Origin: Streptomyces sp. NBC_01481
GTDB taxonomy: Bacteria; Actinomycetota; Actinomycetes; Streptomycetales; Streptomycetaceae
DNA: 64,000 nucleotides
Assembly (NCBI RefSeq): GCF_026339995.1
Contig: NZ_JAPEPT010000002.1
Span: forward strand, 1 to 64,000
Direction of reading: 5' to 3'
Shown: one piece after another, positions 1 through 64,000 of the stretch
Layout: the number at the start of each line of letters is the position of its first letter
How positions within the stretch are numbered: the stretch's first letter is position 1
Translations under genes and position numbers: made by a program
Notes under the pieces: model-generated
Seen by the model: only the letters and a program-made list of their open reading frames with translations
Database searches by the model: none
Told to the model about the DNA's origin: nothing

Positions 1-796
1 GGCTGGGGCGGACCTGTACGTACAGGCCACAGCCGGTCTGCGGGGTGCGCTCAACACCTTCCTGGGCGACGCCGGCAACGGCCACGGCGAGCAGCGCGGC
101 ACCCCCTTCGTCATAGGCGTCGCCGGGTCCGTCGCGGTCGGCAAGTCCACCGTCGCGCGTGTCCTCCAGGCGATGCTGGCCCGCTGGCCGGAGCACCCGC
201 GGGTCGAGCTGGTCACCACCGACGGCTTTCTGCTGCCGATGAAGGAGCTGGAGTCCCGCGGCCTGATGTCGCGCAAGGGCTTCCCCGAGTCGTACGACCG
301 CCGTGCGCTGACCCGTTTCGTCGCCGACATCAAGGCGGGCAAGGACGAGGTCACCGCCCCCGTCTACTCCCACCTGATCTACGACATCGTTCCGGACGAG
401 CGCCTCACGGTCCGCCGCCCCGACATCCTGATCGTCGAGGGCCTCAACGTCCTCCAGCCGGCCCTGCCCGGCAAGGACGGCCGCACCCGCGTCGGTCTCG
501 CCGACTACTTCGACTTCAGTGTGTACGTGGACGCGCGGCCCGAGGACATCGAGACCTGGTACCTCAACCGCTTCCGCAAGCTGCGCGAGACGGCCTTCCA
601 GAACCCCTTCTCGTACTTCAGGAAGTACACCCAGGTCTCCGAGGAGGAGGCCCTGGACTACGCCCGCACGATGTGGCGCACCATCAACAAGCCCAATCTG
701 CTGGAGAATGTGGCGCCGACCCGCGGCCGGGCCACGCTCGTGCTCCGGAAGGGACCCGACCACAAGGTGCAGCGCCTCTCCCTCCGTAAACTCTGA
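1..796 (+). CDS. coaA: Pantothenate kinase CoaA, 5'-truncated by window edge
   Basis: Type I pantothenate kinase, which phosphorylates pantothenate with ATP in the first step of coenzyme A synthesis in the cytosol. The frame is open from base 2 and gives 264 residues to a TGA, so about 60 N-terminal residues of a usual 310-330 residue enzyme lie outside the window. A Walker A motif [12 protein letters not shown] sits at bases 116-151, followed by the family's DGFLLP and EGLNVLQP segments and a [10 protein letters not shown] strand. The next gene starts 2 bases after the stop, suggesting co-transcription. The identification is secure; the true start is not visible. Confidence 0.95.
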
Positions 797-798
797 GC

Positions 799-1749
799 AT
801 GCTGCATCTGCGCCTGATCGTTCCTGCCGACCAAACGGACGAAGTCGTACGGACGGTGGAGAGAACGGTTGGCACCACCCACCTGGCCGTCGTCCCGGGC
901 GTCGCCCGCAATCCCCAGGGCGATCTGGTGCTGTGCGACGTGGCGCGTGAGGCGGGCGACGAACTCATCGGCAGCCTGCGCGCGCTGGGCATCGACGAGA
1001 CCGGGTCGATCGCCGTCGAGAACATCGACCTGTCGCTCTCCAGCCGCGCCGACAAGGCGGAGGCCGAGGCGCCGGGCGAGGGCGCGGACGCGGTGCTCTG
1101 GGAGCACCTGACCGACGCCACCCACGAGGAGTCGACGCTCTCCGTCACCTACATCGCCTTCCTGACGCTGGCGACCATGATCGCGGCGTGCGGTGTGGTG
1201 CTCGACAACGCGATCCTCATCGTCGGCGCGATGGCGGTGGGCCCGGAGTTCGGCCCGCTGGCGGGCATCTGCACGGCCCTGGTCCAGCGCGCCCCGCGCC
1301 TGGCGTGGCGCTCGTTCCTGGCTCTGATCGTGGGCTTCGCCGCGGCGATGGCGCTCACGGTCGCCTTCAGCTACTTCATGGACTCAACGGGACTGTTCAC
1401 CGAGGAACAACTGAAGGCCGACCGCCCCAACACGGGCTTCGTCTACGCCCCGGACTGGTTCTCGTTCGTCGTCGCAGTGCTGGCGGGGTCGGCAGGCATG
1501 CTCTCCCTCACCTCGGCCAAGTCCGGCGCCTTGGTCGGTGTGGCCATCTCGGTGACGACGGTCCCGGCCGCCGCGAACGCCGCAGTGGCACTCAGCTATG
1601 GGGACCTGGAGCAGACCTGGGGCTCGACGGAGCAGCTGCTGCTTAATCTGCTGGGCATCGTGCTGGCCGGCACGCTGACGCTGCTGGTGCAGAAGTTCCT
1701 GTGGGCCAGGCAGCGGGAGCGTACGGCGGCGAAGTCCGGAGGGGTCTGA
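799..1749 (+). CDS. DUF389 family integral membrane protein
   Basis: A 316-residue protein of unknown function in the DUF389 (TIGR00341-type hydrophobic) family. The first ~110 residues are soluble and resemble the small alpha/beta domain seen before the membrane part in this family. From about residue 115 there are roughly six hydrophobic segments, including YIAFLTLATMIAACGVVL and a Gly/Ala-rich stretch around AILIVGAMAVGPEFGPLAG that is typical of the family. It starts 2 bases after coaA, without room for its own promoter. No substrate can be assigned. Its stop codon lies inside a 14-bp inverted repeat shared with the convergent glmM. Confidence 0.85.
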   Translation: MLHLRLIVPADQTDEVVRTVERTVGTTHLAVVPGVARNPQGDLVLCDVAREAGDELIGSLRALGIDETGSIAVENIDLSLSSRADKAEAEAPGEGADAVLWEHLTDATHEESTLSVTYIAFLTLATMIAACGVVLDNAILIVGAMAVGPEFGPLAGICTALVQRAPRLAWRSFLALIVGFAAAMALTVAFSYFMDSTGLFTEEQLKADRPNTGFVYAPDWFSFVVAVLAGSAGMLSLTSAKSGALVGVAISVTTVPAAANAAVALSYGDLEQTWGSTEQLLLNLLGIVLAGTLTLLVQKFLWARQRERTAAKSGGV

Positions 1750-1765
1750 CATCAGACCCCTCCGG
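1736..1765. terminator. Bidirectional terminator between DUF389 gene and glmM
   Basis: Perfect 14-bp inverted repeat (CCGGAGGGGTCTGA and its complement) with a 2-base centre. It spans the DUF389 stop codon and lies 25 bases past the glmM stop, so it can serve both convergent transcripts. No long T-run follows on either strand. Confidence 0.7.
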
Positions 1766-1790
1766 GGATCGGCGTGGGGGTCCGGGAGGA

Positions 1791-3149
1791 TCAGCCGAGC
1801 GCGGACTTGACCGCGTCCGCGAGCCGCCCCGCCACCGAGCGGGCCTGCTCGATGTCGGCGGCTTCGACCATGACCCGTACGAGCGGCTCGGTGCCCGAAG
1901 GACGCAGCAGTACGCGACCGGTGGCGCCCAGCTCGCGCTCCGCGTCGGCTACGGCGGCTGCCAGCTCGGCGGAGGTCCTCACCCGCGACTTGTCGACGTC
2001 CGGGACGTTGATGAGCACCTGCGGCAGCCGGTTCATGACGGCGGCCAGCTCGGCCAGCGAACGGCCGGTCGCGGCAACCCGGGCCGCCAGCATCAGGCCG
2101 GTGAGCGTGCCGTCGCCGGTCGTCGCGTGGTCGAGGACGATGACGTGCCCGGACTGCTCGCCGCCCAGGGCGTAGCCCTCGGCCTTCATCGACTCCAGTA
2201 CGTACCGGTCGCCGACCGCGGTCTGCACCATCTGTACGCCCTCGCGCTCCATCGCCAGCTTGAAACCGAGGTTGGACATGACGGTGGCGACGACGGTGTC
2301 CTTGCGCAGCGTCCCGGCCTCGCGCATCGCCAGGGCGAGCACGGCCAGAATCTGGTCCCCGTCGACTTCCTCACCCGAGCCGTCGACGGCCAGGCAGCGG
2401 TCCGCGTCACCGTCGTGCGCGATGCCGAGGTCGGCGCCGTGCTCGATGACGGCGGCCTTCAGCATGCCGAGGTGCGTGGACCCGCAGCCGTCGTTGATGT
2501 TGAGCCCGTCGGGGTCGGCGCCGATGGTGACGACCTCGGCCCCGGCCCGGGCGAAGGCCTCGGGCGAGACGCGGGCGGCCGCGCCGTGCGCCTCGTCGAG
2601 GACGACCTTGAGGCCGTCGAGGCGGTTCGGCAGCACGGCGATCAGATGGGCGACGTACCTGTCGAAGCCCTCGTCGTAGTCGGTGACCCGGCCGACGCCC
2701 GCGCCGGTGGGCCGCTCCCAGGGCTCACCGGTGCGGTGCTGCTCGTAGACCGTCTCGATACGGTCCTCGAGCTCGTCGGCGAGCTTGTGGCCGCCGCGCG
2801 CGAAGAACTTGATGCCGTTGTCCGGCATGGCGTTGTGGCTCGCAGAGAGCATCACACCGAGGTCGGCACCGAGGGCGCCGGTGAGATACGCCACGGCGGG
2901 GGTGGGCAGCACGCCGACCCGCAGGACGTCGACGCCCGCGCTCGCGAGACCCGCCACGACGGCGGCCTCCAGGAACTCTCCCGACGCTCGCGGATCACGG
3001 CCGACCACGGCGGTCGGCCGATGCCCTGCAAAGGTCCCCGCTTCGGCGAGCACATGTGCCGCAGCGACTGAGAGGCCGAGCGCGAGCTCCGCCGTCAGAT
3101 CCGCATTGGCGACACCGCGCACGCCGTCCGTGCCGAAGAGTCGTCCCAC
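1791..3149 (-). CDS. glmM: Phosphoglucosamine mutase GlmM
   Basis: Converts glucosamine-6-phosphate to glucosamine-1-phosphate for UDP-GlcNAc and peptidoglycan synthesis. The 452 residues open with the family signature [12 protein letters not shown]. The phosphoserine loop SASHN is at about residue 104, a metal-binding DGDADR follows in the middle, and the phosphate-binding [12 protein letters not shown] is near the end. The start is GTG, preceded by GGAGG at good spacing. It lies downstream of rplM-rpsI in the same direction, as in other streptomycetes, but a strong hairpin at 3231-3261 separates them. Confidence 0.97.
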
Positions 3150-3230
3150 AGCTGTCCTCCGAAATGCTCCGAAAATGCAAGCCTCTGAGCGCCATAGCCC
3201 GTCATGCGCCCGAGGTAGTTGATAAACGAA

Positions 3231-3261
3231 CGCCCCGGCAGCACGGAGTGCCGCCGGGGCG
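3231..3261 (-). terminator. Terminator downstream of rplM-rpsI
   Basis: Two 14-base arms (3231-3244 and 3248-3261) with a 3-base loop. One position is A.C on the plus strand but G.U in the minus-strand transcript, so the RNA stem is complete only for the ribosomal transcript. It sits 30 bases past the rpsI stop. Confidence 0.75.
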
Positions 3262-3290
3262 AACGTAAGCCGTACAGGCCAGCGAGCGAT

Positions 3291-3809
3291 TTAGCGCTTG
3301 CTGTACTGCGGGGCCTTGCGGGCCTTCTTCAGACCGGCCTTCTTGCGCTCGACCGCACGGTCGTCGCGGGAGAGGAAGCCGGCCTTCTTGAGCGCCGGGC
3401 GGTTGTTGTCCATGTCCGCCTCGTTCAGCGCGCGGGCCACGCCGAGGCGCAGGGCGCCGGCCTGGCCGGAGACGCCGCCACCCGAGATGCGGGCGATGAC
3501 GTCGTAGCGGTTGTCGAGCTCGAGCACCTTGAAGGGCTCGTTGACTTCCTGCTGGTGCACCTTGTTGGGGAAGTACTCCTCAAGGGTGCGACCGTTGATC
3601 TTCCACTTGCCGGTGCCCGGAACGATCCGGACGCGGGCGATGGCGTTCTTGCGACGGCCCAGGCCGGCAGCCGGCTGCGGGTCGCCGAAGCGGGACGCCA
3701 TGGACTCGGAGGTGTACTCGCCCTCGACGGGGGCTTCCGACTCGAAGGTCGTCACCTCGGCGAAGGTCTCTTCGCCCTCGAGCGGGGTCTCTGCAGTGGT
3801 CTCGGCCAC
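3291..3809 (-). CDS. rpsI: 30S ribosomal protein S9
   Basis: Small-subunit protein whose C-terminal tail reaches the P-site tRNA. It is 172 residues long. The first ~45 are an acidic Glu/Thr-rich extension ([18 protein letters not shown]) seen in actinobacterial S9 and absent from E. coli S9 (about 130 residues). The core begins near [17 protein letters not shown] and ends in the basic PQYSKR tail expected of S9. The start is GTG with GAGGA upstream. It follows rplM after 42 bases, the universal L13-S9 pair. Confidence 0.97.
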
Positions 3810-3851
3810 GATTCTCCTCAGATTTCTTTACGTCTTAGGGGGTGGCCGGAA

Positions 3852-4295
3852 CTACTGCGCGACCTGGGTGATCTCGAACGGGACCGGCTGCTGAGCAGCG
3901 TGCGGGTGGTTCTCGCCCGCGTAGACCTTCAGCTTCGAGAGCATCTGACGGCCCAGGGTGTTCTTGGGGAGCATTCCCTTGATGGCCTTCTCGATGGCCT
4001 TCTCGGGGCTCTTGGCGAGCAGCTCGTCGTAACGGATGGAACGCAGACCACCCGGGTAGCCGGAGTGGCGGTACGCCATCTTCTGGGTCCGCTTGTTGCC
4101 GGACAGGTGAACCTTCTCGGCGTTGATGATGATGACGAAGTCACCAGCGTCAACGTGCGGCGCGTAGATCGGCTTGTGCTTGCCCCGCAGAAGGGTGGCG
4201 GCGGTGGTCGCCAGACGGCCCAGGACAATGTCCTGCGCGTCGATGATGTGCCACTGGCGCGTCACATCGCCGGGCTTGGGGCTGTACGTACGCAC
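3852..4295 (-). CDS. rplM: 50S ribosomal protein L13
   Basis: Early-assembly large-subunit protein that binds 23S rRNA. It has 147 residues, the usual length, with the family motifs [28 protein letters not shown] and [19 protein letters not shown]. It is the first gene of the L13-S9 operon. A clear promoter lies about 210 bases upstream, leaving a long leader that contains a hairpin at 4331-4356. Confidence 0.97.
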
Positions 4296-4509
4296 GGTCG
4301 TATGCCTTCGCTTCTTCAGTGATGGGGTCTCCCCAGGCCCGCTAGGGCTGAGGGGACGGGTCCTGACAAGGCCACCCGGACGATCACGACAGCCTTGGCG
4401 GCGCTACGGGGACGCAACCCGAGTGCCTGCCGCTGGTCATCGGCCCGGTGGACCGGCGTAAGGGCCCCTCACGTGAGATAGAGCAAGCCAATACGCATAA
4501 CGAACCAGA

Positions 4510-4539
4510 AGAATACCCGCGGTCCCCCACCTGGGTCAA
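4510..4539 (-). promoter_or_regulatory. Promoter for rplM-rpsI
   Basis: On the minus strand TTGACC (4534-4539) and TATTCT (4510-4515) are separated by 18 bases, close to the TTGACA/TAnnnT consensus of the streptomycete principal sigma factor. Predicted transcription start is near 4503. Confidence 0.7.
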
Positions 4540-4740
4540 AATGCGCGCGCTGGGCCTGGCCGGTTCCCGCCCCCACCGACGCCCAGGGTGGCCCTGTACG
4601 CCCTGCGCGGCCCCGGTCGCCGCTCGGGACCGGGGTCGCCCCTGGGACCCTCAGCTGCCGCGCCCAGGGGCCTTCCCGGGTGCCGCCCGCGGATCCCGGC
4701 CCCAGGCCTCACCCCACGGCGTGGGCGCAGCCGCCGCCAA

Positions 4741-5035
4741 GAGCGGGGCCCGGCGGGGGGCGCAGCCCCGCCCACACCCAGCGACGCGAAGCTGCCGCCC
4801 CACAGAGCCGGGGCGAAGCACTGGCGGCGGCAGAGCCGCCGACCGCTCACCCGCGTGGGGCGCACCCCGTCCGGACCCCGGCGGCGCGAAGCTGCCGCCC
4901 CCAGAGCGGGGGCGAAGCGCTCCAGGCGGCGGAGCCCCTGCGCCCCGCCCGGGTCCCGCGGCGCGAAGCTGCCGCGCCCCCCGGGGTCCGGGGCGGAGCT
5001 CCGGTTTCGGGAAGGGGCGGGGTGGGGGAAAGGCC
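4741..5035. repeat. GC-rich intergenic repeat, three copies
   Basis: The 14-base core CGCGAAGCTGCCGC occurs at 4785-4798, 4885-4898 and 4962-4975 (spacings 100 and 77). Each copy is followed by a GGGGCGAAGC/GGCGGAGC-type stretch that can pair with flanking GCCCC tracts. The copies diverge outside the core. They probably form stable hairpins 3' of the ABC-F gene. The sequence lacks ends or an ORF typical of a transposable element. Confidence 0.7.
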
Positions 5036-5060
5036 CGCCGCAGGCGCGCCCCGCCCCACC

Positions 5061-6683
5061 TCACCGCGCCCGCGCCACCCTCCCCTCGTCCCACACCGGC
5101 TCCCCCGCCTCCCGCACCACCCCGTCCGCCCCGAACACCAGATACCGGTCGAATGTCTTCGCGAACCACCTGTCGTGCGTCACCGCCAGCACCGTCCCCT
5201 CGTACGCCTCCAGCCCCTCCTGCAGCGCCTCCGCCGACTCCAGGTCCAGGTTGTCCGTCGGCTCGTCCAGCAGCAGCGCCGTCGTGCCCGCCAGCTCCAG
5301 GAGCAGGATCTGGAACCGCGCCTGCTGTCCGCCCGACAGCTTCTCGAAGCGCTGGTCCCCCTGCCGTTCCAGTTCGTAGCGCCGCAGGACCGACATCGCC
5401 CCGCCCCGGTCCTTCGCATGCTCGGTCCACAGGATGTCGACCAGCGTCCGCCCGAGCAGTTCCGGGTGCGCGTGCGTCTGCGCGAAGTGCCCGGGCACCA
5501 CCCGCGCCCCCAGCTTCCACTCGCCCTTGTGCGCCACGGACGTGTCGCCCGCCAGCAGCCGCAGGAAGTGCGACTTCCCGGACCCGTTGGAGCCGAGCAC
5601 GGCGACCCGCTCCCCGTAGAAGATCTCCAGCGAGAACGGTTTCATCAGCCCGGTGAGCTCAAGCCCGGCGCAGGTCACCGCCCGTACCCCCGTGCGCCCG
5701 CCCCGCAGCCGCATCTTGATGTCCTGCTCGCGCGGCGGCTCGGCCGGCGGGCCCGCCTCCTCGAACTTCTTGAAGCGCGTCTGCATCGCCCGGTACCGCG
5801 ACGCCATGTCAGGGCTGATCGCCGCCTGCTGCCGCAGCCGCAGCACGAGCGCGCGCAGCCGCGCGTGCTCCTCGTCCCAGCGCCGCTTCAGCTCCTCGAA
5901 CCGCGCGAACCGCTCCCGCCGCGCCTCGTGATACGTACCGAAGCCTCCGCCGTGCACCCACACGTCCGACCCCGCGGGCCCCGGCTCCACACTCACGATC
6001 TTCTCCGCCGTCCGCGACAGCAACTCCCGGTCGTGGGAGACGAAGAGGACCGTCTTACGGGTCTCCTTCAGCCGGTCCTCCAGCCACCGCTTCCCCGGCA
6101 CGTCCAGATAGTTGTCCGGTTCGTCGAGGAGCAGCACCTCCTCGGGCCCCCGCAGCAGCGCCTCGAGCACCAGCCGCTTCTGCTCGCCGCCGCTGAGGGT
6201 GCGCACCAGCCGCCACTGCGCGCTCTCGTACGGAACCCCCAGCGCGGCGGTCGTGCACATGTCCCAGACCGTCTCAGCCTCGTACCCCCGCGCCTCCGCC
6301 CAGTCGCTCAGCGCCTGCGCGTACGTCATCTGCGCGGCCTCGTCGTCGACCGTCATGATCAGGTGTTCCGCGGCATCCACCGCCGCGGCCGCTTCCCTGA
6401 TCCGCGGCTGGGCCACCGACACCAGCAGGTCGCGTACGGTCCGCTCGTCCCGTACGGATCCGACGAACTGCCGCATCACGCCGAGCCCGCCGCTCGACGA
6501 CACCGTCCCGCCGTGCGCCTGCAGCTCACCCGCCATCAGCCGCAGCAGGGTCGTCTTGCCCGCGCCGTTCGCCCCGACCAGGGCGACCACCGCGCCTTCG
6601 CCCACGCGGAACGAGGCGTCGCCGAGGAGGACCCGCCCGTCCGGTAGGTAGTACTCCAGATGCGCCGCCTCGAGATGTCCCAT
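5061..6683 (-). CDS. ABC-F family ATP-binding protein
   Basis: A 540-residue protein with two ATP-binding cassettes and no membrane segment, the architecture of ABC-F translation factors and ribosome-protection proteins. Cassette 1 has Walker A GANGAGKTT (residues 37-45), signature LSGGEQ and Walker B LLLDEPDNYLD; the usual DEPTNHLD is changed. Cassette 2 has GSNGSGKS, LSGGQQ and LLLDEPTDNLD. Between them is a charged Arg/Glu-rich helical linker (RRERFARFEELKRRWDEEHARL). I chose the ATG before GHLEAAHLEYYLP because the family begins there; longer readings run into the divergent gene. Whether it acts in antibiotic resistance or housekeeping translation cannot be told from sequence. Confidence 0.9.
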   Translation of the reverse strand: MGHLEAAHLEYYLPDGRVLLGDASFRVGEGAVVALVGANGAGKTTLLRLMAGELQAHGGTVSSSGGLGVMRQFVGSVRDERTVRDLLVSVAQPRIREAAAAVDAAEHLIMTVDDEAAQMTYAQALSDWAEARGYEAETVWDMCTTAALGVPYESAQWRLVRTLSGGEQKRLVLEALLRGPEEVLLLDEPDNYLDVPGKRWLEDRLKETRKTVLFVSHDRELLSRTAEKIVSVEPGPAGSDVWVHGGGFGTYHEARRERFARFEELKRRWDEEHARLRALVLRLRQQAAISPDMASRYRAMQTRFKKFEEAGPPAEPPREQDIKMRLRGGRTGVRAVTCAGLELTGLMKPFSLEIFYGERVAVLGSNGSGKSHFLRLLAGDTSVAHKGEWKLGARVVPGHFAQTHAHPELLGRTLVDILWTEHAKDRGGAMSVLRRYELERQGDQRFEKLSGGQQARFQILLLELAGTTALLLDEPTDNLDLESAEALQEGLEAYEGTVLAVTHDRWFAKTFDRYLVFGADGVVREAGEPVWDEGRVARAR

Positions 6684-6725
6684 GCTCCGATTCTCACCGC
6701 CGACGTCCCGTGCGCCCAACAGGTT

Positions 6726-6741
6726 TAGGATGCGCGGCATG
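6726..6741 (+). promoter_or_regulatory. Putative leaderless promoter/start of the anchored protein gene
   Basis: TAGGAT at 6726-6731 fits the TAnnnT -10 consensus and ends 7 bases before the ATG at 6739, placing transcription start on the ATG itself. No Shine-Dalgarno sequence precedes that ATG and no good -35 is visible. Confidence 0.45.
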
Positions 6742-7722
6742 AGCTTTGGGCAGGGGGGACCCCAGTGGGGGTCCGGTGGACAGAACCAGGACCCGTACGG
6801 AGGGCAGGACCCGTACCGGGGGCAGAACTCGTACGGCGCACCTGACCCGTACGGCGCGGACCAGGCCACGCCGGACCCGTTCGGCCTTCGGGCCAGGGCG
6901 GCAGCGGCGGACAACACCCCGGACTGGGCCGCGCTCGCCGACGCCTCCGCGGCCCGCACGCGCCGCAGGCGCTGGCTGCTGATCGGCGGCGGCGCGCTCG
7001 CCACCGCCGCGGTCGCGGGCATCGTGGCGAGCGCGATCGTCTCTTCCAACAGCGATGACAGCAACCAGTCCTCGGACAAGAACGCGAGCCAGCTGCCCGC
7101 GGCCCCCGAGCTGCCCAGCGACACCACCCAGCCCGAGCCGTCCTTCTCGTCGGTCGCGCCGCTGCCCCCGCCGGACCCCAAGGACTTCATCTCCGACCGG
7201 AAGAAGGACACGGCGCCACTCAGCGCGGAGTCCCTCTTCCCGGGCAGGAAGCTGACGATGGGTGAGCGTGTCTACGACAAGGGCGCCACGGCCCGCACCG
7301 GTGACTGCAAGTCCGTCACCAAGGGCGCCCTCGGCGCGGCCCTCGAAAACAACGGCTGCGAACAGGTCTTCCGCGTCACCTACAGCGCGGGCGGCATCGC
7401 GGTCACCGTCGGCGTGGCCACCTTCGAGAACGAGGCCAAGGCCAAGAAGGCCGTGCAGCAGGCGTCGGGCAACATCGTGCCGCTGTCCGGCGACGGCGTC
7501 CCCGCCTTCTGCCAGGGCGGCCCGGTCTGCCGCTCCACGTACAACTCCTACGGCCGGTACGCCTACATCACGTTCACCGGCTACACCAAGGCCAAGTCCG
7601 TCACCAAGGGAGACACCAAGGCCTTCCAGATCGGCGACGACCTGGGGGAGTTCACGTTCCGTCAGATCCGCAGGCGCGGCGAGGCCCAGGCCTCAGCAGC
7701 AGCCGCCCAACCCGCCGCCTGA
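6739..7722 (+). CDS. Single-pass membrane-anchored protein of unknown function
   Basis: A 327-residue protein. Residues 1-50 are low complexity, with repeated DPYGG/DPYRG/DPYGA units. A basic RTRRRR stretch precedes one transmembrane helix (about residues 79-101), so the remaining ~225 residues should be outside the membrane. That part starts with a Ser/Pro/Asp-rich spacer and ends in a folded-looking domain with three Cys (GDCKSV, NNGCEQ, CQGGPVC). I do not recognise the domain. It is divergent from the ABC-F gene with 55 bases between starts, and its last 30 bases overlap the convergent truA. The start chosen is the ATG of MSFGQGG, which fits a leaderless transcript. Confidence 0.75.
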
Positions 7723-8562
7723 CCCGGGCAGCGAGCGCTTGTTGCGGGCCTCCCGGTTCCGGGCGGCCAGCAACTCGTCTGCGGGGTAGCCGACTTCCTC
7801 CAGCGTGAGCCCGTGCGGCCGCACCACATGGACGGCCGAGTCCCGTACGCCCGCGGCCAGTACCTTCCCCGGCCACTCCACAGGCCGGTGCCCGTCCCCC
7901 ACGAACAGCAGCGCGCCGACCAGGGAGCGCACCATGTTGTGGCAGAAGGCATCGGCCTTCACGGTCGCCGTGATGACGCCTGCCGCATCCCGCTCCCACG
8001 AGAGCTGCTGCAGCGTACGGATGGTGGTGGCGCCCTCGCGCTTCTTGCAGTACGCCGCGAAGTCGTGTTCGCCGACCAGCTTTTCGGCCGCGGCGTTCAT
8101 GGCGTCGACGTCCAACGGCCAGTCGTGCCACAGCACATGACCGCGCAACAGCGGATCGACACCACCGGGGTTGTCGTTCACGCGGTAGGCGTACCGCCGC
8201 CAGATCGCCGAGAAGCGCGCGTTGAATCCGGCCGGAGCCTCCTCGACGCGCCAGATCCGCACATCCCGCGCGAGCCTCCCGGCCAGCCGCTTCAGCAGCT
8301 TCTCCCGGTGCTCGGCCCACACCTCCACCGGCAGATCCACATGCGCGACCTGCCCACGGGCGTGCACGCCGGCGTCCGTCCGCCCGGCGACGGTCAGTTC
8401 GTACGTCTGCGAGGAACGCGTCACCGTACGCAGCGCGTCCTCGATGTCCCCCTGGACGGTCCGTTGCCCACGGGCCTGCTTGGCCCAGCCGGAGAAGTCC
8501 CTGCCGTCGTACGACAGGTCCAGCCGCACCCGGACGTGTCCGGGCTCCACCTCGTCACTCAC
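7693..8562 (-). CDS. truA: tRNA pseudouridine(38-40) synthase TruA
   Basis: Isomerises uridines 38-40 in the anticodon arm of many tRNAs. It has 289 residues. [19 protein letters not shown] at the N-terminus and [19 protein letters not shown], which contains the catalytic Asp, identify the family; [19 protein letters not shown] is the C-terminal signature. The start is GTG with GAGAGG upstream. It follows rplQ in the same direction, as in many bacteria, but a strong hairpin lies between them. Its 3' end overlaps the plus-strand anchored-protein gene by 30 bases. Confidence 0.95.
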
Positions 8563-8584
8563 GTATCAGATCCTCTCAAAGCGG

Positions 8585-8619
8585 AACGGGCCCGCTCCCC
8601 GGAGGGAACGGGCCCGCTC
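8585..8619 (-). terminator. Terminator between rplQ and truA
   Basis: The self-complementary octamer CGGGCCCG occurs at 8587-8594 and 8609-8616. With the bases between, it forms a 12-13 bp stem around CGGA. The single C.A on the plus strand becomes a G.U in the minus transcript, so it is best formed in rplQ RNA. It lies 21 bases past the rplQ stop. Confidence 0.7.
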
Positions 8620-8639
8620 GCACAGCCAGGTCAGAACGC

Positions 8640-9128
8640 TCAGGCGTCCTTGGCCTCGTCGGCCGGCTTGGCGTCCTCGACGACCTCGGCCTCGGCGGCC
8701 TTGGTCTCGGACTCCTTGACCGCACGCTTGGCGGCGGCCTCGGCCTCGGCGACGGTCGCCTTCTTGGCGATCTCACCCTCGACCAGCTCGATCACAGCCA
8801 TCGGGGCGTTGTCGCCACGACGGTTGCCGATCTTGGTGATGCGGGTGTAGCCACCCGGGCGCTCGGCGTAGCGAGGAGCGATCTCGGTGAAGAGCGTGTG
8901 CACGATGCCCTTGTCCGTGATCGTCTGCAGCACCAGACGACGGTTGTGGATGTCGCCCTTCTTCGCCTTGGTGATCAGGCGCTCGGCGACCGGACGCAGG
9001 CGGCGGGCCTTGGCCTCGGTCGTGGTGATGCGGCCGTGCTCGAACAGCGACTTCGCGAGGTTCGCGAGAAGCAGACGCTCGTGCGCGGCGCTGCCGCCGA
9101 AACGGGCTCCCTTGGTGGGACGCGGCAT
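8640..9128 (-). CDS. rplQ: 50S ribosomal protein L17
   Basis: Large-subunit protein near the exit tunnel. It has 162 residues. The core [34 protein letters not shown] with [18 protein letters not shown] is typical. An Ala/Glu/Lys-rich tail of about 45 residues beyond the core is usual for actinobacteria. The start at 9128 has a near-perfect AAGGAG seven bases upstream. It is the last gene of the alpha operon, following rpoA. Confidence 0.97.
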
Positions 9129-9224
9129 GGTGTTTCTCCTTGTGATCTGCACCGGCCGTATCAGGTACCGGTGTCAGTTACCGGCGGGCGGCCGCCCGCC
9201 GGAAGTTTCCCTGAACCGCAGGGC

Positions 9225-10247
9225 TCAGTACTGCTCGGTCTCCACGAAGCCCGCGTCCGCGTCGTCGTCGGCACCGAAGGCGTCGGCGGCGGCGGTCGGG
9301 TCGAATCCGGGCGGGCTGTCCTTCAGGGCCAGACCCATGCCGGCCAGCTTCGCCTTGACCTCGTCGATCGACTTCGCACCGAAGTTGCGGATGTCGAGCA
9401 GGTCGGCCTCGGAGCGGGCGACGAGCTCACCCACGGAGTGGATGCCCTCGCGCTTGAGGCAGTTGTACGAACGAACGGTGAGCTCGAGCTCCTCGATCGG
9501 CAGCGCCAGATCGGCAGCGAGCGCGGCGTCCGTCGGGGACGGACCCATGTCGATGCCCTCGGCGTCGATGTTGAGCTCGCGCGCCAGACCGAACAGCTCG
9601 ACCAGGGTCTTACCGGCCGACGCCATGGCGTCACGCGGACGCATGGCCTGCTTGGTCTCGACATCGACGATCAGCTTGTCGAAGTCGGTGCGCTGCTCGA
9701 CACGGGTCGCCTCGACCTTGTACGTGACCTTGAGCACCGGCGAGTAGATGGAGTCGACCGGGATACGGCCGATCTCCTGGCCCACCTGCTTGTTCTGCAC
9801 GGCGGAGACGTAGCCGCGACCGCGCTCGACGGTCAGCTCCATCTCCAGCTTGCCCTTGCCGTTCAGCGTCGCCAGAACGAGGTCCGGGTTGTGGACCTCG
9901 ACACCGGCCGGCGGGGCGATGTCAGCAGCGGTGACCAGGCCGGGACCCTGCTTGCGCAGGTACATCACGACCGGCTCGTCGTGCTCCGAGGAGACGACCA
10001 GCTGCTTGATGTTGAGGATGAGGTCGGTGACGTCCTCCTTGACGCCCGGCACGGTGGTGAACTCGTGCAGGACACCGTCGATCCGGATGCTGGTGACAGC
10101 AGCGCCGGGGATCGAGGAGAGGAGCGTACGGCGGAGCGAGTTACCGAGGGTGTAGCCGAAGCCCGGCTCCAGCGGCTCGATCACGAACCGTGAGCGGTAC
10201 TCGTCGACGACCTCTTCGGTCAGCGAAGGACGCTGAGCGATAAGCAT
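9225..10247 (-). CDS. rpoA: RNA polymerase alpha subunit
   Basis: Scaffold subunit that dimerises to nucleate RNA polymerase assembly; its C-terminal domain contacts UP elements and activators. It has 340 residues, as in streptomycetes. The N-terminal domain has [25 protein letters not shown]. The C-terminal domain (about residues 245-320) has [22 protein letters not shown] and a helix-hairpin-helix region. The C-terminus is acidic ([12 protein letters not shown]). The ATG at 10247 is preceded by GGAGG; a longer reading adds eight residues not found in the family. Confidence 0.98.
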
Positions 10248-10354
10248 GAGAAATGCCTCCAGTCTTGGCACCCACTATTTGATGCCAACGGAACAAGGGT
10301 ACGGGCGGTACGGCACCGAAGCGCCATACCGCCCGAAGTCCGGCCCCTACGGGG

Positions 10355-10759
10355 TCAGACGCGGCGACGCTTCGGGGGGCGGCAGCCGTTGTGCGGGGTG
10401 GGGGTGACGTCCTGGATCGAGCCGACCTCGAGGCCGGTGGCCTGGAGGGAGCGGATCGCGGTCTCACGGCCGGAGCCGGGACCCTTGACGAAGACGTCAA
10501 CCTTGCGCATGCCGTGCTCCTGCGCGCGGCGGGCGGCCGACTCGGCGGCCATCTGCGCGGCGAAGGGGGTGGACTTGCGCGAGCCCTTGAAGCCGACGTG
10601 GCCGGCGGAGGCCCAGGAGATCACGTTGCCCGAGGGGTCCGTGATCGAGACGATCGTGTTGTTGAACGTGCTCTTGATGTGGGCGTGCCCGTGAGCGACG
10701 TTCTTCTTTTCCTTGCGGCGCACCTTCTTGGCAGCGCCCTGACGACCCTTGGGGGGCAT
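10355..10759 (-). CDS. rpsK: 30S ribosomal protein S11
   Basis: Platform protein of the small subunit that contacts mRNA in the E-site region. It has 134 residues, with a Lys/Arg-rich start ([19 protein letters not shown]), the core [25 protein letters not shown] (given in part) and the C-terminal [18 protein letters not shown]. The ribosome binding site is GTAGGAGA. It lies between rpsM and rpoA in the alpha operon. Confidence 0.97.
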
Positions 10760-10824
10760 CTATATCTCCTACAGGGAGGTGGTCGGTCCTACAGCGAAGA
10801 CCGCTGATGAGCGTCCGCTGAGGA

Positions 10825-11205
10825 CTACTTCTTGCCCGGCTTCTTCTTGCCGGCGATGGCGCGACGCGGGCCCTTGCGGGTACGAGCGTTCGTGCTGGTG
10901 CGCTGACCGTGGACCGGCAGGCCGCGGCGGTGCCGCAGACCCTGGTAGCAGCCGATCTCGACCTTACGGCGGATGTCGGCCTGAACCTCACGGCGGAGGT
11001 CACCCTCGGTGCGGAGGTTGGCGTCGACGTACTCGCGGATCTTGACGAGGTCCTCTTCGGCCAGGTCACGAACGCGGGTGTTCGGGTTCACGCCGGTGGT
11101 GGCGAGGATCTCCTTGGACCGGGTGCGCCCGATGCCGAAGACGTAGGTGAGGGCAACCTCCACACGCTTGTCGCGCGGGATGTCAACACCTGAAACGCGT
11201 GCCAT
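10825..11205 (-). CDS. rpsM: 30S ribosomal protein S13
   Basis: Head protein of the small subunit that contacts L5, L31 and the P-site tRNA. It has 126 residues. [26 protein letters not shown] and the helix-two-turn-helix segment [15 protein letters not shown] are family signatures, and the C-terminal tail is strongly basic. Upstream is a 186-base gap to rpmJ, containing a 7-bp stem-loop at 11260-11279. Confidence 0.97.
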
Positions 11206-11396
11206 TCAATGGCTCCAGTTGTTTTCGGGGGTCTTCCGCAGAGCCGCTCCCGACCGCCGACCTCTCGCGCAAGAGAGGTGGTACGGCCCGGGTCCCCGGC
11301 CCCCGCCGGAGGTGTCGTCAGCCGTAGCTTGGACGGGCTCTGCGTATGTACGTATTACGTGCGTCGCGCGAAGAACTGCGAGGTGCAGGTCGTGCT

Positions 11397-11510
11397 TCAG
11401 CCCTGGCGCTGCTTGTGGCGCAGGTTGTCGCAGATGACCATGACCCGACCGTGACGGCGGATCACCTTGCACTTGTCGCAGATCTTCTTGACGCTCGGCT
11501 TGACCTTCAT
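11397..11510 (-). CDS. rpmJ: 50S ribosomal protein L36
   Basis: A 37-residue zinc-ribbon protein of the large subunit. Cys11, Cys14, Cys27 and His32 (CDKC and CDNLRH) are all present, so this is the zinc-binding C+ form rather than a zinc-independent paralogue. The start is the ATG of [18 protein letters not shown] is about 13 bases upstream, a rather long spacing. It lies between infA and rpsM, as in most actinobacteria. Confidence 0.97.
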
Positions 11511-11571
11511 GGGATGTGAGGTTCTCCGGGTCAGTGCCACCACCCACGCCGAAGCGGGGTGCGGGCAAGAT

Positions 11572-11793
11572 CTACTTGTATCGGTAGACGATCCGCCCAC
11601 GCGTCAGGTCGTACGGAGACAGCTCCACGACGACCCGGTCGTCCGGGAGAATACGGATGTAGTGCATCCGCATCTTGCCGGAGATGTGCGCGAGGACCTT
11701 GTGACCGTTCTGGAGTTCCACCTTGAACATGGCGTTCGGGAGGGACTCGATCACGGTGCCCTCAATTTCGATGGCACCTTGCTTCTTGGCCAC
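11572..11793 (-). CDS. infA: Translation initiation factor IF-1
   Basis: Binds the A site of the 30S subunit during initiation and assists IF-2 and IF-3. It has 73 residues with an OB fold: [19 protein letters not shown], then [21 protein letters not shown]-type sequence and the C-terminal [13 protein letters not shown]. The start is GTG with AAAGGCG upstream. It is the first gene of the infA-rpmJ-rpsM-rpsK-rpoA-rplQ unit, with its own likely promoter. Confidence 0.98.
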
Positions 11794-11874
11794 GCTTCGC
11801 CTTTCGAATCGGCTACCTTGATCGACTCACGCTCACCGCATGCAGACACACGAGTACACGAGAGCCGACGCATC

Positions 11875-11904
11875 AGTCTACGTCAGGCCATCCGAAATGA
11901 CGAA
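11875..11904 (-). promoter_or_regulatory. Putative promoter for infA and the alpha operon
   Basis: On the minus strand TTCGTC (11899-11904) and TAGACT (11875-11880) are 18 bases apart, about 80 bases upstream of infA. The -10 fits TAnnnT well; the -35 is weak. Confidence 0.4.
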
Positions 11905-11934
11905 TCCGGCAAGTCTGCCCACCCCCGGAGATCG

Positions 11935-12771
11935 TTAAGCCAGCGGGTCCGGCGCCGTCGTGATGCCCAGCTCCGCCAGCTTCGCCCTGCCGCCGTCGGG
12001 CGCCGTCAGCACCAGCGGGCCCTCTTCCGTCAGAGCCACCGAGTGCTCCCAGTGCGAGGACCACGTGCCGTCCGTCGTGATGACCGTCCAGTCGTCCTGG
12101 AGCACCTCGGTGTGCGGGGTGCCCAGCGAGACCATCGGCTCGATCGCCAGGCAGAAGCCGGGGACCAGCTTCGGGCCTTTGCCGCGCTTGCGCGAGACAT
12201 AGTTCAGCAGGTGCGGGTCCATGTGCATCTCGGTGCCGATGCCGTGGCCGCCGTACTCCTCGATGATCCCGTACCGTCCGCCGCCCGGCTTCGGCTGGCG
12301 GCGGATGTACGTCTCGATCGCACGGGAGACGTCGACCAGCCGGCTGCCGTTCTTCATCGCCGCGATACCGGCCCACATCGACTCCTCGGTGACCCGGGAG
12401 AGTTCGATCAGCTCCGGAGCGTGACCATCGCCGACGAAGACCGTGTAGGCCGCGTCGCCGTGCCAGCCGTCGATGATCGCCCCGGCGTCGACCGAGATGA
12501 CGTCGCCGTCCTTGAGGACGGTCTTCTCGTCCGGGATGCCGTGCACGACCACCTCGTTGACCGAGGTGCAGATGGTCGCGGGGAAGCCGCCGTACCCGAG
12601 GAAGTTCGACTTCGCACCATGGTCGGCGATCACCTTGCGGGCGACCTCGTCCAGATCCTTCGTGGTGGCGCCCGGCACGGCCGCTTCGCGTGTCGCCGCA
12701 TGGATCGCGGCGACGACCAGCCCCGCCTCACGCATCTTGGCGATCTGCTCCGGGGTCTTGATCTCCACCAT
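11935..12771 (-). CDS. map: Type I methionine aminopeptidase
   Basis: Removes the initiator methionine from nascent proteins. It has 278 residues and a pita-bread fold. Metal ligands are visible in order: a DVISVDAGAIIDGWHGDAAYT region (two Asp), GHGIGTEMH (His) and the C-terminal Glu-containing EPMVSLG and EHSVAL stretches. The start at 12771 (MVEIKTPEQIAKMREAG) has AAGG upstream; a longer reading adds 12 residues. It lies after secY and adk, the usual order. Confidence 0.96.
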   Translation of the reverse strand: MVEIKTPEQIAKMREAGLVVAAIHAATREAAVPGATTKDLDEVARKVIADHGAKSNFLGYGGFPATICTSVNEVVVHGIPDEKTVLKDGDVISVDAGAIIDGWHGDAAYTVFVGDGHAPELIELSRVTEESMWAGIAAMKNGSRLVDVSRAIETYIRRQPKPGGGRYGIIEEYGGHGIGTEMHMDPHLLNYVSRKRGKGPKLVPGFCLAIEPMVSLGTPHTEVLQDDWTVITTDGTWSSHWEHSVALTEEGPLVLTAPDGGRAKLAELGITTAPDPLA

Positions 12772-12869
12772 GGCCTTGCCTTCCACCTCTGACGTGTCTC
12801 TGCTCAACAGTACGGCCGCGGCGTCCGTCGGACACCGCGGCCGTACCAGGAGTTACTACGGGGTACTGC

Positions 12870-13529
12870 TCAGCTCTTCGCGGACTTCTTCAGCGCGTCC
12901 ATCGCCCGCTGCGTCACGTCCGTGACCTTGCCGAGCGCGGAGATCGTGACTACCAGGTTCTGCGCCCGGTAGTAGTCGATGATCGGCTCGGTCTGCGTGT
13001 GGTAGACCTCGAGGCGCCGGCGCACGGTCTCCTCGGAGTCGTCGTCGCGCTGGTAGAGGTCGCCGCCGCAGATGTCGCAGACACCCTCGTGCTTCGACGG
13101 GGAGTACGTGACATGGAAGACATGGCCGGAGTCGTTGCGGCAGATGCGGCGACCCGCGATCCGCTTCACGACCTCGTCCTCGGGGACCTCAAGGTCGAGC
13201 ACCGCGTCCAGCGTCATGCCCTCGGACTTGAGCATCGCGTCGAGCGCCTCGGCCTGCGAGACATTGCGCGGGAAGCCGTCCAGCAGAAAGCCGTTCGCGG
13301 CATCCGGCTGTTCCATCCGGTCCTTGGCCATGCCGATGGTGACCTCGTCGGGCACCAGATCTCCCGCGTCCATGTAGGCCTTGGCCTGGAGACCGAGCTC
13401 CGTGCCCTGGCTGATGTTGGCGCGGAAGAGGTCGCCCGTGGAGATGTGCGGGATCGACAGGTTCTTGGCAAGGTACGCAGCCTGCGTTCCCTTGCCGGCA
13501 CCGGGCGGCCCGACGAGGACGATTCGCAT
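12870..13529 (-). CDS. adk: Adenylate kinase
   Basis: Interconverts ATP + AMP and 2 ADP. It has 219 residues with the P-loop [11 protein letters not shown], the AMP-binding HISTGDLFR and the [10 protein letters not shown] region. It is a long-lid form: the lid carries [11 protein letters not shown] and [15 protein letters not shown], suggesting a zinc- or hydrogen-bond-stabilised lid. Its ATG overlaps the secY stop by one base (TGATG), so translation is likely coupled. A longer upstream reading within secY is not credible. Confidence 0.97.
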
Positions 13530-14848
13530 CAGCGGAGGAACCCTTCGTAATTGCGCTGCTGGAGCTGGCTCTCGATCTGCTTCACGGTCTCCAGACCCAC
13601 ACCCACGATGATGAGGATGCTCGTCCCGCCGAACGGGAAGTTCTGGTTCGCGCCTCCGAAGCCTGCCAACGCCATCGTCGGGACAAGAGCAATCAGACCC
13701 AGGTACAGCGAGCCCGGCCAAGTGATCCTGTTGAGCACGTAGCTCAGGTACTCGGCAGTAGGTCGACCTGCCCGGATACCCGGGATGAAGCCACCATACT
13801 TCTTCATGTTGTCCGCGACTTCCTCGGGGTTGAACGAGATCGCCACATAGAAGAAGGCGAAGAACACGATCAACAGGAAGTACGTCGCGATGTAGTACGG
13901 GTGGTCGCCCTTGACGAAGTGCTGTTCAATCCACGTCTTCCAGCCCGCTTGCGAGTTGGAGAACTGCGCGACCAGCGCCGGAATGTAGAGCAGCGACGAG
14001 GCGAAGATGACGGGAATCACACCCGCCTGGTTCACCTTCAGCGGGATGTACGTGGACGTGCCGCCGTACGAACGCCGCCCGATCATGCGCTTCGCGTACT
14101 GAACCGGGATACGGCGCTGGGCCTGCTCGACGAAGACGACCAGGGCGACCATCACAAAGCCGATCAGGATGACGGTCCCGAACTCGATCCAGCCCTTGGC
14201 GAGCTTTCCGCTCGCCTTGATGGCCCACAGGGCACCCGGGAAACCGGCGGCGATCGAGATGAACATCAGGATCGACATGCCGTTGCCGATGCCGCGGTCG
14301 GTGATGAGCTCACCGAGCCACATGACTGCGGCGGTGCCCGCGGTCATGGTGACGACCATGACGATGGTGGTGAAGATCGAGCGGTCGGGAACGATCTGGT
14401 CGCCGACGGAACAGTTGCCGAAGAGTGCTCCGGAGCGGGCGGTGGCGACCAGGCCGGTGCCCTGCAGCACGGCGAGGGCGACCGTCAGATAGCGCGTGTA
14501 CTGCGTGATCTTCGCGGTACCGGACTGGCCCTCCTTCTTGAGGGCCTCCAGCCGCGGAATGACCACGGTCAGCAGCTGCAGGATGATGCTCGCCGTGATG
14601 TACGGCATGATGCCGAGCGCGAAGATCGTGATCTGCAGCAGCGCTCCGCCACTGAACATGTTGACCAGGCCGAACAGGCTGTTGTTGCCCTTCGAAGCCT
14701 GGTCCACACACGTCTGTACGTTCTGGTAATCGACGCCAGGGACCGGGATGTGTGATCCCAGCCGGTACAGCACGATGATGGCGAGCGTGAAGAGCAGCTT
14801 CTTGCGCAGGTCGGGCGTCTTGAACGCCCGGGCGAACGCGGTGAGCAC
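13529..14848 (-). CDS. secY: Preprotein translocase subunit SecY
   Basis: Channel-forming subunit of the SecYEG translocon. It has 439 residues with about ten transmembrane helices. The N-terminus [24 protein letters not shown], the plug/helix 2 area with [20 protein letters not shown], the basic cytoplasmic loop [20 protein letters not shown] and the C-terminal [14 protein letters not shown] are all typical. The start is GTG with AGGAGG upstream. A hairpin after rplO and a possible promoter at 14888-14918 suggest that secY-adk-map can be transcribed apart from the spc genes. Confidence 0.98.
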
Positions 14849-14887
14849 GGTGCCTCCTGCGACCCCCGCGCTACTGCGTCAGAGGTG

Positions 14888-14918
14888 ACGGTATTGAGGA
14901 TCGACGAATACGTATCAA
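14888..14918 (-). promoter_or_regulatory. Putative promoter for secY-adk-map
   Basis: TTGATA (14913-14918) and TACCGT (14888-14893) on the minus strand are separated by 19 bases, about 40 bases upstream of the secY GTG. Both hexamers are good; the spacer is one or two bases long. Confidence 0.4.
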
Positions 14919-15032
14919 GCATTCCGCTTGGTCCAGGTGCACAGACCACGCGGTCCGGGGGCAGAACCCCCTTTGTTTACAGCAACAGTGCACGCCACCT
15001 TACCGGCGGAAGTGCCCCCCTAGGAACGACCA

Positions 15033-15066
15033 ACCGGGGATGCCCCATTTGAGAGGCATCCCCGGT
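15033..15066 (-). terminator. Terminator after rplO
   Basis: Perfect 12-bp stem (ACCGGGGATGCC and complement) with a 10-base loop, 32 bases past the rplO stop. A short T-run (GATTTT) follows it on the plus strand rather than the minus, so full termination of the minus transcript is not certain. Confidence 0.6.
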
Positions 15067-15097
15067 CGATTTTCAGCTTTCAGCCACTGAACTCGTC

Positions 15098-15553
15098 TCA
15101 GACGAGCTCGGTGACGGTGCCGCCGGCAGCGGCAATCTTCTCCTTGGCGGAACCGGAGACGGCGTCAACCGTCACCTGCAGCGCCACGGAGATCTCGCCC
15201 TGGCCCAGGACCTTGACGAGGCTGTTCTTGCGCACCGCACCCTTGGCGACCAGGTCGGCAACGGTGACCTCGCCACCCTCCGGGTAGAGGGCGCCGAGCT
15301 TGTCCAGGTTCACGACCTGGTACTCGGTGCGGAACGGGTTCTTGAAGCCCTTGAGCTTCGGGAGACGCATGTGGAGGGGCATCTGCCCACCCTCGAAGCG
15401 CTCCGGAACCTGGTAACGGGCCTTGGTGCCCTTGGTACCACGACCTGCGGTCTTACCCTTGGACGCCTCACCACGACCCACACGGGTCTTGGCGGTCTTG
15501 GCGCCCGGGGCGGGCCGGAGGTTGTGGACCTTCAGCGGGTTGTTCTCCGCCAT
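15098..15553 (-). CDS. rplO: 50S ribosomal protein L15
   Basis: Late-assembly large-subunit protein. It has 151 residues. The Gly-rich N-terminal segment [24 protein letters not shown] and [12 protein letters not shown] are family hallmarks. The ATG at 15553 lies one base after the rpmD stop. It is the last ribosomal gene before a hairpin and secY. Confidence 0.97.
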
Positions 15554-15554
15554 G

Positions 15555-15737
15555 TCAGTCGACCTCCTCAACCGTGACGAGGTGGCGGACGGTGTGCACC
15601 ATGCCGCGGAACTCGGGACGGTCCTCCTTGACAACCACGTCGTTCAGGCGCTTGAGCCCGAGCGAACGCAGGGTGTCGCGGTGGTTCTGCTTGCTGCCGA
15701 TGTACGACTTCGTCTGCGTGATCTTGAGGCGGGCCAT
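15555..15737 (-). CDS. rpmD: 50S ribosomal protein L30
   Basis: A 60-residue large-subunit protein: [30 protein letters not shown] (in part) and [19 protein letters not shown]. Its ATG overlaps the rpsE stop by one base (TAATG), indicating coupled translation. Longer upstream readings run back into rpsE and are not credible. Confidence 0.97.
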
Positions 15738-16342
15738 TACGCAGCACCCGCTCCCGCACGCGCACGAAGCAGAGCCGCGGGGGCGACGTCCTCGAGGGGC
15801 AGACCACGGCGAGCCGCGATCTCCTCGGGACGCTGCAGGCCCTTGAGGGCCGCCACGGTCGCGTGCACGATGTTGATCGCGTTGGACGAGCCGAGCGACT
15901 TCGACAGGATGTCGTGAACGCCGGCGCACTCGAGCACGGCGCGCACCGGGCCACCGGCGATAACACCGGTACCGGGGGAAGCAGGCTTGAGCAGGACGAC
16001 GCCCGCGGCCTTCTCGCCCGTGATCGGGTGCGGGATGGTGCCCTGGATACGCGGAACCTTGAAGAAGTTCTTCTTGGCCTCTTCAACGCCCTTGGCGATG
16101 GCCGCGGGAACTTCCTTGGCCTTGCCGTATCCGACACCTACGGTGCCGTCACCGTCGCCCACCACGACCAGCGCGGTGAAGCTGAAGCGGCGACCACCCT
16201 TGACAACCTTGGCAACGCGGTTGATCGCGACAACGCGCTCAACATAAGCGGTCTTCTCGGCGGCAGGGCCACCGTCGCGACCCTTCCGGTCCCGCCGCTC
16301 GCCGCCACCGGCACCGCTTCCGCGGCGCTGGGGTCCAGCCAT
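15737..16342 (-). CDS. rpsE: 30S ribosomal protein S5
   Basis: Small-subunit protein involved in decoding accuracy and mRNA unwinding. It has 201 residues. A Gly/Arg/Asp-rich N-terminal extension ([23 protein letters not shown]) of about 35 residues precedes the dsRNA-binding-like domain ([23 protein letters not shown], in part). The S5 C-terminal domain contains [19 protein letters not shown]. It is followed directly by rpmD. Confidence 0.97.
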
Positions 16343-16388
16343 TGGATTTACCTCTCTCTGTTACGTCCGTTAGTCCCGGAACCGGGGC

Positions 16389-16772
16389 TCAGAACTTCAG
16401 CCCGGCTTCGCGGGCGGCGTCAGCCAGAGCGGCAATGCGCCCGGCGTACCTGTTGCCACCACGGTCGAACACGACGGTCTCGACGCCGGCAGCCTTCGCA
16501 CGCTCGGCGACAAGCGCGCCGACCTGCTTGGCCTGGGCGCTCTTGTCGCCCTCGCCACCACGAATCGAGGTGTCCAGGGTCGACGCCGACGCGAGCGTGT
16601 GGCCCGCGATGTCGTCGATGACCTGCGCAACGATGTTGCGGTTGGAGCGCGTCACGACCAGGCGCGGACGCTCCGGCGTGCCGGAGACGTGCTTGCGGAC
16701 GCGGATGTGGCGGCGCTTGATGGCGGCGCGCTTGTACGCGTCGCCCTTGGCAATCTTCACACCGTATGCCAT
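16389..16772 (-). CDS. rplR: 50S ribosomal protein L18
   Basis: 5S rRNA-binding protein of the central protuberance. It has 127 residues, with [33 protein letters not shown] and the C-terminal [19 protein letters not shown]. The start codon lies 3 bases after the rplF stop. Confidence 0.97.
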
Positions 16773-16775
16773 GGC

Positions 16776-17315
16776 TTACTTACCCGCCTTTCCGACCTTG
16801 CGGCGGATGACCTCGCCGGCGTACTTGACACCCTTGGCCTTGTACGGGTCGGGCTTCCGCAGCTTGCGGATGTTCGCGGCGACCTCGCCGACCTTCTGCT
16901 TGTCGATGCCCTCGACCGAGAACTTGGTCGGCGACTCGACCTTGAAGGAGATGCCCTCGGGCGCCTCCACCAGGATCGAGTGGCTGTAGCCGAGCTGGAA
17001 CTCCAGGTTGGAGCCCTTCGCGGCGACGCGGTAACCGACACCGCTGATCTCGAGCGCCTTGACGTACCCCTGGGTCACGCCGGTGATCATGTTCGCCACC
17101 AGCGTGCGGGACAGGCCGTGCAGGGCCTTGTTCTGACGCTCGTCGTTGGGACGGGTGACGTTGAGAACGCCGTCCTCGCCCTTAACAATCTCGATCGGCG
17201 CGGCGACGGTGTGCGAGAGGGAACCCTTGGGGCCCTTCACCGCGACCGTGCGGCCATCGATGGTGACGTCCACACCGGCGGGAACCTGGATGGGGAGCTT
17301 GCCGATTCGCGACAT
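16776..17315 (-). CDS. rplF: 50S ribosomal protein L6
   Basis: Two-domain protein near the factor-binding site. It has 179 residues: [21 protein letters not shown] at the start and the L6 signature [22 protein letters not shown] (in part) at the end. GGAGG precedes the ATG. It lies between rpsH and rplR in the spc operon. Confidence 0.97.
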
Positions 17316-17336
17316 TAGCTATTCCTCCGTTCCCGA

Positions 17337-17735
17337 CTACCAGACGTAGGCGAGGACTTCCCCACCCACGCCCTTCTTCTGCGCCTGCTGGCCGGTCAGG
17401 AGACCGTGGGACGTGGAGATGATCGCCACGCCCAGGCCGCCGAGAACCTTCGGCAGGTTGGTGGACTTCGCGTACACGCGCAGACCCGGCTTGGAGATTC
17501 GCTTGATGCCGGCGATCGAACGCTCGCGGTTCGGGCCGAACTTCAGCTCCAGGACGAGGTTCTTGCCGACCTCGGCGTCCTCGACCTTCCAGCCGGTGAT
17601 GAAGCCCTCCTGCTGGAGGATCTCCGCGATGTGCGACTTGATCTTGCTGTGCGGCATCACGACGGAGTCGTGGTATGCCGAGTTCGCGTTACGCAGACGC
17701 GTGAGCATGTCTGCGATGGGATCAGTCATGGTCAT
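17337..17735 (-). CDS. rpsH: 30S ribosomal protein S8
   Basis: Primary 16S rRNA-binding protein, and in enteric bacteria the autogenous repressor of the spc operon. It has 132 residues: [18 protein letters not shown], then YKSTN-type central region and the C-terminal [22 protein letters not shown] (in part). The start at 17735 has GAAGG upstream. A 210-base non-coding gap separates it from rpsN, the largest inside the spc segment. Confidence 0.97.
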
Positions 17736-17925
17736 GAATTGGCCTTCGGCCTCTCTCGCCGGGGTTTCCTGTATGCGCCATCCCTCTCCCCACTCAGTGG
17801 CGGGACGGGTGCGGTGCGGGGACCTACGGCGTAGTAAGTCGGTCAGGGCGGCGGGCGCCCAACCCCACAAGCCTACGGCATGTGAAGGAGGGCTCCCGCC
17901 GACCAGATACTTACCGAGAGCCTCC

Positions 17926-17950
17926 GGTAATTCCCAAGTAGGGAATTACC
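17926..17950 (-). other. AT-rich stem-loop overlapping the rpsN stop
   Basis: Perfect 10-bp inverted repeat GGTAATTCCC/GGGAATTACC with a 5-base loop; the rpsN TAA lies in its 5' arm as transcribed. Half of the stem is A-T, unusual in this GC-rich DNA. Candidate mRNA processing, stabilising or protein-binding site ahead of rpsH. Confidence 0.6.
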
Positions 17951-18131
17951 AGGAGCTCTTGGTCACGCCCGGCAGCTCGCCACGGTGAGCCATCTCACGA
18001 AGGCACACGCGGCACAGGCCGAACTTGCGGTAGACGGAGTGCGGACGGCCACAGCGCTGGCAGCGGGTGTAGGCGCGCACACCGAACTTGGGCTTACGAG
18101 CAGCCTTGGCAACAAGAGCCTTCTTCGCCAT
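17946..18131 (-). CDS. rpsZ: 30S ribosomal protein S14, zinc-binding type
   Basis: A 61-residue type Z S14 with two CxxC motifs (CQRC and CRVC), so it is the zinc-binding C+ form rather than the longer zinc-free S14. The core [33 protein letters not shown] (in part) is standard. It lies between rplE and rpsH, as expected for the spc operon. Confidence 0.97.
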
Positions 18132-18136
18132 CTCGC

Positions 18137-18694
18137 TTACGCCTCCTTGAACGGGAAGCCGAGGTGACGAAGGAGCGCGCGGCCCTCAGCGTCGTTGGTC
18201 GCCGTGGTGACCACGGTGATGTCCATACCCCGGACGCGGTCGATCTTGTCCTGGTCGATCTCGTGGAACATGACCTGCTCCGTGAGACCGAAGGTGTAGT
18301 TGCCACGGCCGTCGAACTGCTTGGGGGACAGACCACGGAAGTCGCGGATGCGCGGAAGCGCGAGCGACAGGGTGCGGTCCAGGAACTCCCACATGCGGTC
18401 GCCACGAAGCGTGACGTGGCAGCCGATCGGCTGGCCCTCACGCAGCTTGAACTGCGCGATGGACTTACGAGCCTTGGTGACGGCAGGCTTCTGGCCGGTG
18501 ATCGTGGTGAGGTCGCGAATCGCGCCGTCGATCAGCTTGGAGTCGCGGGCGGCGTCGCCCACACCCATGTTGACCACGATCTTGACGAGGCCGGGGATCT
18601 GCATGACGTTCTCGAACGAGAACTCCTCACGCAGCTTGCCCGCGATCTCCTCGCGGTACTTCGTCTTCAGACGCGGAGTGGTGGTGGTAGCCAT
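18137..18694 (-). CDS. rplE: 50S ribosomal protein L5
   Basis: 5S rRNA- and P-site-tRNA-contacting protein. It has 185 residues: [37 protein letters not shown] and [20 protein letters not shown] are family motifs. Its ATG overlaps the rplX stop by one base. Confidence 0.97.
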
Positions 18695-19017
18695 CAGATG
18701 TCCTCACCCGTCCGCTTGGCAACGCGGATCTTGTTGCCCTCGTCGTCGAAGCGGTAACCGACGCGCGTGACGACCTTGTTGCCGTCCTTCTCCACGACGA
18801 GCTGAACGTTGCTCACGTGGACAGGGGCCTCGGTCGTGACGATGCCACCGGTCTGCGAACCGCGAGCGGTCTGACCGGCCTTGGTGTGCTTCTTGACCCG
18901 GTTGACACCCTCGACCAGAACGCGGTCCTCGCGGGGGAAGGCCGCGATGACCTTGCCCTGCTTGCCCTTGTCCTTGCCGGTGATGACCTGAACCAGGTCG
19001 CCCTTCTTGATCTTCAT
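18694..19017 (-). CDS. rplX: 50S ribosomal protein L24
   Basis: Assembly-initiating large-subunit protein with an N-terminal KOW motif ([20 protein letters not shown]). It has 107 residues. The C-terminal [24 protein letters not shown] is typical. It follows rplN after two bases. Confidence 0.97.
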
Positions 19018-19019
19018 GC

Positions 19020-19388
19020 TTACAGCACCTCCGGCGCGAGCGAGATGATCTTCATGAACTTCTTCTCGCGCAGCTCACGGCCCACCGGGCCGAAGATACG
19101 GGTGCCGCGAGGGTCGCCGTCGTTCTTCAGAATGACAGCGGCGTTCTCGTCGAAGCGGATGTACGAGCCGTCCTGGCGGCGGCGCTCCTTGACGGTGCGA
19201 ACGATGACCGCCTTGACGACGTCACCCTTCTTCACGTTGCCACCGGGGATCGCGTCCTTGACGGTGGCGACAATGACGTCACCGATGCCCGCGTAGCGGC
19301 GACCGGAACCACCGAGAACACGGATGCAAAGGATCTCCTTGGCACCAGTGTTGTCGGCGACACGCAGTCGCGACTCCTGCTGGATCAC
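19020..19388 (-). CDS. rplN: 50S ribosomal protein L14
   Basis: Large-subunit protein contacting 16S rRNA and L19. It has 122 residues, beginning [18 protein letters not shown] and ending IISLAPEVL. The start is GTG with AGGAGA upstream. It is the first gene of the spc segment; the 100-base gap before it contains a strong hairpin. Confidence 0.97.
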
Positions 19389-19416
19389 GTCTATCTCCTG
19401 TTTGTCTGCCGGTTCC

Positions 19417-19447
19417 CGGCCGGGGCTGTACTGGACAGCCCCGGCCG
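19417..19447 (-). terminator. Strong hairpin at the S10/spc boundary
   Basis: A 13-bp perfect stem (arms 19417-19429 and 19435-19447; core GGCCGGGGCTGT) with a 5-base loop lies between rpsQ and rplN. No T-run follows on the minus strand. It could be a partial terminator or processing site dividing the S10 and spc operons. Confidence 0.55.
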
Positions 19448-19488
19448 AGCCTGGCGGAACCGACTCGAAGGGTTACCCCTTCAAGTAA

Positions 19489-19773
19489 TTACTTGGCCTT
19501 CTCGAGGATCTCGACGATGCGCCAGCGCTTGGTCGCCGACAGCGGACGCGTCTCCATGATGAGGACGCGGTCGCCGACGCCGGCAGCGTTCTGCTCGTCG
19601 TGCGCCTTGAGCTTGTTCGTACGGCGGATGACCTTGCCGTACAGCGCGTGCTTCACGCGGTCCTCGACGGCGACGACGACGGTCTTGTCCATCTTGTCGC
19701 TGACGACCAGACCCTCACGGGTCTTGCGGAATCCGCGGTCGATCTTGTTCTCAGTCACGTTGCTCTCGCTCAT
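19489..19773 (-). CDS. rpsQ: 30S ribosomal protein S17
   Basis: Primary rRNA-binding small-subunit protein with an OB fold. It has 94 residues: [26 protein letters not shown] is diagnostic. Its ATG overlaps the rpmC stop by one base, and it ends the S10 segment. Confidence 0.97.
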
Positions 19774-19997
19774 CAGGCGCTCTCCACCGTCTCGATGCCC
19801 AGCTCGCGCTCACGCATCAGGGTGTAGATCCGCGCGATGTCCTTCCGGACGGCCTTCAGCCGACCGTGGTTCTCGAGCTGACCGGTCGCCGCCTGAAAGC
19901 GGAGGTTGAACAGCTCTTCCTTGGCCTCGCGGAGCTTGGCAACAAGCTCCTCGTTGCCCAGTTCGCGCAGCTCGGACGCCTTGGTACCGGTAGACAT
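19773..19997 (-). CDS. rpmC: 50S ribosomal protein L29
   Basis: A 74-residue two-helix protein at the tunnel exit, forming part of the SRP and trigger factor docking site: [27 protein letters not shown] and [18 protein letters not shown] (both in part). I chose the ATG at 19997, which overlaps the rplP stop (TGATG), over a GTG one codon upstream. Confidence 0.96.
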
Positions 19998-20416
19998 CAC
20001 GACTCACCTGCCTCGCGCCGAACGATCCGGCACTTCATCGGAAGCTTGTGAGCAGCGCGGGTAAGCGCCTCACGCGCAATCTTCTCGTTCGGGTAGGACA
20101 GCTCGAACATCACCCGACCGGGCTTGACGTTCGCGATCCACCACTCCGGGGAACCCTTACCGGAACCCATGCGGGTCTCGGCAGGCTTCTTCGTCAGCGG
20201 ACGGTCCGGGTAGATGTTGATCCAGACCTTGCCGCCACGCTTGATGTGGCGGGTCATCGCGATACGAGCCGCCTCGATCTGGCGGTTGGTCACGTACGCC
20301 GGAGTGAGGGCCTGAATGCCGTACTCGCCGAACGCAACCTGCGTACCACCCTTGGACATACCGCTGCGCTTGGGGTGGTGCTGCTTGCGGTGCTTGACCC
20401 TACGGGGGATCAGCAT
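19997..20416 (-). CDS. rplP: 50S ribosomal protein L16
   Basis: Large-subunit protein at the A-site tRNA elbow. It has 139 residues: [19 protein letters not shown], the conserved [27 protein letters not shown] (in part) and the typical GRVMFEL. It lies 5 bases after rpsC. Confidence 0.98.
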
Positions 20417-20421
20417 GTCGG

Positions 20422-21267
20422 TCAGGCCTCCGTTCCGGTGCTCTCAGCAGCCGGAGCAGCGGCAGCGGCGGGAGCCTCGGCCTTGGGGGCCTCGGCTGCC
20501 GGCGCGGACTGCTGCGGCTTGCGGCCGCGACCGCCACCACGCTCGCCACCACGGCCACCGCGACCGGCCGGGCGGTCGGTGCCGCCTCGGGCCGGACGGT
20601 TGCCGGCGCGGGCAGCGGCGTTCTCGGCGCGGACCTCGGCGATGTTCTTGACGTCGCCCTTGTAGATCCAGACCTTCACACCGATACGGCCGAAGGTCGT
20701 CTTGGCCTCGAAGAAGCCGTAGTCGACGTTCGCACGGAGCGTGTGCAGGGGCACGCGGCCCTCGCGGTAGAACTCCGAGCGGGACATCTCGGCGCCGCCG
20801 AGACGGCCGCCACACTGGATCTTGATGCCCTTGGCGCCGGCCTTCATCGTGCCCTGCATGCTCTTACGCATGGCGCGACGGAAGGAGACGCGGGAGGACA
20901 GCTGCTCGGCAACGGCCTGCGCGACCAGCTGAGCGTCGACCTCGGGGTTCTTGACCTCGAGGATGTTCAGCTGGACCTGCTTGCCCGTGAGCTTCTCGAG
21001 GTCGCCGCGGATGCGGTCGGCCTCGGCGCCACGGCGGCCGATGACGATGCCGGGACGCGCGGTGTGGATGTCCACCCGCACGCGGTCACGGGTGCGCTCG
21101 ATCTCAACCTTCGAGATACCGGCGCGCTCCATGCCGGACGTCATCATCCGACGGATGGCGACGTCTTCCTTGACGTAGTCCTTGTACAGCTTGTCGGCGT
21201 ACCAACGGGACTTGAAGTCCGTCGTGATGCCGAGCCGGAACCCATGCGGGTTAACCTTCTGGCCCAT
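20422..21267 (-). CDS. rpsC: 30S ribosomal protein S3
   Basis: mRNA entry-channel protein with helicase activity. It has 281 residues: [20 protein letters not shown], a KH domain with [17 protein letters not shown], and the S3 C-terminal domain [26 protein letters not shown] (in part). The last ~70 residues are a low-complexity Arg/Gly then Ala/Pro/Glu tail not present in E. coli S3 but normal for actinobacteria. Its ATG overlaps the rplV stop by one base. Confidence 0.98.
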
Positions 21268-21614
21268 TACCGGGTTCCTTCCTTGCTGCTGACGACCACG
21301 GTGATGTGGCTGGTCCGCTTACGGATCCGGTAGGCACGGCCCTGAGCACGCGGACGGAACCGCTTCAGGGTCGGGCCCTCGTCCACGTACGCCTCGCTGA
21401 TGACCAGCGAAGAGGCGTCGGTGTGGTCGTAGTTGTGTGCAGCGTTGGCGATGGCGCTGTCAAGCACCTTGCCAACCGGCACGCTCGCGGCCTGCGGGGC
21501 GAAACGCAGGACCGCCTGAGCCTCCGTGGCATCCATGCCACGGATGAGGTCCACCACTCGGCGGGCCTTCATGGGCGTGACGCGGATGTACCGCGCCTGG
21601 GCCCTGGCTTCCAT
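21267..21614 (-). CDS. rplV: 50S ribosomal protein L22
   Basis: Large-subunit protein whose loop lines the exit tunnel near the macrolide site. It has 115 residues: [20 protein letters not shown], then the beta-hairpin area and [20 protein letters not shown] at the end. The start at 21614 has GAAGGGA upstream. It lies between rpsS and rpsC. Confidence 0.97.
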
Positions 21615-21654
21615 GGTTGTCCCTTCGGTGTAAGTCATAGTCAGTCACCCCGCG

Positions 21655-21936
21655 TTAGCGGCGCTTCGACTTCCGGTCGTCCTTGACGTGGCCGCGGAAG
21701 GTGCGAGTCGGCGAGAACTCGCCGAGCTTGTGGCCGACCATCGACTCGGTGACGAACACCGGGACGTGGGTCTTGCCGTTGTGCACCGCGATCGTGTGGC
21801 CCAGCATGGCCGGGACGATCATCGAGCGACGGGACCAGGTCTTGATGACGTTCTTGGTGCCGGCTTCGTTCTGGACATCCACCTTCTTGATGAGGTGGTC
21901 GTCGACGAAGGGCCCCTTCTTGAGACTGCGCGGCAT
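21655..21936 (-). CDS. rpsS: 30S ribosomal protein S19
   Basis: Head protein forming a complex with S13. It has 93 residues: [19 protein letters not shown] and [26 protein letters not shown] (in part) are diagnostic. It lies 12 bases after rplB. Confidence 0.98.
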
Positions 21937-21948
21937 CTAAACCCGCTC

Positions 21949-22785
21949 CTAGCGCTTCTTGTTCGTCTTGCGGCGGCGGACGATGTACTTGCTCGATGCC
22001 TTCTTCGGCGAGCGAGTACGACCCTCCTTCTGACCCCACGGGCTGACCGGGTGGCGACCACCGGAGGTCTTGCCCTCACCACCACCGTGCGGGTGGTCAA
22101 CCGGGTTCATCGCGACACCGCGGACGGTCGGGCGTACGCCCTTCCAGCGCAGACGGCCGGCCTTGCCCCAGTTGATGTTCGACTGCTCGGCGTTGCCGAC
22201 CTCGCCGATGGTGGCGCGGCAGCGGGCGTCGACCAGCCGGATCTCACCGGACGGCATACGAAGGTGGGCCATAGTGCCCTCCTTCGCCAGCAGCTGCACG
22301 GAGGCACCCGCGGAACGGGCGAACTTCGCGCCGCCGCCGGGCCGCAGCTCGATGGCGTGGATGGTCGTACCGACCGGGATGTTGCGCAGCGCCAGGTTGT
22401 TGCCGGGCTTGATGTCGGCGGCCGGGCCGTTCTCGACACGGTCGCCCTGCGTCAGGCCCTTGGGCGCGATGATGTAGCGCTTCTCGCCGTCTGCGTAGTG
22501 CAGAAGCGCGATGCGCGCGGTGCGGTTCGGGTCGTACTCGATGTGAGCGACCTTGGCCGGCACGCCGTCCTTGTCGTGACGACGGAAGTCGATCACGCGG
22601 TAGGCGCGCTTGTGGCCACCGCCCTGGTGACGGACGGTCACACGACCGGTGTTGTTACGGCCGCCCTTGCTGTGCAGGGGGCGGACCAGCGACTTCTCCG
22701 GCGTGGACCGCGTGATCTCGACAAAGTCGGCGACGCTGGAGCCACGACGGCCCGGGGTCGTCGGCTTGTACTTGCGGATACCCAT
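21949..22785 (-). CDS. rplB: 50S ribosomal protein L2
   Basis: Peptidyl transferase-proximal protein needed for subunit association. It has 278 residues. The N-terminus [18 protein letters not shown], the central [20 protein letters not shown] and the conserved [21 protein letters not shown] carrying the essential His identify it; the C-terminus is [13 protein letters not shown]. Confidence 0.98.
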
Positions 22786-22824
22786 TTCTCAGTCCTCGTC
22801 CGATTCCGGACGACTCGACCTCCG

Positions 22825-23148
22825 TCAGGAGGTCGGGCCGCCGAAGATGTCGATTCGGTCGCCCTCAGCGAGGGTCACGATGGCGCGCTTGGTGTTGGCG
22901 CGCTTGCCGAAACCGGTCTTGGTGCGCTTGCGCTTACCCTGACGGTTGATCGTGTTGACCCCGGTGACCTTGACCGAGAAGACCGCCTCGACGGCCTGCT
23001 TGATCTGGGTCTTGTTGGAGCCGGGCGCGACGATGAACGTGTACTTGTTCTCGTCGAGCAGGGCGTAGCTCTTCTCGGACACAACCGGCTTGACGAGAAC
23101 GTCGCGCGGGTCCGTGAAGGTCTTGCTGGTTACGGTCGCCTCGGACAT
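22825..23148 (-). CDS. rplW: 50S ribosomal protein L23
   Basis: Tunnel-exit docking protein for trigger factor and SRP. It has 107 residues: [23 protein letters not shown] and [21 protein letters not shown]. Its ATG overlaps the rplD stop by one base. Confidence 0.97.
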
Positions 23149-23798
23149 CAGGCGTCGCTCCCTTCGGTCTCAGCGGCCTTGGGGCCAGACACGAAGGACT
23201 CGAAGGCGGCCTTGGTGAAGACCACGTCGTCGGAGACGAGCACGTCGTACGTGTTCAGCTGGCCCGGCTCCAGGAGGTGCACCTGGGGCAGGTTGCGGGC
23301 GGAGAGCCACGCGGCCTCGTCGGCCCGCTCGACGACCAGGAGCACGTGCTTGCGCTCGCTGATCTTGCCCAGCAGGGTCTTCGCGGCCTTCGTGGAGACG
23401 CCACCGTCGACCACGCCGGTGACGACGTGGATACGGCTGTTGCGGGCCCGGTCGGAGAGGGCACCGCGCAGGGCGGCGGCCTTCATCTTCTTGGGGGTCC
23501 GCTGCGAGTAGTCACGCGGCGTGGGGCCGTGGACGACGCCACCGCCGGCGAACTGCGGCGCACGGGTCGAACCCTGGCGCGCGCGGCCGGTGCCCTTCTG
23601 GCGGTAAGGCTTCTTGCCACCACCACGGACCTCGCCACGGCGCTTGACCTTGTGCGTGCCCTGACGGGCGGCGGCCAGCTGCGCGACGACGACCTGGTGG
23701 ATCAGCGGGATGCTGACCTTGGCGTCGAAGATCTCGGCCGGGAGCTCGACGGTCCCGGACTTGTCGCCCGCGGGCGACAGAATGTCAATGGTGCTCAT
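23148..23798 (-). CDS. rplD: 50S ribosomal protein L4
   Basis: Exit-tunnel protein; in enteric bacteria it also represses the S10 operon. It has 216 residues: [24 protein letters not shown] and the loop [21 protein letters not shown] that reaches the tunnel, then [18 protein letters not shown]. It lies after rplC with a 5-base gap. Confidence 0.98.
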
Positions 23799-23803
23799 AG
23801 TCC

Positions 23804-24448
23804 TCAGACCCCCTTGGCCGCAGTGCGGACGAGGACGAGGCCGCCGTTCGGACCAGGAACCGCGCCCTTGATGAGCAGCAGGCCCTTCTCCGCGTCAACC
23901 GCGTGGATGGTCAGGTTCTGGGTGGTGACCCGCTCGTTACCCATGCGGCCCGCCATGCGCATGCCCTTGAAGACACGCCCAGGGGTGGCGCAGCCACCGA
24001 TGGAACCGGGCGAGCGGTGCTTGCGCTGGGTGCCGTGACCGGCGCCGAGGCCCTTGAAGTTGTGACGCTTCATGACACCGGCGAAGCCCTTGCCCTTGCT
24101 CTTGCCCGTGACGTCAACCTTGACGCCGGACTCGAACAGCTCGGCAGTGATCTCCTGGCCGAGCGTGTACTCGCTGGCGTCGGAGGTACGGAGCTCCACC
24201 AGGTGGCGGCGCGGGGTCACGTCGGCCTTGGCGAAGTGGCCCTTGAGGGGCTTGTTCACCTTGCGAGGGTCGATCTCGCCGAAGGCGATCTGGACCGACT
24301 CGTAGCCGTCGACGTCATTCGTACGGACCTGGGTCACAACGTTCGGACCGGCCTTGACCACAGTCACCGGGACGACACGGTTGTTCTCGTCCCAGACCTG
24401 GGTCATGCCGAGCTTCTCGCCCAGGATGCCCTTGATCTGCTTAGCCAT
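23804..24448 (-). CDS. rplC: 50S ribosomal protein L3
   Basis: Early assembly protein reaching the peptidyl transferase centre. It has 214 residues: [59 protein letters not shown] (in part) and the C-terminal [13 protein letters not shown] are diagnostic. Confidence 0.98.
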
Positions 24449-24462
24449 CTCTTCCGCGCCTC

Positions 24463-24771
24463 TCAGAGCTTGATCTCGATGTCAACGCCGGCCGGAAGGT
24501 CCAGGCGCATCAACGAGTCAACGGTCTTGGGCGTCGGGTCGAGGATGTCGATCAGGCGCTTGTGCGTGCGCATCTCGAAGTGCTCGCGCGAGTCCTTGTA
24601 CTTGTGCGGCGACTTGATGACGCAGTACACGTTCTTCTCAGTGGGCAGCGGCACCGGGCCTGCAACCGACGCACCAGTACGGGTCACCGTCTCGACGATC
24701 TTCTTCGCCGAAGAGTCGATGACCTCGTGGTCGTAGGCCTTGAGCCGGATGCGGATCTTCTGTCCCGCCAT
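24463..24771 (-). CDS. rpsJ: 30S ribosomal protein S10
   Basis: Head protein of the 30S subunit; with NusB it also takes part in antitermination. It has 102 residues: [55 protein letters not shown] (in part) and [11 protein letters not shown]. It is the first gene of the S10 operon and the large ribosomal block. Confidence 0.98.
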
Positions 24772-25330
24772 GGCTACTCAGTAGTCCTGTCTCTCGTAAC
24801 GCTCTGGAACTCGGCGGGTACTGCTTTCTTCTCCGACCCACGCGGTCGGGCGTGTCGCACTCCCTCTACGAAGATCTCCCGAAGGATTTCCCAACCAAGG
24901 GGTGCGGGCCGTAGCCGCGCATCGGGGGAAGAACACCCACCGAGTGCCTGGTCGGTACCCCGCTGACACTTCCCGGAAGATTCCCGTACGTCCGCTCCAG
25001 CGCCGCCTTACGGCAGATGGGGCGACGAGTACTGTGGGACTCGCTTCCGGTCCTCCCGGCGGGAGGCGCGCAGCATTGGCACTCAACCGAGCAACCTGGC
25101 TAGTGTGCCATATGGGGCAGACCCCTGGCCAATCGCGGCCGGAGAGAGTACCCCACTGATCCGCTTCTCACCCACGCCCTTGCGACGCGAGGCAACCTCG
25201 CGTGTCGATCGGCCGTCTTGCTGAGCGCGGACCGCCTGTGACCAGCCCGTCCGCCCTTATCTGAGTGTGAGAGTACGCAGCAAGGGGGGCCTGTCTGCCC
25301 GCTGCGGGGGAAGCGGACGGAGCGGGACAG
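24772..25330. other. Non-coding leader/promoter region upstream of rpsJ
   Basis: About 560 bases between the divergent rpsJ and PIG-L-like genes, with no credible gene. It holds the rpsJ leader, including a 17-base hairpin shared with rpsL at 24833-24849. I find no strong rpsJ promoter: TTGGCC and CACACT near 25100-25135 (minus) are 19 bases apart, and a TACTCT at 25145-25150 has no good -35. Confidence 0.6.
24833..24849 (-). promoter_or_regulatory. Leader hairpin shared with rpsL (rpsJ copy)
   Basis: CCGACC-CACGC-GGTCGG on the plus strand, 61 bases upstream of rpsJ. The 17 bases, and 7 of the 8 bases on the far side, match the copy at 31941-31957 before rpsL. Confidence 0.65.
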
Positions 25331-27430
25331 ATGAACATCGCGCATGCCCGGGGGGCGGCTGCCGCGCGCCTGAGCGGCCCGAGCAGACGGAATGTGGTCA
25401 GCGCCACAGCCGCCGTCGCCGCGGCCGCCGCTCTCAGCTCCTGCTCCGTACCACCACCCCAGCGGCGCTCCTACCCCACCGCGGACCCCGCACCCGGCAT
25501 ACCCATCGCCAGCTCCCGGCGGGCGCAGCTGATGCAGATACTCGCCCATCCCGACGACGATCTGTACTTCATGAACCCCGACACCCAGCGGATGCTGGAC
25601 GCCGGGGTTCCGCTGGTCTGCGTGTACGTCACCGCCGGCGAGCACGAGGGCATCAACCACATACCCGGCAACACGAACGACCCGGCGGACAAGGCCGCCT
25701 ACTCCTCGGCCCGTCACCAGGGCCTGCGCCAGGCCTACGCATCCCTGCTCGGGCTCGGCAGGTTCACCGAGTGGACCAAGGACGTCGCCCCGCTGCAGGG
25801 CGGCCACCGTGCCGAGATCAACACCCTCGTCAACGGCTACCGCAGGGTCGAGCTGATCTTCCTCAACCTCCCCATGCACACCAGGCGCCGGTACATGGCG
25901 CTGCCCAGCCTGTGGCGGGACCGCGCGCTGGGGCTGACCACCGTCGTCGCCGCCGACTCCCCTCTGCGCAGGGCCGTCTCGTACGACTACGACTCGCTCG
26001 TCGACGTACTGGTCGGGCTGATGGAGCAGTACCGGCCGACCGTGATCCAGACCCTGGACCCCGACCCGGACATCCAGCACAGCGACGAGGCCACCCGCAA
26101 GAAGGACAGCGAGCAGCGCGGCTACTCGGATCACGGCGACCACACCGCGGTCGCCTCCTTCAGCTGGGCCGCCATGGTCCGCTGGGTCGCCCGTGCGACG
26201 AAGGACGGCGGCCATGTGCCCGCCTTCGTCGCCACCGCCTTCCGCGGCTACTACAACCGCCACTGGCCCAAGAACCTCCCGGCCGCGGTGCTCAAGGAGA
26301 AGGCCGGGAACCTCGTCCCGTACGGCGGCGACCCGCAGTGGGAGTGCGGCAACCCGTCCGGCTGCGGCGACTACAGCGTCGGCGGCATCCGTCCGCTCAA
26401 GAACAAGAAGGGCTGGGTCCGCTCCACCCACTACCGCCACCCCGGCGCCCGTACCGTCGTCGCCGCCGAGCCGTCCGGCCGGCTGGTCGCCTACGGTGTG
26501 CTCGGGCTGCGTGCGGTCCGCTGGCGCGAGACCAGGCCGGGCATCGGGCAGTGGGGCAACCCGGACGACCTCGGCGGCGGCCCGCTCGCGCCCGCGCTCG
26601 GCGGCGCAACGCTGAAGGACGGCCGCCAACTGCTGTTCGCGCTGCGCTTCTCCGAGCTCGGCGGCCGCGGCGGGCCCAACCGGCGCGAGGTCGTCCTGCT
26701 GGAGCAGGGCTCCCCCGGCGGCGCGTTCCTGGCCTGGAAGGGACTCGGCAACCCCGAGCGGGGAGACGACCGCGGCCGCCGCATCGGCGTCCCCGTCGCT
26801 GTCGCGGCTCCCGACGGCCGGGTCCATCTCTTCGTCCGCAACGCCGACAAGGGCATCAGCACACGGGTCCGCGACGCCTCAGGGAACTGGGACCGCTGGC
26901 GCGACCTCGGCGGCGAGGAGATCCAGGACGGCCTGTCGACGGTCGTGGACCGCGCGGGCCGGGTCCATGTCTTTGCCGCCGGCCGCGAGGGCGTACACCA
27001 CTGGACGCAGGACACGATGGGCCTGCCGCTCACCTACCGCGCGGGCGGCGGCCTGCCCGTGCCCGGGGACGCGATCGCCCCTGTGCCGACCCACGACGGC
27101 GGCATAGAGCTGTACTACCGCAGGCCGACCGCCACGGCCGTGATGGCCGTACGCGCCGGGGGCGCCCCCGCACGGCCCCGCAAGGAGGGCTTCGGCGGCT
27201 ACGCCCCGGTGAGCGTGGCCGCGGCGCCCGGCGGCCCCGTACTGCTCGGCAAGGACACCCACGGACGGTTCCAACTCCGCACCGGCAGAAGGGTCCTGAC
27301 GCGCACTCGGGGCATGGCGGCACTGGACGCGCCCGCCCTTCACATAGGCCGCTCGGGCGCCACCGTGGTGGGCCTGGGGGCAGACGCGCACCCCTGGACC
27401 TGGCAGCCCGAGGCAGGAACCGCCGGCTGA
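25331..27430 (+). CDS. PIG-L family deacetylase-like lipoprotein
   Basis: A 699-residue predicted surface lipoprotein. The N-terminus has SRRNVV, an Ala-rich hydrophobic stretch and a lipobox LSSC with Cys38, consistent with Tat- or Sec-exported lipoprotein. The PIG-L/LmbE metal site is present: HPDDD at residues 73-77 and HGDH at 268-271. These enzymes are zinc-dependent N-deacetylases of GlcNAc-type sugars. From about residue 330 the protein continues with repeats of [36 protein letters not shown] type that resemble a beta-propeller (PLL-like) lectin domain. It is alone on the plus strand between two ribosomal operons. A cell-wall or extracellular glycan substrate is inferred, not shown. 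Confidence 0.85.
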
Positions 27431-27460
27431 TCCGGCTTCAGCGCAGACAGACACAGCAAA

Positions 27461-27509
27461 GGGGCCCCGCACCGAAGTGCGGGGCCCCAGCTGTTGCTCC
27501 AGGAGCAAC
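27461..27509. terminator. Bidirectional terminator pair between the PIG-L-like gene and tuf
   Basis: A perfect 12-bp stem with a CGAA tetraloop (27461-27488; arms GGGGCCCCGCAC/GTGCGGGGCCCC) is followed by a second 7-bp hairpin (27493-27509; GTTGCTC/GAGCAAC). Together they sit between the convergent stops of the PIG-L-like gene and tuf. Confidence 0.85.
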
Positions 27510-27525
27510 CAGGTCAGATCAGCAA

Positions 27526-28719
<1,194 letters not shown>

Positions 28720-28795
28720 TGGGGTCCTCCTGTGGAGTGGTTCTGTACGCCTTACTCATCGGCGCCAGGTGATCTTTGCTGGATGGCCGGGGCCC

Positions 28796-28838
28796 GGGAC
28801 ATTCCGGCCGAATACTTGCGTAACGGCTGGAATGTCCC
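28796..28838 (-). other. Large hairpin in the fusA-tuf spacer
   Basis: Perfect 10-bp outer stem GGGACATTCC/GGAATGTCCC (28796-28805 and 28829-28838), then one mismatch and a 4-bp inner stem, with a 13-base loop. No T-run follows on the minus strand. It lies 77 bases upstream of tuf and may act in processing or partial termination. Confidence 0.6.
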
Positions 28839-28881
28839 CAGCAGGCTCCGGTAACAAGCCTAAAGCGTGTACTCGGGAGAG

Positions 28882-31008
<2,127 letters not shown>

Positions 31009-31046
31009 AAGGCTCAATCTTCTCTCGGTCTCGATGTGGGTAGCGA

Positions 31047-31517
31047 CTACCAGCGGTAGTGCGCGAAGGCCTTGTTGGACTCGGCCATCTTGTGCGTGTC
31101 CTCACGCTTCTTGACCGAAGCGCCGAGGCCGTTGGAGGCGTCGAGCAGTTCGTTCATGAGGCGCTCGGTCATGGTCTTCTCGCGACGGGCGCGGGAGTAA
31201 CCCACGACCCAGCGGAGCGCGAGGGTGCCGGCGCGACCGGGCTTGACCTCGATCGGCACCTGGTAGGTGGCGCCACCGACACGGCGGGACTTGACCTCGA
31301 GAGTCGGCTTGACGTTCTCGAGAGCGCGCTTCAGCGTGATGACCGGGTCGGCGCCGGTCTTCTCGCGGAGGCCTTCCATGGCGCCGTAGACGATCCGCTC
31401 GGCAGTGGAACGCTTGCCGTTGAGCAGGATCTTGTTGATCAGCGACGTGACAAGAGGAGAACCGTAGACCGGGTCGATGATGACCGGGCGCTTCGGGGCG
31501 GGGCCCTTACGAGGCAT
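31047..31517 (-). CDS. rpsG: 30S ribosomal protein S7
   Basis: Head-assembly initiator and, in enteric bacteria, the str operon repressor. It has 156 residues: [41 protein letters not shown] and [20 protein letters not shown]. The start lies 2 bases after the rpsL stop. Confidence 0.98.
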
Positions 31518-31519
31518 TC

Positions 31520-31891
31520 TTACTTCTCCTTCTTGGCGCCGTAGCGGCTGCGGGCCTGCTTGCGGTTCTTGACACCCTGGGTGTCGAGGGAACCGCGGAT
31601 GATCTTGTAGCGAACACCCGGCAGGTCCTTCACACGGCCACCACGCACGAGCACGATGGAGTGCTCCTGCAGGTTGTGTCCCTCACCCGGAATGTAGGCC
31701 GTGACCTCGATGCCGGAGGTCAGACGCACACGCGCGACCTTCCGCAGGGCCGAGTTCGGCTTCTTCGGGGTGGTCGTGAACACACGCGTGCAGACGCCGC
31801 GGCGCTGAGGAGAACCCTCGAGTGCGGGCGTCTTGTTCTTCTCGACCTTGTCCTGCCGGCCCTTCCGGACCAGCTGCTGGATCGTAGGCAC
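31520..31891 (-). CDS. rpsL: 30S ribosomal protein S12
   Basis: Decoding-centre protein that governs accuracy and streptomycin response. It has 123 residues: [34 protein letters not shown] and [15 protein letters not shown]. Lys43 and Lys88 are wild type, the streptomycin-sensitive state. The start is GTG with GGAGA upstream. It is the first gene of the str operon. Confidence 0.98.
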
Positions 31892-31940
31892 TACTTCTCC
31901 GGTTTCTGTGTGCCGTATGTGAAACTAACCTGGAACGTCG

Positions 31941-31957
31941 CCGACCCACGCGGTCGG
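31941..31957 (-). promoter_or_regulatory. Leader hairpin shared with rpsJ (rpsL copy)
   Basis: CCGACC-CACGC-GGTCGG on the plus strand, 49 bases upstream of the rpsL start and identical over 17 bases to 24833-24849. It lies well inside the transcribed leader if the promoter at 32084 is used. Confidence 0.65.
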
Positions 31958-32083
31958 GTGTGTCGAATGCTGCAGGCTCCCCCGCAAAGGGAAGAGAGCG
32001 CAGATTACGGTGGCCTTTCGCGGACTCGCCATGCGGTTGAGGACACGCACACGAGCCCAGGCACACCCCAGGCACAAGGTCAG

Positions 32084-32112
32084 AGCGTACCTACCGCATC
32101 GGCTCCGGTCAA
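32084..32112 (-). promoter_or_regulatory. Promoter for rpsL (str operon)
   Basis: Minus-strand TTGACC (32107-32112) and TACGCT (32084-32089) with a 17-base spacer, a near-consensus principal-sigma promoter. Predicted transcription start is near 32077. Confidence 0.75.
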
Positions 32113-32156
32113 AACAAATGCACACGCGCAGGACACACCAGCCTGCAATGGACGAC

Positions 32157-32191
32157 ACAGGGCGGCCATCCGCGAGGGATGACCGCCCTGT
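32157..32191 (-). terminator. Terminator after rpoC
   Basis: A 15-bp stem (32157-32171 and 32177-32191) with a 5-base loop, about 50 bases past the rpoC stop. One C.A on the plus strand is a G.U in the minus transcript. It insulates rpoBC from rpsL. Confidence 0.75.
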
Positions 32192-32239
32192 GGGCGTACG
32201 CTGCGTCATTCCGGAGGACGCCCCCGGAACCCCCAGCGT

Positions 32240-36151
<3,912 letters not shown>

Positions 36152-36248
36152 TTGTCGTCAATCCCTCTTTCGGGGTCGTGTCTCAATCATGGTCTGTACG
36201 GGTCCGGGGCAGGGCCGGGACCTCACGAGGAGGTCCCGGCCAGACCCG

Positions 36249-39200
36249 TCAGACCTCTTCGACGCTGCTCGGCTCACGCCGGGACAGGTCGATACCGAGC
36301 TCCTCCGCCGCGCGGAAGACGTCCTCGTCCGTGTCGCGCATCTCGATGGACATGCCGTCCGAGGAGAGCACCTCCACGTTGAGGCAGAGCGACTGCATTT
36401 CCTTGATGAGCACCTTGAAGGACTCGGGAATGCCGGGCTCAGGGATGTTCTCGCCCTTGACGATGGCCTCGTAGACCTTCACGCGGCCTGTGACGTCGTC
36501 GGACTTGATGGTCAGCAGCTCCTGGAGGGCGTACGCGGCGCCATAAGCCTCCAGCGCCCACACCTCCATCTCACCGAATCGCTGGCCACCGAACTGGGCC
36601 TTACCACCCAGCGGCTGCTGGGTGATCATCGAGTACGGGCCGGTCGAGCGGGCGTGCAGCTTGTCGTCGACCAGGTGGTGGAGCTTGAGGATGTACATGT
36701 ACCCGATCGAGATCGGGTCCGGGAACGGCTCGCCGGAGCGGCCGTCGAACAGGTTGGCCTTGCCGGACGGCTGGACCAGCCGGTCACCGTCGCGGTTCGG
36801 GATCGTGGCCTCGAAGAGACCGGCGATCTCGTCCTCGCGCGCACCGTCGAAGACCGGGGTCGCGACGTTGGTGCCCGGCTCGACCTGGTCGGCGCCGATG
36901 GCCTGCAGGCGCTGGGCCCAGTCGTCGGCCAGACCGGAGACGTCCCAGCCGCGGCTGGCGAGCCAGCCGAGGTGGATCTCGAGGACCTGTCCCGGGTTCA
37001 TCCGGGACGGGACACCGAGCGGGTTGAGGATGATGTCGACCGGGGTGCCGTCCTCCAGGAACGGCATGTCCTCGATCGGCAGGATCTTCGAGATGACGCC
37101 CTTGTTGCCGTGACGGCCGGCGAGCTTGTCACCATCGGTGATCTTGCGCTTCTGCGCGACGTACACGCGAACCAGCTGGTTCACGCCGGGCGGCAGCTCG
37201 TCGCCCTCCTCGCGGTCGAAGACGCGTACGCCGATGATCTTGCCGGTCTCGCCGTGGGGCACCTTCAGCGAGGTGTCACGGACCTCACGCGCCTTCTCAC
37301 CGAAGATCGCGCGGAGCAGACGCTCCTCCGGGGTCAGCTCGGTCTCACCCTTGGGCGTGACCTTGCCGACCAGGATGTCGCCGGCGACGACCTCGGCACC
37401 GATACGGATGATGCCGCGCTCGTCGAGGTCGGCGAGGACCTCCTCGGAGACGTTCGGGATGTCCCGGGTGATCTCCTCCGGGCCGAGCTTGGTGTCACGG
37501 GCGTCGACCTCGTGCTCCTCGATGTGGATCGAGGAGAGGACATCGTCCTGCACGAGGCGCTGCGACAGGATGATCGCGTCCTCGTAGTTGTGACCCTCCC
37601 ACGGCATGAAGGCGACCAGCAGGTTCTTGCCGAGCGCCATCTCGCCCTGCTCGGTGGCCGGACCGTCGGCGAGGACCTGGCCCTCGACGACCCGGGCGCC
37701 CTCGTCCACGACAACCTTCTGGTTGACCGAGGTGCCCTGGTTCGACCGGGAGAACTTGGCGATGCGGTACGTGGTGTACGTGCCGTCGTCGTTGGCGACG
37801 GTGATGTAGTCCGCGGAGACCTCCTGGACAACACCTTCCTTCTCCGCCTTGATGACGTCACCGGCGTCGACCGCGCAGCGGTACTCCATGCCGGTGCCGA
37901 CCAGCGGCGCCTCGGCCGTGATCAGCGGAACGGCCTGACGCATCATGTTCGCGCCCATGAGGGCACGGTTGGCGTCGTCGTGCTCGAGGAACGGGATCAT
38001 GGCGGTCGCGACCGACACCATCTGGCGCGGCGAGACGTCCATGTAGTCCACGTCGGAGCCCGGGACGTAGTCGACCTCGCCGCCACGACGGCGGACCAGG
38101 ACACGGGCTTCGGCGAAGCGCATGTCGTCGGTCAGCGCGGCGTTGGCCTGCGCGATGACGAACCGGTCTTCCTCGTCGGCGGTCAGGTAGTCGACCTCGT
38201 CGGTCACCTGGTCGTCGACGACCTTGCGGTACGGCGTCTCGACGAAGCCGAACGCGTTGACCCGGCCGTAGGAGGCGAGCGAGCCGATCAGACCGATGTT
38301 CGGGCCTTCAGGGGTCTCGATCGGGCACATGCGGCCGTAGTGCGACGGGTGCACGTCACGGACCTCGAAGCCGGCCCGCTCACGGGACAGACCACCCGGG
38401 CCAAGCGCGGACAGACGGCGCTTGTGGGTGAGACCCGACAGCGGGTTGTTCTGGTCCATGAACTGCGACAGCTGGCTGGTGCCGAAGAACTCCTTGATGG
38501 AGGCGACGACCGGCCGGATGTTGATCAGGGTCTGCGGCGTGATCGCCTCGACGTCCTGGGTCGTCATGCGCTCACGCACAACGCGCTCCATACGAGCCAG
38601 ACCCGTGCGGACCTGGTTCTGGATGAGCTCGCCGACGTTGCGCAGACGACGGTTGCCGAAGTGGTCGATGTCGTCGGTCTCGACGACGATCTGGGTGCCG
38701 CTCTCGCCCACGGTCTCGGTCTCACCGGCGTGCAGCTTGACCAGGTACTTGATGGTCGCGATGACGTCGTCGGTGGTGAGCACGCCGGCGTCCAGCGGCT
38801 CTTCGGCGCCGAGCTTCTTGTTCACCTTGTAGCGGCCGACCTTGGCGAGGTCGTAACGCTTCGGGTTGAAGTAGAGGTTCTCGAGCAGCGTCTGAGCGGC
38901 CTCGCGCGTCGGCGGCTCGCCCGGGCGGAGCTTGCGGTAGATGTCGAGCAGCGCGTCGTCCTGGCCCTGGGTGTGGTCCTTCTCCAGGGTGGCGCGCATG
39001 GACTCGTACTCGCCGAACTCCTCGAGGATCTGCTCGGTGGTCCAGCCGAGAGCCTTGAGCAGGACGGTGACGGACTGCTTGCGCTTGCGGTCGATGCGAA
39101 CGCCGACCATGTCGCGCTTGTCGATCTCCATCTCCAGCCAGGCACCCCGGGACGGGATGATCTTGGCTGTGAAGATGTCCTTGTCGGACGTCTTGTCGAT

Positions 39201-39734
39201 GTTGGAGTCGAAGTAGACACCCGGCGAGCGGACCAGCTGCGACACGACGACACGCTCGGTGCCGTTGATGACGAAGGTGCCCTTGTTGGTCATGAGCGGG
39301 AAGTCGCCCATGAAGACCGTCTGGGACTTGATCTCGCCGGTCTCGTTGTTGGTGAACTCGGCCGTGACGAAGAGCGGGGCCGCGTACGTGAAGTCGCGCT
39401 CCTTGCACTCGTCGATGGAGTTCTTCGGAGGCTCGAAACGGTGGTCGCGGAAGGTCAGCGACATCGACCCGGAGAAGTCCTCGATCGGAGAGATCTCCTC
39501 GAAGATCTCTTCCAGACCGGACTTGGTGGGGACGTCCTGTCCGCTGTCCAGAGCCGCCTCGACACGAGCCTTCCATGCGGCATTGCCGAGCAGCCAGTCA
39601 AAGCTCTCAGTCTGCAACGCGAGGAGGTTCGGAACCTCGAGGGGCTCCTTGATCTTTGCAAAGGAGATGCGCAGCGGGGCGGTGCTGGCGCCGTTGTTCG
39701 TATTCGCGGTCGAGGCGTTGCGCGAGGCGGCCAA
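36249..39734 (-). CDS. rpoB: RNA polymerase beta subunit
   Basis: Forms the other half of the polymerase catalytic cleft. It has 1161 residues from the TTG before [12 protein letters not shown], which has GGAAGG at ideal spacing; a GTG ten codons upstream is an alternative. The rifampicin region [20 protein letters not shown] plus [10 protein letters not shown] is wild type. The conserved [19 protein letters not shown] and the end [24 protein letters not shown] (in part) are present. It is followed by rpoC. Confidence 0.99.
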
Positions 39735-39914
39735 GAGGGGGTCCTTCCGAGGGCTCGGACTCACTACGCGCGTACCGGTCCCACCATGGGCACGGAGACA
39801 GACGCTCCTGGTTGGCCAAATGGCCAGCTCAGGGATGCTTCAGTCAACGATGCTCATACGTGGGGATGCCCCTGGTGACGGGCAGGGGGCAGTTAACAGG
39901 CAGCGCAAAGGGTC

Positions 39915-39943
39915 AGTGTAGCCACTTGGCACACTGATGTCCA
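39915..39943 (-). promoter_or_regulatory. Promoter for rpoBC
   Basis: Minus-strand TGGACA (39938-39943) and TACACT (39915-39920) with a 17-base spacer. Predicted transcription start is near 39908, about 175 bases upstream of rpoB. Confidence 0.7.
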
Positions 39944-40216
39944 GTGCGGGTTTTCGAGACCCTCGTTGTTCTCAACTCCGCGGCTTGCCCTCGCGCCAGC
40001 AGGCGCACCTCGATACTGCCCGTTCGGTCGTCGATCCATGCCTCGGATCCGGATCCTTGTGACGACGCGTCCTGAGAATTGCGCGCTACGTGCGGTTCGT
40101 CAAGGCCCCCCAACCCAAACTGGCTGCTGAGATCGTCACTGACCAGCGTCAGGGGCGCACGGCGAAGATCACGATACCCACCGGATCCGGAAGAACAGGG
40201 CAGGCCTCGCACACGT

Positions 40217-40252
40217 CGAAGGGCGACCACCCGTCTGGGTGATCGCCCTTCG
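40217..40252 (-). terminator. Terminator after rplJ-rplL
   Basis: Arms CGAAGGGCGACCACCC and its near complement with a short loop. The one C.A on the plus strand is a G.U in the minus transcript. It lies about 75 bases past the rplL stop, so rpoBC is probably transcribed mainly from its own promoter. Confidence 0.7.
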
Positions 40253-40328
40253 CTGTGTCCCTTGCGGCTCCTATGCGGAACCACGCGTCAGAGACTCAAT
40301 CCACGCGCCGGTGGGCGCAAGTGGGGAC

Positions 40329-40712
40329 TTACTTGACCTCGACGGACGCGCCGGCACCCTTGAGGGACTCGGCGGCCTTCTCGGCGGCGTCCTTGGCGAC
40401 CTTCTCGAGAACGGGCTTCGGGGCGCCGTCCACGAGGTCCTTGGCCTCCTTCAGACCCAGGGAGGTCAGCTCACGCACGACCTTGATGACCTGGATCTTC
40501 TTCTCGCCGGCGCCGGTGAGGATGACGTCGAACTCGTCCTGCTCGGCCTCGGCCTCGGCCGGGGCGGCAGCGGCGCCACCAGCGGCAGCGGCGACCGGAG
40601 CGGCGGCGGTGACGTCGAACTTCTCCTCGAACGCCTTCACGAACTCGGAGAGCTCGATGAGGGTCATCTCCTCGAACTGCGCAAGCAGGTCGTCCTGGCT
40701 GAGCTTCGCCAT
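40329..40712 (-). CDS. rplL: 50S ribosomal protein L7/L12
   Basis: Stalk protein that recruits translational GTPases; present as dimers on L10. It has 127 residues: an N-terminal dimerisation domain ([29 protein letters not shown], in part), an Ala-rich hinge and the C-terminal domain [24 protein letters not shown] (in part). The ATG of [10 protein letters not shown] has GAAGGA upstream. Confidence 0.98.
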
Positions 40713-40825
40713 GATGGGCGATCCTTCCACTAAATCGGCTGGTGCCGGGATGTATATGTCGGCGGGCGTTCGGCCCGCTGCGACCAGCTCGCCTTCAGGC
40801 GGCGCTGATCAATGCGCGAGCCGAA

Positions 40826-41356
40826 TTACTCGGCACCGCCCTGCTCGGCCTTCTTGGCACGAAGCGCCTCCGCGGTGCGGACGAACTTCGAGGGAAGCGC
40901 CTGGAAGAGCGCGGCAGCCTGGGACTGCTTGCCCTTCATGGCGCCCGCCAGCTTGGCGAGCAGAACCTCGCGGGACTCGAGGTCCGCAAGCTTCTTGATC
41001 TCATCGGCGGACAGCGCCTTACCGTCAAGGACACCGCCCTTGATGATGAGGTTGGGGTTGTCCTTGGCGAAGTCACGAAGACCCTTCGCCGACTCCACCG
41101 GGTCACCGGTGACGAAGGCAACCGCTGTCGGACCGTTGAACAGGTCGTCAAGCGTGTTGATCCCGGCCTCGTTGGCCGCAATCTTGGTCAGCGTGTTCTT
41201 CACCACGGCGTACTGGGCGTTCTCACCGAGCGAACGGCGCAGCTGCTTGAGCTGAGCCACGGTGAGACCCCGGTACTCGGTCAGCACGGCGGCGTTCGAG
41301 CTGCGGAACTGCTCCGCGAGCTCGGCTACCGCGGCAGCCTTGTCGGGCCTTGCCAT
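40826..41356 (-). CDS. rplJ: 50S ribosomal protein L10
   Basis: Stalk base that binds 23S rRNA and L7/L12 dimers; in other bacteria the L10-L12 complex binds its own leader. It has 176 residues: [38 protein letters not shown] and an Ala-rich L12-binding C-terminal helix. AAGGAGG precedes the ATG. A leader of about 210 nt contains an attenuator-like hairpin. Confidence 0.97.
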
Positions 41357-41407
41357 AGAGCGTCGGCCTCCTTCCGGGTGATGAGGACCGCTCAGAAGGG
41401 GCTGGGC

Positions 41408-41442
41408 AAAACGAAACGCCCCGGCGCAGGCGCACGGGGCGT
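41408..41442 (-). terminator. Attenuator-like hairpin in the rplJ leader
   Basis: In the minus transcript ACGCCCCG and CGGGGCGT (41435-41442 and 41416-41423) pair around an 11-base loop that can itself pair (GCGC/GCGC). TTCGTTTT follows at once. This is intrinsic-terminator shape and lies about 60 bases upstream of rplJ and downstream of the likely rplJ promoter. Confidence 0.65.
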
Positions 41443-41572
41443 AGCTCAACCGAATGGAATCCGGGAGCTGTCCACAGTCACCTGCGCAGGACGTCCGCAG
41501 CTAGCGGATCCTTCGGCCGCCACACCCTCTACGAGAGCACGGCAACGACCAGCGGTCTTTGGCTTCTGTGGA

Positions 41573-41602
41573 AGCGTACGGGACCGGATCCCGGTCAGGC
41601 AA
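41573..41602 (-). promoter_or_regulatory. Promoter for rplJ-rplL
   Basis: Minus-strand TTGCCT (41597-41602) and TACGCT (41573-41578) with an 18-base spacer, starting 15 bases after the stop of the lipoprotein gene. Predicted transcription start is near 41566. Confidence 0.6.
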
Positions 41603-41617
41603 ATCGGGCCGTACGGC

Positions 41618-42487
41618 TCACTCCTGGCCGCTCCCGATGTCCTTGAACATCTCGGCCAGGTCCGCCGTCGCGGAGGCCGGCGGCGCCTTCACGACGACCG
41701 GTTTGTTGTAGTCGAGGAACGTGATGGTGAGATCCAGCGGGCCCTTCTCGGCGGCCGCGCGGGTGCGGAACTGCTTGGTGTGATCGTTCCCGTCGATCCA
41801 CATGTCCATCGTGACGGCCTTGACGCCCATCTCCTCGTACTTCTTGAGGCTCTTCTCCCGGCGCTGCCTGGTCGCCGCGTCCTCGCCCTTGAGACTCGCG
41901 CGCATCACGTCCAGCGGCACGGTGCCCGCGTAGTGGGTGGTGGCCACGCCGTCGACCGTCTCCTGGCCGACCTTCTTGAGGTCCTTGGCGGCGGTCAGCG
42001 AGGACGAGTCCTCCGTCGGGTTCCGGTCCGCCTGGCCGCCCAGCCCGGACAGCGGGTCCTGGCCGCCCTTGCCCAGCCCGGACAGGTCGAACTTGAGCCA
42101 CGTCTTGCCGTCCAGCTCGGCAGCGGCCTTCTCGCCTCCGTTGAGGTACATGACGCCGCCGACGAGGCGGATCTCGACCTCGGCGTTCTCCCCGGCGCTC
42201 TTCTGCTTCATCTTCATCCGCAGGGCGAGCGGCTTCAGCGCCATCGCAGCCTGGCCCTCGATCGCGCCGCCCCCCGGCACCTGGCCCTTCATGCGGTACG
42301 AGAGCGAGGTCAGCTTCTCGTTCTGGTCGGCCGCGCGCTTGACCGCCGCCGCCAGGGTGACCCGGAGCGGCTTCTGCGCGGCCGGGCGGTCCGGCTTCGG
42401 CGTGGTGCCCGCCGAACAGGCCGCGGTGCCGCACAGCAGCGCTCCGGCGAGCAGCCCCCCGGCCGCCTTCCGGTACATCGGATGCAT
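41618..42487 (-). CDS. Predicted lipoprotein, LppX/LprG-like
   Basis: A 289-residue predicted lipoprotein. The signal peptide MHPMYRKAAGGLLAGALLCGTAAC has lipobox TAAC with Cys24. The mature part (SLSYRMKGQVPGG, EIRLVGGVMYLNGG, WLKFDLSG, GVATTHYAGTVPLDVMRA, MDMWIDGNDHTKQFRT) has the alternating-strand pattern of the LolA/LppX-type half-barrel fold. A role in lipid binding or surface function is only inferred. It lies between rplA and rplJ, same strand. The start chosen is the ATG with GGGGGG upstream; an ATG three codons later is possible. Confidence 0.8.
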   Translation of the reverse strand: MHPMYRKAAGGLLAGALLCGTAACSAGTTPKPDRPAAQKPLRVTLAAAVKRAADQNEKLTSLSYRMKGQVPGGGAIEGQAAMALKPLALRMKMKQKSAGENAEVEIRLVGGVMYLNGGEKAAAELDGKTWLKFDLSGLGKGGQDPLSGLGGQADRNPTEDSSSLTAAKDLKKVGQETVDGVATTHYAGTVPLDVMRASLKGEDAATRQRREKSLKKYEEMGVKAVTMDMWIDGNDHTKQFRTRAAAEKGPLDLTITFLDYNKPVVVKAPPASATADLAEMFKDIGSGQE

Positions 42488-42583
42488 GTTCCCCCCACAG
42501 GTGTACGTGATGCTCCGCAAACCCTCGTGACACTACCGTTCGACTCCGACAGCGCCAGTGATTAAAAGCGGCGCCTGAGCAAA

Positions 42584-42623
42584 AACCGGCCCCCGCGCCT
42601 CTGTCGAGGTGCGGGGGCCGGTT
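42584..42623 (-). terminator. Terminator after rplK-rplA
   Basis: A 17-base arm inverted repeat with one mismatch (AACCGGCCCCCGC core) and a 6-base loop, 24 bases past the rplA stop. On the minus strand it is followed by TTTTTGC, giving a classic intrinsic terminator. Confidence 0.85.
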
Positions 42624-42647
42624 CACGTACCGAGTGAGCCGTCAGGC

Positions 42648-43370
42648 TCAGACCGCGGCCGGGTCCTCCTCGACGAGGAGGTTGCGGGTGCGGTTGGAGT
42701 CCAGCGGGATGCCGGGGCCCATCGTCGTGGTCAGGGTCGCCTTCCTGATGTAGCGGCCCTTCGCGGCGGACGGCTTGAGACGGAGGATCTCCTCCAGCGC
42801 CGCGGCGTAGTTCTCGACCAGCTTCGTCTCGTCGAAGGAGACCTTGCCGATGATGAAGTGCAGGTTCGAGTGCTTGTCGACGCGGAACTCGATCTTGCCG
42901 CCCTTGATGTCGTTCACAGCCTTGGTGACATCGGGGGTGACGGTGCCGGTCTTCGGGTTCGGCATCAGACCACGCGGACCGAGCACGCGGCCGAGGCGGC
43001 CGACCTTGCCCATGAGGTCCGGGGTGGCGACGACGGCGTCGAAGTCCAGACGGCCCTTCGCAACCTCGTCGATCAGTTCGTCGGAGCCGACAATGTCGGC
43101 GCCAGCGGCTTCCGCGGCCGCAGCACGGTCACCGGTCGCGAAGACCAGGACCCGGGCGGTCTTGCCGGTGCCGTGCGGAAGGTTCACGGTGCCGCGGACC
43201 ATCTGGTCGGCCTTGCGCGGGTCAACACCCAGACGCATGGCGACCTCGACGGTGCCGTCGAACTTTGTGGCGGTGGTGTCCTTGGCGAGACGGACGGCCT
43301 CGAGCGGGGCGTACAGCTTCTCCCGGTCGATCTTGGCGTCCGCAGCGCGGAGAGTCTTGCTGCGCTTCAC
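42648..43370 (-). CDS. rplA: 50S ribosomal protein L1
   Basis: L1-stalk protein that moves deacylated tRNA; in E. coli it represses the L11 operon. It has 240 residues: [39 protein letters not shown] and [16 protein letters not shown]. The start is GTG with AGGAG upstream. It follows rplK after 80 bases. Confidence 0.98.
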
Positions 43371-43450
43371 TTCTGCTCCTGTGTTGGTTCAGGTATGGAG
43401 TCGTGGTGCGGACCAGCGCTTGGTCCTACCACTGAGGTCAACGGGGGCTG

Positions 43451-43885
43451 TCAGCCCTCGACCGTGATGCCCATCGAACGGGCGGTGCCGGCGATGATCT
43501 TCGACGCGGCGTCCAGGTCGTTGGCGTTCAGGTCGGGCATCTTGACCGAGGCGATCTCACGGACCTGGGCGCCGGTGAGCTTGGCAACCTTGGTCTTGTG
43601 AGGCTCGCCGGAGCCCTTGTCCACACCCGCAGCCTTGAGGATCAGCTTGGCGGCCGGCGGAGTCTTGGTGATGAAGGTGAAGGAACGGTCCTCGTAGACC
43701 GTGATCTCCACCGGCACGACCATGCCACGCTGCGACTCGGTCGCAGCGTTGTAGGCCTTGCAGAACTCCATGATGTTGACGCCGTGCTGACCCAGCGCGG
43801 GGCCGACCGGCGGAGCCGGGTTGGCCGCGCCGGCCTGGATCTGGAGCTTGATAAGCCCCGTGACCTTCTTCTTCTTGGGAGGCAT
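43451..43885 (-). CDS. rplK: 50S ribosomal protein L11
   Basis: Stalk-base protein at the GTPase centre, needed for RelA activation and the thiostrepton site. It has 144 residues: [40 protein letters not shown] (in part) carries the proline-rich linker, and the C-terminal domain ends [25 protein letters not shown] (in part). It is preceded by the nusG terminator. Confidence 0.98.
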
Positions 43886-43939
43886 TCCGGGTCCTCTTCC
43901 TATTCATGTCTTTCCTGCTGCCCAAGGGGCAACCGCACA

Positions 43940-43968
43940 ACGATAACTGCTGGGGCTGTGCGGCCAAA
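43940..43968 (-). promoter_or_regulatory. Putative promoter for rplK-rplA
   Basis: Minus-strand TTTGGC (43963-43968) and TATCGT (43940-43945) with a 17-base spacer. The -35 overlaps the T-run of the nusG terminator. The -10 is good, the -35 weak. Confidence 0.35.
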
Positions 43969-44015
43969 AACCGAGCAGGTCAGAGCGGCTGCGAGAGCCG
44001 ATCTGACCTGTTCGG
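43966..44015 (-). terminator. Intrinsic terminator after secE-nusG
   Basis: A 14-bp outer stem (43971-43984 and 44002-44015, one mismatch) encloses a 5-bp inner stem. On the minus strand it is followed by TTTTTGG. It lies about 33 bases past the nusG stop. Confidence 0.85.
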
Positions 44016-44047
44016 AGGCGTATGTTCCAGAGGACTGCCTGAAGGAG

Positions 44048-44962
44048 CTAGTTCTTCTGGATCTGGTCGAAGCTCAGCTCGACCGGGGTCTCGCGGCCGA
44101 AGATCTCGACGAGGCCCTTGACCTTCTTCGAGTCGGCGTTGATCTCGTTGATCGTCGCCTGCAGCGTCGCGAACGGGCCGTCGGTGACGGTGACCGAGTC
44201 GCCGACCTCGAAGTCCAGCACCTGGACCTCGACCTTGCGGGCCGGAGCCGGCTTGCCCTCGGCCTCGGCGGCCTCGCGGGCGGCCTTCTCCTCGGCCTCC
44301 GGGGCGAGCATCTTGACGATCTCGTCCAGGGTCAGCGGGTACGGGTCGTAGGCGTTGCCCACGAAGCCGGTGACGCCGGGGGTGTTGCGGACGACGCCCC
44401 AGGACTCGTTCGTCAGGTCCATACGGACCAGGACGTATCCGGGGAGCTTGTTCTGGCGGACGTTCTTGCGCTCGCCGTTCTTGATCTGGACGATCTCTTC
44501 CTCGGGCACTTCGGCCTGGTAGATGAAGTCCTCGACGTTCAGAGAGACGGCGCGCTGCTCAAGGTTGGCCTTCACGCGCTTCTCGTAACCGGCGTACGTG
44601 TGGATGACGTACCACTCGCCGGGCAGACCGCGCAGTTCGTCGCGGAGCGCGGCGACGGGGTCGACCGGGGCGGCGGGCTCTTCCTCCACGACATCAACCG
44701 CCTCTTCGGCGGCTTCTACGTCGGCGGCCTCTTCGGCCTCGTCCTCGACAGCGGCTGCGGCGGCCTCGTCCTCGTCGACCTCGGCCACGTCGGTGGCCTC
44801 TTCCTCGACGTGCACCGCGGCCTGCTCGGCCGGCTCACCGGCGATGGAGTCGGCAGCCTCGGCCTGGTCCGGCTCCACAGCGTCCGCCGCCTCGACGATG
44901 TCGAGCTCGTCCTCCACGGACTCCGCCGACTCGATGGCGTCGTTCAGGTTCGGGTCAGACAC
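44048..44962 (-). CDS. nusG: Transcription termination/antitermination factor NusG
   Basis: Binds RNA polymerase and couples it to Rho or ribosomes. It has 304 residues, against about 180 in E. coli. Residues 1 to about 115 are a Glu/Asp/Ala-rich acidic extension typical of streptomycetes. The NGN domain starts near [20 protein letters not shown] and includes [28 protein letters not shown] (in part). The KOW domain at the end is [21 protein letters not shown] (in part). The start is GTG (SDPNLND) with AGGAAG upstream. Confidence 0.96.
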
Positions 44963-45037
44963 GGTGGCTGCTTCTTCCTGGATACAGATGGGGTGGAACA
45001 TGCGAAAGGGGCGCCGCTGCCGGCGCCCTCCGCGGGA

Positions 45038-45325
45038 TCAGCCGAAGACGTACTTGACGGCTTCCTGGAACCCATAGTCAATCACGGTCACCAGACCAAT
45101 CATGACGACTACGAAGACAATCACCACTGTGGTGTACGTCGACAGCTGGCTTCGAGTGGGCCAGACGACCTTGCGCAGCTCGGCAACGATCTGTCGGTAG
45201 AAGAGCGCCAGACGACCGAGGGGGCCCTTCTTGCCGCGCTTACCGCCCTTGCGGGCCTTCTTCTTCGACTCAGGCGCCTCGTCCTCGGCATCAGGCATGT
45301 CGATGGAGCCCACGGCGTCCGTCAC
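45038..45325 (-). CDS. secE: Preprotein translocase subunit SecE
   Basis: Essential clamp of the SecY channel. It has 95 residues, a single-helix actinobacterial form. A charged Lys-rich N-terminus is followed by the amphipathic LALFYRQIVAELRKVVWPTRSQL motif (in part) and one transmembrane helix, TVVIVFVVVMIGLVTVIDY. The start is GTG with AGGTGAA upstream. tRNA-Trp lies 110 bases upstream and nusG follows. Confidence 0.97.
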   Translation of the reverse strand: MTDAVGSIDMPDAEDEAPESKKKARKGGKRGKKGPLGRLALFYRQIVAELRKVVWPTRSQLSTYTTVVIVFVVVMIGLVTVIDYGFQEAVKYVFG

Positions 45326-45434
45326 GATCTTTCACCTGATTCCGGGTCGTGGCCGCGCCGCGCCCGGTGGAGCCGCACGGCCGGTTCATTGAATGTACGT
45401 ACATGCGCACACATCCTGGCGAAGGTGTGTGTAG

Positions 45435-45507
45435 CAGGGCCGGAGGGACTTGAACCCCCAACCGCTGGTTTTGGAGACCAGTGCTCTACCAATTGAGCTA
45501 CGACCCT
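45435..45507 (-). tRNA. tRNA-Trp (anticodon CCA)
   Basis: A 73-base cloverleaf. The acceptor is AGGGTCG paired with CGGCCCT, the D arm GTAGCTCAATTGGTAGAGC, the anticodon arm CTGGT-CT-CCA-AA-ACCAG and the T arm GTTCAAGTC. Discriminator G; CCA is not encoded. It is upstream of secE-nusG, the common arrangement. A possible -10 TAGGTT lies at 45521-45526. Confidence 0.95.
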
Positions 45508-45676
45508 TTGTGGTTTCCCCAACCTACCCCATCCGAAGATGTGGTTGGTGTGGGCCAACGACGAGTGAGTGTACGTGCTCGCAGGCCCGGCGTCGAACAG
45601 ATAGCTTCGGCCCGGTTCCTGTCCGCTACTCGAAACATGTGTGCCGGGCGGGATGGCCGTCTGGGACGATGGCCGT

Positions 45677-46903
45677 ATGAGCGCTGCAACCTCTCCTACC
45701 GAGCGCCGGGTCTCCGCCCGCATCGGTGCGATCTCCGAGTCCGCGACCCTCGCCGTCGACGCAAAGGCCAAGGCCCTCAAGGCCGCCGGACGTCCGGTGA
45801 TCGGCTTCGGCGCGGGTGAGCCGGACTTCCCGACACCGGACTACATCGTCGAGGCCGCGATCGAGGCCTGCAAGAACCCGAAGTACCACCGCTACACGCC
45901 GGCGGGCGGGCTCCCCGAGCTCAAGGCCGCCATCGCCGCGAAGACGCTGCGCGACTCCGGTTACGAGGTCGAGGCCTCGCAGATCCTGGTCACCAACGGC
46001 GGCAAGCAGGCGATCTACGAGGCGTTCGCCGCGATCCTCGACCCGGGTGACGAGGTCATCGTCCCGGCTCCGTACTGGACCACCTACCCCGAGTCGATCC
46101 GCCTCGCGGGCGGCGTCCCGGTCGACGTCGTGGCCGACGAGACCACCGGCTACCGGGTCTCCGTCGAGCAACTGGAGGCTGCGCGCACGGAGCGTACGAA
46201 GGTCGTGCTCTTCGTCTCCCCGTCCAACCCGACCGGCGCGGTCTACAGCGAGGCCGACGCCGAGGCGATCGGGCGCTGGGCGCTCGAGCACGGGCTGTGG
46301 GTGCTGACGGACGAGATCTACGAGCACCTGGTCTACGGCGACGCGAAGTTCACCTCGCTGCCCGCGCTGGTGCCCGAGCTGCGCGACAAGTGCATCGTGG
46401 TCAACGGTGTGGCCAAGACCTATGCGATGACCGGCTGGCGCGTGGGGTGGATCGTCGGCCCGAAGGATGTGGTGAAGGCCGCGACCAACCTGCAGTCGCA
46501 CGCCACCTCGAACGTGTCCAATGTGGCGCAGGTCGCGGCGCTCGCCGCCGTCTCCGGTTCGCTGGACGCGGTCGCCGAGATGCGGACCGCCTTCGACCGC
46601 CGCCGGCAGACGATCGTGCGAATGCTCAACGAGATCGACGGCGTGCTGTGCCCGGTGCCGGAGGGCGCCTTCTACGTATACCCCTCGGTGAAGGGGCTAC
46701 TGGGCAAGGAGATCCGCGGCAAGCGCCCGCAGAGCTCGGTGGAACTGGCGGCGCTGATCCTGGACGAGGCCGAGGTGGCGGTCGTACCGGGCGAGGCCTT
46801 CGGCACGCCCGGCTATCTGCGTCTTTCGTACGCGCTGGGCGACGAGGACCTGGTCGAGGGTGTCTCACGGCTGCAGAAGCTGCTGGCCGAGGCGCGCGAC
46901 TGA
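45677..46903 (+). CDS. aspC: Pyridoxal phosphate-dependent aspartate aminotransferase
   Basis: Class I aminotransferase that interconverts aspartate/2-oxoglutarate and oxaloacetate/glutamate. It has 408 residues. [25 protein letters not shown], the PLP lysine in [18 protein letters not shown] and the substrate-binding Arg in YLRLSYAL are all visible. The ATG at 45677 lacks a Shine-Dalgarno sequence, but GACGAT ends 6 bases upstream, so a leaderless transcript is possible. It is divergent from tRNA-Trp-secE. Other class I substrates cannot be excluded. Confidence 0.93.
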
Positions 46904-46921
46904 CGTCCTGCGACGGCGGAG

Positions 46922-46947
46922 CCCACCGACTCGACAGAGTCGGTGGG
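46922..46947 (+). terminator. Terminator after aspC
   Basis: Perfect 11-bp stem CCCACCGACTC/GAGTCGGTGGG with a GACA loop, followed by TTCCGTTTCTT, 18 bases past the aspC stop. Confidence 0.8.
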
Positions 46948-47026
46948 TTCCGTTTCTTCGTTCGGGCAAGAACCCGATCGGGGAAAGCGGCTGTCCCTGG
47001 GCGCGGTGTTGCGGCAAGATCCTGGG

Positions 47027-48049
47027 ATGGAGCGTGTACGTGACGTAACCCTGCTGCCCAAGGCTCATCTGCATCTGCACTTCACCGGGTCGATGCGGCC
47101 CACCACCCTGCTGGAGCTCGCCGACAAGTACGGCGTCCATCTGCCCGATGCCCTGACCGGCGGCGAACCGCCCAAGCTGCGGGCCACCGACGAGCGCGGA
47201 TGGTTCCGTTTCCAGCGGCTCTACGACATGGCGCGGTCCTGTCTGCGCTCCCCCGAGGACATCCAGCGGCTGGTGCGCGAGGCGGCCGAGGAGGACGTCC
47301 GGGACGGTTCCGGCTGGCTGGAAATTCAGGTCGATCCGACCTCATATGCCCCCATGCTGGGCGGGCTGATCCCGGCGCTGGAGATCATTCTGGACGCGGT
47401 GGAGCGCGCCTCGCGGGAGACCGGCCTCGGGATGCGGGTGCTGGTCGCGGCGAACCGTATGAAGCACCCTCTGGATGCGCGCACACTTGCGCGGCTCGCA
47501 GTGCGCTATGCGGACCGTGGGGTTGTCGGCTTCGGCCTCTCCAACGACGAACGCCGGGGCATGGCACGGGACTTCGACCGCGCCTTCTCCATCGCGCGGG
47601 AGGGCGGCCTGCTGGCGGCGCCGCACGGCGGCGAGCTGACGGGTCCCGCTTCCGTACGGGACTGCCTGGACGATCTGCACGCCTCGCGGATCGGCCACGG
47701 GGTACGGGCGGCGGAGGACCCGCGGCTGCTGCGGAAGCTGGCGGAGCGCGGGGTGACCTGCGAGGTGTGCCCCTCGTCGAATGTCGCGCTCGGCGTGTAC
47801 GAGAAGCCCGCCGATGTGCCGCTGCGCACCCTGTACGACGCGGGGGTACCGATGGCTCTGGGGGCGGACGACCCGCTCCTCTTCGGCTCGCGGCTGGCCG
47901 CCCAGTACGAACTGGCACGCAGGCACCACGGCTTCACGGACGCCGAACTGGCCGAACTGGCACGCCAGTCGGTGCGGGCGTCGGCGGCTCCGGACGAGGT
48001 GAAGGACAAGCTGCTGGCGGGGATCGACAACTGGCTGGCTACGGACTGA
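47027..48049 (+). CDS. Adenosine deaminase family protein
   Basis: A 340-residue metal-dependent hydrolase that deaminates adenosine or a related purine. The zinc ligands and catalytic residues are recognisable but variant: HLHLHFTGS (usually HxHLDGS), PHGGE (usually HAGE), RIGHGVRA, CPSSNVALGV and GADDPLLF (usually NTDDP). These changes make adenosine only one possible substrate; adenine-like or aminodeoxyfutalosine-type substrates should be considered. The ATG chosen (MERVRDVTLLPKAH) has no clear ribosome binding site; CAAGAT ends 6 bases upstream. Its end overlaps the convergent TetR gene by 11 bases. Confidence 0.88.
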   Translation: MERVRDVTLLPKAHLHLHFTGSMRPTTLLELADKYGVHLPDALTGGEPPKLRATDERGWFRFQRLYDMARSCLRSPEDIQRLVREAAEEDVRDGSGWLEIQVDPTSYAPMLGGLIPALEIILDAVERASRETGLGMRVLVAANRMKHPLDARTLARLAVRYADRGVVGFGLSNDERRGMARDFDRAFSIAREGGLLAAPHGGELTGPASVRDCLDDLHASRIGHGVRAAEDPRLLRKLAERGVTCEVCPSSNVALGVYEKPADVPLRTLYDAGVPMALGADDPLLFGSRLAAQYELARRHHGFTDAELAELARQSVRASAAPDEVKDKLLAGIDNWLATD

Positions 48050-48635
48050 TTCCGCGCAGCAGGGTGCGTGCAATGCCGGCGGCGAACTCGTCGAGGGGCT
48101 GTGGGGGTTTGCCGCCCTCCGTCATCTCGTAGGCGAAGGCACGCTGGGCGCAGGCGCCGAGAAGCAGCGAGGCGGCGGCGTAGGTGTCCGCCTCGGCGCC
48201 GATACGGCCCGCCTGCTGCTCGGCCCGCAGATAGACGTCCAGGCCCTGGATCGGCCTGTGCGGCCCCGCGCCCATCTCACGCATGGCCTGCTCGTGGCGT
48301 CGCTTGAGCTGCGGCTCGGCGTAGAGCGAGGCGGCGATCGGGAAGGTCTGCTCGTAGAAGAGCGCGGCCTCGCGGGCGACCGCCGTGAGGTTCTCCTCGA
48401 CGGGATGCTTTCCCGGCTCGGCGGTGAGGCCGGCGAGCAGCGGGCTCAGCTTGGGCAGCCGCTCTTTCAGGACGGCGATGAACAGTTCCTCCTTGCTCGC
48501 GAAGTTCTTGTAGAGCGCGGCCTCGGAGCAGCCTGCCGCCTTGGCGATCTCCTTGGTGGTGGTGCGGGCGAGGCCGAGGGTGAGCATGAGTTCATGGGCG
48601 GCGTCGACGATGCGGGCGCGAGCCGGTTTCTGCAT
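48039..48635 (-). CDS. TetR family transcriptional regulator
   Basis: A 198-residue one-component repressor. The N-terminal helix-turn-helix (RTTTKEIAKAAGCSEAALYKNF, in part) is canonical; the C-terminal ligand domain is not assigned. GGAGGAT precedes the ATG. It is divergent from the NAD(P)-binding protein gene, with two 20-base repeats in between that are likely its operators. The ligand is unknown. Confidence 0.9.
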   Translation of the reverse strand: MQKPARARIVDAAHELMLTLGLARTTTKEIAKAAGCSEAALYKNFASKEELFIAVLKERLPKLSPLLAGLTAEPGKHPVEENLTAVAREAALFYEQTFPIAASLYAEPQLKRRHEQAMREMGAGPHRPIQGLDVYLRAEQQAGRIGAEADTYAAASLLLGACAQRAFAYEMTEGGKPPQPLDEFAAGIARTLLRGISP

Positions 48636-48659
48636 GGATCCTCCGACGGGACTTGACGA

Positions 48660-48706
48660 GTGAGTGAGTACTTACCCACTCTAGAGGTGAGTGAATACTT
48701 ACCCAC
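48660..48706. promoter_or_regulatory. Two direct-repeat operator candidates for the TetR regulator
   Basis: 20-base units at 48660-48679 and 48687-48706 match at 19 of 20 positions (consensus GTGAGTGAnTACTTACCCAC). Each is an imperfect palindrome (16 and 14 of 20 positions symmetric). Starts are 27 bases apart. They lie between divergent genes; TTGACG at 48653-48658 could be a -35 for the plus-strand gene. Confidence 0.7.
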
Positions 48707-48722
48707 CCGAGGAGGGTGCGCC

Positions 48723-49355
48723 ATGAAGCTCACAGTTTTCGGTGCGACCGGCCAAATCGGTCAGGAGATCGTCACGCAGGCGCTGGCGGCGGGGCACGAG
48801 GTGACGGCGGTGGTGCGCGATCCGGCTCGGTTCACGATCACGGGTCCCTGCCTGCAGGTGTTCCAGGCGGACCTGAAGGAGGGCGAGTCGCTGCGCAAGG
48901 CGGTCGCCGGGCGTGACGCGGTCCTCTCGGGTCTTGGTGCACGCAGGCGCGGGGACGCCGGGGTCGCGGCCGCGCTGACGCGCTCGGTGCTCTGGGCGAT
49001 GGAGGCGGAGGGCACACGCCGACTGCTGGTGGTGAGCGCGGCCCCGCTCGGCCCGGTCCCCGAGCGCCAGCCGATGCTGGACCGCACGACGCTCGCGGTG
49101 ATCAACACCTTGCTGAAGCCGGTGTACGACGACCTCCGTTCCATGGAGGAGGAGCTGGCGCGCAGCACGACGGACTGGACCTCGGTACGCCCGCCACGGC
49201 TGCTGAACAAGCCACTGACAGGCACGTACCGGACGGTTGTGGGCGGCACTCCGCGCAGCGGCAGGACGATCGGCCGTGCGGATGTGGCCCACGCGATGCT
49301 GGGAATGATCGAGAACCCCGCGACGGTCAAGCAGGGTGTGGGCGTGGCGTACTAG
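48723..49355 (+). CDS. NAD(P)-binding Rossmann protein, NmrA-like
   Basis: A 210-residue short-chain, NmrA/BVR-type protein. The N-terminal MKLTVFGATGQIGQEIV holds the GxxGxxG dinucleotide motif, followed by VVRDPARF and LLVVSAAPLG. It has no catalytic YxxxK that I can see, so it may be a redox sensor or reductase. GGAGGG lies upstream of the ATG. It is probably controlled by the divergent TetR gene. Confidence 0.85.
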   Translation: MKLTVFGATGQIGQEIVTQALAAGHEVTAVVRDPARFTITGPCLQVFQADLKEGESLRKAVAGRDAVLSGLGARRRGDAGVAAALTRSVLWAMEAEGTRRLLVVSAAPLGPVPERQPMLDRTTLAVINTLLKPVYDDLRSMEEELARSTTDWTSVRPPRLLNKPLTGTYRTVVGGTPRSGRTIGRADVAHAMLGMIENPATVKQGVGVAY

Positions 49356-49393
49356 GCCCTGTCCGGGAACCGCCCCGGGTGCAACTACGCGGC

Positions 49394-50248
49394 TCAGTCG
49401 CACTCGTCGCCCTTGTGGTCGACCAGTTGGTAGTTGATCTTCCAGTTCTTCTGGGGCTGGGGGATCTCCAGGAGAGCGGTGGTGCTGTCCACCTGGGTCA
49501 TGTACGCGGCGAGGGGCGTTTCGTTCACCCAGTCCACCCGGACCCCTGATGACCATTTCTCGTCGGCCTTCCACCACCTGCCGCCGAAGGCCGCGTACTG
49601 CATCTCGCACTCCTTGGTCATGGAGTACGGATACCTGGCGCCTATGCGTGGTTTCTTCGGGCCCATCGGGTAGGCGGGCTCGTCGGACAGCGCCCGCTGC
49701 GGTTCCTGGCCGATGCAGGGCACCTTCCCGGAGACGGGATGCAGCTCCAACGCGGGCAGTGTGGGGTCGTCGGTCTCGAAGAGGGCGGTGTCCGTGTCTA
49801 TCAGCGTCATGTACCCGCCGTGGCGGTCGGCTCCGTGCGCCCAGCGGAGGACGTACTGCGGCCCCTTGTCGCCGACTTCCCAGGTGCGGCCGCCGAAGAC
49901 GGCATGCCGCAGATTGCAGGTCTGGGACATGTCGTACCGGTACCTGACCCGCTCCTCGGGCTTGGCAGGCCCGGTCGCCAACGGGCCCCCCTTCCGCGGC
50001 GACGGGCTCTCGGTCGCCTTGCTCACCACACTGTCCGGCGCTCGGTCGCCGGCGGAGAGCCGCACGCCCAGCCCCGCGCCACCCGCGACCAGCACCACTG
50101 CGCAGCCGGCGACCGCCGCACGTCGGCGAGCCCGGGCCCGGTGGGCCTTCGCCAGGAATGCCTCCACCGCCGTCAGACCCCCGGCCTGACCGCCCACCTC
50201 GGCCAGATCCTTCAGGCCCCGCCTCAGCACCTCTTCCTCGTCGCTCAC
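49394..50248 (-). CDS. Membrane protein partner of the SigE-family sigma factor
   Basis: A 284-residue single-pass protein. The first ~60 residues are cytoplasmic (EEEVLRRGLKDLAEVGGQ), followed by ARARRR and one transmembrane helix (AAVAGCAVVLVAGGAGLGVRL). The outer part contains two similar segments (YRYDMSQTCNLRHAVFGGRTW and YPYSMTKECEMQYAAFGGRWW) that suggest an internal duplication of about 110 residues. The GTG overlaps the sigma gene's stop by 4 bases (GTGA). No HxxxCxxC zinc anti-sigma motif is present, so calling it an anti-sigma factor is inference from position only. Confidence 0.7.
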   Translation of the reverse strand: MSDEEEVLRRGLKDLAEVGGQAGGLTAVEAFLAKAHRARARRRAAVAGCAVVLVAGGAGLGVRLSAGDRAPDSVVSKATESPSPRKGGPLATGPAKPEERVRYRYDMSQTCNLRHAVFGGRTWEVGDKGPQYVLRWAHGADRHGGYMTLIDTDTALFETDDPTLPALELHPVSGKVPCIGQEPQRALSDEPAYPMGPKKPRIGARYPYSMTKECEMQYAAFGGRWWKADEKWSSGVRVDWVNETPLAAYMTQVDSTTALLEIPQPQKNWKINYQLVDHKGDECD

Positions 50249-50769
50249 CGCGCGCCCCTTCCCGCATAGCCGGCCAGCGCACCCGCAGTACGCAGCCGCT
50301 CCAAGGCCCTGTTGGTACGGCTCTTGACCGTCCCGGGCGAACAGCCGAGCAGCTCGGCCGTCTGTTCCACCGACAGGTCCTCGTAGTAGCGGAGGACCAC
50401 CACGGCTCGCTGGGCGCGGGGCAGAGCCGCGAGCGCGCGGCCCAGTTCGAGCCTCGCCTCCGCGCTCCCGGCCATGTCGTGACCGTCCGCCGCGCTCTCC
50501 GCTCCGGTGTGGGCGACCTCGCTGTGCCAGCGGCGCCTGCGCCAGGTCGCGTAGAGATTGACGACGGCCTTGCGGGCGTACGCCTGAGGCGAGTCCCAGC
50601 CGGCCGAGCGGCCCCAGTGCGCATAGACCCGTATCAGCGCGGTCTGCACGAGATCCTCGGCCATGTGCGGATCACCCGTCAGCAGACGGGCGGTCCGCAG
50701 CAGCGACACATGTGACGCCGTCACGAAATCCGCGAATTCCGAATCGCGAGCCGAGCCGCCCTGACGCAC
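50245..50769 (-). CDS. SigE family RNA polymerase sigma factor (ECF)
   Basis: A 174-residue group IV sigma factor. Region 2 runs from FADFVTASHVSLLRTARLLTGD to AEDLVQTALIRVYAHW, and region 4 from LPRAQRAVVVLRYYEDLSVEQTAELLGCSPGTVKSRTNRALERLR (in part). The start is GTG with GGGGGAG upstream. It is translationally coupled to the membrane protein downstream. Target promoters are not identifiable here. Confidence 0.9.
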   Translation of the reverse strand: MRQGGSARDSEFADFVTASHVSLLRTARLLTGDPHMAEDLVQTALIRVYAHWGRSAGWDSPQAYARKAVVNLYATWRRRRWHSEVAHTGAESAADGHDMAGSAEARLELGRALAALPRAQRAVVVLRYYEDLSVEQTAELLGCSPGTVKSRTNRALERLRTAGALAGYAGRGAR

Positions 50770-50909
50770 TGGCGCTCCCCCCGAGCGGTGTGTGGTCCGA
50801 AGACCCTGTCACTCACTCGACAACCTGGGGAGCACGGCGGGTTCCATCAGATTTTGCGGACCGATGCTTGCCTTGAGCAGGCTGGGCTGCAGACCGGGAA
50901 CAGGCCGGG

Positions 50910-51965
50910 TTACAGGCTGACGCCGACCGTCACCGGCTCGTTGACGAGCGTGACACCGAATGCCTCGCGCACGCCCGCCACGACCTCGCGTGCGAGCGCG
51001 AGCAGGTCCTCGGTGGTGGCTTCACCGCGATTGGTGAGGGCGAGCGTGTGCTTGGTGGAGATCCGGGCCGGCCCGGTGCCGTACCCCTTGGTGAAGCCGG
51101 CCTTGTCGATCAGCCATGCCGCCGAGGTCTTGGTGCGCCCCTCCCCCGCCGGGAAGGCGGGCGGTGCGACGTCGGGGCCGAGGCGGTCGTGAACCCGGGT
51201 GAGAAAGATCTCGTACGCGGCTTGATCGAGGATCGGGTTGGTGAAGAAGGAACCCGCCGACCAGGTGTCGTGGTCCTCGGGGTCCAGCACCATGCCCTTG
51301 CCCGCGCGCAGTTTCAGTACGGTCTCGCGGGCGGCGGCCGCCGGGACACGGTCGCCCGCCTCGACGCCGAGTGCGCGCGCCGTCTCGGCGTACTTGAGCG
51401 GCGCCGACAGACCGCCCGCGTCCTCCAGCTCGAAACGGACCCGCAGGACGACATAGCGCTCGGGGTCCTGCTTGAAGCGGCTGTGGCGGTACGAGAAGGC
51501 GCACTCGGCGTTCGGGACGGTGACCGTCTCGCCGTTGCGGCGGTCGTAGGCCACGACCTCGGTGATGGTGCTGGAGACTTCCTGGCCGTACGCGCCCACG
51601 TTCTGGATCGGCGTGGCACCGGCCGAGCCGGGGATGCCCGCCAGGCACTCGATGCCCGCGAGGCCCGCTTCCACGGTGCGGGCGACGGCGTCCGTCCAGA
51701 CCTCGCCCGCGGCCAACTCCAGCGTGGTACCGCACAGTTCGAAGCCGCGGGTGGCGATGCGCAGCGCGGTGCCGTCGAATCCCTTGTCGCCGATGACCAG
51801 GTTGCTGCCGCCGCCGATGATCAGCAGCGGGGTGCCTGCGGCGTCCGCCTCGCGTACGACGGCGACCACCTCGTCGTCGGTGGTCGCCGTGACGAGGCGG
51901 GTCGCGGGGCCGCCGAGCCGGAAGGTGGTCAGGGGGGCGAGGGGGGCGTCGTGGAGTTCCTGCAC
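50910..51965 (-). CDS. murB: UDP-N-acetylenolpyruvoylglucosamine reductase MurB
   Basis: FAD enzyme that reduces UDP-GlcNAc-enolpyruvate to UDP-MurNAc in peptidoglycan synthesis. It has 351 residues: NTTFRLGGPA-type start (LAPLTTFRLGG), the FAD loop LLIIGGGSNLVIGD, GIPGSAGATPIQNVGAYGQE, YRHSRFK, and GSFFTNP with the catalytic Ser. The GTG at 51965 (QELHDAPLAPL) fits the family; TACCCT ends 7 bases upstream, suggesting leaderless translation. A much longer open frame upstream lies inside the MFS gene and is spurious. Confidence 0.95.
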   Translation of the reverse strand: MQELHDAPLAPLTTFRLGGPATRLVTATTDDEVVAVVREADAAGTPLLIIGGGSNLVIGDKGFDGTALRIATRGFELCGTTLELAAGEVWTDAVARTVEAGLAGIECLAGIPGSAGATPIQNVGAYGQEVSSTITEVVAYDRRNGETVTVPNAECAFSYRHSRFKQDPERYVVLRVRFELEDAGGLSAPLKYAETARALGVEAGDRVPAAAARETVLKLRAGKGMVLDPEDHDTWSAGSFFTNPILDQAAYEIFLTRVHDRLGPDVAPPAFPAGEGRTKTSAAWLIDKAGFTKGYGTGPARISTKHTLALTNRGEATTEDLLALAREVVAGVREAFGVTLVNEPVTVGVSL

Positions 51966-52072
51966 GGGGACAAGGGTACGGTCCGTGGCTCCACCTCTCG
52001 GGCGGGGCCACGGACCGGATGCGTACGCCGCTGTCGTACGGATCACACGGCGACGGGACACATCGCCTCCGG

Positions 52073-53515
52073 TCACACGCCGACGGGCACGGACTTCTCG
52101 ACGGCCTCCGAGCTCACCGGGGCGTCGGCCGGTGTCAGGTGGCGGCGGCCCGGGATCAGCAGGGCGACCATGGCCGCCACGGCCACCGCGCCCGCGCCGA
52201 TCCACAGTGCCGGGACGGTGCCGTCGGTGAAGGCCTGGGGGGACTCGTAGCTGCCCTGGGCTGCGAAGACCGCGCCGAGGACCGCGACACCGAGCGCGCC
52301 GCCGACCTCGCGCAGGGCGTTGTTCGCGCCGGACGCGACGCCCTGTTCGGCCGTGCGGACGCTGGCCATGACGACGCTGGCAGCGGGGGCGAAGTACAGC
52401 GCCATGCCGATGCCGCTGAGGATCAGTGCGGGCAGCTGCGCGGAGTACGACACACCCGGCTCCAAGACCAGCGCGAAGAGCGCCAGACCCACGGCCTGAA
52501 GGGCGAGGCCGGTGGCGACGACCGGGCGGCCGCCGATCTTGTCGGAGAGATATCCGGCGACGGGCGCGACGATCAGCGGCATTCCGGTCCAGGGGAGCAT
52601 CCGCAGACCCGCCTCGGTGGGCGAATACCCGGCGACGCCCTGCAGGAACTGGCTGAGCAGGAAGATCGAACCGAACATCCCCAGGAACATCAGCAGGCTC
52701 GCGGCGTTGATGCCGAAGAAGGCGCGGTTGCGGAAGAGCCGCATGGGGAGCATGGGGTTCTTGCTCGTCAGACCGTGTCTCACGAAGGCGGCCAGGAGGA
52801 GCGTGCCCAGGATCAGACCGGCCAGGATCGGGGTGCTGCTCCAGCCGTCGGCCTGGCCGTTGACCAGTGCATAGACGATCCCGAAGAGGCCGCCGCTGAC
52901 GAGCAGGGTGCCTGGAATGTCGAGCCGGGCGTTGGGTGCGTACGACTCGTCCAGACGCAGCCGGGCCAGCGGCAGCAGCGCCAGGCCTATCGGTACGTTC
53001 AGCCAGAAGATCCACTGCCAGGAGATGTGCTCGGTCAGGCTGCCGCCGATGAGTGGGCCGCTGGCGACGGCGAGGCCGGTGACGGCGCTGAAGATGCCGA
53101 GAGCCGCACCGCGCCGGGCGACCGGGACGGCCGCCGTGAGCAGGGTCAGGGTAAGCGGCATCATGATCGCTGCACCAACACCCTGGACGGCGCGGGCCGC
53201 GATGAGGGCGTCGATACCGGGTGCGAGGGCGGCCGCGGCGGAGGCGCCGGTGAAGACGGCCAGGCCCGCTATGAAGAGCCTGCGCCGGCCGAAGCGGTCG
53301 CCGAGCGCGGCACCGAACATCAGCAGGACGGCGAAGGTGAGCGTGTACGCGCTCACCGTCCATTCCAGGTCCTCCAGCGCGCCTCCGAGGTCCTTGCGGA
53401 TGGAGGGGAGTGCGGTGGTGACGACGAGGTTGTCGAGGGCCGCCATGAAGCCGGCGACGCTGGTGATGACGAGTGCCCAGGCGGCGCTGCCGCGGCGGGC
53501 CGTGCTCTGTTCCAT
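52073..53515 (-). CDS. MFS efflux transporter, DHA2 (EmrB/QacA) family
   Basis: A 480-residue proton-coupled drug efflux protein with about 14 predicted transmembrane helices. Motif A-like GAALGDRFGRRRLF after helix 2, the family motif C region GLAVASGPLIGGSL in helix 5 and TALPSIRKDL near the start support DHA2. AGGGGA precedes the ATG. It is directly downstream of a TetR gene in the same direction with a shared operator sequence, so it is likely a drug-inducible exporter. Its substrate is unknown. Confidence 0.92.
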   Translation of the reverse strand: MEQSTARRGSAAWALVITSVAGFMAALDNLVVTTALPSIRKDLGGALEDLEWTVSAYTLTFAVLLMFGAALGDRFGRRRLFIAGLAVFTGASAAAALAPGIDALIAARAVQGVGAAIMMPLTLTLLTAAVPVARRGAALGIFSAVTGLAVASGPLIGGSLTEHISWQWIFWLNVPIGLALLPLARLRLDESYAPNARLDIPGTLLVSGGLFGIVYALVNGQADGWSSTPILAGLILGTLLLAAFVRHGLTSKNPMLPMRLFRNRAFFGINAASLLMFLGMFGSIFLLSQFLQGVAGYSPTEAGLRMLPWTGMPLIVAPVAGYLSDKIGGRPVVATGLALQAVGLALFALVLEPGVSYSAQLPALILSGIGMALYFAPAASVVMASVRTAEQGVASGANNALREVGGALGVAVLGAVFAAQGSYESPQAFTDGTVPALWIGAGAVAVAAMVALLIPGRRHLTPADAPVSSEAVEKSVPVGV

Positions 53516-53529
53516 GACTTTCCCCTGAT

Positions 53530-53549
53530 GTTAGTTATCGATGACTAAC
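53530..53549. promoter_or_regulatory. TetR operator candidate before the MFS gene
   Basis: Palindrome GTTAGT-N8-ACTAAC centred 24 bases upstream of the MFS start. It has the same half-sites and spacing as the site at 54165-54184. Confidence 0.75.
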
Positions 53550-53594
53550 TTCCGTAGGCAGAGAAACGCGCACATCCATGGACGCGCGAGCGCC

Positions 53595-54155
53595 CTACTC
53601 CGCCACTGGAATGTTGGACATGTCGAAGCCCGACCAGACGCGATGCCCCTTCGGGAAGCCGAGCGACGCCAGGACGTTGATGAGCATTCCGTAGGACAGG
53701 AAGTACGTGGTCTCCTGCACATCGGCGCCCAGGGCAAGATGCGAGAAGTCCCAGAGCTTCTCCCACTCGGCCCGGATCGCTTCGCCGAAGTCATGGTCCC
53801 CGGCCGCCTCGGCCGAGGCCACGGCGACGTACACCTGCATCTGCATGAGCAGCCTGTCGGGGTCTTCGGCCAGAAGCTGCTTGTACGCGGTCCCCATCGC
53901 CAGGTGGACATCTTCCGGCGCCACATCGCGCGCGGCATCCGCCATCGCCTCGCGGGTCTGATTCAGACAGCGGGTCGCCGCCGCGAGGAAGAGTTCCTGC
54001 TTGTTCTTGAACAGCCGGAAGAGATACGGCTGCGACACCCCGACCCGCTTGGCGATCGCCTCGGTGGAGGTGCCGTCGTAGCCACCTCGCGCGAACTCGG
54101 TGATCGCTGCGCGGATGACGCTCTCGCGTCGCTCTTCTGCGCTCATCCTGACCAT
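53595..54155 (-). CDS. TetR family regulator of the MFS exporter
   Basis: A 186-residue regulator. The helix-turn-helix TSTEAIAKRVGVSQPYLFRLF is canonical. Three possible starts exist (54176 TTG, 54155 ATG, 54146 ATG), none with a strong Shine-Dalgarno sequence. I use the ATG of MVRMSAEERR. An operator palindrome lies 10 bases upstream of it, implying autoregulation. The MFS gene follows after 79 bases. Confidence 0.88.
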   Translation of the reverse strand: MVRMSAEERRESVIRAAITEFARGGYDGTSTEAIAKRVGVSQPYLFRLFKNKQELFLAAATRCLNQTREAMADAARDVAPEDVHLAMGTAYKQLLAEDPDRLLMQMQVYVAVASAEAAGDHDFGEAIRAEWEKLWDFSHLALGADVQETTYFLSYGMLINVLASLGFPKGHRVWSGFDMSNIPVAE

Positions 54156-54164
54156 GAGAACTAA

Positions 54165-54184
54165 GTTAGTGGCCAATCACTAAC
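54165..54184. promoter_or_regulatory. TetR operator candidate before the TetR gene
   Basis: Palindrome GTTAGT-N8-ACTAAC (arms extend to 7 bp), identical in half-sites and spacing to the site before the MFS gene. Confidence 0.75.
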
Positions 54185-54223
54185 AAGTCAAGAGGCGAGT
54201 GATACGGAGGCAGGGGAAGCGGG

Positions 54224-54257
54224 GTAAGGGGCACCCCCGTGGAGGGGTGCCCCTTAC
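54224..54257 (-). terminator. Terminator after the MaoC gene pair
   Basis: Perfect 14-bp stem GTAAGGGGCACCCC/complement with a 6-base loop, about 50 bases past the second MaoC stop. Confidence 0.75.
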
Positions 54258-54299
54258 TCATCGCCGTACCGCTCGGGACTCATCGCCGTACTGCTCGGG
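54256..54299. repeat. 22-bp tandem duplication
   Basis: ACTCATCGCCGTACnGCTCGGG occurs twice head to tail (54256-54277 and 54278-54299) with one C/T difference. It lies between the MaoC stop and its terminator and overlaps the edge of the terminator stem by two bases. Confidence 0.8.
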
Positions 54300-54308
54300 C
54301 GCGGCCCC

Positions 54309-54737
54309 TCAGGAGAGCTGCACCACGGCGCGGGACATGCTCAGCACCTTCTGCCCCTCGCTCAGCACCGTCACGTCGACCTGGACGCGGTTGTCGTCCA
54401 GCTTGGCCGCGACCTTGCCGCTGACCTCGATCAGCGCGCCCTTCTCGTCGTTCGGCACGACGACGGGCTTGGTGAAGCGGACGCCGTACTCGACGACCGC
54501 GCCCGGGTCACCGGCCCAGTCCGTCACGACGCGTACCGCCTCGGCCATGGTGAACATGCCGTGCGCGATCACATCGGGAAGTCCCACCTCCGTGGCGAAC
54601 TTCTCATTCCAGTGGATCGGGTTGAAGTCGCCCGAGGCGCCCGCGTACTGCACCAGCGTGGCCCGCGTCACGGGAAAACTCTGCGCCGGAAGCTCGGCAC
54701 CCACCTCGACGTCCGCGTAAGAGATCTTCGCAGCCAT
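54309..54737 (-). CDS. MaoC family dehydratase
   Basis: A 142-residue hot-dog-fold hydratase/dehydratase. The hydratase 2 motif is YAGASGDFNPIHWNEKFATEVG, with catalytic Asp and His, followed by GMFTMAEAVR. It resembles HadB of the type II fatty acid synthase-linked (3R)-hydroxyacyl-ACP dehydratase. GAGGAGG precedes the ATG, which overlaps the upstream gene's stop (TGATG). It probably forms a heterodimer with the upstream protein. Confidence 0.9.
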   Translation of the reverse strand: MAAKISYADVEVGAELPAQSFPVTRATLVQYAGASGDFNPIHWNEKFATEVGLPDVIAHGMFTMAEAVRVVTDWAGDPGAVVEYGVRFTKPVVVPNDEKGALIEVSGKVAAKLDDNRVQVDVTVLSEGQKVLSMSRAVVQLS

Positions 54738-55189
54738 CACGCCTCCTCGGCAGCGCGCGCCACCAGCTTGGTCCACGCGGTCACGACATGCGCGCCGGCC
54801 TCGTCGCGCACCTCGCCACGGATGTCCACAACATCGTTGCCCGCAAGGGACTTGATGGACTCAATGGTCGAGATGACGGTGAGCCGGTCCCCCGCGCCGA
54901 CCGGCCGGGTGTACGCGAACTTCTGCTCGCGATGCACCACGCGGTCGTAATCGAGTCCCAACTGCGGGTCCTGAATAACCTGTTCAGCAGCTTTGAAAGT
55001 GATCGCGAAGGCGAAAGTCGGCGGCGCGATCACATCGGAGTGGCCGAGCGCTCTGGCGGCATCCGGGTCGGTGTACGCGGGATTGGCGTCGCCCACCGCC
55101 ACGGCGAACTCGCGGATCTTTTCCCGGCCTACCTCATAAGGCGAGGTGGGCGGATAAGTCCGCCCCACGAAGGACTGGTCGAGCGCCAT
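54737..55189 (-). CDS. MaoC N-domain protein (UPF0336, HadA-like)
   Basis: A 150-residue hot-dog-fold protein: ALDQSFVGRTYPPTSPYEVGREKIREFAVAVGD (in part) and HSDVIAPPTFAFAITF. The catalytic Asp-His pair of MaoC is not in its usual place, as in HadA/HadC-type non-catalytic subunits. A strong AGGAGGG precedes the ATG. It is translationally coupled to the downstream MaoC gene, suggesting a heterodimeric acyl dehydratase. Confidence 0.88.
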   Translation of the reverse strand: MALDQSFVGRTYPPTSPYEVGREKIREFAVAVGDANPAYTDPDAARALGHSDVIAPPTFAFAITFKAAEQVIQDPQLGLDYDRVVHREQKFAYTRPVGAGDRLTVISTIESIKSLAGNDVVDIRGEVRDEAGAHVVTAWTKLVARAAEEA

Positions 55190-55229
55190 GGACTGGCTCC
55201 CTCCTGACAGATGGACCTCAACAAACGAC

Positions 55230-55262
55230 ACGAGGCCGCCCCCGAGTCGGGGGCGGCCTCGT
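55230..55262 (-). terminator. Terminator after rpmG
   Basis: Perfect 14-bp stem ACGAGGCCGCCCCC/complement with a GAGTC loop, 12 bases past the rpmG stop, separating it from the MaoC pair. Confidence 0.8.
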
Positions 55263-55274
55263 ATACGAGCCTGA

Positions 55275-55439
55275 TTAGCGCGTTTCGCGGTGCGCCGTGT
55301 GCGAGTTGCAGCGCGGGCAGTGCTTCTTCATCTCAAGACGGTCCGGGTTGTTACGCCGGTTCTTCTTGGTGATGTAGTTCCGCTCCTTGCACTCCACGCA
55401 GGCCAGCGTGATCTTCGGGCGGACGTCGGTGGCAGCCAC
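55275..55439 (-). CDS. rpmG: 50S ribosomal protein L33
   Basis: A 54-residue zinc-ribbon protein: [18 protein letters not shown] and CPRC give two CxxC motifs, so this is the zinc-dependent C+ form. The start is GTG with AAGGAG upstream. It lies after tRNA-Thr and tRNA-Met on the same strand. Confidence 0.96.
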
Positions 55440-55528
55440 GTGAGTGCTCCTTGGACGGACGGATGAACGGATGAACGCATAAAAGAGTAGCCGATCGGAG
55501 GACCGACCCCACAATCGGCTACTGTGTG

Positions 55529-55601
55529 TAGCGGTGACCGGACTTGAACCGGTGACACAGCGATTATGAGCCGCTTGCTCTACCGACTGAGCTACACCGC
55601 T
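55529..55601 (-). tRNA. tRNA-Met (anticodon CAT)
   Basis: A 73-base cloverleaf with a 7-bp acceptor AGCGGTG/CACCGCT, D arm GTAGCTCAGTCGGTAGAGC, anticodon loop CT-CAT-AA and T arm GGTTCAAGTCC. The A-T first pair and lack of initiator stem features point to an elongator. A CAT anticodon could also be the lysidine-modified tRNA-Ile. CCA is not encoded. Confidence 0.92.
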
Positions 55602-55647
55602 GCGATGCCGGATCTCCTCACCCGGAGGTGAGGATCCCCGACATCAG

Positions 55648-55720
55648 AGCCCCAATACGGAATCGAACCGTAGACCTTCTCCTTACCATGGAGACGCTCT
55701 ACCGACTGAGCTATTGGGGC
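55648..55720 (-). tRNA. tRNA-Thr (anticodon GGT)
   Basis: A 73-base cloverleaf with acceptor GCCCCAA/TTGGGGC, D arm GCTCAGTCGGTAGAGC, anticodon arm TCTCC-AT-GGT-AA-GGAGA and T arm GGTTCGATTCC. Discriminator T; CCA is not encoded. It is the first gene of the tRNA-Thr/tRNA-Met/rpmG unit. Confidence 0.95.
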
Positions 55721-55731
55721 GAGCGATGAAG

Positions 55732-55761
55732 ACATTACACGGTCGGTCGCCGATCGCCCAA
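55732..55761 (-). promoter_or_regulatory. Promoter for tRNA-Thr, tRNA-Met and rpmG
   Basis: Minus-strand TTGGGC (55756-55761) and TAATGT (55732-55737) with an 18-base spacer, about 12 bases before the tRNA-Thr 5' end. Confidence 0.6.
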
Positions 55762-55960
55762 ATCCGTTTCGGCGCCCTCCGCACGGCCTGAGCCCCGTGC
55801 GTCCCGTACGCCACACGTGGCCACACCGGTACGACTATTGCGCTCCTCCTCGAAGCGCGCTCGGCGCGCCCCTAGGCTCGACTCACGCTGCGTGATCTTG
55901 TCTTTGTGATCTTGTTTTCCGTCACGCCGCCCGAGCCCCACCGCCCCACCCAGGAGCGCG

Positions 55961-57193
55961 ATGCCCGACAGCCAGCCGCAGCCACCCGACGGCGCCACGG
56001 CGGACACCACCGCGCTGCTGCTCTGCGACGCCCGGCTCACCGACGGCCGCACCGTGGACGTACGGCTCAGCGGCGGACGCATCGAGGCCGTCGGCACCGC
56101 GGGCAGCCTCACCCCGCACGCCACCCGCGTCGACCTGAGCGGCTATCTGCTGCTGCCCGCCCCGGCCGATCCGCACACCCATGGGGACACGGCACTGACC
56201 GCCGACTCGCTGGGACCCGTTTCGTACGACACCGAGGACGTCCAGCGGCGTGCCACCGAGGCCGCCCTGCTGCAGCTGGGACACGGGGCGACCGCGCTGC
56301 GCTCGCACGTACGGATCGGGGATGTGCACGCGCTCGGCCCGCTGGAGGCGGTGCTCCAGGCGCGGCGCTCGCTGCGCGGACTCGCGGATCTGACGGCCGT
56401 GGCGGTGCCGCGGCTGCTCACGGGTGTTGCGGGGGCCGACGGCCTGGCGATGCTGCGGGATGCGGTGAAGATGGGCGCGGGGGTGGTGGGCGGCTGCCCG
56501 GACACCGACCCCGATCCGACCGGGTACGCGGAAGCCGTGCTCGAAGTCGCCGCCGAACACGGCTGCCCCGTCGACCTGCACACCCACGGCGACGATCCGG
56601 CACGGCTCGCCCGGCTCGCGGCGATGGCGGGCGGGCTGCGGCCCGGCGTCGCTATCGGGCCGTGCGCGGGGCTCGCCCGGCTGCCGCGCGAGGTGGCGTC
56701 GAGGGCGGCCGACCAGCTGGCCGCGGCCGGGGTCACGGTGGTCTGTGTGCCCCAGGGCGGCTGCGGGGCCGTCGAGCTGCGGGGTAACGCGCCGGTGCGC
56801 CTGCTGCGAGCCGCCGGGGTGCGGGTCGCGGCGGGCAGCGGGGCGCTGCGCGACGTCTCGAATCCGGTGGGCCGCGGCGATCCTTTGGAGGCCGCGTATC
56901 TGCTGGCTTCTCAGGGCGGAATGGCGGCGCGGGAGGCGTACGGGACGGTGGCGGGCGTCGCGCGGCAGGCGATGGGACTGCCGGAGGTACGGGTCGAGGC
57001 AGGCTTCCCGGCCGAGCTTCTTGCGGTGCGCGGCGAGCGGATCTCGGGGGTCCTGTCGCTCGCGTACAGCCGGATCGTGATTCACCGCGGCCGGGTGGTG
57101 GCCCGGACCAGCGCGGTACGGGAGTACTGCGACTCGGCGGCCGCGGTCGCCCTCGAACTGCCCCGGCAGGGGCGGCCGGACACCTGCCCCTGA
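55961..57193 (+). CDS. Amidohydrolase, cytosine deaminase-like
   Basis: A 410-residue amidohydrolase-superfamily protein. The metal site has DPHTHGD (HxH) near residue 68, VDLHTHGDD in the middle, and GALRDVSNPVGRGDPLEA near residue 300 where the metal-binding Asp lies. This pattern resembles cytosine deaminase and related cyclic amidohydrolases. CAGGAG precedes the ATG. No partner genes hint at the substrate. Confidence 0.8.
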   Translation: MPDSQPQPPDGATADTTALLLCDARLTDGRTVDVRLSGGRIEAVGTAGSLTPHATRVDLSGYLLLPAPADPHTHGDTALTADSLGPVSYDTEDVQRRATEAALLQLGHGATALRSHVRIGDVHALGPLEAVLQARRSLRGLADLTAVAVPRLLTGVAGADGLAMLRDAVKMGAGVVGGCPDTDPDPTGYAEAVLEVAAEHGCPVDLHTHGDDPARLARLAAMAGGLRPGVAIGPCAGLARLPREVASRAADQLAAAGVTVVCVPQGGCGAVELRGNAPVRLLRAAGVRVAAGSGALRDVSNPVGRGDPLEAAYLLASQGGMAAREAYGTVAGVARQAMGLPEVRVEAGFPAELLAVRGERISGVLSLAYSRIVIHRGRVVARTSAVREYCDSAAAVALELPRQGRPDTCP

Positions 57194-57263
57194 CGTCAGT
57201 GCTTCGCGTCTTCGCGTGACGTCGCAGACGGTGAGTCCCTGAGCACGCCGGGCGCTTCGGACG

Positions 57264-57279
57264 TACCGTCGTAGGCATG
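57264..57279 (+). promoter_or_regulatory. Putative leaderless promoter/start of the NAD(P)-binding gene
   Basis: TACCGT at 57264-57269 fits TAnnnT and ends 7 bases before the ATG at 57277. No Shine-Dalgarno sequence is present. Confidence 0.45.
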
Positions 57280-57933
57280 CGCATTGTCATCGCTGGAGGA
57301 CACGGTCAGATCGCACTCCGTCTCGAACGGCTGCTGTCGGCGGGCGGGCACGAGGTCGCGGGCATCATCCGCAGACCTGAGCAAGGCGACGACCTGCGTG
57401 AGGCCGGTGCCGAACCGGTCCTGCTCGACCTGGAGTCGGCCTCGGCCGAGGAGGTCGCCGCCACGCTTCAGGGCGCCGGCGCCGCCGTCTTCGCGGCGGG
57501 CGCGGGTCCGGGCAGCGGCAAGGCGCGCAAGGACACGGTGGACCGGGGCGCGGCGGTGCTGTTCGCGGACGCGGCGGAACGGGCAGGCGTACGGCGGTAC
57601 ATCGTGGTCTCCTCGATGGGCGCGGACGCCCAGCACGCGGGCGACAGCGAGTTCGACGTGTACCTGCGGGCGAAGGGCGCGGCGGACGACGACGTACGGT
57701 CCAGGCGAGGCCTCGACTGGACGATTCTGCGGCCGGGCTCACTGACCAACGACGCGGGCACCGGCCTCGTACAGCTGAAGGCGTCGACAGGGCGCGGGAT
57801 GGTGCCGCGTGACGATGTGGCAGCGGTGCTCGCGGAGTTGGTGGAGACGTCGGCGACGGCGGGGCTTACGCTGGAGCTGATCAGCGGCTCTGTGCCGGTG
57901 ATAGTCGCGGTGAAGGACGTCGCCGGAAACTGA
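57277..57933 (+). CDS. NAD(P)-binding SDR-type protein
   Basis: A 218-residue atypical short-chain protein: MRIVIAGGHGQIALRLERLL (GxxGxxA pattern), RYIVVSSMGAD and LDWTILRPGSLTND. It belongs with NAD(P)-dependent epimerase-like NmrA/YwnB proteins. It seems unrelated in detail to the one at 48723. The start appears leaderless. Confidence 0.85.
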   Translation: MRIVIAGGHGQIALRLERLLSAGGHEVAGIIRRPEQGDDLREAGAEPVLLDLESASAEEVAATLQGAGAAVFAAGAGPGSGKARKDTVDRGAAVLFADAAERAGVRRYIVVSSMGADAQHAGDSEFDVYLRAKGAADDDVRSRRGLDWTILRPGSLTNDAGTGLVQLKASTGRGMVPRDDVAAVLAELVETSATAGLTLELISGSVPVIVAVKDVAGN

Positions 57934-57983
57934 GCCACGGGCGATGTGGTCCGCGTTTCCGTTCTGACTTGATGAGGGAACAC

Positions 57984-58481
57984 ATGCCCGACATTCACCC
58001 AACGGTCGTGGAGCGCGGAGAACAGCTCTACGCGTTCGTCCGCGGAACCGTGCGGATGGACGCCTTCGCCCCGATCGCGGACCGGCTGCCGGAACTGTTC
58101 GGCTGGCTGACCGGCCGCGGAGCGGAGCTCGCCGGTGCCCCCTTCTTCCGCTTCAACAGCATCGACAGGGAAGGGGAGTCGGAGGTAGAGGCGGGCATCC
58201 CCGTCGTGTCCATGCCGGAACCCGAGGGTGATATCGGCGTCGCCGTGCTGCCTCGGGGCCGCTATGTGACGGTCACCCATGTCGGCCATCCCGACCAGTT
58301 GTTCGGGGTCATCACTGCGGTACGGGAATGGGCGGAACGGGAGGGTCTGGAGTGGGACATGACGGTGGTCGACGGCGCTGAGCGCTGGACCTGCCGCCTG
58401 GAGTCGTATCTGACCGACCCCCGCGTCGAGCCGGACCCGTCCAAGTGGGAGATCGAGCTCGCGTTCCGGCTGGCCGACTGA
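57984..58481 (+). CDS. GyrI-like small-molecule-binding protein
   Basis: A 165-residue protein with a GyrI-like domain: EVEAGIPVVSMPEPEGDIGVAVLPRGRYVTVTHVGHPDQL (in part) and WEIELAF at the end. These domains bind small molecules and occur alone or in AraC/BmrR regulators. GAGGG lies upstream of the ATG at 57984; an ATG four codons earlier is an alternative. It has no DNA-binding domain. Confidence 0.8.
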   Translation: MPDIHPTVVERGEQLYAFVRGTVRMDAFAPIADRLPELFGWLTGRGAELAGAPFFRFNSIDREGESEVEAGIPVVSMPEPEGDIGVAVLPRGRYVTVTHVGHPDQLFGVITAVREWAEREGLEWDMTVVDGAERWTCRLESYLTDPRVEPDPSKWEIELAFRLAD

Positions 58482-58608
58482 GCGCGGCGGCGATCACGCT
58501 CGACGAGGGCCGGCAGGGGGGTATCGGCCGTCCGGACGGGGACGCCTGCAGTCCGGAAGGGGGTGCCTGCCGTCCGGCGGTGCCGACCCTGGGACAGGCG
58601 TAAACGAC

Positions 58609-58648
58609 GATGGCCCCCGGTCCGCGTTCCCGCAGATCAGGGGCCATC
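58609..58648 (-). terminator. Terminator after tRNA-Tyr
   Basis: Perfect 9-bp stem GATGGCCCC/GGGGCCATC with a 22-base loop, followed by GTCGTTTACG on the minus strand; it begins 9 bases after the tRNA 3' end. Confidence 0.55.
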
Positions 58649-58656
58649 TCATCACG

Positions 58657-58738
58657 TGGCGGCGCCAGGATTCGAACCTGGGTAGGCAGAGCCGACGGAT
58701 TTACAGTCCGTTCCCATTGGCCACTCGGGCACACCGCC
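58657..58738 (-). tRNA. tRNA-Tyr (anticodon GTA)
   Basis: An 82-base tRNA with long variable arm (class II). Acceptor GGCGGTG/CGCCGCC, D arm GCCCGAGTGGCC, anticodon arm CGGA-CT-GTA-AA-TCCG, T arm GGTTCGAATCC, discriminator A. CCA is not encoded. Confidence 0.94.
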
Positions 58739-58932
58739 ATGGGATGTCGCCGTGAAAGTCACCCGCTGCGGGGTGGTGCTCCATGGCAACGACGTAAACG
58801 ATACCTGATGCCCGGGGGTGCTCCGCCACCGGATTGATCAGCCCTCGGGGCGGGTGCGGGTGGCTAGGCTTGCGGGTGCGGTCCGGGACTCCGGCCGCGC
58901 CTCCACGCACCCGAACCAAGGAGCCACAGGAC

Positions 58933-59421
58933 ATGGCCGACTCCAGTTTCGACATCGTCTCGAAGGTCGAGCGGCAGGAGGTCGACAACGCCCTCAACCA
59001 GGCCGCGAAGGAGATCTCCCAGCGCTACGACTTCAAGAACGTCGGGGCTTCGATCGCCTGGTCCGGCGAGAAGATCCTTATGCAGGCCAACTCCGAGGAG
59101 CGCGTCGCCGCCATCCTCGATGTCTTCCAGACCAAGCTGGTCAAGCGCGGGATCTCGCTGAAGGCGCTGGACGCGGGCGAGCCCCAGCTGTCCGGCAAGG
59201 AGTACAAGATCTTCGCCTCGATCGAGGAAGGCATCTCCCAGGAGAACGCCAAGAAGGTCGCGAAGATCATCCGCGACGAGGGCCCGAAGGGCGTCAAGGC
59301 GCAGGTCCAGGGCGAAGAGCTGCGGGTCAGCTCGAAGAGCCGGGACGACCTGCAGGCCGTACAGGCGCTGCTGAAGGGGCAGGACTTCGACTTCGCGCTG
59401 CAGTTCGTGAACTACCGCTGA
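58933..59421 (+). CDS. YajQ family nucleotide-binding protein
   Basis: A 162-residue protein: [24 protein letters not shown] (in part), [13 protein letters not shown] and [10 protein letters not shown] are near-invariant in the YajQ family. In gammaproteobacteria YajQ binds RNA or cyclic di-GMP; its role in actinobacteria is not established. AAGGAG precedes the ATG. Confidence 0.95.
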
Positions 59422-59605
59422 TTCCGGCGGCGCGTGCCTGGCGACCGAGGGGCGGAGCGGCTCGGCCGCCCGCCCTCGCCCCGTGTGGCGGGGGCTGGGC
59501 GCGCCGGCCGGGCGTGATGTCCGAATACCGCCAGCTTCGGCGGAGCGGGGGTCGCAGACTCGTAGGCGTACGGCGCAGGACACGCTGCGAGGAAAGGAAC
59601 GGGCC

Positions 59606-60130
59606 ATGACCGCCACGACGGTCTACACGACCATCGACAGCCCGCTGGGCGAAATGCTGCTGGTCGGCGAGGAGTCCCCCACGGCGAAGGGCGGCACCGC
59701 GCTCGCCTCTCTCTCGCTGCCCGGCCAGAAGGGCGCGGCCGTCGTACGGGACGGTTGGCGGCGCGACCCTGCGGCCTTCGAGGAGATCGGCAGGCAGCTC
59801 GGCGCGTACTTCGAGGGCCGGCTGACCCACTTCGAGATCGAGTACGTGGACGGCGGGACGCACTTCCAGCGCCGGGTGTGGCAGGCGCTGGAAGAGATTC
59901 CGTACGGGGTGACGGCAACATACGGGCAGATCGCTCAGCAGCTCGGTACCTCGGCCGCGGGGGTACGCGCGGTGGGGACCGCGATCGGGCGCAATCCCCT
60001 GCTCGTGGTGCGGCCGTGTCACCGAGTAGTCGGCGCGGACGGCACCCTTCGCGGATACGCGGGCGGGCTGGAGCGCAAGCAGCGGCTGCTCGGGCTCGAG
60101 GGCGTGCGCGAGGGCGTGCCGACGCCGTGA
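59606..60130 (+). CDS. ogt: Methylated-DNA-protein-cysteine methyltransferase
   Basis: Suicide repair protein that removes O6-alkyl groups from guanine. It has 174 residues. The active-site PCHRV carries Cys138, with the helix-turn-helix FQRRVWQALEEIPYGVTATYGQIA (in part) and GTAIGRNPLLVVRP before it. AAAGGA precedes the ATG. It overlaps alkB by 4 bases (GTGA), forming a two-gene alkylation repair unit. Confidence 0.95.
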   Translation: MTATTVYTTIDSPLGEMLLVGEESPTAKGGTALASLSLPGQKGAAVVRDGWRRDPAAFEEIGRQLGAYFEGRLTHFEIEYVDGGTHFQRRVWQALEEIPYGVTATYGQIAQQLGTSAAGVRAVGTAIGRNPLLVVRPCHRVVGADGTLRGYAGGLERKQRLLGLEGVREGVPTP

Positions 60131-60792
60131 CGGGTGAGGCACTGTTCCCCAGGGAGCGGGCGGTGATCGCCCCTGGGGCGGTGCATGTGCCGGGGTGGCT
60201 GGCGGTGGAGCGACAGCGGGAACTGGTGGAGGCAAGCCGCTCCTGGGCCCTCGGCCCGGTCCCGATCCGCCACACCTTGCTCCCGGGTGGCGGCGTGATG
60301 TCCGTGCAGACCGTGTGCGTGGGCTGGCACTGGCAGCCGTACCGGTACAGCCGCACGGCGGACGATGTGAACGGCGCCCGGGTCGCCGAATTCCCTGACT
60401 GGCTTGTGGAGTTGGGGCGGTTGGCTCTTGTCGCGGCGTACGGGGAGGACGGGACGGATCAGGCGTACGCCCCCGACACCGCCCTGATCAACTTCTATGA
60501 CGGTGCGGCGCGGATGGGGATGCACCAGGACAAGGAAGAGCGCTCCGGTGCTCCGGTGGTGTCGCTGAGCATCGGCGACAGCTGCGTCTTCCGCTTCGGG
60601 AACACCGAGACGCGGGGGCGGCCGTACACGGATGTGGAGCTGGCGTCCGGGGACCTGTTCGTCTTCGGCGGACCCACACGCTTCGCGTTCCACGGGGTGC
60701 CGAAGGTGTACCGGGGCACGGCCGACCCGGCGACGGGCATGAGCGGTGGACGGCTGAACATCACGCTGCGCGAGACCGGCCTGCCGGGCTGA
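60127..60792 (+). CDS. alkB: AlkB family alpha-ketoglutarate-dependent dioxygenase
   Basis: Fe(II)/2-oxoglutarate dioxygenase that reverses 1-methyladenine and 3-methylcytosine in DNA. It has 221 residues from the GTG that overlaps the ogt stop. Iron ligands are His133, Asp135 (HQD) and His189; the 2-oxoglutarate-binding RxNxTxR is at 209-215. DTALINFYDGAARMGMHQD is typical. It is translationally coupled to ogt. Confidence 0.93.
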   Translation: MTGEALFPRERAVIAPGAVHVPGWLAVERQRELVEASRSWALGPVPIRHTLLPGGGVMSVQTVCVGWHWQPYRYSRTADDVNGARVAEFPDWLVELGRLALVAAYGEDGTDQAYAPDTALINFYDGAARMGMHQDKEERSGAPVVSLSIGDSCVFRFGNTETRGRPYTDVELASGDLFVFGGPTRFAFHGVPKVYRGTADPATGMSGGRLNITLRETGLPG

Positions 60793-60828
60793 GCGGGCGC
60801 GGCGGGTGCTGGGCGAGTACTGCGGGCG

Positions 60829-61098
60829 TCAGCGCGAGCGTGAATGGCCGAACAGGATCCGGTAGACGATCAGCAGCACGAGCGCGCCGCCGACGGCCGC
60901 GGCCCAAGTCGCCCCGTCGTAGAACTCGTTGGTGATAGGCCGGTCCAAGTACCGGGCCGATATCCAGCCGCCGATGAACGCGCCTGCCACACCTATGAGC
61001 GTGGTGCCGATCAGGCCCCCCGGGTCGCGGCCCGGGAGCAGGATCTTGGCTATGGCGCCGGCGAGCAGCCCGAGAATGATCCAGCTGATGATGCCCAT
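60829..61098 (-). CDS. GlsB/YeaQ/YmgE family membrane protein
   Basis: An 89-residue membrane protein of the transglycosylase-associated (GlsB/YeaQ/YmgE) family. MGIISWIILGLLAGAIAKILLPG, RDPGGLIGTTLIGVAGAFIGG and a third helix near the end (AVGGALVLLIVYRILFG) give three transmembrane segments. It is often stress induced. It is convergent with alkB. Confidence 0.92.
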   Translation of the reverse strand: MGIISWIILGLLAGAIAKILLPGRDPGGLIGTTLIGVAGAFIGGWISARYLDRPITNEFYDGATWAAAVGGALVLLIVYRILFGHSRSR

Positions 61099-61177
61099 GC
61101 CGTGAACCTGCCTTTCGTACGGTGTTGCTCGTGCTCTCAAGGACGTCGGGGGAGCTGAGCGCGGTTGCGGAGATCAG

Positions 61178-61192
61178 TAGGGTCGTCACATG
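61178..61192 (+). promoter_or_regulatory. Putative leaderless promoter/start of the APC permease gene
   Basis: TAGGGT at 61178-61183 fits TAnnnT and ends 6 bases before the ATG at 61190. No Shine-Dalgarno sequence and no strong -35 are visible. Confidence 0.45.
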
Positions 61193-62458
61193 ACACCGGA
61201 ACTGCGGCGGTCCCTGGGAGTCTTCGACGCGGTCGTGATCGGGCTGGGGTCGATGATCGGCGCGGGCATCTTCGTGGCCCTCGGTCCCGCCGCCCGTGCC
61301 GCCGGATCGGGGCTGCTGCTGGGGCTGGCTCTGGCGGCCGTGATCGCGTACTGCAATGCCATGTCGTCGGCACGACTCGCCGCCCGCTATCCGGCTTCCG
61401 GCGGGACGTATGTGTACGGACGGGAGCGGCTCGGCGAGTTCTGGGGCTATCTGGCGGGCTGGGCGTTCATCGTCGGGAAGACCGCTTCGTGCGCGGCGAT
61501 GGCGTTGACGGTCGGGGCGTATGCCTGGCCGGACCAGGCGCACGCGGTGGCGGTCGCCGCGGTGGTGGCGCTGGCTGCCGTGAACTATGGGGGCGTTCAG
61601 AAGTCGGCGTGGCTGACGCGGGCGATCGTGGCGGTGGTACTGGCTGTTCTGGCTGCGGTCGTGGTCGTCTCCCTCGGGTCGGACTCGGCGGACTTCGATC
61701 GGCTGGACGTGGGCGCGGACGTGTCGGCGGGCGGCGTGCTCCAGGCGGCGGGGCTTCTCTTCTTCGCGTTCGCGGGGTACGCCCGGATCGCCACGCTCGG
61801 CGAGGAGGTGAAGGATCCCGCTCGTACGATTCCGCGTGCCGTGCCGCTGGCGCTGGGCATCGCGCTGGTGGTCTATGTGTGCGTGGCGGTATCGGTCCTT
61901 TCTGTGCTGGGGGCCGGGGAGTTGGGCAGGGCGACGGCTCCGCTCGCCGACGCTGTGCGAGCTGCGGGCGCCCAGTGGCTGACGCCCGTCGTGCGGGTGG
62001 GGGCCGCGGTGGCGGCACTCGGGTCTTTGCTCGCGCTGATTCTCGGCGTCTCACGGACGACGCTTGCGATGGCCCGGGACGGTCATCTGCCGGGCGCGCT
62101 GGCCGCGGTGCACCCCCGTTTTCAGGTGCCGCACCGCGCGGAGCTCGCGGTGGGCGCTGTCGTCGCCGTGGTGGCGGCGACGGCGGATGTGCGCGGGGCG
62201 ATCGGCTTCTCGTCGTTCGGAGTGCTGGTGTACTACGCCATTGCTAACGCCTCAGCATGGACGCTGAGTTCCGATTCGGATCGGGATACGCCCGTTCGAG
62301 TGGCGCAGGCACGCGCGACGACGGTGCGGGTGACCGCCGGCCTCGGGCTCGCCGGGTGCCTCGTGCTGGCCTTCGCTCTCCCGGCGCTCTCGGTGGCGGC
62401 AGGCGCAGCGGTTCTGGCCGTGGGCGTGGTGGTGTACGCGGTACGCCGAAGGGGTTAG
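61190..62458 (+). CDS. APC family amino acid permease
   Basis: A 422-residue transporter with about 12 predicted transmembrane helices. IGLGSMIGAGIFVALGPAAR in helix 1 is the APC substrate-binding signature, and FFAFAGYARIATLGEEVKDPARTIPRAV (in part) is the helix 6-7 motif. The substrate is unknown. It is divergent from the GlsB-like gene and ends 13 bases before the convergent yccF-like stop. Confidence 0.9.
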   Translation: MTPELRRSLGVFDAVVIGLGSMIGAGIFVALGPAARAAGSGLLLGLALAAVIAYCNAMSSARLAARYPASGGTYVYGRERLGEFWGYLAGWAFIVGKTASCAAMALTVGAYAWPDQAHAVAVAAVVALAAVNYGGVQKSAWLTRAIVAVVLAVLAAVVVVSLGSDSADFDRLDVGADVSAGGVLQAAGLLFFAFAGYARIATLGEEVKDPARTIPRAVPLALGIALVVYVCVAVSVLSVLGAGELGRATAPLADAVRAAGAQWLTPVVRVGAAVAALGSLLALILGVSRTTLAMARDGHLPGALAAVHPRFQVPHRAELAVGAVVAVVAATADVRGAIGFSSFGVLVYYAIANASAWTLSSDSDRDTPVRVAQARATTVRVTAGLGLAGCLVLAFALPALSVAAGAAVLAVGVVVYAVRRRG

Positions 62459-62471
62459 AGGGTGTCTTCGC

Positions 62472-62864
62472 CTACCGCACTGCGAACGGCTGGTCCGTGC
62501 GGACGATCTCCTTGCCGAAGGGCAGGAGCGAGACCGGGATCAGCTTGAAGTTGGCGATGCCCAGCGGGATGCCGATGATCGTGATGCACAGGACGATGCC
62601 TGTGACGACATGGCCGAGCGCGAGCCACCAGCCGGCGAGGACCAGCCACAGCACATTGCCGACGCAGGACGGCGCTCCGGCATCACGGCGTTCGACGACG
62701 GTGTAACCGAAGGGCCAGAGGGCGTACACGCCGATGCGGAACGCGGCCAGGCCGAAGGGGATGCCGATGATCGTGATGCACAGCACGAGTCCCGCAACCA
62801 TGTAGCTGAGGAACATCCAGAAGCCGCACAGAACGAGCCAGATGACGTTCAGGATAGTTTTCAC
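62472..62864 (-). CDS. YccF domain membrane protein
   Basis: A 130-residue protein with two tandem YccF units: [33 protein letters not shown] (in part) and [33 protein letters not shown] (in part). It has about four membrane segments. Function unknown. The start is a GTG that overlaps the htpX stop by 4 bases (GTGA). Confidence 0.92.
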
Positions 62865-63724
62865 GGGCGACGACCTGCCATTTGCTCGAGTCGGGCGATG
62901 CGCTCCGTCATGGGCGGGTGTGTCGAGAACATCCTGGAGAGGCCCCGTCCCGGGCGAAACGGATTCGCGATCATCATATGACTCGCAGTCTCGAGGCGCG
63001 GCTCGGGCGGCAGCGGCAACTGCTTCGTACCGGCGTCCAGTTTGCGCAGGGCGCTCGCGAGGGCGAGCGGATCACCCGTGAGCTGGGCGCCCGAGGCGTC
63101 CGCCTCGTATTCCCGCGAACGGCTGACAGCCAACTGGATCACCGAGGCGGCCAGCGGACCGAGGATCATGACCAGCAGCATGCCGATGAGGCCGGGGCCT
63201 TCGTCGTCGTCGGAGCGGCCTATGGGGATCAGCCAGGCGAAGTTCACCAGGAACATCACCACCGAGGCGAGCGCGCCCGCGACGGAGGAGATCAGGATGT
63301 CGCGGTTGTAGACATGGCTCAGCTCGTGGCCGATGACGCCGCGCAGCTCGCGCTCGTCGAGAATCTGCAGGATTCCCTCAGTGCAGCACACCGCGGCATT
63401 GCGCGGGTTCCGCCCGGTGGCGAAGGCGTTGGGTGCCTGGGTCGGCGAGATGTACAGGCGGGGCATGGGCTGACGGGCGGCGGTGGAGAGCTCACGGACC
63501 AGGCGGTACAGCGCGGGCGCCTCGAATTCGCTGACGGGACGGGCGCGCATGGCCCGCAGTGCCAGCTTGTCGCTGTTCCAGTAGGCGTACGCGTTGGTGC
63601 CGAGCGCCACGAAGAGCGCGATGATCAGGCCCGTACGGCCGAAGAAACTGCCGATGACGAGGATGAGAGCGGACAGTCCCCCGAGGAGTACGGCGGTCTT
63701 CAGCCCGTTGTGCCGGCGGTGCAC
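62861..63724 (-). CDS. htpX: Membrane zinc metalloprotease HtpX
   Basis: M48B protease that degrades misfolded membrane proteins. It has 287 residues from the GTG at 63724, which has GGAGGG at ideal spacing; a longer reading to 63778 is less likely. Two N-terminal helices, the zinc motif HELSH with a downstream Glu in [15 protein letters not shown], and two further helices after the active site are present. It is coupled to the YccF gene. Confidence 0.94.
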
Positions 63725-63871
63725 GGTACGCCCTCCAAGTGGTGCCGCAGGGGAACCCTTCGCGTGATGGTGCTCCACTCACCAGTGGACCCTTCTGTAC
63801 AGGTCAACGCCAGGCGAGGGAGGCTAGTTCCCTTGTGCTCCGGCCCTTGGAGTCGGCCGTTCGGGTGTCGC

Positions 63872-64000
63872 TCAGAACAGGTTGCTCGCCGCGAAGCGGA
63901 GCACCAGTTGGGGATAGCCGGAGAGGACGACGCCGACGACGGCGGTGAGGACGATGGCCACGGTGACAGGGGCGGGGGCGCGCCTTCTGGCCGCAGCTGC
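63872..64000 (-). CDS. nuoN: NADH-quinone oxidoreductase subunit N, C-terminal fragment
   Basis: Only the last 42 residues are in the window (ending VVGVVLSGYPQLVLRFAASNLF and TGA). The final transmembrane segment and its tail match the NuoN end known from streptomycete complex I operons. The rest lies beyond the edge. Confidence 0.65.
   Translation of the reverse strand, partial: AAAARRRAPAPVTVAIVLTAVVGVVLSGYPQLVLRFAASNLF

Follow-up and report, generated by a model that had tools for sequence, protein, structure and literature searches.

Organization of the locus

The window analysed here is a 64,000-nucleotide stretch of DNA from Streptomyces sp. NBC_01481 (contig NZ_JAPEPT010000002.1, positions 1 to 64,000). 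On its minus strand, it holds a regulator gene and an exporter gene in the order hadA, hadB, O1, tetR, O2, exporter, murB, where O1 and O2 are two putative operators. The features are as follows, upstream to downstream:

54309..55189, minus strand: hadB and hadA, 3R-hydroxyacyl-ACP dehydratase subunits (by best models, below the equivalog cut-offs)
54186..54191, minus strand: putative -35 element of tetR, TTGACT, proposed from sequence
54165..54184, minus strand: putative operator O1, GTTAGTGATTGGCCACTAAC on the minus strand, between the putative -35 and -10 elements of tetR
54163..54168, minus strand: putative -10 element of tetR, TAACTT, overlapping the operator edge
53595..54155, minus strand: tetR, TetR-family repressor gene, 186 aa (TetR_N PF00440, 56.4 bits, cut-off 24)
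53567..53588, minus strand: terminator-like hairpin, CGCGCGTCCATGGATGTGCGCG followed by TTT, between tetR and O2
53530..53549, minus strand: putative operator O2, GTTAGTCATCGATAACTAAC on the minus strand, in front of the exporter gene
53532..53537, minus strand: putative -10 element of the exporter promoter, TAACTA, inside O2 (from sequence and logo, low confidence)
52073..53515, minus strand: exporter gene, DHA2 (EmrB-type) MFS, 480 aa (TIGR00711, 301.2 bits, cut-off 230.2)
50910..51971, minus strand: murB, conserved downstream neighbour (MurB_C, 86.4 bits, cut-off 27)

The AlphaFold2 model of the regulator (pLDDT 91.6, eight helices) has the all-helical fold with a C-terminal ligand domain, and TetR-family chains come first in both fold searches (best Z 16.9, 2.3 Å over 162 residues, with the rows tied). 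PDB sequence searches and the fold searches returned general TetR relatives only, with tied top Z values, and we rejected naming a ligand from structure; FadR proteins head the VIA-align list for the model, which is not a ligand assignment. The exporter also matches MFS_1 (225.4 bits) and falls below the cut-off of every NCBIfam model for a named drug exporter in the comparison: TcmA (212.5 bits against 999), EmrB (192.8 against 925), LfrA (189 against 825), SmvA (185.9 against 701) and QacA/B (177.9 against 900).

For comparison we used named orthologous loci, the best 80 of 268 relatives, with TetR proteins 63-82% identical to that of the window. They are nearly all from Streptomyces, with three from Actinacidiphila, one from a record named Streptosporangium and two from metagenome-derived actinomycetes. 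With the window they form an 81-row logo; the TetR alignment took in 39 of the same 81 sequences. The hadB and hadA genes have tblastn matches in the same orientation in 80 of the 80 loci and are conserved upstream neighbours outside the circuit discussed below, and murB has a match in 72 of 80. Just downstream of hadB, the window has two tandem copies of a 22-base unit (54256-54299) and, between hadB and tetR, a G+C-rich inverted repeat without a T run (54226-54255, minus strand), possibly the end of the hadAB transcript.

Putative operators and promoters

The palindrome GTTAGT-N8-ACTAAC occurs exactly at 53530-53549 (GTTAGTTATCGATGACTAAC) and at 54165-54184 (GTTAGTGGCCAATCACTAAC), 635 bp apart. 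The sequence-only reading from which we started had placed the same half-sites, at the same 8-base spacing, before TetR and before the DHA2 exporter, and it was exact at both positions. O1 ends 9 nt ahead of the tetR ATG (first base 54155, minus strand), and O2 ends 14 nt ahead of the exporter ATG (first base 53515, minus strand). The conserved motif is longer than the two half-sites, as inner and flanking bases are also kept in the logo, where O2 reads AAGTTAGTCATCAATAACTAA; these additional bases had been omitted from the earlier reading.

At tetR, the geometry would be that of a promoter with the operator as its spacer. The putative -35 and -10 elements are 17 nt apart, TTGAC recurs at the -35 position in the logo (displaced by one base in some rows), and each base of TAACTT is conserved in at least 95% of rows. 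The start codon follows TAACTT after only 7 nt in the window, so the tetR mRNA may be leaderless or nearly so. A sigma-70 consensus scan of the tetR upstream region reported no promoter. The exporter promoter is poorly defined in the logo, with a weak -35 at about 53556-53561. A hairpin passing the same rule as the one between tetR and O2 is found in 15 of the 80 orthologues, against 0.9% of shuffles; an intergenic terminator common to such loci was rejected, and we regard the hairpin as a detail of this genome.

The palindromes in the window and the genome

A third GTTAGT-N8-ACTAAC site is absent from the 64-kb window, even with two mismatches tolerated, a setting at which shuffled windows hold a mean of 0.26 matches and at least two matches in 4 of 100 shuffles. 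In the whole genome (7,700,586 bases, 95.75% complete), an exact search returned two matches, both at the tetR-exporter locus, where about 0.05 would be expected in 7.7 Mb from base composition; the reversed pattern, as an exact-match control in the same genome, gave none. The earlier reading had called for such a genome-wide motif search, and the count of two excludes many unrelated copies in this genome. Under a motif model trained on the 80 named loci, the two sites score 41.1 and 33.1, and the next-best genomic place among the matches listed (C9:880181, between ORFs, with one mismatch to the shortened motif TTAGT-N8-ACTAA) scores -7.8. With two mismatches allowed, this shortened motif has 42 places in the genome (84 counting both strands) as against 135 (270) for the reversed control, hence no enrichment of sites elsewhere, and a wider regulon beyond the locus was rejected.

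Conservation in orthologous loci

Both sites recur throughout the 80 named loci. Counting mismatches over the 12 half-site bases, the best place upstream of tetR has none in 48 loci, one in 22, two in 9 and three in 1, and the best place downstream of tetR has none in 36, one in 35, two in 8 and three in 1; as each is the top-matching place within the interval searched, a small number of the poorest matches may be spurious. In the logo, O2 is about as conserved as O1, inner bases included, and most flanking intergenic columns are not conserved. The second operator even persists in one locus in which the exporter is internally deleted (L007, about 3605-3860) and in another in which a small ORF with sub-threshold Pfam hints only stands in the exporter's place (L080, about 3668-4089), which suggests that, at the level of sequence, regulator and operator are the more constant components of the module.

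Presence and absence across Streptomyces

Exact sites occur in 61 of 121 Streptomyces genomes; 22 of these hold two, none holds more, and the reversed control is absent from all. The TetR is present (E<=1e-30) in 77 of the 121, and all 61 site-bearing genomes fall among these 77, whereas none of the 44 TetR-less genomes carries an exact site (Fisher p 7e-20 for the association). Among the matches listed (75 of 83), 46 exact sites lie just upstream of tetR, 29 just downstream and none elsewhere.

Sixteen of the 77 genomes have the TetR and lack an exact site. We fetched 20 of the 83 TetR matches, a set separate from the 74-locus class-wide count below, comprising six second copies and 14 of these 16 genomes (G050 and G105 were left out). 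Thirteen of the 14 carry both sites at one to three mismatches; the remaining one (L156) has no site, and no exporter was found beside its TetR. The six second TetR copies (L137-L140, L142 and L143) are without a close adjoining exporter and show no motif score above 0. The same is true of all nine homologues that lack a close adjoining exporter, namely these six, L156, and two loci from the class-wide sample (L117 and L118). Four TetR paralogues (L117, L139, L140 and L143) have AAACCGATCGGTTT palindromes upstream in place of the GTTAGT sites.

Distribution across the class

We ran the motif model on all 74 TetR matches (E<=1e-25) in a class sample of 394 genomes, in which the TetR was matched in 20 of 137 sampled genera. 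The score threshold of 5 was chosen after inspecting 27 of the 74 loci, and the counts are not independent because the loci are related. Twenty-eight of the matches are in Streptomyces, like the training set, and 46 outside; 24 of the 62 co-oriented loci are likewise from Streptomyces, and the loci outside this genus are the better held-out part of the test. A related exporter lies co-oriented downstream of tetR in 62 of 74 loci, and both sites score above 5 in 60 of these 62; outside Streptomyces, both are found in 36 of 38 co-oriented loci. Outside the expected places, none of 273,498 positions scores above 5. The conservation reaches TetR proteins near 40% identity.

The two exceptions among the 62 are L126, which has the upstream site only, its second being weak (score 0.7), and L170, where neither is above threshold. 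Other gene arrangements come with other numbers of sites. With a divergent exporter, one site lies between the genes in 4 of 4 loci. In four loci the stretch contains no exporter, and tetR is preceded by a site in all four: two of these (L132 and L134) have an MMPL pump (Pfam MMPL, 202.2 and 194.6 bits) directly downstream of the TetR and one site place each (2 of 2), one (L130) has murB next to tetR, where no exporter was found, and one (L172) is cut by a contig end. Where the exporter is distant (<40% identity), one locus has no site (L176) and one has only the downstream site above threshold (L179); L117 and L118, with an MFS gene only elsewhere in the stretch, have none. From these sequences, the number of operators appears to follow the number of promoters, two where the pump has a separate promoter and one where the genes are back-to-back or directly coupled, which is the pattern expected from a dedicated local repressor. 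Seven loci of one genus, g35 (L128, L129, L131, L165, L167, L169 and L171), have an extra, weaker site in the tetR-exporter gap, 26-27 bp beyond the second operator.

Expression of the likely S. coelicolor orthologues

SCO4640 and SCO4641 are the likely orthologues of the TetR and the exporter in S. coelicolor, assigned by gene position: SCO4636 and SCO4637 are given as hydroxyacyl-ACP dehydratase (PMC5882110), matching the hadA and hadB found beside tetR here. The array tables of PMC3897704 list SCO4640 as TetR and SCO4641 as a transmembrane efflux protein, and have both higher in early mycelium on solid medium, with log2 MII/MI values of -4.3 and -2.5, respectively; the corresponding values in liquid are -0.2 and -0.5. 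A paper on solid cultures gives values of -4.5, -4.5 and -4.2 for SCO4640 at three times, placing it among the genus-conserved genes of unknown function with the strongest differential expression (PMC3610822), and the gene is also reported as up with glucose (PMC4848846). The joint movement of SCO4640 and SCO4641 fits joint derepression in early mycelium; shared read-through would look alike.

A proposed circuit and its alternatives

How would such a locus work? We propose that the TetR represses its own gene and, through a second promoter, the exporter gene as well, and put the probability of this reading at roughly 0.88. One TetR dimer would bind O1, a 20-bp palindrome that takes up the spacer of the regulator's own promoter and runs into its -10, and a second dimer would bind O2 and repress the exporter promoter. 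Each gene would have its own promoter and its own operator, as the two are arranged in tandem, separated by a gap that in this genome contains a terminator-like hairpin. Binding of a small molecule to the C-terminal domain would release both sites, allowing synthesis of the pump and of fresh repressor that shuts the system off again, and the pump's substrate may be the ligand itself. In two relatives, this regulator and operator accompany a different pump, as might suit a sensor coupled to export. The self-regulated repressor controlling the exporter, as posited by the sequence-only reading, is supported by sequence comparison, namely by the association across 121 genomes, the presence of both sites in the 80 named loci and the class-wide motif-model test.

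Against this circuit, the exporter promoter is poorly defined and read-through from tetR is possible. In one alternative, the TetR would control nothing but its own gene, O2 being a weak or vestigial site, and transcription of the exporter would come from read-through or be governed by another regulator. The weak exporter -35 would agree with this, as would the locus that keeps its pre-tetR site with no exporter found beside tetR (L130) and the persistence of the second site after deletion (L007) or replacement (L080) of the exporter. We nevertheless consider it quite unlikely, given that O2 is about as conserved as O1 down to its inner bases, unlike most flanking columns, that it is kept in 60 of 62 class-wide loci, and that SCO4640 and SCO4641 move together (PMC3897704).

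Could the sites instead belong to a different, global regulator, next to which the TetR is incidental? Sites elsewhere would then be expected, yet no genome of the 121 has more than two exact ones, none of the 44 without the TetR carries any, and the nine homologues without a close adjoining exporter are also without sites, which makes this explanation very improbable. As for chance palindromes, or inherited sequence without function, the pattern was picked after being seen, and at two mismatches 4 of 100 window shuffles also reach two matches; against this, about 0.05 exact matches are expected in the genome and two are found, both at one locus, and the conservation extends to TetR proteins near 40% identity, so that an origin of this kind is scarcely credible.

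Beyond the autorepressor circuit itself, we offer a broader and rather speculative idea, which we consider rather unlikely: that this is an old, class-wide actinobacterial export switch answering an endogenous metabolite, not an outside drug, in which the regulator and operator have been kept and the pump exchanged (DHA2 for MMPL) or lost. The switch often adjoins hadAB and murB, and the likely orthologue SCO4640 counts among the regulators with the strongest link to early mycelium. A lipid-like or cell-envelope-related inducer would be consistent with the hadAB and murB genes nearby, with the exchange for an MMPL pump and with the structural similarity to FadR proteins. If the cell does make the inducer, this would explain the early-mycelium expression of SCO4640 and SCO4641 and would point to an exported metabolite.

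Relation to known systems

The kind of circuit is well known, and a TetR repressor with an MFS exporter is also the layout of PqrA/PqrB of S. coelicolor; judged from sequence, the present example is real and unusually well conserved. Putative operators stand at the inferred promoters of both the regulator and the pump, as in an autoregulated TetR-pump pair. TetR/TetA shares the TetR-fold repressor, the MFS pump and palindromic operators at the regulator's and the pump's promoters (PMC3511530). However, tetR and tetA are transcribed divergently from a shared intergenic region that contains both 15-bp operators, whereas here the genes are co-oriented, the operators lie 635 bp apart and the operator sequence differs. 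SCO3367, SGR3979 and ActR are Streptomyces TetR regulators that likewise act on a neighbouring putative export pump gene, but those described as tested in PMC3511530 are divergent, in contrast to the co-oriented pair here. The third group of that paper takes in regulators that are not divergent and lie more than 35 bp from the next gene, and it is described without a target prediction; the tetR locus here would fall in this group (PMC3511530). A target would thereby be assigned to a co-oriented TetR, a layout without prediction in the published neighbour rule (PMC3511530).

BkaR of Mycobacterium (MSMEG_4718/Rv2506) is an autoregulated TetR repressor with two operators and GTTAnT/AnTAAC half-sites, but its 16-bp core is GTTA(N)T(N4)A(N)TAAC and its reported targets are branched-chain keto-acid genes (PMC3920632); O1 and O2 are not of this operator type, having 8 bases between half-sites as against 4 in that core (PMC3920632). 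LfrR/LfrA of Mycobacterium smegmatis pairs a TetR repressor with an MFS exporter (PMC5895659), but the exporter here reaches 189 bits on the LfrA model, below its cut-off of 825. In the open-licence literature, we found no description of a GTTAGT-N8-ACTAAC operator or of this TetR-exporter pair, and likewise none of the operator's class-wide distribution, a weak absence since the search covered open-licence papers only. With the TetR in 77 of 121 sampled Streptomyces genomes, the operator offers a ready-made reporter design for the pair.

A probable second local TetR with twin operators

The window holds probably a second local TetR with twin operators, to go by the sequence. Two tandem 25-nt copies at 48660-48711, spaced 27 nt start-to-start, 88% alike and beginning GTGAGTGARTACTTACCCAC, sit between a divergent TetR gene (48039-48635, minus strand) and an NAD(P)H-binding gene whose ATG is at 48723 on the plus strand. 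The 17-base core of this repeat has no other match in the genome within one mismatch.
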